From Fibrobacterota bacterium (GTDB lineage: Bacteria; Fibrobacterota; Fibrobacteria; UBA11236), in contig JAQBPN010000032.1 of NCBI GenBank assembly GCA_028287505.1, forward strand, positions 1 to 44,601: a stretch of DNA of 44,601 nt, in the 5' to 3' direction. Below, piece by piece: positions 1 to 44,601 of the stretch. Every line of letters begins with the position of its first letter. The stretch's first letter is position 1. Under the pieces are notes generated by a model. That model searched no databases, had not been told where the DNA came from, and worked only from the letters and a program-made list of their open reading frames with translations. Position numbers and translations under genes: made by a program.

Positions 1-70
1 AGATTTCCACGAAGTCGGCCTTGCGGTCCAGGCCCGCCTGAATGATGCGTTCCGCCTTGATTTTGTCCAT
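1..70 (-). CDS. N-terminus of a probable TldD/PmbA-family protein (partial)
   Basis: Only the first 23 codons lie in the window; the gene runs off the left edge. The visible peptide begins MDKIKAERIIQAGLD and continues with a stretch ending ADFVEI. An early A-L/I-x-x-G-x-x-x-A-D-F/Y-V/A-E pattern is typical of the N-terminus of TldD/PmbA metalloprotease-family proteins, which process microcins and related peptides. The ATG is preceded by a weak GGGA ribosome site. It is divergent from the beta-propeller gene to the right, with 130 bases between the two starts. The family assignment rests on very little sequence and is tentative. Confidence 0.4.
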   Translation of the reverse strand, partial: MDKIKAERIIQAGLDRKADFVEI

Positions 71-200
71 TTTTTTCCCGGGATATTATTAAGAATTATA
101 ACAAAATCGGGATCCCGAAGCCCGTCCCGCGTAGCCTGGCATCCTTTTTGCCAATACCTCCGTCATGAGCCTGAAAATCGATAAACATTGGGGATTTCCC

Positions 201-2201
201 ATGGGTAACCGCATGATCGCCACGCTTCTGACCATCGCAGGGATCAACCTTTGCGCGGCCCAGCAGGTAAAACCATTTGAGAACACGGACCTGCCCGGTT
301 GGGGGCAGGTGACCGCGGTGGCCAAAGCCTCCGGTCCCGACGGCGCCAGGCTGATCGGCACCTGGAACGGACGCATCTACCGTTCCACCGACGGAGGGGC
401 TTCCTGGCGGAACGGTATGGGAGGCGGAGGCGCGCCGGTGCGGGCCTTTTTCGAGTTGGCGGATGGAACGCTGCTGGCGGGCGCCGGCATCATCATCGAC
501 GGGGTCTGGGATTGTTTCGCTTTCAGCTGCGGCAACCCTTATGCAGGCGGCGGCATCTTCCTCTCCCCGGACAAAGGCCTGACCTGGACCCGGGTCCGGG
601 AAGAAGGTGCGACGGCTTTCGCCGTCCGCGCGGGCCGTGTGTATGGCGCCACCCCTGGAGGCATCGTGTTCTCTTCCGATCAAGGGAAGACCTGGTCGGC
701 GGTTCCGTATGAACCCGCGGGCACGAACATGGGAACCAACGCCCGTTCCCTGGTTTGGTTGGGCGATAGGCTGCTCACCATCTCCCGATACGATCCTACT
801 TATTCCGCGACCCTCCGCGGGGATACCCTGCATTTCGAATCGCCCCCTCTTTTCGACCGGTACCAGCGGGTCTTCTATGCGGCGCCGTGGTTGTATGTTT
901 CCTCGCGCGTTACGGGGGCCGGCGCCGGCATGGATACCCTGAAGCGGAGCAACGATGGCGGGAAGACTTGGACGCTCCTGGCGAATCGGTATTTCCCCAT
1001 TTTGGCCAAAGGCCCGCTCGGACTGTACGGGATCACGGATGAAGGATTCTTCTCCAGCGCCGATGGACGCGTCTGGAACCCGCTTGCGCCGCGCCTCGGA
1101 GGGACGTCAAATACCATAGAAGCATTCCTGCCGGAAAAGGATTCGCTCTATCTGGGCGGAAGCTTTCCCAACGGTCTCGGCGTTTATCCCATCGCCGCCG
1201 GGTCCTGGACCATGCCCAACCAGGGCTTTCACGATCAAGCCACCGTGGACGTGGAGCTCGTGGACGGGCGGCTATTCGCGGCGGACGGCGTAAACGGGAT
1301 GTTGTTCCGGGACCCGGGGGCGGCCTCCGAATGGAACCGGATCAGCGCGCTGACCGCCGGCACCCAACTGGTTTCCTGGAAGGGTCGTCTCTTCGCAATC
1401 GGCAATTACGGAGTGTCCGAAAACACTCCCGCCGATCCGACCTTCTGGAGGCCTATCGCCGGAGTCGGCGGCGGTCCCATGGTTCCATCCCGGGATTGGC
1501 TCGCCGTATTCAATTTCGATCGCTTGAAAATGTTCGTCTGCAAAGAGACCGTCCCCGCGGTCTGCGATTCGGCGGCCATGACCGGATTTCCCGGCCCCAA
1601 GATCAATTACTTCACGGGGGGAAGGCGTTACGATAAATTTTCGGGAATGGCCGTTTCCGGAGATACCGTCCTCATCGCTTTGGACTCGATGCGCATTTCC
1701 ACGGATCGAGGCGGGCATTGGACGGACCTGGGTCCGGAGCCCGGAGGGGTTTCTTTCCTTACCGCCGAGGCCGGGGTATTCTGGCTGGGCGGCGCGGACG
1801 GCCTGTTCCGTCTGAACGCGGCCAAACGGATCTGGGAGCCGGTCGCATTCGAAGGAGGCCGGGGCAAACCCAAAGCGATGGTGTTCCGTCCCGGCGGGGA
1901 CGCCTTGGTAGCCACGGACGACGGCGTGTATCTAAAGGGCCGCTGGGAATCCAAGTGGACGGACCTCAGCGCCGGCCTGGAAGACCGGGACGTGCAATCC
2001 ATGGCCGTGGAGGGAAACCGGCTTGCGGTGGGACTGGCGAACGGAGGCGTGTGGATGCGGGATCTGGAACCGGTATCCGGGCTGCTCGCCCGGGCCGGCG
2101 GGCCATCGACAGCCTACAGGTATCGTGTCGGCTACGGTATTTTCCGGGATGCGAAGGATGTGTGGAGGCGGGTTGACGGCAAAAGCCTGAAGCGTTTCTG
2201 A
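201..2201 (+). CDS. Secreted Asp-box (BNR/sortilin-like) beta-propeller protein
   Basis: The 666-residue product starts with a signal peptide (MGNRMIATLL, then a hydrophobic core ending LCAAQQ) and then carries repeated Asp-box motifs of the form S-x-D-x-G-x-T/x-W: STDGGASW, SPDKGLTW, SSDQGKTW, SNDGGKTW, SSADGRVW and STDRGGHW. These mark blades of a BNR/sortilin-type beta-propeller, as found in sialidase-like and photosystem-assembly proteins. No catalytic sialidase residues were identified, so a binding or structural role outside the cytoplasm is more likely than hydrolysis. I chose the ATG preceded by GGGGATTTCCC; an in-frame ATG 36 bases upstream has no ribosome site and would bury the signal peptide. 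No obvious C-terminal sorting domain is seen. Its stop lies five bases from the stop of the convergent roadblock gene. Confidence 0.75.
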   Translation: MGNRMIATLLTIAGINLCAAQQVKPFENTDLPGWGQVTAVAKASGPDGARLIGTWNGRIYRSTDGGASWRNGMGGGGAPVRAFFELADGTLLAGAGIIIDGVWDCFAFSCGNPYAGGGIFLSPDKGLTWTRVREEGATAFAVRAGRVYGATPGGIVFSSDQGKTWSAVPYEPAGTNMGTNARSLVWLGDRLLTISRYDPTYSATLRGDTLHFESPPLFDRYQRVFYAAPWLYVSSRVTGAGAGMDTLKRSNDGGKTWTLLANRYFPILAKGPLGLYGITDEGFFSSADGRVWNPLAPRLGGTSNTIEAFLPEKDSLYLGGSFPNGLGVYPIAAGSWTMPNQGFHDQATVDVELVDGRLFAADGVNGMLFRDPGAASEWNRISALTAGTQLVSWKGRLFAIGNYGVSENTPADPTFWRPIAGVGGGPMVPSRDWLAVFNFDRLKMFVCKETVPAVCDSAAMTGFPGPKINYFTGGRRYDKFSGMAVSGDTVLIALDSMRISTDRGGHWTDLGPEPGGVSFLTAEAGVFWLGGADGLFRLNAAKRIWEPVAFEGGRGKPKAMVFRPGGDALVATDDGVYLKGRWESKWTDLSAGLEDRDVQSMAVEGNRLAVGLANGGVWMRDLEPVSGLLARAGGPSTAYRYRVGYGIFRDAKDVWRRVDGKSLKRF

Positions 2202-2206
2202 GCGGT

Positions 2207-2692
2207 CTATTTGTCGCCGGGAAAAAGCAGATCGAGTTTGTCGGAGACCTGCTCGCCGTGCATCAGGTCCGGCATCACGTCCGGCACGCCGTTGTTCTTC
2301 ACGTCCTTGAGGGCCGCGCCCAGCTTGGCCTTGGCCTGGCCGGCTATCATCTTCACAAGCCCCAGGTTGGTGCGGTCGTCGAAGATGAGCACCATGATCA
2401 CGTCCTCGTCGACGAGGGAGATATGGATGTTCTCCTTCTCGCCCTGATGGAACATGACCGAGAATTCCGTTTCCCCGATCAGGGTGGCGATGGCCTTGGT
2501 GGACGCGAAGCTGCCTGCCGCCAGGGCCGCCAGGCTGGTGACGTTGATGTTCGGGCTGAACCCCACCTGGGAGATGAGGTTGCCGTCCTTGTTGATCAAC
2601 AGGACGTATGCCGAAGCGGATTCGGTGATGAGGTGCGAAAGGATCTTGTTGATCCTGTCGATGTCCTCTTTGTACAAGACGAAATCACCCAT
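2207..2692 (-). CDS. Roadblock/LC7-domain protein (MglB-like), last gene of operon
   Basis: This 161-residue protein has a roadblock/LC7 fold over roughly residues 8-125: an N-terminal helix, then strands around YVLLINKDGNLISQVG, a helix rich in Ala/Ser (LAALAAGSFASTKA), and strands around FSVMFHQGEKENIHISLV and VIMVLIFDD. Roadblock proteins such as MglB dimerise and act as GTPase-activating or regulatory partners of MglA-family GTPases. The gene follows the MglA-like GTPase after only two bases, so the two are almost certainly co-translated partners. The C-terminal 35 residues are acidic and extend past the domain. Of the roadblock proteins in this operon it is the longest simple one and the best candidate for the cognate GAP; that role is inferred from position. 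Confidence 0.85.
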   Translation of the reverse strand: MGDFVLYKEDIDRINKILSHLITESASAYVLLINKDGNLISQVGFSPNINVTSLAALAAGSFASTKAIATLIGETEFSVMFHQGEKENIHISLVDEDVIMVLIFDDRTNLGLVKMIAGQAKAKLGAALKDVKNNGVPDVMPDLMHGEQVSDKLDLLFPGDK

Positions 2693-2694
2693 GC

Positions 2695-4632
2695 CTATTT
2701 CTCTTTTTTGAAGAGCCCATCGAAGAAGCCTTTTTTCTTCTCGTTGGGATGGGGGAGTTTTTTCGTCTTGAAGGAATCGTCCTTGGCCATGTCCTCGTAA
2801 GTGGTCACGATGCCGCTGTTGTCCTCCATGCCGCCCAGGGAACGGCCCTGAGGAGGCATGTCTCCGTCGCCCTGCGACGGCGTGTTGGGAACCTGCAGGC
2901 TGGGATATGGAGGACCGCCTTTTCCGGGAGGGGTCTGAAACGCCGAGCCGGGCGAAGGCGGAGCGCCCATGGGATTGGGCATGGGAGTGAATCCCGCTCC
3001 GGGTCCGGGGCCGCCGAAGCCGCCGGGCGATCCGTACCCGCCTTGGCCGGGAGGAGTGTGGGGCGCGCCGAAGCCGCCGGGAGCATTCCCGAAGCCGCCG
3101 GATTGGCCGAAGCCGGCTCCTGGATTGGCGGGGCCGCCTTGCAATGGGTTCTGGGCTCCGGGAGGATTTCCGGGAGATCCCGGATACGCAGCGGGAAATC
3201 CGCCGCCCATCGGGGGCATCGGTTTGTTCTGACCGAACCCGGGAGGCGCGCCTACGCCTCCTCCAAAGGGATTGTTCATGGGCGGACCCATTCCAGGTAT
3301 GCCTTGGGGCGGATTGGGAGCGCCCGCGGGCGAACCGCCCGGTTTGGACCCGGTGAAGGTTTCCACGAAAGGCGAAACCGGGATTCCCGGAGGCGCATTG
3401 AATCCGGGATTGCCCATCTGCTGGGGCATGCCTGGACCTTGTCCGGGAGAGCCCATGGGCGACTTCGGATCCGGCGGAAAGCCGGGTTTGTTCTGGGAAA
3501 AAGGAAATGCCGCCGGACCGCCGCCGGGAGGGGAAAATGGATTCTGGCCGCCGCCCATGCCGAAGCCGGGTTGCGGAGCGCCGAAGCCGCTGGGGGCCGG
3601 ACCCGTGATAGGCGCCGGCTGCTGGCCCGCTCCCTGAAAGCCCGGAGCATTGGGAAGTCCGGAAGGATTTCCGCCGAAAGGATTGGCCGGCGCGGCGGGA
3701 AAGCCTGCCTGCGGCGAAGGTGGGAAACCCTGGTTTCCGAAACCTGCGGGAGCGGGGCTGCCGAAACCGCCGGGAGGCCCGCTGAAACCTGACGGTGACT
3801 GGGGCACGTTCAAGGGTGCGCGCGGGGCCGCCGCGGGACCGGGGCGGGCCGGAAAAGGTTGCGCTGCCGGCGCCTGACCGGGAGCATTGCCGAAGCCGCC
3901 GGAAAAAGGTTGCGCAGCGGGTTTGGCCGGAGGCTGGCCGAAGGCCGGTTGCGCCGGCTTGGGGGCGGCCGGGGCGGCTCCGCCCGTTGCGGGCGCGGCA
4001 CCCGGAGCATCGGGACGGGTGGGACGGCGCGTGCCTTGGAAGCCCGCATACTTGGCGTTGAACTTGTCGATGACGGATTTGCCGATGGCCTTCAGCGTGG
4101 TGAAGACGCCCACGCCCGTGGCGGCGACGGCTTCGTAGTAAGGGAGCTTGTGCTTGTTGACCAGGGAGTTGAGCTGCTCTATCGGGTACACGTTCGGCAG
4201 GTCGCGCTTGTTGTATTGCAGGACCAGCGGGATGTTCTCGATGGAGTGGCCGTACTCGCGCAGATTCTCCTGAAGATTGGCGAAGCTTTCCAGGTTCTCC
4301 TGAAGCTTATCGACTTGGGAGTCCACGACGAACACCACGCCGTCCACGCCGCGCAGCACCAGCTTGCGGGTGGCATTGTAATAGACCTGGCCCGGCACGG
4401 TGTACAACTGGAACTTGGTGTTGAACCCCTTGATGGAACCCAGATCCAAGGGCAGGAAGTCGAAGAACAGAGTACGATCGGTTTCCGTGGCGAGCGACAC
4501 CATCTCGCTCTTGTCCTTATCCGGGATCTTGCGATGGATGATTTGCAGGTTGGTCGTCTTCCCGCTCAGACCGGGACCGTAATACACGATCTTGCAGCTG
4601 ATTTCCCTGGTTGCGTAATTGATGGATGCCAC
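2695..4632 (-). CDS. mglA: MglA-type small GTPase with long GF/FG-rich disordered tail
   Basis: Residues 1-195 form a complete MglA-family Ras-like GTPase: G1 GPGLSGKT (19-26), the MglA-type G3 region TVPGQVYYN (78-86) and G4 NKRD (141-144). Canonical MglA stops near residue 195. This protein instead continues for about 400 residues of Pro/Gly/Ala/Phe/Gln low-complexity sequence with at least 18 GF dipeptides, ten of them GFG. It ends in a different, charged segment (about 605-645) closing with GFFDGLFKKEK, which could be an amphipathic membrane or partner contact. Translation starts at GTG, seven bases after AAGGA. MglA sets cell polarity and motility in myxobacteria and cycles with roadblock partners; four roadblock-type proteins are encoded in the same operon. 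The tail is the unusual part: its composition resembles FG nucleoporins and elastin-like proteins. Its function is unknown. Confidence 0.9.
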   Translation of the reverse strand: MASINYATREISCKIVYYGPGLSGKTTNLQIIHRKIPDKDKSEMVSLATETDRTLFFDFLPLDLGSIKGFNTKFQLYTVPGQVYYNATRKLVLRGVDGVVFVVDSQVDKLQENLESFANLQENLREYGHSIENIPLVLQYNKRDLPNVYPIEQLNSLVNKHKLPYYEAVAATGVGVFTTLKAIGKSVIDKFNAKYAGFQGTRRPTRPDAPGAAPATGGAAPAAPKPAQPAFGQPPAKPAAQPFSGGFGNAPGQAPAAQPFPARPGPAAAPRAPLNVPQSPSGFSGPPGGFGSPAPAGFGNQGFPPSPQAGFPAAPANPFGGNPSGLPNAPGFQGAGQQPAPITGPAPSGFGAPQPGFGMGGGQNPFSPPGGGPAAFPFSQNKPGFPPDPKSPMGSPGQGPGMPQQMGNPGFNAPPGIPVSPFVETFTGSKPGGSPAGAPNPPQGIPGMGPPMNNPFGGGVGAPPGFGQNKPMPPMGGGFPAAYPGSPGNPPGAQNPLQGGPANPGAGFGQSGGFGNAPGGFGAPHTPPGQGGYGSPGGFGGPGPGAGFTPMPNPMGAPPSPGSAFQTPPGKGGPPYPSLQVPNTPSQGDGDMPPQGRSLGGMEDNSGIVTTYEDMAKDDSFKTKKLPHPNEKKKGFFDGLFKKEK

Positions 4633-4646
4633 GGGATTTTCCTTGG

Positions 4647-4979
4647 TTACTTGATTAAAGGGCTCACTTGCGCGATTTCTACCCTGATTAATCCGGTATT
4701 GGCCTGGCTGTCCGCCAGCACGACCAGATACCCCAGTTCAATGACTTGCACGAAAAACTTGCCTTCGCTGGCCTCGATCATGGTTTGCATGAGGAAGCCG
4801 GCGCGGGCGTTGGAAACGATCTTATTCGCCACCTGCTGCACCGAAACGATCAAGGCGCTGATGAAGTCGGAGGGGACCGGCGTCCGGAAGTGGGAAACAA
4901 TCTCAATCCCATCCGGACTGACGATACTGGAGCCCTTAACGCCCTTGATCTGATTTATCCTCTCCAATATAGTTAACAT
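4647..4979 (-). CDS. Small roadblock/LC7-domain protein
   Basis: The 110-residue protein is essentially one roadblock/LC7 domain. It shows an N-terminal helix with the GVKGSSIVSPDGIEIVS strand-turn-strand, a long helix (FISALIVSVQQVANKIVS), and a C-terminal strand pair around FVQVIELGYLVVLADS. It lacks the C-terminal acidic extension of the roadblock gene at the operon end. Proteins of this size usually form homo- or heterodimers that bind MglA-type GTPases. It sits directly upstream of the GTPase, 14 bases away, and five bases downstream of another roadblock-like gene. Its exact role, GAP, scaffold or exchange partner, cannot be read from sequence. Confidence 0.8.
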   Translation of the reverse strand: MLTILERINQIKGVKGSSIVSPDGIEIVSHFRTPVPSDFISALIVSVQQVANKIVSNARAGFLMQTMIEASEGKFFVQVIELGYLVVLADSQANTGLIRVEIAQVSPLIK

Positions 4980-4984
4980 CTAAT

Positions 4985-5413
4985 TCAACCCCGTAGATAG
5001 CCGCGTGCATGCAACAGTCGGGCGATGGCCTGCGCCCCACGTTCAATCCGGAATTTGAACAACTCATAGCTGCCCCGGGTTCCCGTAACCACAAGAAAGA
5101 ATAGATTCGATAGCTCTAGATTGATAGTCAAATGAAAGCGATTTTCAGTAAAGGTCACCACATGATCCAAGGGACCCAGCCCCAGCATGGCGCACCTGTC
5201 CAAGGACTCCAGGAAACCCGCCTGGAAATACGGCGCTTCGATGAACAGGCTCTCATGGGTGTCCTCCCCGAACCCCACCACCAGGCCTTCGCGATTGTAC
5301 AGCACGGCCCCGTTGATTCCGTTCACCAGGCTCAGGTAACCCAGACAACCGTCCAGGTCCCGCGACTCCACCAACTTGTTGATATGGACGGGTCCGGACT
5401 CGATCTTACTCAT
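4985..5413 (-). CDS. Roadblock/LC7-like protein
   Basis: This product of 142 residues (MSKIESGPVH start) has a short N-terminal leader and then a roadblock-like pattern: LGYLSLVNGINGAVLYNREGL as strand-turn-strand, a helix, HVVTFTENRFHLTINLE and LFFLVVTGT strands, then a final helix. I chose the ATG that overlaps the upstream stop (ATGAGTAA). A longer reading with about 31 extra Arg/Pro-rich residues is the shadow of the upstream gene's tail. The overlap implies translational coupling with the TPR-roadblock gene. It is more divergent than the other two stand-alone roadblock proteins, so the fold call is somewhat less sure. Confidence 0.7.
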   Translation of the reverse strand: MSKIESGPVHINKLVESRDLDGCLGYLSLVNGINGAVLYNREGLVVGFGEDTHESLFIEAPYFQAGFLESLDRCAMLGLGPLDHVVTFTENRFHLTINLELSNLFFLVVTGTRGSYELFKFRIERGAQAIARLLHARGYLRG

Positions 5414-6479
5414 TGGGCGCGTACTCCGGGGGACGCGGGGCGGACGAGGAAGCGGATCCCGAAGCGGGGGCCTTGGCCGTTTGTTTGCGGAAAGTGTTCT
5501 CCGCACGCACGATGCTCAAGAGGGATTGGTTGATGTTGCCCGTCACCAGGGCCATATTCTCGGCGCCCGAATGGAAGGACGTCACCGTCAGGTTCTGAAA
5601 GGAAAAGCAGATTTTGTGGATGGCGCCGCTTTCCAGGGCCGAGCAGGCGTCCTGGACGGAGGCGGGAAACTCCTGGGGCAGCATGGCCACCAAGGGTTCG
5701 AGTTCCGGATTGCGGAACGCCGATTTCAGCTTGCCCTTTTCGGCATTCCAGACTATCAGCGCCTGGGTATTCTGATCGTTCGCCAGGGTCTGGTAGATGC
5801 CCACGTCCCCGTCCGGGATACCGCCCGCTGGAGCCGGTGCCGGTTTGACGGAGGATGGGGCGGAACGGATGCCGACAGCGGGGGCCAGGGGGGGAGCAGC
5901 CTTGGCGGCCAAGGGATCCGGACTCCGGACTTCGAGGAGGCCGGCAAGGGGCGTATCATTGTTTTCCTGCGGGTCCGGAATGGGGGCGCCAAAGGCCGCG
6001 GCATACGCGGCCGCGGACGCCGCCTGCGCGTTGCCGAAAGCGGAATCGGAAACGACCGGAGGCGAATCCAGATCCGGGGCCTGCATGCTGCCGGATTCGG
6101 TAGCGATGGATTCGGGTTGCGGCCGGGTCTTGGCCCATTCGATCCATTCATGATGGATGCAGCATTCAAGCAGGGAGAGCGCCACCAGATCGTTGGGATG
6201 CTGGTTGACGCGGGGAACCAGGCGCTTCTTGACCGTGGAGAACTCGCCGGTCTCGATGCCGATCTGGGCCTGCAGGTAGAAAACCATATCCTTGAAACGC
6301 GAGGCCTGCTTGGCCTCCAGGCTGTGCAGCACGTGGACGGCCAGGTCGTACTTCTTCTGCCGGATAAGCAGGCATGCATACGCCAGGGTGCTCGAACTCT
6401 GGATGAAACTCTGGCAAATGACGTCGTCGGCCAGGACGGCCGCCGCGGATTTGACTTCATGCAGGGTTTCATTGCTCAT
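5406..6479 (-). CDS. TPR-like N-domain, Ala/Pro linker and roadblock-like C-domain protein
   Basis: The 357-residue protein has three parts. Residues 25-115 are helical and TPR-like (YACLLIRQKKYDLAVHVLHS, then MVFYLQAQIGIETGEF), typical of a protein-protein scaffold. Residues 120-220 are an Ala/Pro/Ser-rich linker. Residues 225-335 have roadblock-like strand/helix order (TQALIVWNAEKGKL, IHKICFSFQNLTVTSF, MALVTGNINQSL). No signal peptide is present, so it is cytoplasmic. It follows the DUF4388 gene by six bases and overlaps the next roadblock gene by eight. It may tether a roadblock partner to the membrane TPR or DUF4388 proteins of the same operon. The C-terminal roadblock call is by pattern only. 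Confidence 0.6.
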   Translation of the reverse strand: MSNETLHEVKSAAAVLADDVICQSFIQSSSTLAYACLLIRQKKYDLAVHVLHSLEAKQASRFKDMVFYLQAQIGIETGEFSTVKKRLVPRVNQHPNDLVALSLLECCIHHEWIEWAKTRPQPESIATESGSMQAPDLDSPPVVSDSAFGNAQAASAAAYAAAFGAPIPDPQENNDTPLAGLLEVRSPDPLAAKAAPPLAPAVGIRSAPSSVKPAPAPAGGIPDGDVGIYQTLANDQNTQALIVWNAEKGKLKSAFRNPELEPLVAMLPQEFPASVQDACSALESGAIHKICFSFQNLTVTSFHSGAENMALVTGNINQSLLSIVRAENTFRKQTAKAPASGSASSSAPRPPEYAPNE

Positions 6480-6485
6480 GGCGGA

Positions 6486-7565
6486 TTACTTCAGAACGAA
6501 TGCCTTCTCGCCCGTTTTGTGATAGAAAAGGATCCCGCCGTCCGAGATCTCCCGGGCGCTGAAAACGCCTTCCTCGATCAAAGGATCCAGGCTTTTGGGA
6601 AGACTGTCTTTCCGGGCGGCATGATCGATCAAGAAAGCCTCCATATTATCCCTTGTCATGGCATGGGAAATCGCGGCTTCATAGTCGTCCGGATCCTGCC
6701 ATTCGGCGCCGGTCTGCTGGACCGCGCCCACCATCCAGATAGAAAACAACCGCACCGCCGTCGCGAAAACCAGGAACAGAACGGCGATTCCCAGCACCAT
6801 GGCCGTCTTGCGATCCTTTTCGGATTGCGGATCGGCTTGGATGGGAGCCTCGTGCTCCTCGCTCGCCGCCATGACCGGGGCGATAAATCCGCCGTGCCAT
6901 AAATTTACCATGCATTCCGAAAGCCGGAAAGAGCCAAAAGGCACCAGCTTGGAGATTTGCAGGACGGTCTTGCGGGCGTCCACCAGCCCCAGGACCAACC
7001 GATCCCAGCTCAGGGACTCCCCATCGAAGGGCCTCCCGGTGGGCCGGAAGACCATCTTCGGGTCCGGCAGGGCCTCCCGCAGGCGGGGCCATTCGTCGAT
7101 GCGGCGCATCCCCTCCATACAGGCGAACTCGGTGGAAATGTTGAGCTGGGCCATGGCCTGGGCCTTGGAACCGGTCCCGAACTCGTAGCGGCCGTTCATC
7201 CAGCCGAACAGCTCGCAAACCATGTCTTCGGTGATGATTTGCAGCCATTCCTTGCGATCGTCCTCGCTCAGATGCCCTTTGGCCGCCAAGGTGGTGAGCA
7301 AGGTACGGTCCATATCCCTGGAAATCGCCTCCAGATCGACCATTTCCTGCTTGGTCACCCGCCCGGTCTCGATGAGGATTTCCTTGATTTTGCTTTCGGG
7401 CGTCTCGCCGTTGACGCGCACCCCGGTCAGGTTTCCCGAGGCGATGAAGAGTTCCGCCTTTTCCCTTCCTTCGGAAAGGACAAGTACGCCCGACTTGCGC
7501 TGTTGCAGGAGCAGTTGCAGCACGTCCGCCAGGGAAAAATCCTTGAGATCGCCGGACAGGATCAT
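6486..7565 (-). CDS. DUF4388 (PATAN) domain protein with one transmembrane segment
   Basis: The 359-residue protein opens with MILSGDLKDFSLADVLQLL, the hallmark of DUF4388/PATAN domains (GxLxxxSLxxLLQLL), followed by QQRKSGVLVL and AELFIASGNLTGVRVNG. The domain runs to about residue 145 and ends with GWMNGRYEFG. A middle helical part follows, then one membrane helix at 255-280 and a soluble 80-residue C-terminus. PATAN domains occur in bacterial signalling proteins, often near MglA/roadblock genes. The start is fixed by the ATGA overlap with the upstream gene; a longer in-frame reading upstream is shadow. The topology places the PATAN domain in the cytoplasm, where it could meet the GTPase module, with the C-terminal part across the membrane. 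Confidence 0.75.
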   Translation of the reverse strand: MILSGDLKDFSLADVLQLLLQQRKSGVLVLSEGREKAELFIASGNLTGVRVNGETPESKIKEILIETGRVTKQEMVDLEAISRDMDRTLLTTLAAKGHLSEDDRKEWLQIITEDMVCELFGWMNGRYEFGTGSKAQAMAQLNISTEFACMEGMRRIDEWPRLREALPDPKMVFRPTGRPFDGESLSWDRLVLGLVDARKTVLQISKLVPFGSFRLSECMVNLWHGGFIAPVMAASEEHEAPIQADPQSEKDRKTAMVLGIAVLFLVFATAVRLFSIWMVGAVQQTGAEWQDPDDYEAAISHAMTRDNMEAFLIDHAARKDSLPKSLDPLIEEGVFSAREISDGGILFYHKTGEKAFVLK

Positions 7566-9841
7566 CGCACCGCCTCCCGTTCCTGATAGGACGGCGAAGG
7601 CATCACGCTGCCGATATCCATGGGAGTGCGCAATTGCTTCAGGTTGAAAGAGGCGTAAAGCGCGGCCAAAGGCAGGCAGGGAAGCCACCGCAAGGGACCC
7701 AGGACGAAGGAAGGGTATTCCATCACCATGTGGTTGCAGGCCCAGAGCGCGCCGATCAGCAGGGATGTCGTCAACGGCCAGAAGAAGCGTCCGCCCCCCC
7801 GCCCCAGGTAAAGATGGCCCATGCCGGGAAACAGGGAGTTGAAGGTGGAGGCCGTGCGCACGGTGAAGAGGGCGGAGCGATTGCGGAGGCGGGACACCAA
7901 TTCCAGGCGGATGCGGTTCTCGTGGACTCCCGCCACGGTCTTGAAACAGTTCTGGCAATGGACCCCTTTGCGGCAGGTGCGGCACATGATGCGGCCGCAG
8001 ATCTTGCACTCGAACAGATCCCAGCCGTGGGTATTCCGGGAGTAATGCCGGAAGCGGAAGAAGAGGGCAAGGGAAGCGGCTATCACGGCGGCCAGCACCC
8101 AGGAGCCCTGGATGTCCAGGATGCCCGCATGCACGGTCACCCCCAGGAAGTCCAGATCCAGGAGCGATCGCCAGGAAGCCCACCAGGCTTGTCCGGTGCG
8201 GAGCATGGGATCCATGGATTTGCGCGTAGCGGGATAGACGGGAAAATTCTCGTCATTGTCCTTGAGCCACTGGGTGACCCACTGCGCATCCAGATCCGCG
8301 GCCTGATCCAGGAATCTCTTGTGCTTGGTGGAGTTGTTGTTGTACAGCTCGGCCTGGCTTGAGTTGAACCAGGTCTCCACCATCTTCGGGGCTTCCAGGC
8401 GCGCCTTTTCGAAGGCGCCGACCGCCTTGGAGTATTCGAAGGTGGCCATGTCCAGGTTGCCTATGTTGAGCAGAGCGTAAGCGTTTCCGGGATCGATGCG
8501 AGCGGCTTCGCGCCCGAATTCGGCGGCCCTCAGGTAATTTCCCTGCTTCTTGTATTGCAGGGACAGGGCCAGCGAGCGGAAGACCGAGTCCTCGTGGCTG
8601 TGGGACGGAAAGGAAAGGGAGCGATCGGCGAGCGGCCGCTCATAGCCGCGCGACCAAGCCAAGTGATAAAGGTTCACGCCGAAGCGCGGGTCCATATGGC
8701 GTCCCAGATCGCGTTCCATCGTCACCAGGAACGGCACCAAGGCGATGCCCATTATGACCACTTTCAGCACCGATTTTTCTTCCGAGGTGCAATGCTTCCA
8801 AAGGAGCATTGCGCCAAGGAGACCGAGCAGGACGTAACCCGCCCCGCCCACGGCCAGGCTCAACGGCACCAGGGCGATCGCCAGGTAGCGGACGCGCAGC
8901 TCCACCGCATGCGGCATCTTTTCCGCCCAAGGATGGGCCATGCGCGGGTAGTGGCGGGCGAACAGGATGAGCAGGCCCAGCGCCCCGAAGATGCCCATGC
9001 CCATCCGGATGCAGCGGGACAGGTTGATGAGGAACAGGCTCTGCACGTCGTAGTAACGCAACAGCCTGAGCGTTTCCCCCAGGGAGGTCCACACCAGCCC
9101 CAGATCCCAGCCGAAGAAGGAATGTTCCTGGAAATGCAAAGTCAGATTCTGATAGGGCACCCAAGGGCAGAGCGGATCCAGCCTGCCCGCGAACTCCATG
9201 CCCTGGCGGGCCACCTGGAAGCGGCCCTGACGGATGGTTTCGCGCACTTTCCACAACTCGAGCTTGGCCAGATCGGGAACGCGCGTGTAACCCTTCTCCA
9301 GCATGGTCCGGTGCACTTCCATCTGCCAGGAATGGGCGCGCTGGTACATGCCCACCTGGCCCAGGATGCGCGCCAACTCGTAGTTGAGCCCCAGGTTTCC
9401 CTTGGCCTGCTTGGCCGCGGCCGCTAGATCCTGTTCTCCTGCTCCCGGCCTGGATTTCTCCGCCGCCAGCCCCAGGGCGAAGTTCGTCCACATGGTGGCG
9501 AGCGCCGATTGCGAAGGGCTTCCCTGAACGGGCGTGGTCGCCGCCGCTTCCGCGTTGGCGATGGGAGTCGCCAAGGGGCGCAGTTGCGCCATCAGGGACA
9601 TCCTCTCGCCTTCCGAGGTCGCGTTGTCGAACAGCTTCTGGGACAGGGGGAACCGCTTTTGGAATTCCCACCGCGAGACCACCGCTTCGCGAAGCGACTC
9701 CATCACCGCCGGTTGCGCGCGCAAGGGGGCCACGGCGGCCAACGCGGCGAGGACGACGATCTTCAGGCGCTTATTCAAGGCGGTACTCCATCCCCCGGGA
9801 AAAAATCGGATAAACCGTGTATCCGCACGCACTTGCGTCAT
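7562..9841 (-). CDS. Polytopic membrane protein with TPR region and cysteine zinc ribbon
   Basis: This 759-residue protein starts with a hydrophobic segment (about 24-42, ending LRAQ, possibly a signal peptide), then a soluble helical region (45-265), three membrane segments (about 275-295, 318-348, 357-375), a TPR block (415-515, including GNAYALLNIGNLDMATFEYSKA), another membrane helix (578-596), a Cys cluster with four CxxC-type pairs (CKICGRIMCRTCRKGVHCQNC, ten residues before and after split by basic residues, 612-632), and two further hydrophobic segments (686-705, 717-732). The family was not recognised. It overlaps the upstream regulator by ATGA and the downstream DUF4388 gene in the same way, so the three are translationally coupled. 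A membrane scaffold for the GTPase module is a reasonable inference. Confidence 0.6.
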   Translation of the reverse strand: MTQVRADTRFIRFFPGGWSTALNKRLKIVVLAALAAVAPLRAQPAVMESLREAVVSRWEFQKRFPLSQKLFDNATSEGERMSLMAQLRPLATPIANAEAAATTPVQGSPSQSALATMWTNFALGLAAEKSRPGAGEQDLAAAAKQAKGNLGLNYELARILGQVGMYQRAHSWQMEVHRTMLEKGYTRVPDLAKLELWKVRETIRQGRFQVARQGMEFAGRLDPLCPWVPYQNLTLHFQEHSFFGWDLGLVWTSLGETLRLLRYYDVQSLFLINLSRCIRMGMGIFGALGLLILFARHYPRMAHPWAEKMPHAVELRVRYLAIALVPLSLAVGGAGYVLLGLLGAMLLWKHCTSEEKSVLKVVIMGIALVPFLVTMERDLGRHMDPRFGVNLYHLAWSRGYERPLADRSLSFPSHSHEDSVFRSLALSLQYKKQGNYLRAAEFGREAARIDPGNAYALLNIGNLDMATFEYSKAVGAFEKARLEAPKMVETWFNSSQAELYNNNSTKHKRFLDQAADLDAQWVTQWLKDNDENFPVYPATRKSMDPMLRTGQAWWASWRSLLDLDFLGVTVHAGILDIQGSWVLAAVIAASLALFFRFRHYSRNTHGWDLFECKICGRIMCRTCRKGVHCQNCFKTVAGVHENRIRLELVSRLRNRSALFTVRTASTFNSLFPGMGHLYLGRGGGRFFWPLTTSLLIGALWACNHMVMEYPSFVLGPLRWLPCLPLAALYASFNLKQLRTPMDIGSVMPSPSYQEREAVR

Positions 9842-11241
9842 GTCTGGGCCTTCAGCCCGTACTTCTCTATCTTCCTATAAAGAGTGGATATATCCAACCC
9901 CAGAATCTTGGCCGCAGTGGGCTTATGCCAATGGTTTTGGGAAAGCACCCAGTAAATCCAGGCTTTCTCGATGTCATTCAGGGTAGGCACCATGCCGGTT
10001 TCCGGCATAACCGACGCGCTTTCCGGTCCCCACCCGCCCAATACGCCGGTCTCCGCCGTGGGAGAAGCGGAAGGCCCCGCGCCGGGAGCCGCCGGGACTT
10101 TCAAGTCCAGTTCCAGGGTTTCGATGGTTTCCCGGGTGCTGAACGCAATGGCCCGCTCCACCGCGTTCTCCAATTGCCGCACATTGCCCGGCCAGGCGTA
10201 ACCCTCGATCATGGCCAGCGCCCCGGGCGTGAAGGACTTCCTGCCATGGGCCTTCCGCTGCAGGAAATGGTTGGCCAGCAAGGCGGCATCCTCGCCGCGC
10301 TCGGACAAAGCCGGGGTGTAGATGCGCAGGACGTTGAGCCGGTAATACAGATCCTCGCGGAAACGGCCCTGGGCCACGGCCTCTTCCAGGTTCACGTTGG
10401 TGGCGGCCAGCAGCCGCACATCGATGCGCGAAGACGCGGTGCCCCCCACGGGAGTGATTTCGCGCTCCTGGATCACGCGCAGAAGTTTGACCTGGGTGCG
10501 CATCGGCATCTCGCCAATCTCGTCCAGGAACACCGTGCCCCCTTCGGCCACGGCGAAGAGGCCTTCCTTGTCCAGGTGCGCGGAAGTGAACGCTCCTTTG
10601 ACGTGGCCGAACAGTTCGGACTCGAGGAGGTTTTCCGAAAGGGCGGAGCAATTGACCACCACGAAGGACTTGTGCGCGCGCAGGGATTTCTGATGGATGA
10701 GCTTGGCCACCAGCTCTTTGCCGGTTCCGCTCTCGCCGGTGATGAGCACGGTGCTTTCCGAAACGGCGATGGCATCGATCCGATCGCGGAGCTGCCGGAC
10801 CGCGGGGGATTGGCCCACCAGTTCCACGCCCTGCCGCCGGATGAAATTCTTCAGTTCGCGGTTCTCTTCCTCCAGCACCCGCGTGGAGACGGCCTTCTCC
10901 ACCACCTTGCCCAGGAATACCATCTCGAACGGCTTGGAGATGAAATCGAAGGCGCCCAGCTTCACCGCCTCCACGGCCTTCTCCACCGTGCCGTAGGCGG
11001 TCATGACCACCACGGGCAGGCGCGGATACTTTTCCATCAGGGCTTTCACAACGGTGAGGCCGGACTCGGGACCCAGGGTCAGATCCACCATGGCCATCAG
11101 CGGCTCGGGACCTTCCATGCGCTTCAAGGCCCCGGCCACATTATGGGCCGAGACGGGGGCATAGCCTTTTTTTTCGAAGAATACCTCGAGAAGCCCGCAA
11201 AGGGAAACCTCGTCATCGACGATGAGGACCGGCGGTTTCAT
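9838..11241 (-). CDS. NtrC-family sigma-54-dependent response regulator
   Basis: The 467-residue protein has a receiver domain (1-115; phospho-acceptor D53, T81, K103), a sigma-54 AAA+ domain (about 140-370; Walker A GESGTGKE 169-176, Walker B FLDEIG with D240/E241, arginine-finger region FREDLYYRLN) and a Fis-type helix-turn-helix (420-465, PTAAKILGLDISTLYRKI). The sigma-54 contact loop reads GAFTSA instead of the usual GAFTGA (216-221). It is the first gene of the operon and would be expected to control sigma-54 promoters, perhaps for this module, in response to an unlinked histidine kinase. No kinase gene is nearby. No ribosome site precedes the ATG; a -10-like GATAAT sits nine bases upstream. 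Confidence 0.93.
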   Translation of the reverse strand: MKPPVLIVDDEVSLCGLLEVFFEKKGYAPVSAHNVAGALKRMEGPEPLMAMVDLTLGPESGLTVVKALMEKYPRLPVVVMTAYGTVEKAVEAVKLGAFDFISKPFEMVFLGKVVEKAVSTRVLEEENRELKNFIRRQGVELVGQSPAVRQLRDRIDAIAVSESTVLITGESGTGKELVAKLIHQKSLRAHKSFVVVNCSALSENLLESELFGHVKGAFTSAHLDKEGLFAVAEGGTVFLDEIGEMPMRTQVKLLRVIQEREITPVGGTASSRIDVRLLAATNVNLEEAVAQGRFREDLYYRLNVLRIYTPALSERGEDAALLANHFLQRKAHGRKSFTPGALAMIEGYAWPGNVRQLENAVERAIAFSTRETIETLELDLKVPAAPGAGPSASPTAETGVLGGWGPESASVMPETGMVPTLNDIEKAWIYWVLSQNHWHKPTAAKILGLDISTLYRKIEKYGLKAQT

Positions 11242-11250
11242 ATGCAGGCT

Positions 11251-11279
11251 ATTATCGCACTTTAAGAGCGCGCTGTCTC
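11251..11279 (-). promoter_or_regulatory. Putative sigma-70-type promoter of the Mgl/roadblock operon
   Basis: On the minus strand GAGACA (-35-like, four of six consensus bases) lies exactly 17 bases from GATAAT (-10-like, five of six). The -10 ends nine bases before the ATG of the regulator gene, which would give a leader of only a few bases, consistent with the absence of a ribosome binding site there. Read by eye only. Confidence 0.45.
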
Positions 11280-11397
11280 CCTTGGGAAGGCCCCCGGGGA
11301 CTGAAACAATTGGTAAAGCGGGTTGAGCGGGGTCCGGAAAAGGTCAAAGGGGACGGGATTCGGCGTGACCGATCCCTACCCTGAACCCTATGCCGGG

Positions 11398-11415
11398 AAA
11401 AGGCCGGAAAGGCCT
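11398..11415 (-). terminator. Weak intrinsic terminator after rpsT
   Basis: On the minus strand AGGCC, TTTCC loop, GGCCT and then TTT form a 5-bp GC-rich hairpin that begins inside the rpsT stop codon. The stem and the T run are both short, so termination efficiency is doubtful. Confidence 0.35.
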
Positions 11416-11674
11416 ATTTCTTGGAGGCGATAAGCGCGTGGATCTTGCGCTTGTAGTTGCTGACGGTATTCTTGGTGATGCCGGCGCGGTTGCGACGGGC
11501 AGCCTTGTCCAACATGGAGAAAAACCCGGGCAGTTCGGCCAGGATGGTTTCCTTCTTGTCGGCAGCGCGGATCTTCTTCAGGCTGGTTTTGATGGCGGAA
11601 CGGACCGCGCGGTTGGCAAGGCGGGCCTTTTCCGAGGTGATGACCCTTTTGATAGCTGACTTATGATTTGGCAA
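11414..11674 (-). CDS. rpsT: 30S ribosomal protein S20
   Basis: The 86-residue basic protein (MPNHKSAIKRVITSEKAR at the start, ending HALIASKK) matches bacterial S20 in length and in its N-terminal NHKSAIKR motif. S20 binds 16S rRNA early in 30S assembly. The start codon is TTG, with a strong GGAGG five bases upstream; no ATG is available near the conserved N-terminus. Escherichia coli rpsT also begins at UUG, where it lowers translation and takes part in control by S20 itself. The gene is monocistronic here, with its own promoter-like sequence upstream. Confidence 0.97.
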   Translation of the reverse strand: MPNHKSAIKRVITSEKARLANRAVRSAIKTSLKKIRAADKKETILAELPGFFSMLDKAARRNRAGITKNTVSNYKRKIHALIASKK

Positions 11675-11691
11675 ACGAGCCTCCGGTAACT

Positions 11692-11718
11692 TTTATAATC
11701 GGCTGAGAAATTTATCAA
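11692..11718 (-). promoter_or_regulatory. Putative rpsT promoter
   Basis: Minus-strand TTGATA and TATAAA are separated by 15 bases in an AT-rich stretch just upstream of the rpsT ribosome site. The spacer is two bases shorter than ideal; sliding the -10 by one or two bases gives near-optimal spacing with poorer hexamers. Confidence 0.4.
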
Positions 11719-11768
11719 TAATGGACGGTTTTTCCAACTCCCCTAGTGAAATGGGGTTAACCGGCGCC

Positions 11769-12425
11769 TCAACCGGGGTAAAACCACATTGGAACATGGA
11801 AAAGCGCAAAAATCGGGAAGATCAGGGGTTTCCAGATGTGGAACCACAGGGAGAGCAGTCCATGGCCCTGGCTGAAAACCTCAAAAGCCATAACCAGGAC
11901 CAGAGGGATGACTCCCAGTTGGGACATTCTGGCTTCATAAACATCCGCGGCCCGGTCCGACAGGAAGGCCGTGACGATTTTGGACCCGTCCAAGGGCGCG
12001 ATGGGCAGCAGGTTGAAGATGGCCAAGCCGAAGTTCACCAGAATGAAACTGGTGAGCAAGGTGAACCAACCGGTTCCATAGAGTATTGAGGCCAGGAAAA
12101 AGTAGAGGATGCAGCCGACCACGCCCAGGACCAGGTTGGACAGAGGCCCCGCGAATGCCACCAAAGGCAGCCCTGAACGGGGGTTGCGGATGTTCCGGGA
12201 GTCCACCGGCACGGGCTTGGCCCAGCCGAGCGGCATGTTGCTGAAAATCATCAGGGAACCCAGGGGATCCATGTGGACCAGAGGATTCAGGGAAAGGCGG
12301 CCCATGCGCTTGGCGGTATCGTCGCCCAACCGGTAAGCGGCCCAGGCGTGGGCGGCCTCGTGGAAGGTGAGGGACACGGTCAAAACGAAGAACCGGAGCA
12401 ATAGGTCTGGCAAGTGCTCTAACAT
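11769..12425 (-). CDS. Site-2 protease family (M50) membrane metalloprotease
   Basis: The 218-residue protein has the zinc motif HEAAH in its first membrane helix (FHEAAHAWAAYRLGD) and the second M50 motif NLLPIAPLDGSKI, whose Asp completes the zinc site. Four to five hydrophobic segments fit the compact YwhC/SpoIVFB-like subgroup without a PDZ domain. These proteases cut membrane-embedded substrates such as anti-sigma factors; the substrate here is unknown. The gene stands alone between rpsT and a divergent secreted protease. No ribosome site is evident before the ATG; the sequence just upstream is pyrimidine-rich (TCCTCCC). Confidence 0.88.
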   Translation of the reverse strand: MLEHLPDLLLRFFVLTVSLTFHEAAHAWAAYRLGDDTAKRMGRLSLNPLVHMDPLGSLMIFSNMPLGWAKPVPVDSRNIRNPRSGLPLVAFAGPLSNLVLGVVGCILYFFLASILYGTGWFTLLTSFILVNFGLAIFNLLPIAPLDGSKIVTAFLSDRAADVYEARMSQLGVIPLVLVMAFEVFSQGHGLLSLWFHIWKPLIFPIFALFHVPMWFYPG

Positions 12426-12561
12426 GGGAGGATAAATTACAAAACTGGGCCGCTTTCGCGATTGCGGGCCCTCCGGAAGCCATTATTATTAGGGTCGTAA
12501 CGCGGGGGACCACTTGCCTTTTCGATTGCACGGGGCCGCGGCCCCTGGCGGGAATTTCCGG

Positions 12562-13992
12562 ATGCGCCCGGGCGCCGCGCTGCTCACCCTGGGGTTGGCG
12601 GCCATGGGCCCGGTCCATGCCCAGAGCGGATGCGGGGAGGGCGCGGGGCCGGAAATCTCCGTGACCAACCTTTCCCGGAACGAGACGGTCGGATACGAAC
12701 TCCTGCTGATCAAGGGTGACTTGGCGGTTACTGCCGAAAAGGTCTACCTGGATCTCGACGGCATCCCGCCCGGCTTCCCGGGTTCGCCCTCCGTGGAACC
12801 GGACGAATCCGCGGCGGCGAAACCCGTGCGGGAATGGCCCGCCGGCGGAGGCCACTTCAAGGCATTGGTGCAACTGGCCAAAGGGCCGAACCACATCGTG
12901 CTCTCCGCCGAAGGGCACAGGACGACTTGTCTGGACGTCAATTACAGTCCCAATCCCTCCCGCAACACCATCCGCCTGGTCTTCGTGCTTTCCAAGGACG
13001 GGATGGAAGGTCCCGGCGTGATTCCGGCCGCTCCCGGGGACATTTCCGATCTGATCAGCGCCAAGAAACGCCTGGCCTTCGGGGCCCTGCTGATGGAAAC
13101 GGCCATGGCCGAACTGCTCCACGACGCGGGCAGGCCCCGCCGCACGGTGAGCTTCAAGCGGGATTCCCGGGGACACGTGGAGGTTACGGTCTTCCACAGC
13201 GCCCGCAGCGAGGATTCCCTGCGCGCCAAGACCGCGGACCAACTCTGGGAAGTGTTCCATCGCGAATTGGATTCCGCCTACCAGGACGGCCGGACCAAGT
13301 TCCTGTCCATGCTGGGCGGCTTCGGATCGGGCGCGCTGGGCGGAGGCAACCAGGCCATGTTCGGCACCGCCACCCTGTACAGCTGGGCCCAGGGGCTGGA
13401 CGAACTCACCTCCCGTTTTTCCGATCCGCGCAAGCCCGGCGACTTCAACCTCGTGGACGAATCCGCCTTCCGGAATTCCTTCTGGTCCAATTACAGCACC
13501 GGCATAGGCGCGACCCTGCACGAACTGGGGCACGCCCTGGGCCTTCCCCACTCCGGAGACGGCGACGATATCATGGAACGGGGCTTCGATCGGTTCAACC
13601 GCATCTTCATGATCCGCGAGGACGATCAGCTCATCACGGACCAGGCCGCGCACTACGGCCCGTCCAGCGCCGACCTGCTCCTCAACAATGCCTGGGTGCT
13701 GCCGGCCGCGCCCGCGGGCCTCGCCGCCCGGGAAGCCCGGGTAGACTATCGATTGGGACGCGCGGGAAACCGGCTGGCCCTGTCCATGCCGGGACCCGGG
13801 ACGGTAAGCCTGGAATTGTACTCCCCCTCGGGAGCCAAAGCCGCCACCGTATTCCGGGGCGTCCTGGCCCGGGGAGAGCATTTCTTCGCGCTGCCCAGGC
13901 TGGCGCCCGGAATCTACTTCTGCGCCGCGAGAGCGGACGGAAGAACGGACCGCAACGGGGGAACCGCCCTCGCTCGCATCCTCATCCCCTAG
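12562..13992 (+). CDS. Secreted zinc metalloprotease, YIL108W/Metallopep-like, with C-terminal sorting-type module
   Basis: The 476-residue product has a signal peptide (MRPGAALLTLGLAAMGPVHA), then a domain with FKALVQLAKGPNHIVL and LVFVLSKDGMEGPG, and a zinc site HELGHALGLPH (320-330) followed by DDIMERGFDRFNR. The HExxHxxGxxH signature plus the IMxRGFDxFNR turn resembles the Metallopep family (PF12044; yeast YIL108W), known mostly from eukaryotes. The last 80 residues form a beta-sandwich like FlgD/Por C-terminal modules (VSLELYSPSGAKA, LARGEHFFALPRLAPGIYF). I placed the start at the ATG giving a clean signal peptide; a TTG 48 bases upstream has a better GGGGGA ribosome site and is the alternative. 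The protein is predicted to be exported, and family membership is by eye. Confidence 0.75.
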   Translation: MRPGAALLTLGLAAMGPVHAQSGCGEGAGPEISVTNLSRNETVGYELLLIKGDLAVTAEKVYLDLDGIPPGFPGSPSVEPDESAAAKPVREWPAGGGHFKALVQLAKGPNHIVLSAEGHRTTCLDVNYSPNPSRNTIRLVFVLSKDGMEGPGVIPAAPGDISDLISAKKRLAFGALLMETAMAELLHDAGRPRRTVSFKRDSRGHVEVTVFHSARSEDSLRAKTADQLWEVFHRELDSAYQDGRTKFLSMLGGFGSGALGGGNQAMFGTATLYSWAQGLDELTSRFSDPRKPGDFNLVDESAFRNSFWSNYSTGIGATLHELGHALGLPHSGDGDDIMERGFDRFNRIFMIREDDQLITDQAAHYGPSSADLLLNNAWVLPAAPAGLAAREARVDYRLGRAGNRLALSMPGPGTVSLELYSPSGAKAATVFRGVLARGEHFFALPRLAPGIYFCAARADGRTDRNGGTALARILIP

Positions 13993-14039
13993 CCGCGCAG
14001 GCCTTCACGCCCTCGCCGCGGGCGAAGGGATGGCGGCTA
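13990..14039. terminator. Nested inverted repeat joining two convergent stop codons
   Basis: TAGCCGC at the left end pairs perfectly with GCGGCTA at the right end, and inside lies CCCTCGCC against GGCGAAGGG with one bulge. The outer arms contain the TAG stop of the metalloprotease gene and, on the other strand, the TAG stop of folC. No T run follows on either strand, so any terminator activity would be structure-based. Confidence 0.4.
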
Positions 14040-15437
14040 TCCTTCGCCTTGGAACTGCCTGAACCAGGCCAGCCCGGAGTACCGGGGCAGTAACATGGGG
14101 ATGACCTCTCCCAAAAGGTACAGGGAGCCGCAGGCGACCACCAGGTCGAACCCTCCGTCCGGGTCCGATCCCGCGGCGGTCGCGCCGGGGGATGAGGCAA
14201 CTTGGGACGGGGGAAGCTGAAGCAGCCTTTGCAACGCCGCCGCCTCAAGCGGAAAAGGCTCCAAGCCTTCACGCTCATGCGGGTCCAAAGCCGCCTGCAA
14301 TTCGGCATAAGTCAGGGCCCGCGGGAATTTCCCCTCCAGGGAAAGGAAGAGCACCCGGGAGGCGAACCCTTTGACGCTGCGGTAGACGGCGGCGAAATCC
14401 TTGTCGCGCATGACCGAGAACAGGGCCAGGATGCGGCGGCCCGGGAACTCCCGGCGCAAGTAAGCCTCCAAGGCCGCGATGCCTCCGGGATTGTGGGCGC
14501 CGTCCAAGAGCAGCGGCGCCATGCCCGGCTCCTCCAGCAACTGGGTGCGGCCGGGAACCCGGGAACCGGCCAAGGCCGGGACCAGCAGGTCCGGGGAGGG
14601 CAAAGGCCCTTTGAGGAAGGTCTCCATGGCGATCAGGGACAAGGCCAGGTTCTCCCGCTGGTGGGTTTCCAAGCGCAGGGAGGCAGGTAACCGATAGGTA
14701 GCGTATCTCCCGTGGAACTCCAGGACGGATCCTTCCGCCTTCCAGGGATAATCGCCCATGGCCAGCACCGGACTGCCCGCCGCCAGGGCCTTGGTCCGCA
14801 GCTCGGCCAGCAGATGCGGCCGGCCTTCCTGCACCACCATGGGCACGCCGGGTTTGAGGATGGCGATCTTCTCGCGCCAGATTTCCTCCACGGTGCCGCC
14901 CAGGATGGACGTGTGATCCAGGGAGATGGAGGTCACGGCGGTCAGGACGGGAAGCACGGCATTGGTCGCGTCCAGGCGGCCTCCCAGGCCGGTTTCCAAA
15001 ACCACTGCCTCGCAGCCGCGCGCGCGGAAATAATCCAGGGCCATGGCGGTGACGCATTCGAAGTAGGTGGCGTTCAATTCCAGGATCGGGCCCATGGCCT
15101 TTCGCAGCCAATCCACGATCCAGGCGGTCGGAACCGGCTCCCCGTCCACCAGGATGCGCTCCCGGAAACTGACCAGGTGGGGGGAAGTATACAGTCCCAC
15201 GCGCGAAAATCCGGAGACCCGCAGCATGGCGGCCAGGTTGGCGCAGACGCTGCCTTTGCCGTTGGTTCCCGCCACGTGCAGGAAGGTCATGCCCGCATCG
15301 GGACGGCCCAGGCGATCCAGAAGGGCGTTGATGGTCTCAAGGCCGAGCTTGATGGAGAATTGGTTGCGCCGGAACAGGAAGTCCAGGCAGTCCCGGTAGG
15401 TCACCGGAAGGGGCGGGGCGGGATCGGAAGCGGTCAT
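14037..15437 (-). CDS. folC: Bifunctional folylpolyglutamate synthase/dihydrofolate synthase
   Basis: The 466-residue protein carries the FolC P-loop HVAGTNGKGS, the YTSPHLVSFRERI motif and ALDYF/VVLETGLGGRLDATN, all standard for the Mur-ligase-like FolC family. It adds glutamate to dihydropteroate or reduced folates in the cytoplasm using ATP. It lies 22 bases after accD on the same strand, the same accD-folC order seen in many bacteria including Escherichia coli. An Ala/Ser/Gly-rich insertion near the C-terminus (about 415-440) makes it slightly longer than usual. Confidence 0.96.
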   Translation of the reverse strand: MTASDPAPPLPVTYRDCLDFLFRRNQFSIKLGLETINALLDRLGRPDAGMTFLHVAGTNGKGSVCANLAAMLRVSGFSRVGLYTSPHLVSFRERILVDGEPVPTAWIVDWLRKAMGPILELNATYFECVTAMALDYFRARGCEAVVLETGLGGRLDATNAVLPVLTAVTSISLDHTSILGGTVEEIWREKIAILKPGVPMVVQEGRPHLLAELRTKALAAGSPVLAMGDYPWKAEGSVLEFHGRYATYRLPASLRLETHQRENLALSLIAMETFLKGPLPSPDLLVPALAGSRVPGRTQLLEEPGMAPLLLDGAHNPGGIAALEAYLRREFPGRRILALFSVMRDKDFAAVYRSVKGFASRVLFLSLEGKFPRALTYAELQAALDPHEREGLEPFPLEAAALQRLLQLPPSQVASSPGATAAGSDPDGGFDLVVACGSLYLLGEVIPMLLPRYSGLAWFRQFQGEG

Positions 15438-15459
15438 GGGCCGTCGTCCCGGCGAAAGC

Positions 15460-16296
15460 TCAGTGGAGGTGCGTGAGCACCGTGGCCAGGGTGTCCTTGA
15501 GCTCCTTGCGCGGGACGATCATGTCCAGCATGCCCTTCTCGAGCAGGAACTCGGCCCTCTGGAATCCGGGCGGCAGGTTCTGGCGGATGGTTTCCCGGAT
15601 CACCCGTTCACCCGCGAACCCGATCAGGGCTCCCGGTTCCGCGATGTTGATGTCCCCGAGCATGGCGAAGCTGGCTGTGACGCCGCCGGTGGTGGGGTTG
15701 GTCATCACGGAAATGTAGGGGATGCCCGCTTTGTGCAACTGGGCGATGATGGCCGAGGTCTTGCCCATCTGCATCAGCGAGAGCGAGCCCTCCTGCATAC
15801 GCGCGCCGCCGGAAGCGGCCACCACGATGGAAGGGATTTTCAGCTGCAGGCCGCGCTTGAGCACGCGGGCGATTTTCTCGCCCTCGACCGAGCCCATGGA
15901 TCCGCCGATGAAGCGGAAATCCATCACGGCCAGACTGACCTTGATGCCCTTGATCTCGCCCATGCCGGCCACCACTCCCGAATGGGCGCCGGTGTTCTTT
16001 TCGGCATCGTGCAGGCTGTCCTTGTATTTCTTCTTGGCCGTGAACTTGAGGGGATCCGTGGACCGGAGGCCCGTGTCCATGACCTGCCAGCTGCCCTCGT
16101 CGGTGAGGAGCTTCACATAGTCGTTGGCGCCGATCCGGAAATGGAAGCCGCAGTGCTCGCACACATACTTATTGGCGGCCAATTCCTTACGGTAGAGAAT
16201 CTCCTTGCATCCGTCGCACTTCACCCAGAGGTCGACAGGAGTGTCCCTCTTGATGAGCGTGCCGATGCCGGATTTAGCTTTGCGGAACCATTCCAT
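15460..16296 (-). CDS. accD: Acetyl-CoA carboxylase carboxyltransferase subunit beta
   Basis: The 278-residue protein has the N-terminal zinc ribbon of AccD (VKCDGCKEILYRKEL and YVCEHCGFHFRI) and the crotonase-like carboxyltransferase domain with ASGGARMQEG and SVMTNPTTGGVTASFAMLGD. With AccA it transfers the carboxyl group from biotin to acetyl-CoA, the first step of fatty-acid synthesis. accA is not in the window. Length is typical. A possible ribosome site (AAGGA) is rather distant from the ATG. Followed closely by folC. Confidence 0.97.
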   Translation of the reverse strand: MEWFRKAKSGIGTLIKRDTPVDLWVKCDGCKEILYRKELAANKYVCEHCGFHFRIGANDYVKLLTDEGSWQVMDTGLRSTDPLKFTAKKKYKDSLHDAEKNTGAHSGVVAGMGEIKGIKVSLAVMDFRFIGGSMGSVEGEKIARVLKRGLQLKIPSIVVAASGGARMQEGSLSLMQMGKTSAIIAQLHKAGIPYISVMTNPTTGGVTASFAMLGDINIAEPGALIGFAGERVIRETIRQNLPPGFQRAEFLLEKGMLDMIVPRKELKDTLATVLTHLH

Positions 16297-16415
16297 TACG
16301 TCGCTTACCGGTCCTTGAAAAACAAGAGGGGATCCAAGATAACCAAAGCGAAAAATCCCGTCACCCGATGCGGAAAACGGCGAACTTGGGGCGATTTCGA
16401 AGGGTCAGGCGGCGT

Positions 16416-16964
16416 TCAGGTCGCCATCGACACGCGCCAGTAGATGTAGTCGCTCCAGGACTGATGAGGCGTTTTGAAGCTCAATTTGTTTACCAGGTTC
16501 CTGGGGGCCGCCTTGGTGAGCTTGGGCGCGTAAGGTTCCTGAAGCATGTTCAGCTCGCCCTTTTTCCAGCGCTTGTTGCCCTTGCGGTTGTTGCATGTCA
16601 TGCACGCGGCCACCACGTTCTCCCAACTGGTGCCGCCTCCGTGGCTGCGCGGGATCACGTGGTCGATGGTGAAGCTGGCCATGGTCACCTTCACCCCGCA
16701 ATAGACGCAGCGGCCCTTGTCGCGGGCGTAGATGTTCTTGCGGTTGAAGGGAAGGAAGTTGGTGAAGTTGCGCGGCATCACGCGCATGTCCAGGCATTGG
16801 ATGATGGAGGGAATGCGCATCGAGAAGCGCGGGGATCTGACGATGTGATCTTCGTACTCGGCGATCACGACCGCCCTGCCCAGGGACCAAAGGGTAATAG
16901 CCTTCTTCCACGAGACGATGTCCATGGGAATACCGGCCATATTGAGAGCCAACGCTTCAATCAT
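16416..16964 (-). CDS. HNH endonuclease (McrA/RRXRR-like, zinc-coordinating)
   Basis: The 182-residue protein has an HNH core with two zinc knuckles: CVYC (86-89), the catalytic DH (101-102) in FTIDHVIPRSHGG, Asn 116 in SWENVV, then CMTCNNRKGNK (121-131). Such stand-alone HNH proteins of about 170-190 residues are very common in bacteria and their function is mostly unknown; related proteins include restriction and recombination nucleases. I chose the ATG with AAGGA seven bases upstream; in-frame starts further upstream have no ribosome site. It may be the first gene of an HNH-accD-folC transcript, with 119 bases before accD. Confidence 0.88.
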   Translation of the reverse strand: MIEALALNMAGIPMDIVSWKKAITLWSLGRAVVIAEYEDHIVRSPRFSMRIPSIIQCLDMRVMPRNFTNFLPFNRKNIYARDKGRCVYCGVKVTMASFTIDHVIPRSHGGGTSWENVVAACMTCNNRKGNKRWKKGELNMLQEPYAPKLTKAAPRNLVNKLSFKTPHQSWSDYIYWRVSMAT

Positions 16965-16998
16965 GGAGAGATCCTTGCACATGCCGGACACCGGACGG

Positions 16999-17039
16999 CG
17001 AAGCGCCGTCATCGCATTGTTTCGCAATGCGCAGCTTCG
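16999..17039 (-). other. Two-stage hairpin upstream of the HNH gene
   Basis: Outer arms CGAAGC/GCTTCG (6 bp) enclose an inner perfect 7-bp stem CGCATTG/CAATGCG with a five-base loop. It lies 34 bases upstream of the HNH start codon and could be part of its 5' leader. The rest of the 293-base gap up to the next gene shows no other clear signal. Confidence 0.4.
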
Positions 17040-17257
17040 TTCGGCAACTCGAAGACTTCGGCATAGGGAACCGGATTCCGCGAATCCGACTGCCTGCGCC
17101 GATCCGTCGCCCCCATCCACCCGATTCCGGGGGCTTGGGCACGAATACGGGCGTCTTCCCCTCTTATTCTACTAAACTCCCGGGCCCAAGGCACCCGTAA
17201 AATCGGGGCTTCCAGCCCTCCAAGAGTCAAAAGACCTGCTATTTTTTGGGATGATTT

Positions 17258-17752
17258 ATGGCAATGAGAGGAACAGGGACCATGCCCAAAGCCGCCCACC
17301 ACCGGGGCTGGAGGGAAGCCGCGCTGGCCGCCCTGCTGCTGCTAAGTTTTTTCATGCCATGGCTTTACTCCATGGGACACCCCGTGGCGGCCCACCAGAT
17401 CCGGGAACGGCTGGCCGGTCCCCACCGGCTGATCTCCACCTTCATTTCGGGCTCCCGAGTGTCCCGGGATTATCGTTTGTCCATCTTCCTGTACGCCGTC
17501 CCCTTCTGCGCCGGCCTGGTCCTTGCGCTGGTCGCGGCGGGGAAGTATCGACCCTGGATGGGGGCCTTGGCCGGGGGCGTGGCTTTGATCGCGGTCTATT
17601 TCCTGCGCGGGGAAGTGGCTGGTTTTCCCTTCCACCGTCTGGCCGCGGGAGCCTACCTGGCCATGGCCGCGGGGATCGGATTGGCCGTCTCGCCTTTGCT
17701 CAGATTGGGATCTCGCTTCCAGACATCGCGGGGAAACCGGGCCGGAAAATAA
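17258..17752 (+). CDS. Small polytopic membrane protein of unknown function
   Basis: The 164-residue protein has four hydrophobic segments, roughly residues 20-38, 75-95, 100-116 and 128-146, with a basic N-terminus (KAAHHRGWRE) and a basic tail. No family motif was recognised. The first ATG has GGGA six bases upstream; a second in-frame ATG 24 bases later has AGAGGA nine bases upstream, so the start could be either. It is divergent from the HNH gene and convergent with the large permease gene, and has no evident partner. Confidence 0.6.
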   Translation: MAMRGTGTMPKAAHHRGWREAALAALLLLSFFMPWLYSMGHPVAAHQIRERLAGPHRLISTFISGSRVSRDYRLSIFLYAVPFCAGLVLALVAAGKYRPWMGALAGGVALIAVYFLRGEVAGFPFHRLAAGAYLAMAAGIGLAVSPLLRLGSRFQTSRGNRAGK

Positions 17753-17753
17753 T

Positions 17754-17784
17754 GCGGCCGCCGGTCGGTGGTACCAGCGGCCGC
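17754..17784. repeat. Inverted pair of GCGGCCGC octamers after the membrane-protein gene
   Basis: Two identical self-complementary octamers, 15 bases apart, follow directly on the stop codon and can pair into an all-GC stem. This could end transcription of the gene to the left. The remaining part of the 214-base convergent gap holds nothing recognisable. Confidence 0.3.
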
Positions 17785-17966
17785 GGAGGTTCGCCACAGC
17801 TGGTGGGTGCCGGGCGAACGGGATCAAAGCCGATCCAGGGGAAAATGGGTATCAGGCCCCGGTGTATCCTCCAGGGTAGACTGAATCTAGGCTCAAGGGG
17901 CAAGACTATCGTGTACTCTTTGGGCATGGATTTGTACAAAATGAGTGAAAGCCCGGGGGAGGCCCG

Positions 17967-20687
17967 TCAGGCGCGGGTCAGGGAGAGCAGGCCGCGCAAG
18001 GGTTGGCCGGCGCCGCGATAGGCCGCATACAGGGAACATAGGACGCCCACGAACAGGGAAGCCCCCGCGCAGACCAGGAATATCCCCAGGTCCGGGATCC
18101 AGGGCACCTGCCAGACCACCAGGTTGATGATCCACGCGGCCGCCAGGCTCAGGAAATAACCCGTCAGCCCGGCCATCAGACAGAAGCCCGCGTAATGAGC
18201 CAGGAAAAGCCGCGCCAATCGGCTGCGCGGTTCGCCCAGGGCGCGCAGCAACAGGATGGTTCGCTGGTTTTCCGAAACCAGCGCATCCACCACCAGCCAT
18301 AGGATGGCCAGGCCGATCAGAAGCGCGAAGCCGGACAGGAACCGCACCAGCCAGGTCAGCTTGCCCAGGGTCTCCACGGTTTTGCCGATCACGTCCTTGA
18401 GGTTCAGGATGGTGACATTCGGGAATGCTTCGCTCACCCGGTTCTGGATGTCCTCCGCCTGGTCCGGGGGAATCTGCTTGATGGTGCCGAGAAAACTCTT
18501 GGGCGCCTCTTCCAGGGCCCCCGGCTGGAACAACACGAAGAAGTTGGGCTGGAACGAGGCCCAGCGCACCTGCCGCAGGCTGGTGACCTTGCCTTCCACT
18601 TCCACTCCCTGCACGTCGAAGGCCAGCAGGTCTCCCAACCTGATCTTCAGGCGCTTGGCGAAATCCTTCTCCATGCTGATCTCGGGAACCGCTCCCTCCG
18701 CAGCGCGTCCCTTCCACCACTTTCCCGCGATCAGGGTCTCCGCATCGGACATGCTGTCCCGATAGCTGAGGTTGAACCCCCGGTTGCGGAACTGCTGGCG
18801 ATTGCGCTCCTCCAAAGTAACCGCCTTGCGGTTACCGCCCCCCGCCGGTTTTCCGGCCTCTTCCCGCTTGAAGGGCACGCCGTTCACCTTTTCCAGGCGC
18901 GCGCGCACCATGGGCGAAGGCTGGGCCAGCGTCTGCCCGCGGCTCTTGATCAGGGCCTGCAACCCCTGCAACTGTTCCTCCTGGATGTCGAAAAGGAAAA
19001 GCTGGGGAATCACGCGTCCCTTGGGAACGCTTATTTCGTTGAGGATCAGATCCTGCAATTGCGGCACCAGGCAGGAGGTGAAGGCGACGAAACCCAGGGC
19101 CGCGAAGGCCAGCAGGGACTTCTCCCTGCCCCAGCGGATCGATCCCAGCACGATGCGGAGGGCGTATCCCATGCGGGACCGTAACATCCACAATACCTTG
19201 AACGCCGACCAGCCCAGGGCCCCCAACAGCAGGAAGGCGCCTCCCATGGCCCCCACCGACAAGGCGCTCAGCAGCCAGGACCGGCTGTCCGCCATGGCCA
19301 GCGCGTAGAAGAACGCGCCCTGGGCCAGGAACAGGGCGATGCGGGGAAGCACTCCCAGGGGAGCGGTTTCCAACGGCTTGATCAAGGTGGCGGGCGGGAT
19401 CCGCCCCAATCCCGCGAACCCGGTGAAGCCGAACAGGAGCGACGTGCATACCGCCAGGCCCAGGCCGATGAAGAACGTGCTCAGGGGCAGGTTGGAGGGA
19501 ATATCGATGTTGTACAGCTTATGCAGGAGCAACGGCAGCCCTATGCTCCAGAGGCGCGCCAGGGCCATGCCCGACACGGCCGCCAGCGTGGAAAGGAAAA
19601 GATTCTGCGCCACGTAGATGCCCACGATGCGCCGGCGGGCCGCGCCCAGGGTGGTCAGCACCGCCACGGTTTTCCGCTCCCCCACCAAGTGGTGCCGGAA
19701 AAAGAAAGCGGCGCCCACCGCGGAGAGCAGGAAGGCGGACAGGCTCAGCATCTTCAGAAATGCCGTCACCATGTGGAAGCTGCGGCTCAGATCGGATCCG
19801 GAATCCGTATAGACGGAAACGTCCACCTCCGGATCGGAGAGGGCCGCGTCCAGGCTGTCCCGCAGGGTTCCCGGGTCAATCGCCTCCGGCAGCATGAAGT
19901 ACCGGTAGCGGAAAATCCGGCTGCCCTTGCGATCCAGGCCGGTGGCGGGCATGTCCGCCAAGGGGATGTAGACGCGGCTGCCCATCTCCCAGAAATCGAA
20001 GTTGCCGCCGGGCCGGGTCTTGTATTCGTCCTTGATGACGAAGCTTTTGGCGCCCAGGCTCACGGTGTCGCCCACGCGCGCTTTCATTGCGGCCAACAGC
20101 TCGCGCGGAACCAGGATTTCACCGCTGCGGAAATCCTCCATGCGGCCGAACCACCCGCCGCGGGACGCGCCTGCGAAGGTGAATCCGCCCACCAGGGGAT
20201 AGCCGGGAGAGATGGCCTTGACCTGCACCAAGCGGCTGGCGGCCATGGCTTTATCGGCGGCCTGGGCCCTGACCGCGGGCGCCCTTGCGGCCCCGATTGC
20301 TCCAGTGGGAGCGGCCCCCGGCCCGGCTTCGGTTTCCGGAGTAACACCCAAGCTACTGGCCGTGTCCGGACCCCGGCCGGGAAGCGCCTGGCCGGCCGGC
20401 CCCATCCGCAACATGGACAGGAACCCCCACACTTCCGCGGATTTGGATGCCGCGGGAACCAACCTGGAGATATGGGCCTCTTCCGCCGCCGTGAACGGGC
20501 GCCGCGCATGCACGCGCAGATCCGCTTCCAGCAGTTCCTTGGACTTGACGCGGATTTCTTCCTGGAAATTCTTGGCCAGGCCGTTCACCACCAGGAATAC
20601 GGAAAGCCCCAGGGCATAGATGGAAACGAAGGAAATCCAGGCCCCCCGTTTATGCTTGAGGAGGCGGAGGAAAAGCGGCATGGGCAT
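17967..20687 (-). CDS. FtsX-like ABC transporter permease (LolC/LolE/YbbP type)
   Basis: The 906-residue protein has an N-terminal membrane helix (LLKHKRGAWISFVSIYALGLSVFL), a large periplasmic region, and two FtsX-type membrane blocks: one near 310-470 (LLSAVGAAFFFRHHLVGERKTVAVLTTLGAARRRIVG split between helix and loop) and one at the C-terminus (SENQRTILLLRALGEPRSRL). The duplicated FtsX arrangement and total length fit YbbP-like permeases, which with a LolD-like ATPase drive transport or disassembly at the inner-membrane face. An Ala/Gly/Pro-rich insert sits in the periplasmic region near residues 97-148. It lies 25 bases after the ATPase gene. The exported substrate is unknown. No clear ribosome site precedes either of two nearby ATGs. 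Confidence 0.85.
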   Translation of the reverse strand: MPMPLFLRLLKHKRGAWISFVSIYALGLSVFLVVNGLAKNFQEEIRVKSKELLEADLRVHARRPFTAAEEAHISRLVPAASKSAEVWGFLSMLRMGPAGQALPGRGPDTASSLGVTPETEAGPGAAPTGAIGAARAPAVRAQAADKAMAASRLVQVKAISPGYPLVGGFTFAGASRGGWFGRMEDFRSGEILVPRELLAAMKARVGDTVSLGAKSFVIKDEYKTRPGGNFDFWEMGSRVYIPLADMPATGLDRKGSRIFRYRYFMLPEAIDPGTLRDSLDAALSDPEVDVSVYTDSGSDLSRSFHMVTAFLKMLSLSAFLLSAVGAAFFFRHHLVGERKTVAVLTTLGAARRRIVGIYVAQNLFLSTLAAVSGMALARLWSIGLPLLLHKLYNIDIPSNLPLSTFFIGLGLAVCTSLLFGFTGFAGLGRIPPATLIKPLETAPLGVLPRIALFLAQGAFFYALAMADSRSWLLSALSVGAMGGAFLLLGALGWSAFKVLWMLRSRMGYALRIVLGSIRWGREKSLLAFAALGFVAFTSCLVPQLQDLILNEISVPKGRVIPQLFLFDIQEEQLQGLQALIKSRGQTLAQPSPMVRARLEKVNGVPFKREEAGKPAGGGNRKAVTLEERNRQQFRNRGFNLSYRDSMSDAETLIAGKWWKGRAAEGAVPEISMEKDFAKRLKIRLGDLLAFDVQGVEVEGKVTSLRQVRWASFQPNFFVLFQPGALEEAPKSFLGTIKQIPPDQAEDIQNRVSEAFPNVTILNLKDVIGKTVETLGKLTWLVRFLSGFALLIGLAILWLVVDALVSENQRTILLLRALGEPRSRLARLFLAHYAGFCLMAGLTGYFLSLAAAWIINLVVWQVPWIPDLGIFLVCAGASLFVGVLCSLYAAYRGAGQPLRGLLSLTRA

Positions 20688-20712
20688 GGATGGCGGCGGA
20701 GCGCTCAGACCT

Positions 20713-21366
20713 TTACTTGAAACGGCCGAGATGCAGGGTGAGGATGCGCGAGCAGCGGGCGGCCAACTCCTGATTGTGGGTGACCACCACGGCGGTGAGG
20801 CCTTGCTCGGCGATCAGGGAGAAAATCAGCGACTCCACCTCTTCGGCCGTGGACTCGTCCAGATTGCCGGTGGGTTCATCGGCGAAGAGCACGCGCGGAT
20901 CCGTGGCCAGGGCCCGGGCTATGGCCACCCGTTGTTGTTCGCCCCCGGAGAGCTGATGCGGATAGTGCTGGGCGCGGGGCGAAAGCCCCACCCGGTCCAG
21001 CAGGGCATCGGCCTTGGCTCCGGGATTCCTGACACGTTGTATCTCCAAGGGCAGGGTCACGTTTTCCCGCGCGGTGAGGGACGGGACCAGGTGGTACTCC
21101 TGGAAGATGATGCCCATGGACTTGCCGCGCAGGCGGGCCAGCCCATCCACACCCAGGTTGCTCAGGTCTTGTTGCTCGAATAGGACCTGGCCTTCATCGG
21201 GAAGCTCCAGACCCGCCAACAGGCTCAGCAAGGTGGTCTTGCCGCTGCCGGACTGGCCCAGGATGGCCACGCTCTCCCCGGCCGCGACAACCATGTCCAG
21301 GCCGTGCAACACACGGGTGGCCCCGTAGGTTTTGGAAAGGTTTCGGGCCGTCAGTATAGCAGTCAA
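20713..21366 (-). CDS. ABC transporter ATP-binding protein (LolD/YbbA type)
   Basis: The 217-residue ATPase has Walker [10 protein letters not shown], signature [16 protein letters not shown], Walker [13 protein letters not shown] and the H-loop [10 protein letters not shown]. This MacB/LolD-like group pairs with FtsX-type permeases, and such a permease gene follows on the same strand. The start codon is TTG, with AGGGA six bases upstream; there is no ATG before the conserved N-terminus ([11 protein letters not shown]). Confidence 0.94.
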
Positions 21367-21400
21367 TCGGATCCCTGGAAAGCGCCGGCGAACGCCCCTT

Positions 21401-21437
21401 AAAATACAAAACCCCGGCGCGTTTCCGCGTCGGGGTT
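21401..21437 (-). terminator. Strong intrinsic terminator of the MFS gene
   Basis: On the minus strand AACCCCGACGCG, a GAAA tetraloop, then CGCGCCGGGGTT form a 12-bp stem with one A-C mismatch, followed by TTGTATTTT. The hairpin separates the MFS permease gene from the ABC ATPase gene downstream and is the clearest terminator in the window. Confidence 0.85.
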
Positions 21438-21492
21438 CGGTAGTGTCACGAAAGCCCGAGGAACTCAGGCTGCGGCAACGCTCGGAGAGGGA

Positions 21493-22737
21493 CTACGCGT
21501 TGGCGTAAGCCGGCGACTTCGAGCCCGTCGATGTTTTCGCATCCGCTTTTCTTTTCTTGACCCAGAAAAGCAAAACCGTAAACAGAACGACCAAAAGGGC
21601 CGGAAAAATAACCATGGTGCCCAAAGTCGCCTGGCCGGCGACCAATTCCAGATTGTCACCGGTCAATCCTTTGGCAGCCGCGGCGGCTTTATCGGAATCG
21701 ATCCAGGCACCGATAATGGGCTGGAAAATGGAGGAGGAGAACATTCCCACCGCTCCGATTACCGACATGCCCAAGGCTCCGCTTTTGGGAATCTTGTCGG
21801 CGATGAATCCGATCATGTTAGGCCAGAAATAGGCGATTCCAAGGGCATAAATCATAGCGGCCACATAGGCCATGCCGCCGGTCTGGGTGTGCAGCAGGTA
21901 GACGCCGATGGTGCCGAGAATGGCCGAACCGAGCAACACGCCCGTCTGATCGAATTTCCCGACCATGTTGCCGCCGAAAAAGCGGGCCACGGCCATCAAA
22001 CCGGTTACCAATGCCAGAATCAACATGGGTTGCGCTCCGCTCTTGGACAGAATCAGGCCGACCCATTGCTGCGGTCCGAATTCCGAGATTGCGGTCATGG
22101 CCATGCAGACGAACATGAAAATGAACAGCGGCGAAACCATCGCCTTGAGGTTGGATGCCAAGGAGCTGGCTTCCGACTTCGATTTCGGAAAGGTTTGTCC
22201 GAAAAAGAGCGCCGCATAGGCGAGGGTGGGAAGCAGGATGACCGCGATTTGGGCTTGCCATGCGAGGTGGGCGTCAGTCATGAATTTGGACACCAGGGCC
22301 CCGATGACGATTCCGCCTGGGAACCACATATGGAAACGGTTCATCTTTTTGCTCATTTCAACGCCTTCATAGGCATCGGCAATCATGGGATTGCAAGCGG
22401 CTTCGGTGCAACCGTTACCCAATCCGATCAAGAAGGTGGAGATGAGCAGGCCCAGATAGCTGGAGGCGAAGAGGGTCAATAAGATTCCAAGGGTATGCGC
22501 CAGAAAGGCGAACTGCATGATTTTTTTGGGACCGACCGTATGGTAAACCAGGCCGCCAACCAACATGGACAGAGGAAAACCCAGAAACCACATGCTATTG
22601 ATAAAGCCCAATTGCTGAGCCGTAAAACTCAGCTCTTTCCCGAGCTGCGCAAGAATGCCTGCACGAATGCTGAAAGAGAAGGCCGTGGTAATCAGGGCAA
22701 AACAGCTTGCGTAAAAGAGCCTGTTTTTATTTTCCAT
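21493..22737 (-). CDS. MFS transporter (sugar/FucP-like permease)
   Basis: The 414-residue protein starts MENKNRLFYASCFALITTAF and has about twelve membrane helices, with conserved MFS elements such as SMWFLGFPLSMLVGGLVYHT followed by the loop GPKK, GLGNGCTEAACNP and RFHMWFPGGI. The pattern suits the Fuc/Glc/Gal-type proton symporters of the major facilitator superfamily, though the substrate cannot be named. The ATG has AAGGA seven bases upstream; a longer reading adds 18 residues without a ribosome site. The gene and its 280-base upstream region are visibly less GC-rich than the neighbours, and it is bounded by its own terminator, which could reflect later acquisition. No operator was recognised in the upstream region. 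Confidence 0.87.
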   Translation of the reverse strand: MENKNRLFYASCFALITTAFSFSIRAGILAQLGKELSFTAQQLGFINSMWFLGFPLSMLVGGLVYHTVGPKKIMQFAFLAHTLGILLTLFASSYLGLLISTFLIGLGNGCTEAACNPMIADAYEGVEMSKKMNRFHMWFPGGIVIGALVSKFMTDAHLAWQAQIAVILLPTLAYAALFFGQTFPKSKSEASSLASNLKAMVSPLFIFMFVCMAMTAISEFGPQQWVGLILSKSGAQPMLILALVTGLMAVARFFGGNMVGKFDQTGVLLGSAILGTIGVYLLHTQTGGMAYVAAMIYALGIAYFWPNMIGFIADKIPKSGALGMSVIGAVGMFSSSIFQPIIGAWIDSDKAAAAAKGLTGDNLELVAGQATLGTMVIFPALLVVLFTVLLFWVKKRKADAKTSTGSKSPAYANA

Positions 22738-23004
22738 GTTGGATTCCTTCACTGGGTGAGATTGGACGGGTAAATGTACTGCAAAACACATTTTTCATCT
22801 ATGGAAGCCGCAGAGAATAAGTGAATTGATTGTATTTCCAGATTCCGCGAGGGTGCAAATGCCCCGAATTTAAAGGAATCGCGAAGACGGTTAAATTTCT
22901 TGTACAAATTCAGCGCCACAAATCGTTTCGATTTTATTTCCGTGAAATGCGTAACGAGAGATGGAAATACCGTGCCAAAGATGGAGTTTTCGGCTAGGGG
23001 AGAG

Positions 23005-23038
23005 AAAAAACGGCCTTACCCGGGAGCGGGTTTCCCGG
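23005..23038 (-). terminator. Possible intrinsic terminator of the SGNH esterase gene
   Basis: On the minus strand CCGGGA and TCCCGG (loop AACCCGC) pair at the very end of the coding region, and a run of six T follows after about nine bases. The distance between stem and T run weakens the call. The 278 bases between this gene and the MFS start otherwise appear to hold only the MFS leader and promoter, which I could not place. Confidence 0.4.
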
Positions 23039-23684
23039 TCGCGCCGGACAGCAAGGGCTGGAAGAATCGGAACAGGTTTTCCGCGATGCGCTCATGCCCA
23101 CGCTCATTGGGGTGGATGCCATCGGCCTGGTTCATTCCCGGTTCCCCCGCCACGCCTTCGAGCAGGAATTTCACGATGGGCACCTTGTACTTGGCCGCAA
23201 GCTCGGGGTAGATTTTCTCGAACGCACCGGCGTATTCGGCTCCATAATTGGGCGGCACCTTGAGGCCTGCCAGGACCACCTGCCAATGCTTGCTTTGGCA
23301 GAAGAGCAGGGCCGCTTCCACGTTCTTGCGCGTTTCCTCAACCTTCACGCCCCGCAACCCGTCGTTGGAGCCCAACGCCAGGAGCACCAGATCCGGTTTG
23401 GCCTTCTCGTACCATTTCAAACGCCGCAGGCCGCTGGCCGAAGTGCTCCCGCTGGACCCGCCATTGACCACTTGCACGCCGTCCCGCCACTTCCTGAGCA
23501 TGCCGTCCAGCTTGGCCGGAAAGGCATCTTCTTTTTCCACTCCCAAACCTTCCGTGAGGCTGTCGCCGAGAATGAGGATTTTGACCGTCCGCTGCGCGGA
23601 TTGCTGGGCCAGGACCGCGAAAGCGGAAATGAGGAGGGCCGTGAAGGCGGCAATGGGTACTTTACCGTTCGGTAGTCTGGGCAT
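23016..23684 (-). CDS. Secreted SGNH/GDSL esterase (TesA-like arylesterase/lysophospholipase)
   Basis: The 222-residue product has a signal peptide (PIAAFTALLISAFAVLAQQ) followed by block I GDSLTEGLGV with the nucleophilic Ser, the Gly-containing block II (NGGSSGSTS), block III GSNDGLRG and block V DGIHPNERGH with the catalytic Asp and His. This is the TesA/arylesterase subgroup, acting on thioesters, lysophospholipids or other esters in the periplasm. I started at the second ATG so that the signal peptide has normal length; the first ATG lies 42 bases upstream. Neither has a clear ribosome site. It is transcribed alone and divergent from the small Cys-rich gene. Confidence 0.88.
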   Translation of the reverse strand: MPRLPNGKVPIAAFTALLISAFAVLAQQSAQRTVKILILGDSLTEGLGVEKEDAFPAKLDGMLRKWRDGVQVVNGGSSGSTSASGLRRLKWYEKAKPDLVLLALGSNDGLRGVKVEETRKNVEAALLFCQSKHWQVVLAGLKVPPNYGAEYAGAFEKIYPELAAKYKVPIVKFLLEGVAGEPGMNQADGIHPNERGHERIAENLFRFFQPLLSGATGKPAPG

Positions 23685-23758
23685 ATTGGAGTAACTTGGA
23701 GTGGTTCCGGCCCGGCTTGCTTTCATGGCCGAAGGCCGTAATAATATAGGAGGTTCAC

Positions 23759-24154
23759 ATGCGGAAGGAGTCCTTTTTGCGCGCTCGATCGAACATGATT
23801 TTCGGATTGGCCCTGGCTTTCGGGCTGGCTTACGGTTTTTGCGCCGATGAAAAGAAAGCCCCTGCGGCCACCCCCGTGGGCGAGACCGCCATCAGCGCCC
23901 ACGCGGACGCCGATTGCGACAAGGCCAAGGCGGATTGCCCGAAAGGATCCGCCGCCTGCGCCAAAGCCCATGCCGGCGATAAGAGCGGCAAGCATGCCGC
24001 CGCGGATTGCCCCAAAGGGGCCGACTGTCCCAAGGCCGGCCAATGCGAAAAGCACAAAGCCGGGGAGGCCAAGGCCGTTCCGGAAAAGACCGGCGCGGTC
24101 AAGCCCGGCGCCAAGCCCGCGGAGACTGCCAAGCCCGAGTCCCACCCGGGTTGA
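23759..24154 (+). CDS. Small secreted Cys/Lys/Ala-rich repeat protein
   Basis: The 131-residue protein has a strong AGGAGG ribosome site five bases before its ATG, a signal peptide (MIFGLALAFGLAYGF core) and a mature part of low complexity dominated by Ala, Lys, Pro, Asp and Cys. Cysteines recur in short units: DCDKAKADCPKG, AACAKA, ADCPKGADCPKAGQC. At least six lie in the mature region. The spacing suggests metal binding or disulfide cross-linking in the periplasm, but no family was recognised. The excellent ribosome site indicates high expression. Proteins of this type are sometimes lipoproteins; the Cys near residue 28 does not match a good lipobox. Confidence 0.65.
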   Translation: MRKESFLRARSNMIFGLALAFGLAYGFCADEKKAPAATPVGETAISAHADADCDKAKADCPKGSAACAKAHAGDKSGKHAAADCPKGADCPKAGQCEKHKAGEAKAVPEKTGAVKPGAKPAETAKPESHPG

Positions 24155-24163
24155 AACCGTGCG

Positions 24164-24193
24164 CGCCAGGGTATCTTGAACGTTACCCTGGCG
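24164..24193. terminator. Perfect 10-bp hairpin between convergent genes
   Basis: CGCCAGGGTA and TACCCTGGCG flank a ten-base loop. The element lies nine bases after the Cys-rich gene and 28 bases after the end of uppP on the other strand, so it probably serves both. There is no T run on either side. Confidence 0.5.
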
Positions 24194-24221
24194 GGCGGTC
24201 ATCCCGAAGCCCGCCGGGCGA

Positions 24222-25094
24222 TCATCCCAAAGGGCGGCCGGAAAAGTACCAAAGGGTGAATGCGGCCACGGCAATCCGGTACCAGCCGAACCCCTTCAAG
24301 GTATGGTTGGCCAGGAAGCGGATGAAGAAGCGGATGGCGAACCAGGCCGAAACTAGGGAGACCACGAATCCCAGGGCGAACAGGGGCGCGTCCGAGGCGT
24401 GCAGGAACTCCCGGCTCTTGTAGAGATCGTAGAAGGTGGCCGCGAACATCAGGGGCACGGCGGCCAGGAAGGAATATTCCGCCGTGGTCTTCCGGTCGAT
24501 GCCCGTCAGCATGCCGCCGATGATGGTGGACCCGGCGCGGGACATGCCGGGCCACAATGCGAAACACTGGAACAGCCCCACCGACAAAGCCTCTTTCCAA
24601 CCGAGCGAATCGAGCCCGGTCTTTTTGGGCGCGGGCCGGAAGATTTCAACCAGGATGAGGCCGACTCCGCCGACGGCGAGCCCGACCGCCACGGTGATGG
24701 GGTTGAAGAGATGTTCCTTGATATAGTGATGCGCCAGTTTTCCCGCCACCAGCGCCGGGAAGGTGGTCAAAGCCAGCAGCCCCAACCCCCGCCATCCGAC
24801 GAAACCGGGGGCCCCGGCATCCAGGCGATCGCCCGTGCCCGATTTGCCGCCCGCCTCCGCGATGGCGCGGGCATTGGGCGCGCGCCCCGGGATCAAATCC
24901 AGGAAGCGCTCGCGATACAGGCCCACCACGGCCAGGATGGCGCCGAGCTGGATGAAGATTTCGAAAGCGTCCGCGCGGGGGCCGGTGAATCCCAGCAGAT
25001 GCCCGGCGATGATCATGTGGCCGGTGGAAGAGACCGGGATGAATTCGGTCAAACCCTCGATGATGCCGATGATGGTGGCGAGACCGTACAACAT
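24222..25094 (-). CDS. uppP: Undecaprenyl-diphosphatase (bacitracin resistance, UppP/BacA)
   Basis: The roughly 290-residue polytopic membrane protein has both catalytic motifs: EGLTEFIPVSSTGH near the N-terminus and PGMSRAGSTIIGG in the middle. It dephosphorylates undecaprenyl pyrophosphate so that the lipid carrier can be reused for peptidoglycan and other cell-wall polymers. The start shown gives an N-terminus like other family members and has AGG four bases upstream; an ATG 27 bases further up is possible. A loop insertion rich in Ala/Gly (about residues 80-110) is longer than in Escherichia coli. It follows the ABC ATPase gene on the same strand, which may be only a transcriptional neighbour. 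Confidence 0.95.
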   Translation of the reverse strand: MLYGLATIIGIIEGLTEFIPVSSTGHMIIAGHLLGFTGPRADAFEIFIQLGAILAVVGLYRERFLDLIPGRAPNARAIAEAGGKSGTGDRLDAGAPGFVGWRGLGLLALTTFPALVAGKLAHHYIKEHLFNPITVAVGLAVGGVGLILVEIFRPAPKKTGLDSLGWKEALSVGLFQCFALWPGMSRAGSTIIGGMLTGIDRKTTAEYSFLAAVPLMFAATFYDLYKSREFLHASDAPLFALGFVVSLVSAWFAIRFFIRFLANHTLKGFGWYRIAVAAFTLWYFSGRPLG

Positions 25095-25139
25095 GGTGCC
25101 TAAGTTAAATAAAAAAGCCATGCTTGGACATGGACCGGC

Positions 25140-26192
25140 TCAGCCGCGCAAATGGGTTGAAAGCGCTTCCAGTGTGGGGAATATTCCCAGCGATCGGCCC
25201 GAAGCGCCATCGAAACATTCCCATGCGGGCGCCCCGTCGCGTCTCTCCGCGGCGATGCGGATGGGCGCATCCTTTTCGGCGATGCCGAAGCCCTCCCGTT
25301 CCAGGGCCCGGGCCGTCCAAAGCATCAGGACCGGATCGCCCGACAGGCCGGCCCATTTTTCCGGATGGCCGTGGATCCGGAACTGTCCGGTGGAAGGATC
25401 GAAAGCCACGTCGCCTTGATCGAATACGGAACCGACCGCTCCGCGCAGGGCGAGGTCTTCGGGAAGGCCGGTTTGCACCGGCCCGCCGGGAGGAAGCAGC
25501 CAGAGCCGATCCGCGGCGCGCATGGCCAGATCCAGATCATGGGTGGACAAAAGCACCGCCCGGCCGCGTTGGCGCGCGAGGTTCCGCAAGCTCCGCATGG
25601 TTTCCACCCGGCGGGGCAAATCCAAAAAGGCCGTGGGCTCGTCCAGCAGAAGCAGGGCGGGTTCCTGGGCCAGGGCCCTGGCCAGCATCACCCGCTGCTT
25701 CTCGCCGTCGCTGAGCTCGTCGAACAGCCTATCCCGCAATTCCCAGGCGCCCGCCTCCTCCAGCCCGCGGCGCACCGCGGCGCTGTCGCCGGCGAGCATA
25801 CGACCGCTCCAACCCGTATGGGGATGGCGGCCCAAGGCCGCCAATGCGTACACGGAAAGGTTGCCCGCCTCGATGCGTTCGGTCAGGACGATGGCGGTTT
25901 TGCGGGCGCGGGCCTCCGCGGGGAGCCGGAAGAAATCCTCCCCGTCCACAAGCAGGCGCCCGGACAGCGGGGCCTGCAGTCCGGCCAGGGTCCGCAGCAA
26001 GGTGGATTTGCCGGCTCCGTTGGGACCCAACAGGCACACCAACTCGCCGGGACGGAGCTCCAGGTCGATTCCGGAAAGAACCTGCCGGTCCCGGTTCTTT
26101 CCACCGGAGCCCCGCGCCGCGCGGTATCCCACGGCCAGGTTTTCCGTGCGCAGGAGCGGGGCCAAGGTCTCTTGCAGGTTACCTCCGGTCAT
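25140..26192 (-). CDS. ABC transporter ATPase, FecE/BtuD family, with C-terminal extension
   Basis: The 350-residue protein has Walker A GPNGAGKST, signature LSDGEKQRVMLARALA (D in place of the usual G after S), Walker B LLLLDEPTAFLD and the H-loop LLSTHDLDLA. It matches ATPases that energise uptake of iron-siderophore, heme or cobalamin. The family usually ends near residue 255-265; here about 85 more residues follow, including a stretch with IHGHPEKWAGLSG and WECFDGASGRSLGIFPT, that I do not recognise. It starts five bases after the permease stop and completes the binding-protein/permease/ATPase set. Confidence 0.92.
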   Translation of the reverse strand: MTGGNLQETLAPLLRTENLAVGYRAARGSGGKNRDRQVLSGIDLELRPGELVCLLGPNGAGKSTLLRTLAGLQAPLSGRLLVDGEDFFRLPAEARARKTAIVLTERIEAGNLSVYALAALGRHPHTGWSGRMLAGDSAAVRRGLEEAGAWELRDRLFDELSDGEKQRVMLARALAQEPALLLLDEPTAFLDLPRRVETMRSLRNLARQRGRAVLLSTHDLDLAMRAADRLWLLPPGGPVQTGLPEDLALRGAVGSVFDQGDVAFDPSTGQFRIHGHPEKWAGLSGDPVLMLWTARALEREGFGIAEKDAPIRIAAERRDGAPAWECFDGASGRSLGIFPTLEALSTHLRG

Positions 26193-26196
26193 GGCT

Positions 26197-27249
26197 TCAA
26201 TCGTCCTTGGGGGCGCGGCGGCGCAGGAGCACCCAGATGACCACGGGCGCGCCCACCAGCGCGGTGACGGCGTTGAGGGGCAGGGCCCGGCCGCCGCCGG
26301 GCAGCCGCGAAGCGAGATCGGAGGCCAGCGACAGGGAGGCGCCCATCAGCAGGCAGGCGGGGATGAGGATGCGGTGATCGGCGGTGCGGAAGAGGCCCCG
26401 GCACAAATGGGGAACGGCCAGGCCCAGGAATGCCACCGGCCCGCAAAAGGCCGTGACCGCGCCGGCCAGGACGGACGTGCTGGCCAACAGGAGAAAGCGC
26501 AGTTTCCGGATCGGCACGCCCAGGCTGCGGGCGTAGGTCCAACCGATCAGGAGGGCGTTCATGGGCTTGGCGCAGAGGGCCGCCATGGCGGTTCCCGCCA
26601 GCACGGCGCCCGCCAGCACCGGCATCTGCGCCCAGGTAACGCCCGCGTAACTCCCGAAACCCCAGAATGCGAATGCGCGGATCTGCTCGGAAGAGCTGAA
26701 CGCCTGCAGGACGCTCACCAGGGCGCCCGCCATCTGGCCGAACATCAGGCCCAGGATGAGCAAGGTGGTATTGCTCTGGATGCGCCGGGCCACGATCAGC
26801 ACCAGCACCATCACGATGGCGGACCCGGCCACGGCGGACCCGGCCACGCCCAATTGCGATCCGATGCCGCGCAGCGCGAGGAATCCGGGCACGTCCGCGC
26901 CGGCCGCGGCGCCCGCCAACACGGCCAAGGCCACGCCCAAGGTCGCGCCGGAAGAGATGCCCATGGAGTAGGGACCCGCCAGGGGATTGCGGAAAAGGGT
27001 CTGCATTTCCAGGCCGCTCAAAGCCAGCGCCGAGCCGGCCAGCACGGCCGTCAGGCATCTGGGCAGACGGATCTCCCAGAGGATCCGGTCCCAGACCGGA
27101 TTGGAGGCGGGTCGGCCCAGCAGGGCGCCCACGGCGTCGCGAAGGGGAATGGTCACGGATCCCAATGCCAGCCCCAGGCAGAAAAGTCCCGTCAGCAGAG
27201 CCAGGAGGACCGCCAGCCAGAACCAGTTGCGCCTTATCCCCGCGCTCAT
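26197..27249 (-). CDS. FecCD-family ABC transporter permease
   Basis: The 350-residue permease (MSAGIRRNWFWLAVLL start) has nine to ten hydrophobic segments and family motifs: LPRCLTAVLAGSALALSG, NPLAGPYSMGISSGA and CGPVAFLGLAVPHLCR. It forms the membrane channel for siderophore, heme or vitamin B12 uptake. The ATG overlaps the stop of the binding-protein gene (ATGA), fixing the start; a longer in-frame reading upstream is shadow. Its partner ATPase follows immediately. Confidence 0.94.
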   Translation of the reverse strand: MSAGIRRNWFWLAVLLALLTGLFCLGLALGSVTIPLRDAVGALLGRPASNPVWDRILWEIRLPRCLTAVLAGSALALSGLEMQTLFRNPLAGPYSMGISSGATLGVALAVLAGAAAGADVPGFLALRGIGSQLGVAGSAVAGSAIVMVLVLIVARRIQSNTTLLILGLMFGQMAGALVSVLQAFSSSEQIRAFAFWGFGSYAGVTWAQMPVLAGAVLAGTAMAALCAKPMNALLIGWTYARSLGVPIRKLRFLLLASTSVLAGAVTAFCGPVAFLGLAVPHLCRGLFRTADHRILIPACLLMGASLSLASDLASRLPGGGRALPLNAVTALVGAPVVIWVLLRRRAPKDD

Positions 27250-28502
27250 ACGGGTCCGGGCAATCTGCGGTACCAGCGCAATCGGTATCCGGGCAGCAGT
27301 TCCGGATGCAGGATGGAAATCAGATCCGCCAGGATCCAATCGGGACGCGTGGCGCCCGTTTCGAAAAAGTCCCGCCCGCCGCCTTCGCAGCGGACGGCAT
27401 CATTGGTGTAGACGCGGCCGGTCTTCCAGGCCCGGAAAAGGGCGTTGCGCGGATCCTTTTCCTTGGCGTCCGCCAGGTCCCGCCAATCGCCCGCGTTCAG
27501 CCAGACCTCCGCCTCGGCGGAGCGCCCCAGCACCGCCTCCATGTCCAGATTGAGGCTGCCGCGCGTGGTATCCGAGGCCCATGGATAATCGGCGCCGGCG
27601 TCCGCCAGCAACCGCGCGACATAGGTATGGCCGCCGGGCATCCACCACGCGCCGCCGAAGGGCGCGCCCACCATGACCGTGGGCCTATGCGCGCTTTTGC
27701 GGGCCAAGGCGGCCAAGGCCCGGTAGGAGCTGTCCACCACGGCGAACACGGAATCCGCCCCGGCTTCCTTCCCGAAAAAGGCCGCCGTGAACTTGATCCA
27801 TTCCGCCCTTCCCAACGGGGTTTCCTCCATATAGGAGCCTTCGACGATGGCCGGGATCCCGGCCTCGGCCAATTTCGCAAGGCCGCCGTCCGAGGAGTTG
27901 CCCACCACGTAGGTGAAGACCGCTTGCGGCTTGAGCGCCATCACGGATTCCAGATCCAGACGCACGTCCTCGCCCACGTCGCGGATGCGTCCGGACTTAA
28001 GGCGGGCGCGGATCTCCGGGCTGCACACGTAACGTCCTCCCCCCAGGCCCACCAAGGCGTCCAAGGCGCCCACCCATTCCAGATGGCGAAGGTTGGTGGT
28101 GGTAAGACTCACGGCCCTGGTCACGGGCACCGGAACCACCATGATGCCGGATGCGGAAACGGAGGCATGGGATTTGGGCCCCGTGGTCCCGGAAGAATCG
28201 GCTTTGGCGGGAACCAGCAAGTAGGTGAATTCCGCCTTCGATCCTTGCCACGGTTTGTGGACCTGGAGCACGGTGGTGTCCCGCCTGTGTTCCATGCTGA
28301 AAACGCGGGCATAGGACAAGGAGCCATTGCCATGCCCGCTTTCACCGGCCAAGTCCTCTCCCGCAATGGCGGGTGCGGACGCGGCCACCTGCGCTTGCGC
28401 GCTTTTTCCCACCAGCGCTTGCGCGCCTTTTCCATCACGGCGGCAACCCATGGCGATCAAACCGGCCGACAGGTATATCCATGCGAGGGTAAGGTTTTTC
28501 AT
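27246..28502 (-). CDS. Periplasmic substrate-binding lipoprotein of siderophore/heme/cobalamin ABC transporter
   Basis: The 418-residue protein begins MKNLTLAWIYLSAGLIAMGC, a lipoprotein-like signal with Cys at residue 20. The TroA/BtuF-type fold is seen in VSLTTTNLRHLEWVGALDALVG, the KPQAVFTY strand and GIPAIVEGSYMEETPLGRAEW. The end (GGRDFFETGATRPDWILADL, ISILHPEL) is the pattern of Bacteroidetes-type B12/heme/iron-binding proteins. It captures the ligand for the FecCD-type permease with which it overlaps by ATGA. I chose the second in-frame ATG because a -10-like TATATT lies inside the longer reading. Ligand identity is not resolved; no cobalamin riboswitch was seen upstream. Confidence 0.9.
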   Translation of the reverse strand: MKNLTLAWIYLSAGLIAMGCRRDGKGAQALVGKSAQAQVAASAPAIAGEDLAGESGHGNGSLSYARVFSMEHRRDTTVLQVHKPWQGSKAEFTYLLVPAKADSSGTTGPKSHASVSASGIMVVPVPVTRAVSLTTTNLRHLEWVGALDALVGLGGGRYVCSPEIRARLKSGRIRDVGEDVRLDLESVMALKPQAVFTYVVGNSSDGGLAKLAEAGIPAIVEGSYMEETPLGRAEWIKFTAAFFGKEAGADSVFAVVDSSYRALAALARKSAHRPTVMVGAPFGGAWWMPGGHTYVARLLADAGADYPWASDTTRGSLNLDMEAVLGRSAEAEVWLNAGDWRDLADAKEKDPRNALFRAWKTGRVYTNDAVRCEGGGRDFFETGATRPDWILADLISILHPELLPGYRLRWYRRLPGPV

Positions 28503-28525
28503 TAATGCTCGGCCGAAACCCTGCA

Positions 28526-28531
28526 AATATA
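28526..28531 (-). promoter_or_regulatory. Putative -10 element of the binding-protein operon
   Basis: Minus-strand TATATT, 23 bases before the chosen ATG, would start transcription about 17 bases upstream of translation. No convincing -35 was found. The interval between the binding-protein gene and the divergent HD-GYP gene is short and contains no riboswitch-like structure. Confidence 0.35.
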
Positions 28532-28627
28532 GCTCCGTGGACCGCAACATCCCGCCGATGCGGCCCCGGCGAGGCGAGGCGCGCGCCTTTCGGCACTCTA
28601 TTTTTGTTATTATTCGAATGGGGGTCC

Positions 28628-28678
28628 ATGGCCTTGGATCCGCAGAATTGGAATCGCATCAAACGTGAACCCGCCTAA
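28628..28678 (+). CDS. Possible 16-residue leader peptide overlapping the HD-GYP start
   Basis: An ATG two bases after a GGGGG ribosome site opens a 16-codon frame (MALDPQNWNRIKREPA) whose stop lies 12 bases inside the HD-GYP gene, whose own GTG start lacks a ribosome site. A -10-like TATTAT sits just upstream. This could couple translation of the two, or be the true N-terminus if a frameshift is present in the short C-rich run after it. Confidence 0.3.
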   Translation: MALDPQNWNRIKREPA

Positions 28679-29549
28679 TCCATCCCCCCGATCCCCTTCC
28701 CCGGAAGGCAACTCCCCGGCCGAATCCGGAAAGCGCGGGGCGACCCCGGTGGGATCGGATCCCGCCCGCGAAGCTCCCGGAGCGGAAGCCCCTCTGGGCG
28801 AAAAGCTCGAACACTTCTACCGCAGCCGCAAAGAAGAGGGCGAACTCCAGACCACAGAGATCCCCATCTCCATGCTGATGGCCCTGGACAAGCTGGTGCG
28901 GATTTCCGAGCGCCCCCTGGATTCCCTGGCCGCGTCCCAATCGGCGCATGCCATTGAAAAAGATCCGGAACGCAAGAGCCAGTCGACCGTCCGGGACCTC
29001 AGCGGACATCTCAAACGCGTCGCGGCCTACGCCAAGCTGCTCGCGCTCAAATACGGCATGACCGAACAGGAAGCCAACTTCATCAAGCAAATCGCCCCCA
29101 TGCACGATATCGGCAAATGGGCCATCCCGGAATCCATCCTGCAAAAGCCCAGCGCCCTCACTCCCGAGGAGTGGGAAATCATGAAAACCCATACGCAGAT
29201 GGGCTTCGAGATGCTGAAGGATTCCAAGCTGGACGTATTGCAGATGGGCGCCCTGGTGGCCGTGCAGCATCAGGAAAAGTTCGACGGCACCGGCTATCCC
29301 AAGGGTCTCAAGGGCGAAGAGATCCACATCTACAGCCGCATCACCACGGTGGCGGACGTCTTCGACGCCTTGGGCAGCGAGCGCTCCTATAAGCAGGCTT
29401 GGGCCGTGGTGGACATCATCCAGTATTTCGCGGAAGGCCGGGGAACGCACTTCGACCCTTCCCTGGTGGATCTTCTCTTATCGCACTTGGATGATTTCCT
29501 GGCGATCCGGAGAGACTTCCCTATTGCTGCCGCGGGCGAAGCCGGTTAG
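28665..29549 (+). CDS. HD-GYP-type phosphodiesterase (c-di-GMP signalling)
   Basis: The 294-residue protein has a Pro/Ser/Gly-rich N-terminus (1-45), a helical region, and an HD-GYP domain (about 105-285): HD at 147-148 in MHDIGKWAIP, the next metal-ligand His near 176, HQEKFDGTGYPKGLKGEEI (202-220) and DVFDAL (231-236). HD-GYP enzymes hydrolyse cyclic di-GMP. The usual HHE motif reads HQE, so one metal-ligand His is replaced; this variant is also found in other bacterial HD-GYP-like proteins, and activity should not be assumed. The start codon is GTG. No receiver domain is fused, but a stand-alone receiver gene is encoded convergently just beyond. Confidence 0.87.
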   Translation: MNPPNPSPRSPSPEGNSPAESGKRGATPVGSDPAREAPGAEAPLGEKLEHFYRSRKEEGELQTTEIPISMLMALDKLVRISERPLDSLAASQSAHAIEKDPERKSQSTVRDLSGHLKRVAAYAKLLALKYGMTEQEANFIKQIAPMHDIGKWAIPESILQKPSALTPEEWEIMKTHTQMGFEMLKDSKLDVLQMGALVAVQHQEKFDGTGYPKGLKGEEIHIYSRITTVADVFDALGSERSYKQAWAVVDIIQYFAEGRGTHFDPSLVDLLLSHLDDFLAIRRDFPIAAAGEAG

Positions 29550-29635
29550 AGGCCGATTAGAAGCCGATACGCTGGGTAAAGAGCGCTTTGAAAAGCCTGC
29601 TCTTGAATTGATTCCACTCACATTTGATTTTTTAT

Positions 29636-29870
29636 TTCGTCGGGCGTACGGCATCTCCGCTTTCGGCTGCTGCGCGCCTAGGCGTCGGGCGTCGGGCGTT
29701 AAGAAAAAGGAAGAATGGGCTCTATGGTTTTCTGAGACAGCAGAGAAGCGGCAGTGACTGCCCCGCCGTTTGCCCCAGCCGCCCATCTCTTTTTCAATTT
29801 TGATTTTTTCTTCACGCCCGACGCCCAGGCACGCTTCGTGCCGGGTCGCCTGACGCCCGACGAGATGCGG
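29636..29870. repeat. REP-like element, copy 1 (GTCGGGC units with A/T-rich arms)
   Basis: This fills most of a 369-base convergent gap that has no gene. It starts with TTTCGTCGGGCGT, holds GGCGTCGGGCGTCGGGCGTT followed by AAGAAAAAGG, then, about 90 bases on, TTTTTTCTTCACGCCCGACG, an internal hairpin GGCACG-CTT-CGTGCC, and ends with GACGCCCGACGAGATGCGG. The arms pair over about 15 bp with one mismatch. The same units recur in the other convergent gap near 43.2 kb. The part of the gap before the element (29550-29635) holds a weak AAGAGC/GCTCTT hairpin and nothing else I can name. Confidence 0.7.
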
Positions 29871-29918
29871 TTAGCAGCACAAGGGCGTCAAATCCCTACT
29901 CTGCCCGTCCCGCAAATC

Positions 29919-30293
29919 CTACTCCGCCTGGATCAGCTCTTCCACCTGGGTGATCAACGCGTTCAATCGGAACGGTTTTTGGAGAAAGGCCACTCCCGGC
30001 ATTTCCAGGGATTTGTGGATGGCGGCGTTGTTCGCGCCGGTATATCCGGACATGAAAATCACCTTCATGGTGGGATGTTCCTTGCGGAGCCGTTCCACCA
30101 TATCCGATCCGCTCATATGCGGCATCACCACGTCGGTCAGGACCAAATCCACCGGTTTGCCGGTTTGCCTCAGGAGGTCCAGGGCCTCGACCCCTTGGCA
30201 TGCTTCCAGGACGAGATAGCCCTTGATTTCGAGCAACTCCCGGATAAGGCCGCGGAGCATATCTTCGTCCTCGACAAGCAAGATCGTTTTCAT
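29919..30293 (-). CDS. Single-domain response regulator (CheY-like receiver)
   Basis: The 124-residue protein is one receiver domain: acidic pair ED near residue 8-11 (VEDEDML), phospho-acceptor Asp in LVLTDVVMP, the T/S switch in FMSGYTG and Lys in FLQKPF. No output domain is attached, so it would act by binding a partner or passing phosphate on. It is transcribed alone and faces the HD-GYP gene across the REP-like element; a functional link between the two is possible but not shown. Confidence 0.95.
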   Translation of the reverse strand: MKTILLVEDEDMLRGLIRELLEIKGYLVLEACQGVEALDLLRQTGKPVDLVLTDVVMPHMSGSDMVERLRKEHPTMKVIFMSGYTGANNAAIHKSLEMPGVAFLQKPFRLNALITQVEELIQAE

Positions 30294-30416
30294 GTACCGC
30301 TTAAGATACCCGCATTAAGGTCCCGGGGGAACGCAAATATTCCCCCGCCGGCCCGGTTTTCCTTACACTTTATGCGAAGATGGAGGAATGGGGGGAGGCA
30401 TTTGACGCGGATGCCC

Positions 30417-31601
30417 TCATTCCAATATCAGTTTTTTGAACTCCATAGTGCTATCGGCGGACGCTTCCGCCCGGAAGTGGATGGTGCCCAGCACCCTGCC
30501 GGACTCGGTCTCCACGCGCACTTCCCAACGGCCCGGACTCAGATTCCGCTTGTAGGTATAGCCCCGGAAGCCGTCCTTGCGGCCGCCGCTGATGGGAAAG
30601 CCGATGTGCGACGTTTCCACCCATTCCTTTTTGCGGGGATCGTCGTATAACCATCTATGATAGAGAGTGCATTGGATGCCGGTGGGGAGGAAAACGGAGG
30701 TGAAGCAAAAAACCTTTTCTCCGTTGCGTTGCCGGACCACGGGCTCCGAATGCCGCCAGGATGAGTAAAATGGCAGCTTCTGCATTTCCGCCTGATAGCG
30801 CCCCTCCGTGTGCTCGAGGTTGCGGCAGATGGCGATGTTTTTTTTCACCAACGGGACGGGCGGGATGGCGTTGCAAAGATAGAGCAGGACCAGGGTCCCC
30901 GCCGCGGCCAGGATGGGCCAGGTGGATCCCTGCGCTTTGGGAGACAGCGCTTTGAGTCCGTAAATGAGGCCCACTCCGGCCGCGGTGCTGAGGAAGAACC
31001 AGATGGCATGGATGCTGTGGACCAGATGCGGCAAGGCGAAGTTGAAGTAGAGGATGGCGCAGATGCCATACAGGGTCCAGGTGATGGTGAAGCGGTGGTA
31101 ATGGCTTTCCAGGAATTCGTTCAGCACCAGGAGCGCCACCAGGAGGAGCACCACCAGGAAACCGGGAAGGTAACTGGAACTGAGGAAGTAGAAGATGACC
31201 AGACAACTGAATATGCTGCCGAAGCAGAATTGCAGGGCGAAGGCGGGGCCGTCCTCCCGCAGCCAAGTCAGGATTTTGCCGGCCGTGGACGGGGCTGATT
31301 CGCCTTCCGGTCCGCTGGAGGCCTGCCGCCCGGCGGCCGAACCCGCGGTTCCCAGGTCCGGAACCGGGTGTCCGGAACCCCCATGCGGCTCCGAAGACGG
31401 GCCGCGCATGGCGCCGCGACGGCCCATCCAGATCAGGATGCCGCCCGCGGCCAACAGGTAACCCAACAGAATGAACAGATCCAGGGGCTGGATGGAACGG
31501 CCCAGGGTTACGGCATCCCACAGGAACCCTCCGAAGAATGCGACGGCCGGGAAGGCGGCTTTGGCGCGCATGAAGAGTGGGCTGAAACGTTGCAGGGCCA
31601 T
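30417..31601 (-). CDS. Membrane protein with C-terminal DUF2914 domain
   Basis: The 394-residue protein has about seven hydrophobic segments in its first 260 residues, with a Gly/Ser/Pro-rich cytoplasmic-looking loop (about 62-108) between the second and third. The C-terminal 130 residues match DUF2914: VFCFTSVFLPTG, TLYHRWLYDD, HIGFPISGGRKDGFRGYTYK and WEVRVETESGRVLG. The function of DUF2914 is not known; it is predicted to be a beta-rich periplasmic domain. The gene is monocistronic and divergent from the ppc-linked gene. Confidence 0.85.
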   Translation of the reverse strand: MALQRFSPLFMRAKAAFPAVAFFGGFLWDAVTLGRSIQPLDLFILLGYLLAAGGILIWMGRRGAMRGPSSEPHGGSGHPVPDLGTAGSAAGRQASSGPEGESAPSTAGKILTWLREDGPAFALQFCFGSIFSCLVIFYFLSSSYLPGFLVVLLLVALLVLNEFLESHYHRFTITWTLYGICAILYFNFALPHLVHSIHAIWFFLSTAAGVGLIYGLKALSPKAQGSTWPILAAAGTLVLLYLCNAIPPVPLVKKNIAICRNLEHTEGRYQAEMQKLPFYSSWRHSEPVVRQRNGEKVFCFTSVFLPTGIQCTLYHRWLYDDPRKKEWVETSHIGFPISGGRKDGFRGYTYKRNLSPGRWEVRVETESGRVLGTIHFRAEASADSTMEFKKLILE

Positions 31602-31708
31602 GGGTTCGCCGCCTTATTGGGGTACCGGAAGGAATACCCGAAAAATTTATAACTTTCCGGATGGATGCGGCACGGCTCCCCGGTAGCACCGCTCCCACCA
31701 GGATTCAC

Positions 31709-32533
31709 ATGTCCCTAAAACCCTATTTCATGATCGCGGGCACGGTTCCCAAGCCTCAGTTCCTCCTCAAGGATCAGGCGGGCAGGGAATACGGCGTGGT
31801 GGAGCATTATGAAACCGACCGGATGCGGACCGGCGGACACATCCTGCTCGAATTCATCAGCCCCGATCCCGCGCTCAAGGTCAGGCCCATGGTCTGGGTG
31901 GATTTGGAAAACTGGGCCGTGCTCGCCGGCCACGGGAAAAACCTCCCCGACGGAGATTTCGAGCTCGGCCTGGACGCCTATCTGCAAAGCTTTTCCGAAA
32001 CCGAGCGGGAGCTCCGCCGGGACCGGGCCCGCCAGGCCTTGCGCTTCGAATTGATCCGGCTGGCCGAGCAGGGCTACAGCGTAGCCTACCAGGAAATGTT
32101 CCCGGCCGAACTGACCAAGGAGGATTTCCCTTCCGTGCGCGTGGCCGGCGACAACTACATCGTGGACGATCAATACCTGATCCAGCCGGGAGACTTCCGC
32201 AACCAGGTGACCTTGGTGTTCGTAGAGGACCGGAAGGAGTCCAAGGAACCCGCCACCACGGCGCTGCTGTGCAACTGGCTGTTCGGGGAAGGCTACGAAA
32301 TCCTGCAGACCCGTTTCAGCGAGTCCCAATCCCAACGCGCGGTGCAGGCGCTGGTGGAAAACCCCGAGCTGGAAAAGATATACCGAGAGCGGCTCGCGAA
32401 GATGCGCCGGGAAGGCGTCCTCCTGGGAGTGAAGCCCAAACCATACTCGCCTACCGCGCCCCAGGCTCCCCAAAAACCGGAAGACGGCGCATCCGCCGGC
32501 AATCCCCGCGGACCCGGAGCCGGACCGGAATGA
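31709..32533 (+). CDS. Conserved-looking protein of unknown function, coupled to ppc
   Basis: This 274-residue soluble protein begins MSLKPYFMIAGTVPKPQF, with AGGA seven bases upstream. It has an N-terminal beta-rich part with FELGLDAYLQSFSETEREL, a central helical stretch rich in charged residues, and a Pro/Ala/Gly-rich tail of about 30 residues. No signal peptide, membrane helix or known motif was recognised. Its stop overlaps the ppc start as ATGA, implying tight translational coupling, so it may influence PEP carboxylase or share its regulation. A -10-like TATAAC lies about 55 bases upstream of the ATG. I do not assign a function. Confidence 0.7.
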   Translation: MSLKPYFMIAGTVPKPQFLLKDQAGREYGVVEHYETDRMRTGGHILLEFISPDPALKVRPMVWVDLENWAVLAGHGKNLPDGDFELGLDAYLQSFSETERELRRDRARQALRFELIRLAEQGYSVAYQEMFPAELTKEDFPSVRVAGDNYIVDDQYLIQPGDFRNQVTLVFVEDRKESKEPATTALLCNWLFGEGYEILQTRFSESQSQRAVQALVENPELEKIYRERLAKMRREGVLLGVKPKPYSPTAPQAPQKPEDGASAGNPRGPGAGPE

Positions 32534-35241
32534 CCCGCATGGATCCCCGGCTGCAGGCCTTCAATGAGCTTGTGGCCATGAAATACCAGCTGTACAACGG
32601 GCTCTTCCTGGGACTGCCCTTCGAAGATCTCGCCGATACGGGCGTGCAATTGCCGCTTTTCGCCAATGCCTGCAGAGAGAAGCTGCAGGCCGGCAAATCC
32701 CCGGCCGAGATAGTGGATCAGTTCTTCAAAGAACGGCCGGGCAAGATAGGCTTCGAAGCCAGGATGAAGATCCTGTTCAAGTTCCTCCAGCTGGTGGAAC
32801 GGCAGGTGGTGCTTTTCGACGCCTTGGAGGACGCGGCCTTTTCCAAAGTGAACGACGTGGAGGGACCGGGCAGCCTGAACCATTTCCTGGCGCGCGTGCA
32901 GGATCAGCGCAAGCGGGAGATCCTGGAAGAGGAATTGGCGGATTACCGGATCCGCATCGTGCTTACCGCCCACCCCACCCAGTTCTACCCCGATTCCATC
33001 CTCGGCATCATCACGGATCTGAACGAGGCCATCGGGTCGGACAAGCTGCCGGTGATCAACGATCTGCTCCTGCAGATGGGCAAGACCCGCTTCCAGAACC
33101 GCCAAAGGCCCACCCCGCTGGAGGAAGCCCGCAGCCTGATCTGGTACCTGGAGCATATCTTCTACTGCACCTTGCCCGCCATCTCGGATCGCCTGGTATC
33201 CGCCCTCGCCGAAGAACGCCAGGATCCCTTCCTGCACCGGCCCAAGGTGGAGCTGGGCTTCTGGCCGGGCGGCGATCGGGACGGTAACCCCTATGTCACC
33301 TCGGAGACCACCGTCAAGGTGGCCCAGGCCCTCAAGGCCAGCATCCTCAAGCTCTATCTGCAGGATGCCGAAAAGCTGCTGGGCCGGCTGACCTTCGACG
33401 GCGTCATCCAGCCCTTGCAGGCCATCCGCGACCGCCTGGAGGAAACCCTGGCGCTCGGGCCCAACGGATATGCGGCCCCGGACGATCTGCTCCGCGATCT
33501 GAAGCCGTTGCGCAAGGAGATCACGGACAACCATCAGGGTCTGTTCGTGGAACGCCTGGACGGATTTATCTATAAGGTGCAGACCTTCGGCTTCCACTTC
33601 GCGGCCCTGGACTTGCGCCAGGACAGCCGCGTCCACGCGGCCGCCCTCGAGGAAATCCTGGCGCGCATGGCCGAAGGCGCGGGGCAGGGACCCGCCAAAG
33701 CCCAGCGCAAAGGCTCCTGGCCGCGGGGCGGCGACGGGAATACGGAAGCCAACGGAGCCGCCAAGGAAGCCGCGGAACTCCGCGCGGACATGAAAGGCTA
33801 TCCGGGACTTTCCCCGGAAGGGAAAATCGCATTTCTGGAAAGGTGCCTGCGCGCGCCCGAGATCAAGGCGGAATTCGGCCCGGGGGAAATAGACCCCCTG
33901 GCCCAGGACACCCTGGCCTCCTTGGCCGCCGTACGCGCCATCCAGAAATCCAACGGCGAGCGGGGCCTCAGCCGCTACATCCTCAGCCAATCCAATTCCG
34001 CCCTCAACGTGATGGAAGCGATGGTGCTGGCGCGCCTGGCCGGTTGGAAGGCCGGCCAGATCAACCTGGACATCGTGCCGCTGTTCGAGACCATCGACGA
34101 TCTGAAACACGCCGAGTCCATCATGCGCAAGCTGTACGCGTTGCCCGCCTACGCGGAACACCTGGCACGCCGCGGCAAATCCCAGACCATCATGCTCGGC
34201 TTCTCGGACGGGACCAAAGACGGCGGCTATATCACCGCCAACTGGTCCATCCACAAGGCCAAGCGCGATCTTACGCGCGTGTCCCGGGAGGCCGGCGTGC
34301 GCGTGGTGTTCTTCGACGGCCGCGGAGGCCCGCCCGCCCGCGGCGGGGGCAACACCCACAAGTTCTACCGGTCCTTGGGCGCGGACATCGAGCACGGGGA
34401 AATCCAGCTCACCATCCAGGGGCAGACCATCAGTTCCAACTTCGGCACACCCGAAGCCGCGCGCTTCAACGTGGAGCAATTGCTGACCGCGGGCCTGGAG
34501 GACAAACTCTTCCCGCCCGAATCTCCCGACCTGGCCCCCGAGGACATCCGCCTGCTGGATCGCCTCTCCGAGCACAGCCTCGATGCCTATCTCCGCTTCC
34601 GCCAGGATCCGCTCTTCCTGCCCTACCTGGAGGAGATGACTCCGCTCAGCTATTACAACATGCTGAACATCGCCAGCCGCCCCACGCGGCGCAAATCCGC
34701 TTCCCTGCGTTTCGAGGATCTGCGCGCCATCCCGTTCGTGGGCGCCTGGAGCCAGATGAAGCAGAACATACCCGGATTCTACGGTGTCGGCGTGGGCATC
34801 TCCAAGCTCATCGGCAAGGGCGGAAAGCGCCGCCTGGAAGAACTGTACCGTTCCTCATTGTTCTTCCGCACCCTGGTTGAGAATGCCATGATGAGCCTCT
34901 CCAAATCCTACTTCCCCCTGACGCGCTACCTGGAGCGGGATCGCAAGTACTCGCGCTTCTGGAAGCGGATCTTCAAGGAAGCCACCGAGGCCAAGGGCCT
35001 GCTGAAGGAGATCACCGGCCAGCTCAAGCTGATGGAAAACAATCTGGCGGTGCGCGAGTCCATCCATCTGCGGGAAAGGATCATCCTGCCCTTGTTGGTG
35101 ATTCAGCAATATGCGATGGGAATGGTGAAGGCGGCGCAGAAAAACCCGGAGACCTACCCCAAGGGCGCGGTCGAGGCGTACGGCAAGATGGTGGTGAAGT
35201 CCATGGCCGCCAATATCAACGCCGCCCGGAATTCCGCGTAA
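32530..35241 (+). CDS. ppc: Phosphoenolpyruvate carboxylase
   Basis: The 903-residue enzyme shows the PEPC motifs in order: LTAHPTQFYP with the catalytic His at 148, GFWPGGDRDGNPYVT, FHFAALDLRQDS, VPLFETIDDL, GFSDGTKDGGYI with the loop Lys, and FFDGRGGPPARGGGNTHKF. It carboxylates PEP to oxaloacetate to replenish the TCA cycle. The first motif has HPTQ where most enzymes have HPTE, and the usual C-terminal NTG is replaced by NSA; both point to a divergent subfamily. A Gly/Ala/Lys-rich insert of about 28 residues lies near 384-412. The start was fixed by the ATGA overlap with the upstream gene. Fumarase, encoded nearby, works in the same part of metabolism. Confidence 0.95.
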   Translation: MTRMDPRLQAFNELVAMKYQLYNGLFLGLPFEDLADTGVQLPLFANACREKLQAGKSPAEIVDQFFKERPGKIGFEARMKILFKFLQLVERQVVLFDALEDAAFSKVNDVEGPGSLNHFLARVQDQRKREILEEELADYRIRIVLTAHPTQFYPDSILGIITDLNEAIGSDKLPVINDLLLQMGKTRFQNRQRPTPLEEARSLIWYLEHIFYCTLPAISDRLVSALAEERQDPFLHRPKVELGFWPGGDRDGNPYVTSETTVKVAQALKASILKLYLQDAEKLLGRLTFDGVIQPLQAIRDRLEETLALGPNGYAAPDDLLRDLKPLRKEITDNHQGLFVERLDGFIYKVQTFGFHFAALDLRQDSRVHAAALEEILARMAEGAGQGPAKAQRKGSWPRGGDGNTEANGAAKEAAELRADMKGYPGLSPEGKIAFLERCLRAPEIKAEFGPGEIDPLAQDTLASLAAVRAIQKSNGERGLSRYILSQSNSALNVMEAMVLARLAGWKAGQINLDIVPLFETIDDLKHAESIMRKLYALPAYAEHLARRGKSQTIMLGFSDGTKDGGYITANWSIHKAKRDLTRVSREAGVRVVFFDGRGGPPARGGGNTHKFYRSLGADIEHGEIQLTIQGQTISSNFGTPEAARFNVEQLLTAGLEDKLFPPESPDLAPEDIRLLDRLSEHSLDAYLRFRQDPLFLPYLEEMTPLSYYNMLNIASRPTRRKSASLRFEDLRAIPFVGAWSQMKQNIPGFYGVGVGISKLIGKGGKRRLEELYRSSLFFRTLVENAMMSLSKSYFPLTRYLERDRKYSRFWKRIFKEATEAKGLLKEITGQLKLMENNLAVRESIHLRERIILPLLVIQQYAMGMVKAAQKNPETYPKGAVEAYGKMVVKSMAANINAARNSA

Positions 35242-35272
35242 AGACACAGGGCGGCCCTGCCCGGAATTCCGC
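35224..35272. repeat. Direct repeat of a palindrome at convergent gene ends
   Basis: The 14-mer GCCCGGAATTCCGC occurs twice, 21 bases apart. Each copy contains the 10-bp palindrome CGGAATTCCG. One copy overlaps the last codons of ppc and the other ends directly at the stop of the TolB-like gene on the opposite strand. Between them is a GGGC/GCCC hairpin. This could be a bidirectional end signal or the trace of a small duplication. Confidence 0.5.
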
Positions 35273-36358
35273 TTAGGGAGCCGCGGCGCCCGCCACCGAA
35301 GAAACCACCAGTCCAATCAGCGCTATCTTCCAGAAGGAGGACCAGAAGCCCCCGCCGTGCGAGCTGGGACGATAGACCACGCCCAGGTCGTAGGTAATGC
35401 CCCGGTCCATGTCCGAATTGAAAACGATCTGGTATTGGGTCTTGGCCACGACGTGGATATCGTAGGTGCGGAAGAATATCATGCCGGCTTGCGCATTCAG
35501 GGCCGGGCCGGAATTCCGCTTGGAATTGTCCAGGCTGTCGTCGAGCGGGACCACCAGCTGGATTCCCGCGCCGCCGCCCACGAACGGGGAGAAGTCCGAA
35601 CGGGTGAAGAGGTATTGCAGATTGATATCCGCGCCTACAACGTTGGGCAGCGCCCAGGAACCATCGACGCCCAGCATCAGGTTCTCGCGGAATTCCCAGG
35701 AATTGAGCCAGGAAATCCGTACCATCTGGGAATAGCGCTGCCGGGTGGAAAAACGCTGCTCAGTGCAAGGCAGGGCGCAAAGCGCGCCCGAGTTGGGGTT
35801 CTCCTTCAGATAGGCATAGGTCCCGCCGAGCGGAACCAGATAGCCAAGGGTGAAACCGGAATTCAAAAGCGAACGGCGGCGGGTGGGTTCGGTATTCTCT
35901 TCCTTGCCGGTGATGTTGTCCAGGGAGGCCACATCGTCCACGGACTTGCGCGCCAGGATGGCGTCGGAAACGCGGCGGGTCACGGCTTCCAGATCCTCCA
36001 GACTCTGGGCGGTGCCCCTCTGGATGAACGCGCCTTCGCCCTTGGCGTCCACGAGGGTGGAACTGAAGATCCATTTGGTGCCCAAGCGCTTGACGGTGGC
36101 GTATATGGCTTCGTCGGCGCCCGCCTGGACTGCCAATCTGGCCGCGCAGGTCTTGTCCGCGCAGTCTTTGGCAGAATCCCTGGCGATGCTCTTCACGTCG
36201 CCGTGGTAGCCCGCCACCAAGGCATCTTTGTACAGATCGTTCACGGTGGCGACGTCCGAGGACTTGTCCAGATCGCCGACGACGGGCAGAAACAGCAAGG
36301 TTTTCGAATGCGCGATTCCGGCCGCAATCGCCAGAACCAGGAATATCCTCGATCCCAT
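35273..36358 (-). CDS. Exported TolB-like N-domain plus outer-membrane beta-barrel protein
   Basis: The 361-residue product has AGGAG six bases before its ATG and a signal peptide ([18 protein letters not shown]). Residues 20-160 look like the TolB-like/LpoB-type alpha-beta domain ([51 protein letters not shown]). Residues 180-340 alternate polar and hydrophobic residues with many aromatic strand ends, typical of a small outer-membrane beta-barrel ([26 protein letters not shown]). It ends with a hydrophobic [16 protein letters not shown] segment. No C-terminal Phe of classical porins is present. Function unknown; it is divergent from fumarase and convergent with ppc. Confidence 0.65.
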
Positions 36359-36476
36359 TTTCACTCCTTGTTCGGACGAACGCGCGGCGGGCGCCCGTCG
36401 GCTCCCGAATCCCGGATTCAATTCCATAAATGTAATAAGGGTAATCCCATGCGCTCCGGCGGCGCAAGCCAACTTT

Positions 36477-36482
36477 TCTAAT
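36477..36482 (+). promoter_or_regulatory. Putative -10 element of the fumarase gene
   Basis: TCTAAT ends nine bases before the fumarase ATG, which has no ribosome binding site (the bases before it are TTTTCCCCAT). The layout suggests a leaderless or nearly leaderless transcript. No matching -35 was found. Confidence 0.3.
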
Positions 36483-36491
36483 TTTCCCCAT

Positions 36492-38126
36492 ATGCCGGAA
36501 TACCGATACCAAACCCCTTTTCCCCTGGGACCCGACGGGACCCGCTACCGCCTGCTCACCCGCGATCATGTGTCCGTGGAACGCTTCGGAAACAAAGACG
36601 TGCTTCGCGTGGAGCCGGAAGGCTTGAAGAAGCTGGCGCAGGCCGCCTTCACGGACGTGAACTTCCTGCTGCGGTCCGCGCACCTGGCAAAGCTCAAGGC
36701 CATCCTGGACGATCCGGAAGCCTCCGACAACGATCGATTCGTGGCGGACACCCTGCTCAAGAACGCCGTGATCGCGGCCAAGGGCCAGCTTCCCTCTTGC
36801 CAGGATACGGGAACGGCCATCGTCATCGGCGAGAAGGGCGAAGCGGTATGGACCGGCGGCGACGACGAAGCCGCCCTGGAGGAAGGCATTTTCCGCACCT
36901 ACCAGGATGAGAATCTGCGCTACTCGCAAATGGCCCCGCTTTCCATGTTCGAGGAGAAGAACACCGGCAGCAATCTGCCCGCCCAGATCGACATCCACGC
37001 CGCCTCGGGCGGCCCAGGCCATGGCGATGAATATCATTTCCTCTTCCTGGCCAAGGGCGGCGGTTCCGCCAACAAGACCTTCCTCTTCCAGGAAACCAAA
37101 TCCCTGTTGAACGAAAAATCCCTGGAGAAATTCCTGCGCGAGAAACTGTTCTCGCTGGGGACCGCGGCCTGCCCGCCCTACCATCTCGCCGTCGTCATCG
37201 GCGGAACATCGGCGGAAGCCACCCTCAGGGCCGTGAAGCTGGCCTCGGCCGGCTACTATGATAACCTGCCCGTTACCTCATCCGGCACCGGCCAGGCCTT
37301 CCGGGATCCCGCCTGGGAAGAGCGGATCGTAAAGCTGGCCCAGGAAAGCCGCATCGGCGCCCAGTTCGGCGGAAAATACTTCGTCCATGACGTCCGCGTG
37401 CTCCGCCTGCCCCGCCATGCGGCCTCGTGCCCCGTCGGCATAGGGGTCAGCTGCAGCGCGGACCGCAACATCAAAGCCAAGATCACCCGGGACGGCATTT
37501 TCCTGGAACAATTGGAAACCGATCCCGCCCGCTTCCTGCCCCCGGCCGGGGCCGGCGCGGATGCCAGGCCCGTGGCCATCGATCTCAACCGCCCCATGGC
37601 GGAAATCCGCGCGGACCTTTCCCGCCATCCCATCAAGACCCGCCTGAGCCTCTCCGGCCCTCTGATCGTGGCGCGCGACGTGGCCCATGCGCGCATCAAG
37701 CAGATGCTGGATGCCGGGGACCTCATGCCCCAATGGCTCCAGGATCATCCGGTCTATTACGCCGGCCCCGCCAAGACGCCGGAAGGCATGGCCTCCGGCA
37801 GCTTCGGCCCCACCACGGCCGGCCGCATGGACGGATACGTGGACGAGTTCATGGCCAAGGGCGGCAGCCTGATCATGCTGGCCAAGGGCAACCGCTCCCC
37901 GGTGGTGCGGGACGCCTGCGCCAAGCACGGTGGTTTCTATCTGGGGTCCATCGGCGGCCCGGCCGCCATCCTGGCCCAGGAGAACATCCTCAAGGTGGAG
38001 GTCGTAGACTTCGCCGATCTGGGGATGGAGGCGGTGCGCCGCATCTGGGTCAAGGACTTCCCCGCCTTCGTGGTGGTGGACGACAAAGGCAATGATTTCT
38101 TCAAAGGCATGGGAGCCAAAGACTAG
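36492..38126 (+). CDS. fumA: Class I fumarate hydratase (iron-sulfur type)
   Basis: The 544-residue enzyme has the three [4Fe-4S] cysteines at C103 (LPSCQDTGT), C227 ([14 protein letters not shown]) and C321 ([14 protein letters not shown]), and a typical class I fumarase length with both alpha and beta regions in one chain. It interconverts fumarate and malate in the TCA cycle. The start ATG has no Shine-Dalgarno sequence. Ten bases separate its stop from the CheB-like/receiver gene, so the two are probably co-transcribed, an unexpected pairing of metabolic and signalling genes. Confidence 0.95.
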
Positions 38127-38136
38127 GGGCCATGCG

Positions 38137-39093
38137 ATGATGAAAATCTGTTTCATTCTTTCCTCCATCGGCGGACCGCGCATGCTCTCCCCGCTGTTGT
38201 CGGGGCAGCTCCGCGAGGACGTCGCCTACGTGGTGATCCAGCGCATGGCCGGAGCGGGCCTGCTGGACGTGTTGGTGGAATGCCTGCGCGAAGAGGTGAA
38301 TCAGAAGACCCTGGTGGCCGGCCACACCCTGCAATTGCAGCCCGGCGCCATCCACTTCCTGCCCAATGAACGCAACTACGTGTTCGACGGCGACAAGCTC
38401 ATCGCCGCGGACGTGCCGGGCAAGACCCGCCTGAGCCTGGACCTTCTGTTCACCGCAGCGGCCTCCCTGCCCAACCGTTGCGCCGTGGTGGTGCTTTCGG
38501 GCATGCTCACGGACGAGGACGGCCTGGCCGGCCTCGCCAAGCTGTCCGCCAAAGGCGTGCCCATCGTGGGGACGCTGGAAAGCAACACGCCCGTGTTCGA
38601 CATGATCGAGCAGATCCGGGCCAAGGGATTGATGGGCGAGCTCTATCCGCCCAAGTACCTCCTCGAGCACCTGAGCTTCCAGGAAAACGGCAAAGCCAAC
38701 GGCGGCGGCCGCTCCGGTTCCGAAGGTGTCCGCATCCTGGTGGCGGACGACGAGGAGAAAATCCGCATGCTCCTGGGCGACATGCTGCGCCAGCACGGGA
38801 TAGGCGCGGAATTCGCCGTGGACGGCCTGGACGCTCTGCGTAAGATCCAGAAGGGCAAGTACGACGCCCTGATCCTGGATCTCAACATGCCGGAGATGGA
38901 TGGCCTGCGCACCTTGGAAGCCCTCAAGACCATCGATCCCAACCTTCCCATCGTGGTGGTGACGGGCGTGGACGATGCCTCCAAAATCCAGGCCGTGAAG
39001 GAATTCAACGTCCTGGGCGTGCTGCAAAAACCTTTCGCCTGGGAAAAGCTGAAAAAGCTCCTGCCGCAGTTCAAGAAAGACGGCGCCGGCTAG
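38137..39093 (+). CDS. CheB-methylesterase-like domain fused to a C-terminal receiver
   Basis: The 318-residue protein has two domains in reverse order to classical CheB. Residues 1-185 resemble the CheB methylesterase: nucleophile Ser 10 in ILSSIGGPRML and acidic residue D126 in LSGMLTDEDG. The catalytic His expected in VVQHMP is Arg 36 (VVIQRM). Residues 198-315 are a full receiver domain with acidic DDEE, phospho-acceptor Asp in LILDLNMP, T276 in VVVTGV and K298 in LQKPF. The His loss predicts no methylesterase activity and perhaps a binding role controlled by phosphorylation. No chemotaxis genes are nearby. The ATG has AGGGG about eight bases upstream; it lies between fumarase and a secreted protease. 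Confidence 0.82.
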   Translation: MMKICFILSSIGGPRMLSPLLSGQLREDVAYVVIQRMAGAGLLDVLVECLREEVNQKTLVAGHTLQLQPGAIHFLPNERNYVFDGDKLIAADVPGKTRLSLDLLFTAAASLPNRCAVVVLSGMLTDEDGLAGLAKLSAKGVPIVGTLESNTPVFDMIEQIRAKGLMGELYPPKYLLEHLSFQENGKANGGGRSGSEGVRILVADDEEKIRMLLGDMLRQHGIGAEFAVDGLDALRKIQKGKYDALILDLNMPEMDGLRTLEALKTIDPNLPIVVVTGVDDASKIQAVKEFNVLGVLQKPFAWEKLKKLLPQFKKDGAG

Positions 39094-39100
39094 CCTTCCC

Positions 39101-40888
39101 ATGCGCCCGGCCTTCCCGATCCTCTTATTCCTTTTCCTGGCCTTCCGGCCGGCGCCCTCCCAGACCGTGCGATGCGGCACCGCGCAATGGTTCCAGTACC
39201 TGCATCAGCACAAAGGCGCCCGCGCGGGCGGCGCCGCCAAGACGGCGGTCGTGGCGGCGCCGGCCTTCCGCACCCTGGAAACCGATCACTTCTCCCTCCA
39301 CTATTCCCTGCGCGGCATCCATCGGATCAAAACCACTCCGGCCGATTCTCTTCTGCTGCACCTGCTGGATTCGCTGTACGTCTCCGTCTCGGGAATGCCC
39401 ACCGATTCGCGCGATGCCGCCGTCATCGCCGCCCTGGACGCGATATCCGCCCCCCAACCCGTCTTCGCCGCCACCATGGCGGACTTTTTCGAAAAAGCCC
39501 GCGACTACTACGTAACCCACTTGGGCATGAAAGCGCCACGGATTGCCGTCCCGTCCAACTTCTACCGGGCGCCGGCGCCTCCCCTGGGCAAGTACGCCGT
39601 GGACATCGTGGATGTCTACCGCGCCGCGAAGGACGGCCCCGCTCAGTTCAGCGACGTGGATCCCAAAACCTATGCGCTCACCTTCCCGCCCTCCGGGGGC
39701 GGCATGCTGATCGAAAACGATTTCCTCTTCAACACCACCTTGGATCCAACCGGCAATCTCCCCATGGGAGACACCTTGAAAAGCTGCTACCCGACCATCT
39801 GCGAGAACGGCGGGACCGTGATCCGCGATTACGGCGTGGAATGGGAGGCGGGCCTCAAGGTCACCTGCTTCCATGAGTTCTACCACGCGGTCCAATTCAC
39901 CTATACTCCGGAGCCTGATGATTTCCACGTGTGGTACGAAACCGGCGCCGTGGGCATGGAAGAACGGAACGCGCCCGAGGTCAACGACTACCTGCAATAC
40001 CTCCCCGGGTTTTTCCGGAACCTGTCCCGGGTGAGCATGTTCGACTATCCCGTCCTGAGCACGGACAGCTGGTACGGCAACGGCATCTTCCACCTCTATC
40101 TGACCCGGACCCTGGGAGAGGATTTCGACGTGGGCGTGTGGGCGCGCCTGGAGGCGAACGGCAACGATATCCGCGATGCCCTGCCGAACCAGTTCATGGC
40201 CCATGGAAAGACCGTGGGGCAGGTCTATTCCGGTTTCGCCGCGCAACTGGCGTTCAGCGGCAGGACGGAGCCCGCCCCGTTTCCCCTCTTCTCGCCGGAC
40301 ATGCCGCTTTGGCCCCGCCTGCAAACCCAATCCGCCGATCTGGCCGCAGCAACGGACGCTACCACCCAGGCCCAGCCCCCCTTGACCATCAGCGCCCTGC
40401 GCTTGGCGGGATTGGGCGCGACCCACAAAGGCCTGTTCCTGGAGGACCCGAACCTGGTTCCCGTCCTGGCCAAGCTGGGCGCGGACTCCAGCCGGGTGGA
40501 ATTCCCGGACGCTTCGCCCTTTCCTTTCGGCCCCTCGGACAGCGCTGGCCGGGAGACTCTGCTCATCCTGGCGAATGCCTCCCTGACGAAAACGAACCAG
40601 GCGCAATTCCGGATCTTCCAAAGCCTTGCGTCCCAAACCCTGTTCGCCTATCCCAACCCTTTCGCCCGGGCCGCATCGGCGGGTCCGCTTTTTTTCTCCC
40701 ATGGGTCCGCGGCCGTAGCCATCAGCATATACAGCGAGGATGGGCGACCGGTCCGGAAATTGGATTTCACTCCGGAGGCGCCGCTTTGGTCGTGGGATCT
40801 GAAGGATGAAACGGGGAAGCCCGCGGAGGCGGGCCTGTACTATTATAAGAGCGAGGGGCGACTCTTGTCGCCCCTCGTCCTGCAATAA
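39101..40888 (+). CDS. Secreted putative metalloprotease (MXAN_6640-like) with C-terminal FlgD/Por-type module
   Basis: The 595-residue protein has a signal peptide (MRPAFPILLFLFLAFRPAPS) and a zinc motif HEFYH at 258-262 in CFHEFYHAVQFTYTPE, followed by a conserved GAVGMEERN acidic segment, resembling the MXAN_6640 putative metalloprotease group of myxobacteria. The last 80 residues (about 515-595: FAYPNPFARAAS, AISIYSEDGRPVRKLD, WDLKDETGKPAEAGLYYY) are the FlgD-like/Por C-terminal module typical of FCB-group secreted proteins, which suggests type IX-like export. It starts seven bases after the CheB-like gene stop with no obvious ribosome site, so it may be translationally coupled to it. Confidence 0.8.
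   Translation: MRPAFPILLFLFLAFRPAPSQTVRCGTAQWFQYLHQHKGARAGGAAKTAVVAAPAFRTLETDHFSLHYSLRGIHRIKTTPADSLLLHLLDSLYVSVSGMPTDSRDAAVIAALDAISAPQPVFAATMADFFEKARDYYVTHLGMKAPRIAVPSNFYRAPAPPLGKYAVDIVDVYRAAKDGPAQFSDVDPKTYALTFPPSGGGMLIENDFLFNTTLDPTGNLPMGDTLKSCYPTICENGGTVIRDYGVEWEAGLKVTCFHEFYHAVQFTYTPEPDDFHVWYETGAVGMEERNAPEVNDYLQYLPGFFRNLSRVSMFDYPVLSTDSWYGNGIFHLYLTRTLGEDFDVGVWARLEANGNDIRDALPNQFMAHGKTVGQVYSGFAAQLAFSGRTEPAPFPLFSPDMPLWPRLQTQSADLAAATDATTQAQPPLTISALRLAGLGATHKGLFLEDPNLVPVLAKLGADSSRVEFPDASPFPFGPSDSAGRETLLILANASLTKTNQAQFRIFQSLASQTLFAYPNPFARAASAGPLFFSHGSAAVAISIYSEDGRPVRKLDFTPEAPLWSWDLKDETGKPAEAGLYYYKSEGRLLSPLVLQ
40852..40877. terminator. Hairpin inside the last codons of the metalloprotease gene
   Basis: CGAGGGGCGA and TCGCCCCTCG form a perfect 10-bp stem with a six-base loop within the final twelve codons. 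It faces the stop of the convergent zinc-ribbon gene about 30 bases away. No T run follows on either strand. Confidence 0.4.
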
Positions 40889-40908
40889 AATGGCAGTGTC
40901 TTAGGGGA

Positions 40909-41289
40909 TTAACGCGCCGAAGCGAAGGTGCGCGTCTTCCGCTTCTGCATGCGGATGAAGTTGGCCCGGCGGAAGTCATTGCGGTGCTCGAGGCAGTACC
41001 GCGGATAGACGAACTGCTTGGGGAACACCTTTACGATGTACTTGGTTTCGCAACCATACAGGCAGCAGCAGAACTCCAGATCGAGCACTTCCGTGTAGTT
41101 GTGCTTGAACACCATGTTCTTGACGTCTACGCTTTCGAATTCCTTCTTATGCTTGGCGCGCTGCTTGATGTCGCGGTGCAGTTCGCAATACTTTGCGATG
41201 GGATGTCCCCAGAACTCCCTGGCACAGCCGGGCTCCTGGCAAATCTTAAGTTTGATGCGCTTCTTTTTTTTGTATTTAGGTAGTTGCAT
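40909..41289 (-). CDS. Small basic protein with two tandem C-x4-C-xn-C-x2-H zinc-ribbon units
   Basis: The 126-residue protein starts MQLPKYKKKKR and ends with a basic tail. It has two similar putative zinc sites: C17-x4-C22-x12-C35-x2-H38 (ending KYCELH) and C75-x4-C80-x18-C99-x2-H102 (ending RYCLEH). Lys and Arg make up a large share, suggesting nucleic-acid or ribosome binding. No known family was recognised. I chose the ATG with AGGA ten bases upstream; a longer reading adds 27 residues through the leader. The 289-base gap to the divergent protease is AT-rich and probably holds the promoters of both genes. Confidence 0.65.
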   Translation of the reverse strand: MQLPKYKKKKRIKLKICQEPGCAREFWGHPIAKYCELHRDIKQRAKHKKEFESVDVKNMVFKHNYTEVLDLEFCCCLYGCETKYIVKVFPKQFVYPRYCLEHRNDFRRANFIRMQKRKTRTFASAR

Positions 41290-41564
41290 GTCGCCGGGTC
41301 CTGTCGCTGGTAAAGGGCATACGGTCCCCCTTATGAGGGTAAAAGATAATAAATTTGGAAGAATTTTCAACCCATAAAGTCAGAAGTTACATTTATTTGA
41401 CTTTTTGTAGGCTAATTTAGCGTGAATTCGCCAAATATTTTTTTGCCACCCTCCTTGTGTTTTTTTAGTTTTTCGGCCGTTCGGGCACGATCGCGGGTAT
41501 TTTGATCACCTTTTTGGAATTTTTCCCAGCCTCAAGAATCCAGGGCGGGGCCGCGATCCAGGAC

Positions 41565-41570
41565 TATACT
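41565..41570 (+). promoter_or_regulatory. Putative -10 element of the S41 protease gene
   Basis: TATACT ends eight bases before the ATG; a short AAGG lies between. This would give an almost leaderless mRNA. The AT-rich gap upstream contains no clear -35 at the proper distance. Confidence 0.35.
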
Positions 41571-41578
41571 TAAGGTCC

Positions 41579-43141
41579 ATGACCGACCTCCGCTTCCCGT
41601 TCCGGAATGTGACCGCTTGTCTCGTCCTGGGCCTGGCCCTCTGGCTGGCCGGATGCCTCTTCGATGCCAAATATCCGGATCCCGCGGACTCGACGCAATC
41701 CTATTCGACCGTCAATCTGGACACTCTCTATCCCGCCGGCGCCGCCGCGGAAAGCGTCGTGACCTTGTTCCAGCCTTTCCAGGATCCCTCCCTGGGATCG
41801 GGAGGGATCGGACCCAAGGAAGCTTTGACGCCGGTGAATGTCAAGGACCATGTCACGGGCAAGGTGGTGCAGTACCGGTTGACCCGCCAACGATTCGGAT
41901 CCTGGGACGCGGGACTCGAATTCAAATGGAACTATTTCCTGCTGAAATCCAACTTCCTGTTCGCCGCCGACATGCCCGATACCTCGGGCATGGAGAACAG
42001 TTCCCCCACCCTGTTCCAACGCGTCCATGCATTGGACTCCTTCACAAACTATTTCGACAGCGTGGACGCGCCGCGCATCTGGGCCAGGATCACCACTTCC
42101 ACCAAGCCGGGCGCCGTGGGCGTGGCCGTCAGGCTTTCCGCGGGCAAGGACTCGGTAGTCATCCAGCAGGTGGTGGCGAATTCCCCGGCCGGACGCGCCG
42201 GATTGTCGGCGGGCATGGTCATCCTGTCCGTGAACGATTCCGTCACCGTGGGCGACTCGGCCATCGAACGGTTCTCGCGTTTCAGCGGCGGGGATTCGGG
42301 ATCGACGGTCAAGCTCGAAGTCACCGGCCCGGGTTCCAATGGGCCGAAAACCTTCAACCTGGTGCGGGAACCGGTGGCCTTCCCCACCGTGATGGTCGAC
42401 TCCATCCAGGGCATAGGTTATCTGTCCATCAGCGGATTCACGCCCAACACGGTGGATTCCAAATCCACTTATACGGAATTGCGCGACGGCCTTTTGGCCA
42501 CGCGGGGGTTTCCCGTGACCATCCTGGACTTGCGGGATAACGGCGGAGGCTCTCTGGACGTGGCCATGAAAATGTGCGATGAGATCCTGCCCGCCGACAT
42601 CATCATCATCCGCCAATTGCAGCGGCGCTTCGACGAAAGCGCCCATGCGCCCCTGGAATCGGAGATCACCGCGGTAGCCACGGCCGGCGGCGTAGGGGAA
42701 AAGGCCCCGGACGGAAGCCGGAGAAAATACCTCCTGCTTGGGAATGGGCACAGCGCCAGCGCTTCGGAAATCTTCCTGGTGTCCATCCGGGAGGGTGCCG
42801 ATGCGCCTTTGATGGGCATCAAGACCTACGGCAAAGGCGTGGGCCAGACGGTGCGCAACACCCCGGCCAAGGGTCTCTCACTGGTCACCTTCCTCAAGTT
42901 CACCAGCCGCTCCAAACTCGATTACCATCTGCATGGCCTGGTTCCCGATTATCCCGATTCCTCGGATTCGGATTCGCTGTTGGCCCACGCGGCCCAGAAG
43001 GCGCTGGCCATGGCCGGCAGACCCGCCGCCAAGGTTTCCGCCGCGTCCGGGTACGATGTGTCGCGCCAGGCCGCCGCCGTGGAGTGGAACCGCCGCCAGG
43101 GTATCAGGCCGGGCGTGACGGACCTGGAAGAGCTGCGCTGA
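41579..43141 (+). CDS. S41-family (C-terminal-processing-like) peptidase, PDZ-containing lipoprotein
   Basis: The 520-residue protein starts with a lipoprotein signal (LVLGLALWLAGC, Cys at residue 26). A PDZ domain spans about 176-262 (VVANSPAGRAGLSAGMVILS), followed by the S41 peptidase domain (270-450) with YLSISGFTPN, ILDLRDNGGGSLD, the nucleophile Ser 394 in GHSASASEIF and the general-base Lys 419 in KTYGKGVGQ. This fits CtpA/Tsp-like serine proteases that trim or degrade envelope proteins, anchored here to a membrane. An N-terminal region (30-170) is unlike the usual CtpA N-terminus and may be lineage-specific. It stands alone on its strand. Confidence 0.92.
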   Translation: MTDLRFPFRNVTACLVLGLALWLAGCLFDAKYPDPADSTQSYSTVNLDTLYPAGAAAESVVTLFQPFQDPSLGSGGIGPKEALTPVNVKDHVTGKVVQYRLTRQRFGSWDAGLEFKWNYFLLKSNFLFAADMPDTSGMENSSPTLFQRVHALDSFTNYFDSVDAPRIWARITTSTKPGAVGVAVRLSAGKDSVVIQQVVANSPAGRAGLSAGMVILSVNDSVTVGDSAIERFSRFSGGDSGSTVKLEVTGPGSNGPKTFNLVREPVAFPTVMVDSIQGIGYLSISGFTPNTVDSKSTYTELRDGLLATRGFPVTILDLRDNGGGSLDVAMKMCDEILPADIIIIRQLQRRFDESAHAPLESEITAVATAGGVGEKAPDGSRRKYLLLGNGHSASASEIFLVSIREGADAPLMGIKTYGKGVGQTVRNTPAKGLSLVTFLKFTSRSKLDYHLHGLVPDYPDSSDSDSLLAHAAQKALAMAGRPAAKVSAASGYDVSRQAAAVEWNRRQGIRPGVTDLEELR

Positions 43142-43203
43142 GTCGATGAAAAAAGCCGATCGAGGATGATTGGTGGATTTTGACGCCTTGGTGCTCGGGG
43201 ATA

Positions 43204-43328
43204 CATCTCGTCGGGCGTCGGGCGTAAAACTTTTTCCGCACTCATGGGTCGTAAAGAAAAAACCTGTGAATATCTCCGGTTTTTTCTTTACGCCCGACGC
43301 CCGACGCCCGACGCCCGACGAAATCTCG
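43204..43328. repeat. REP-like element, copy 2, with a perfect A/T-arm hairpin
   Basis: Left part CATCTCGTCGGGCGTCGGGC then GTAAAAC; right part five near-identical CGCCCGA units ending in CGAAATCTCG. Between them a perfect 15-bp stem, C then GTAAAGAAAAAACC at 43250-43264 against GGTTTTTTCTTTAC then G at 43278-43292, encloses a 13-base loop. Outer and inner arms together make a nested inverted repeat. It fills the convergent gap between the S41 protease and M20 genes, as copy 1 does for its own pair, so it may serve as a bidirectional terminator or be a mobile REP/MITE remnant. Confidence 0.8.
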
Positions 43329-43360
43329 CGCGGACCTCATGGCCTCAAATCAAGCCATAA

Positions 43361-44539
43361 TTAATCCGAACTGAATTTTTCTTCCAGAATCGCCAGGAAC
43401 AGACGGATCCCCATCTCCAAGGCCGCGTCGTTGAAATCGAAACGCGGGTTGTGCAGGGAACCGCGCGCGTTACCCAGGCCGAGCCAGAGGTAGGCTCCCG
43501 GAACCTTTTCCAGGAAAAATGGGAAATCCTCCCCGGCCATGCTGGGCCGCGGTTCCACGCAGTTCCCTTCGCCGAATGCTTTCACCGCGGCGCGGCGCGC
43601 CAGGGCGGCCATGGTCGGATCGTTGATGGTGGCTGGACAACCTTCCACCCAATGCAGACGGGCTTCCAGGCCCAGGCCGCGGCAGAGGTTGACAGCCAGG
43701 GACTCAAGGCCGGATTTCAGCCTGTCCCTTACGGCGGGACTGTGGGCGCGCACGGTGCCGCGCAGCAGGCATTCCTCGGGAATGACGTTGAAGGTGCGGC
43801 CCGCCTGCACCTGGCCGAACGTGAGCACGGCCGAGTCGAGCGGATCGGTGGACCGGCTTACCAGGGATTGGGCGGCGCTGATCAACTGGGCGGCGGCGAA
43901 CACCGGATCCAGCGTCGCATGGGGCTGGGCCCCGTGTCCGCCTTTGCCGACCAGGGTGAGTTCGAAATTGTCCACCGAAGCCATCACCGCGCCGCCGTGG
44001 ACGCCGATGGCGCCGAGAGGCAGATCGGGCCAGCCGTGCAGGCCGAACACGGCCTCCACCCTGGGGGATTCCAGCGCACCGTCCGCCACCATCTGCTTGG
44101 CGCCGTTGCCGGCCTCCTCGGCGGGTTGGAAAAGGAGCTTGATATCCATGGGATAGGATTTGCCGGAGCGGGCCAACTGCTTGGCCAGGCCCAGCAGGAT
44201 GCCGGTATGGCCGTCGTGGCCGCAAGCGTGCATGGCCAGTCCGGATTGGGAAGCCCAGGGAAGTCCGGACGCCTCTTCCAGGGGAAGCGCGTCCATATCG
44301 GCGCGGAAGGCGATGGCCCGGGAGCGATCGCGGCCGGGCCAGATCCCCGCCACCGCGGTGCTGCCAGGAAAGGTTTTCACTTCCAGGCCGGCGGCCTTCA
44401 GCTCGGCCTGGATTAGGGCGGCGGTATTGCTTTCCTGACCTGAAAGCTCAGCCTCCCGATGAATACGCCGGCGCAAGGCCGTGCACTCCCGGACAATGTC
44501 TTCCGCGATCGGTTCGGAAACGGGATCGGGGCCGGACAT
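43361..44539 (-). CDS. M20-family amidohydrolase (N-acyl amino acid/hippurate hydrolase type)
   Basis: The 392-residue enzyme carries the M20D metal motifs: FRADMDALPLEE, HACGHDGHTGILLG and LLFQPAEEAGNGAK, plus GKGGHGAQPHATLDP in the lid domain and SMAGEDFPFFLEKVPG near the end. Members remove acyl groups from amino acids or small peptides in the cytoplasm using two metal ions. A strong GGAGG-type site lies within the last codons of the upstream gene, and start and stop overlap as TGATG, indicating coupling. Exact substrate unknown. Confidence 0.95.
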   Translation of the reverse strand: MSGPDPVSEPIAEDIVRECTALRRRIHREAELSGQESNTAALIQAELKAAGLEVKTFPGSTAVAGIWPGRDRSRAIAFRADMDALPLEEASGLPWASQSGLAMHACGHDGHTGILLGLAKQLARSGKSYPMDIKLLFQPAEEAGNGAKQMVADGALESPRVEAVFGLHGWPDLPLGAIGVHGGAVMASVDNFELTLVGKGGHGAQPHATLDPVFAAAQLISAAQSLVSRSTDPLDSAVLTFGQVQAGRTFNVIPEECLLRGTVRAHSPAVRDRLKSGLESLAVNLCRGLGLEARLHWVEGCPATINDPTMAALARRAAVKAFGEGNCVEPRPSMAGEDFPFFLEKVPGAYLWLGLGNARGSLHNPRFDFNDAALEMGIRLFLAILEEKFSSD

Positions 44540-44601
44540 CAGAAGCCCTCCTCATGTTCGTCCAGGCCGGAAGGAACGCCTTGCGTTCCCGTGGCCATCC
44601 G
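44539..44601 (-). CDS. C-terminal end of an unidentified gene (partial)
   Basis: The last 20 codons of a gene that enters from the right edge. The visible tail contains GVPSGLDEHEEGF before a TGA that shares its A with the M20 start codon (TGATG). The reading frame is open to the edge. The product cannot be identified from this tail; its coupling shows it is co-transcribed with the amidohydrolase. Confidence 0.5.
   Translation of the reverse strand, partial: RMATGTQGVPSGLDEHEEGF

Follow-up and report, generated by a model that had tools for sequence, protein, structure and literature searches.

What are the clustered GTCGGGC units that lie between genes of this Fibrobacterota genome, and how do they come to sit where they do? 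The window, by which we mean the whole stretch of 44,601 nucleotides analyzed here, contains two such elements. The first-pass annotation had reported that both share GTCGGGC units, inner arms and an ATCTCG-like outer edge, that both lie between convergent genes, and that no transposase is near; all of these features were found as described. Element 1 (29636-29870) has units starting at 29639, 29684 and 29691 on the plus strand and at 29816 and 29855 on the minus strand, and occupies a gap of 369 bp between genes for an HD-domain protein (28665-29549, +) and a response regulator (29919-30293, −). Element 2, with two plus-strand and four minus-strand units, lies between genes for an S41 peptidase with a PDZ domain (41579-43141, +) and an M20 peptidase (43361-44539, −). 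No transposase adjoins either element. The inner arms GGGCGTCGGGCGTTAAGAAAAA and TTTTTCTTCACGCCCGACGCCC are 22 nt long and 95% complementary, and the arm sequences GTTAAGAAAAA and TTTTTCTT.AC are present in element 1. Edges of the ATCTCGTCGGGCG type (ATCTCG-like) are present in the window elements.

The bare count of the GTCGGGC 7-mer in the window (16) was close to the chance mean (14.5), unlike the clustered inverted arrangement of the units, which was beyond chance. When folded as RNA, the two elements were more stable than their shuffles (z = -5.5 and -7.5, with 0 of 200 shuffles as good), and the window had no match in Rfam. The parts of both elements are listed in Table 1. The extent first given for element 1, 29636-29870, leaves out an outer layer, weaker than the rest, that adds about 65 bp to either flank.

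Table 1. Parts of the two window elements, with window coordinates, strand and basis of assignment.
Feature	Coordinates	Strand	Basis
Element 1, left outer layer (approximate; weakly conserved, purine-skewed)	29574..29638		Information per position across 166 element halves runs out near -66; purine skew extends to +-65; seen on start-codon sides too
Element 1, left arm, heptamer unit 1 (GTCGGGC)	29639..29645	+	Unit match
Element 1, left side module, 38-nt type (GTACGGCATCTCC...GCGCGCCTAGGC)	29646..29683	+	One of few between-unit module lengths, same register; 95% identical stretch elsewhere in genome
Element 1, left arm, heptamer units 2-3	29684..29697	+	Unit match
Element 1, inner A-tract arm GTTAAGAAAAA	29698..29708	+	Inverted repeat I1 with 29805-29815
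Element 1, core module A (..AAGCGGCAGTGACTGCCCCGCCGTTTGCCCCAGCCGCCCA..)	29745..29795	+	Matches to query 846-896 of window:28900-30300 in G004/G005, there a stand-alone repeat
Element 1, inner T-tract arm TTTTTCTTCAC	29805..29815	-	Inverted repeat I1
Element 1, right arm, heptamer unit (GCCCGAC on + strand)	29816..29822	-	Unit match
Element 1, right side module with 25-nt hairpin GACCCGGCACGAAGCGTGCCTGGGC	29823..29854	-	Module length class; hairpin class has compensatory changes
Element 1, right arm, outermost heptamer unit	29855..29861	-	Unit match
Element 1, right outer layer (approximate); overlaps 3′ end of response-regulator gene 29919-30293	29862..29927		Position-specific information, purine skew
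Element 2, left outer layer (approximate; GGTGGATTTTGACGCC...ATCTC)	43145..43209		Position-specific information
Element 2, left arm, two heptamer units	43210..43223	+	Unit match
Element 2, core module B (TAAAACTTTTTCCGCACTCATGGGTC)	43224..43249	+	Common to other copies, e.g. C118:34673, C101:66883, C118:39734
Element 2, inner hairpin GGTCGTAAAGAAAAAACC...GGTTTTTTCTTTACGCCC	43247..43295	+	Inverted repeat I1, 23-nt arms, 87%; no terminator call on either strand
Element 2, right arm, four heptamer units	43292..43319	-	Unit match
Element 2, right outer layer (approximate; GGCCTCAAATC); overlaps 3′ end of gene 43361-44539	43320..43385		Position-specific information

The two elements had been taken for members of a repeat family, and a genome-wide search bore this out. 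BLAST of elements 1 and 2 against their own genome (G000, Fibrobacterota; 6.07 Mb, 98.7% complete) returned 69 and 80 matches on dozens of contigs, and the exact pattern GTCGGGCGTCGGGCG was matched 285 times and its reversal not once. We then defined a cluster as at least three units and surveyed 1.16 Mb of this genome, sampled around known copies; 86 clusters were present, as against none after a composition-preserving shuffle. Eighty-two clusters were two-armed, and in all 82 the order was (GTCGGGC)n...(GCCCGAC)n, the opposite order never occurring. The arms mostly had 2-4 units, and the first and last units spanned 46-245 bp (median 146). A scan for inverted tandem words with periods of 5-12 found 55 at period 7 (control 0) and none at periods 5, 6 or 8-12, and GTCGGGC and its rotations were the most over-represented 7-mers of the gaps. 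Further copies are thus plentiful, and they are not placed inside genes. The exclusion of CRISPR also held, as the arms are inverted and the copies are dispersed singly. Contigs C4, C40, C58, C62 and C104 of this genome end within an element, so that the assembly breaks at these repeats.

The elements had also been regarded as a family of convergent gaps. This was true of both window elements and of 27 of the 82 two-armed clusters, but 52 lay in tandem gaps, which are therefore the main setting; one was divergent and two were at contig ends. Element-free gaps of at least 100 bp in the same regions comprised 35 convergent, 202 tandem and 121 divergent ones. Elements thus avoid divergent gaps (Fisher p = 1e-11) and show a moderate preference for convergent over tandem gaps (odds ratio 3.0, p = 5e-4). 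This comparison of gap classes is little affected by the choice of regions, although the share of occupied gaps is inflated because the regions were selected for containing elements. The distance from stop codon to first unit peaked at 58-70 bp, and in a second, recurrent class the stop codon lay 7-11 bp before the first unit, within a TGTAGCAGCGTTTCGTC-like outer layer. The placement rule is therefore a position behind the 3′ end of a gene, not convergent gaps as such.

From the outside inward, each element consists of an outer layer, an edge (ATTTCGTC / ATCTCGTC), heptamer arms with optional side modules, A-tract/T-tract inner arms and a variable core. The outer layer is weak and symmetric, with purines prevailing on its left side and pyrimidines on its right, and reaches about -66 from the first unit. 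Because it was present whether the side faced a start or a stop codon, and was missing from element-free gaps, we regard it as part of the element. Side modules between units keep a constant register and fall into few length classes (24-25, 38, 40-41 and ~52 nt). The core ranges from 35 to 169 nt, and one copy has none; the cores include module A (..AAGCGGCAGTGAATGC..GCCGCCCA) and module B (AAAACTTTTTCCGCACYCAT). Module A, at 29745-29795 of the window, is also found as a separate gap repeat in the congeners G004 and G005 (loci L192-L200), where it lies near gene starts as well as ends.

The 25-nt side hairpin occurred in the variants GGCACG/CGTGCC, GGCGCG/CGCGCC, GGTGCG/CGCACC, GGGGCG/CGCCCC and GGCCCG/CGGGCC. 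Nine cells were changed on both sides, a number reached by 0 of 500 shuffles and far above the slid controls, indicating that this hairpin retains its pairs through compensatory changes. Core arms paired slightly better with their own partners than with those of other copies (-15.2 vs -13.3 kcal/mol, p = 8e-4), and outer flanks paired no better with their own partners than with the flanks of other copies. On the sense strand of tandem copies, G-U and A-C mismatches were balanced (50:50, no strand bias), and this lack of a G-U excess gives no sign of selection at the transcript level.

To what extent is the family shared with relatives? A pattern scan of 84,980 species genomes gave convincing matches only in Fibrobacterota records (G003 and G004); the others were one exact match each in unrelated taxa and look like chance. 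Within the genus, GTCGGGCGTCGGGCG was counted 285 times in the own genome, 148 times in G003, 10 times in G004 and not at all in G001, G002 and G005, and the count was also zero in four sister-genus genomes. Orthologous sites in the five congeners (G001-G005) were mostly empty. At the site of element 1, which is present only in its own species, the gaps of G003, G004 and G005 are ~10-60 bp as compared with 369 bp here. At the site of element 2, G003 has an element with a different core and G001, G002, G004 and G005 have none; given the different cores, the two species possibly gained this element independently. The copy at L108:12903 is common to G004 and has the same architecture there, with the core hairpin rebuilt (AAAAACCAA..TTGGATTTTT vs CAAATCCAAG..CTTGGATTTG), and the copy at L108:15469 is absent from the orthologous sites of G004 and G005. 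Filled and empty orthologous sites therefore show that species within a single genus differ through gain or loss of copies, and that some copies persisted. Large inverted repeats in gaps were seen only in species having these heptamer families, and never in divergent gaps; samples of G005, G002 and G001 (0.73 Mb) contained no comparable ones in gaps except chance ones. Judged from relatives that lack copies or carry a different 7-letter word, gene-end palindromes appear to turn over quickly. In G004 (L164; C16:36.5 kb), one copy keeps GTCGGGC in its left arm and has a right arm expanded as (GCCAGTC)n.

The different word is that of a second family in G003, which has the same layout and the unrelated unit AAGGTTT/AAGGTCT, with 249 matches there and 0 in nine other genomes. 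A sampled 197 kb of G003 held 12 copies, of which 11 were two-armed and purine-first (4 of the 12 convergent, 8 tandem, 0 divergent; e.g. L153:7737-7808, L155:13555-13637 and L157:2926-3074). Their arms are AU-rich and they lack an A-tract/T-tract terminator-like core. The own genome also has two same-layout elements with the unit GGAGTCG (GTCGGGA) in both arms (L124:9901-10190 and L098:6841-7081). At L135:9314-9452 of the same genome, inverted AAATTGA heptamer arms surround a stretch that ends in a tRNA-like T-arm (GGGTTCCAATCCC), and two places in G005 have imperfect GGAGTCT- and GAGCCGG-like arms, noticed by reading only.

Several known repeats share the heptameric unit. Xanthomonas has (GGGAATC)n repeats in gaps, with ~70 inverted pairs per genome whose two runs lie on opposite strands and with 7-8% of pairs in divergent gaps, and Nostoc has an intergenic heptameric repeat, GGGGA(C/T)T (PMC4692102). 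Heptanucleotide arrays are described in Geobacter metallireducens (PMC2700814), and heptameric gap repeats have been noted in Beggiatoaceae and cyanobacteria (PMC4679880). Like the repeats of Xanthomonas, Nostoc and Geobacter, those described here are tandem heptamers in gaps with a species-specific word; the period is exactly 7, and they form inverted pairs as in Xanthomonas. They differ in that all two-armed copies are inverted in a fixed order, have inner arms of A and T tracts and side hairpins that can be exchanged, and are enclosed by an outer layer; in that divergent gaps are strictly avoided (1/82 vs 7-8% in Xanthomonas); and in that two unrelated heptamers occur within one genome (G003). 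In their unit the elements are closest to heptameric gap repeats; in their placement they resemble REP/BIME elements, but they fail two features that define the latter, RAYT and a tagged 20-40 bp hairpin. What is new here is that the inverted order is strict, that the anatomy is layered and its side hairpins exchangeable, that divergent gaps are nearly free of copies, and that unrelated heptamers coexist within one genus. A literature search for the family in Fibrobacterota gave a single, unrelated hit.

The best reading of these data is that of RAYT-independent, REP/BIME-like palindromes with heptameric arms. They are a species-level family of interspersed extragenic composite palindromes (~230-370 bp including the outer layer), with arms made of inverted heptamer runs, that would spread without RAYT/Y1 behind gene 3′ ends and possibly act as RNA or DNA hairpins; we hold this view with moderate confidence. 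Several observations count against it: the cores differ strongly from copy to copy, unlike recent copies of one transposon; no target-site duplication was readable; a search for Y1_Tnp brought up no enzyme for dispersal; and the mismatch balance in tandem copies gives no sign of selection on the transcript. New copies would arise behind gene 3′ ends, presumably moving as units, by a copying process that does without a RAYT/Y1 transposase and could use either trans mobilization by another enzyme or hairpin/template-switch copying combined with 7-nt slippage. Divergent, promoter-bearing gaps stay unoccupied, presumably since selection removes copies there. A palindrome behind a gene could form a long RNA hairpin or a DNA cruciform, a minority have predicted intrinsic terminators, and some supply the stop codon of the preceding gene. 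The elements may affect termination or mRNA 3′ ends. In the simplest view, this may be a fast-turning repeat that is tolerated behind genes and whose hairpins are perhaps used now and then. The usual explanation for REP-like elements is a RAYT transposase; in this genus, three species without RAYT have a large family of rapid turnover in the same niche. Because a single genus includes species with and without copies, an ancestral copy common to two of them and two heptamer words of unrelated sequence, the mode of spread, the period of seven and the gene-end placement are testable with few strains.

Alternatively, the elements might be a MITE family whose inverted outer layer lets an insertion sequence, of the DDE type or another, mobilize it in trans. 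The length range and long fold-back structure resemble those of bacterial MITEs (RUP, NEMIS/Correia, ERIC and BOX-like), which in known cases are transcribed from gaps and influence mRNA; the outer layer has GGATTTGATGC-like and AAAGAGCG-like stretches, and the insertions in orthologous gaps are clean. However, this layer is very weakly conserved and pairs no better with its own partner than with those of other copies; beyond this weak symmetric layer, which reaches to about -66, no conserved 15-30 bp terminal inverted repeat was evident. The cores are non-homologous between copies. Empty orthologous sites were read for a target-site duplication and none was readable, because intergenic DNA is too diverged between species, and a search that covered Y1_Tnp alone found no parental insertion sequence. 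We consider mobilization as a MITE possible but unlikely.

Also unlikely, in our view, is an unrecognised heptamer-based copying system in which one architecture (inverted heptamer arms, purine-first, behind gene ends) is retained while the heptamer is swapped between or within species. Both arms would then be written and corrected by some machinery, or by a mode of replication, that advances in steps of 7 nt. The words counted for such replacement are GTCGGGC, GGAGTCG and AAGGTTT, with GGAGTCT and AAATTGA as single cases.

The first-pass annotation had favoured a lineage-specific REP or MITE family and had named RAYT as the transposase to look for. Lineage specificity stood, as did the resemblance to REPs and MITEs in copy number and setting of interspersed, extragenic palindromes, but no RAYT/Y1 transposase was found in the genome. 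Classical REP/BIME elements are short palindromes mobilized by a RAYT (TnpA-REP) tyrosine transposase, and their CGTC and GTAG super-families resemble the elements described here: both are mosaic in their modules, lie behind gene 3′ ends in convergent or unidirectional gaps and can provide stop codons, the latter being described inside the ends of GTAG REPs (PMC3733652). Many dispersed copies, avoidance of divergent gaps and an edge that reads CGTC add to this likeness, and CGTC REPs are likewise without a dedicated transposase (PMC3733652). Against it, the unit is a 7-bp tandem word rather than a 20-40 bp hairpin, and the structure of CGTC-tagged REPs (an unpaired tag, an 8-9 bp stem starting with A-T, a 4-5 nt loop and a CCA tail) was not seen, CGTC lying within the paired heptamer arm. 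In addition, Y1_Tnp had no matches in the three carriers (G000, G003 and G004), while positive controls were detected in 5 of 14 genomes, and the sole congener with Y1_Tnp, G001, has no elements. Dispersal by RAYT is therefore unlikely, and we think it improbable that these are classical REP/BIME elements.

Equally improbable is that the elements are ordinary bidirectional intrinsic terminators with GC-rich decorated stems and no mobile or repeat biology. Their A-tract and T-tract inner arms are symmetric, they lie downstream of genes, and an intrinsic terminator was predicted on at least one strand in 43/82 and on both strands in 19/82, compared with 1, 1 and 0 in shuffles. Nevertheless, bidirectional terminators were predicted at a similar rate in element-free convergent gaps (10/67), indicating that the elements add little, and two methods predicted no intrinsic terminator on either strand of window elements 1 and 2. 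The AU-rich AAGGTTT arms around no such core, and the orthologous gaps of congeners that manage without elements, also argue against this reading. Bidirectional termination, as suggested earlier, is thus predicted for some copies and for neither of the two elements on which the suggestion was based; the predictions only partly support a terminator role.

Inverted pairs at terminators are also formed by the DNA-uptake (competence) words of Neisseria and Pasteurellaceae. Such words would account for inverted pairs behind genes and for GTCGGGC as the most over-represented gap 7-mer, but they occur singly and in genes, whereas nearly all gap copies of GTCGGGC are in tandem clusters. Within genes GTCGGGC shows depletion instead of enrichment, with 152 counts in ~1.01 Mb of coding sequence, and these gene counts refute this extremely unlikely reading.
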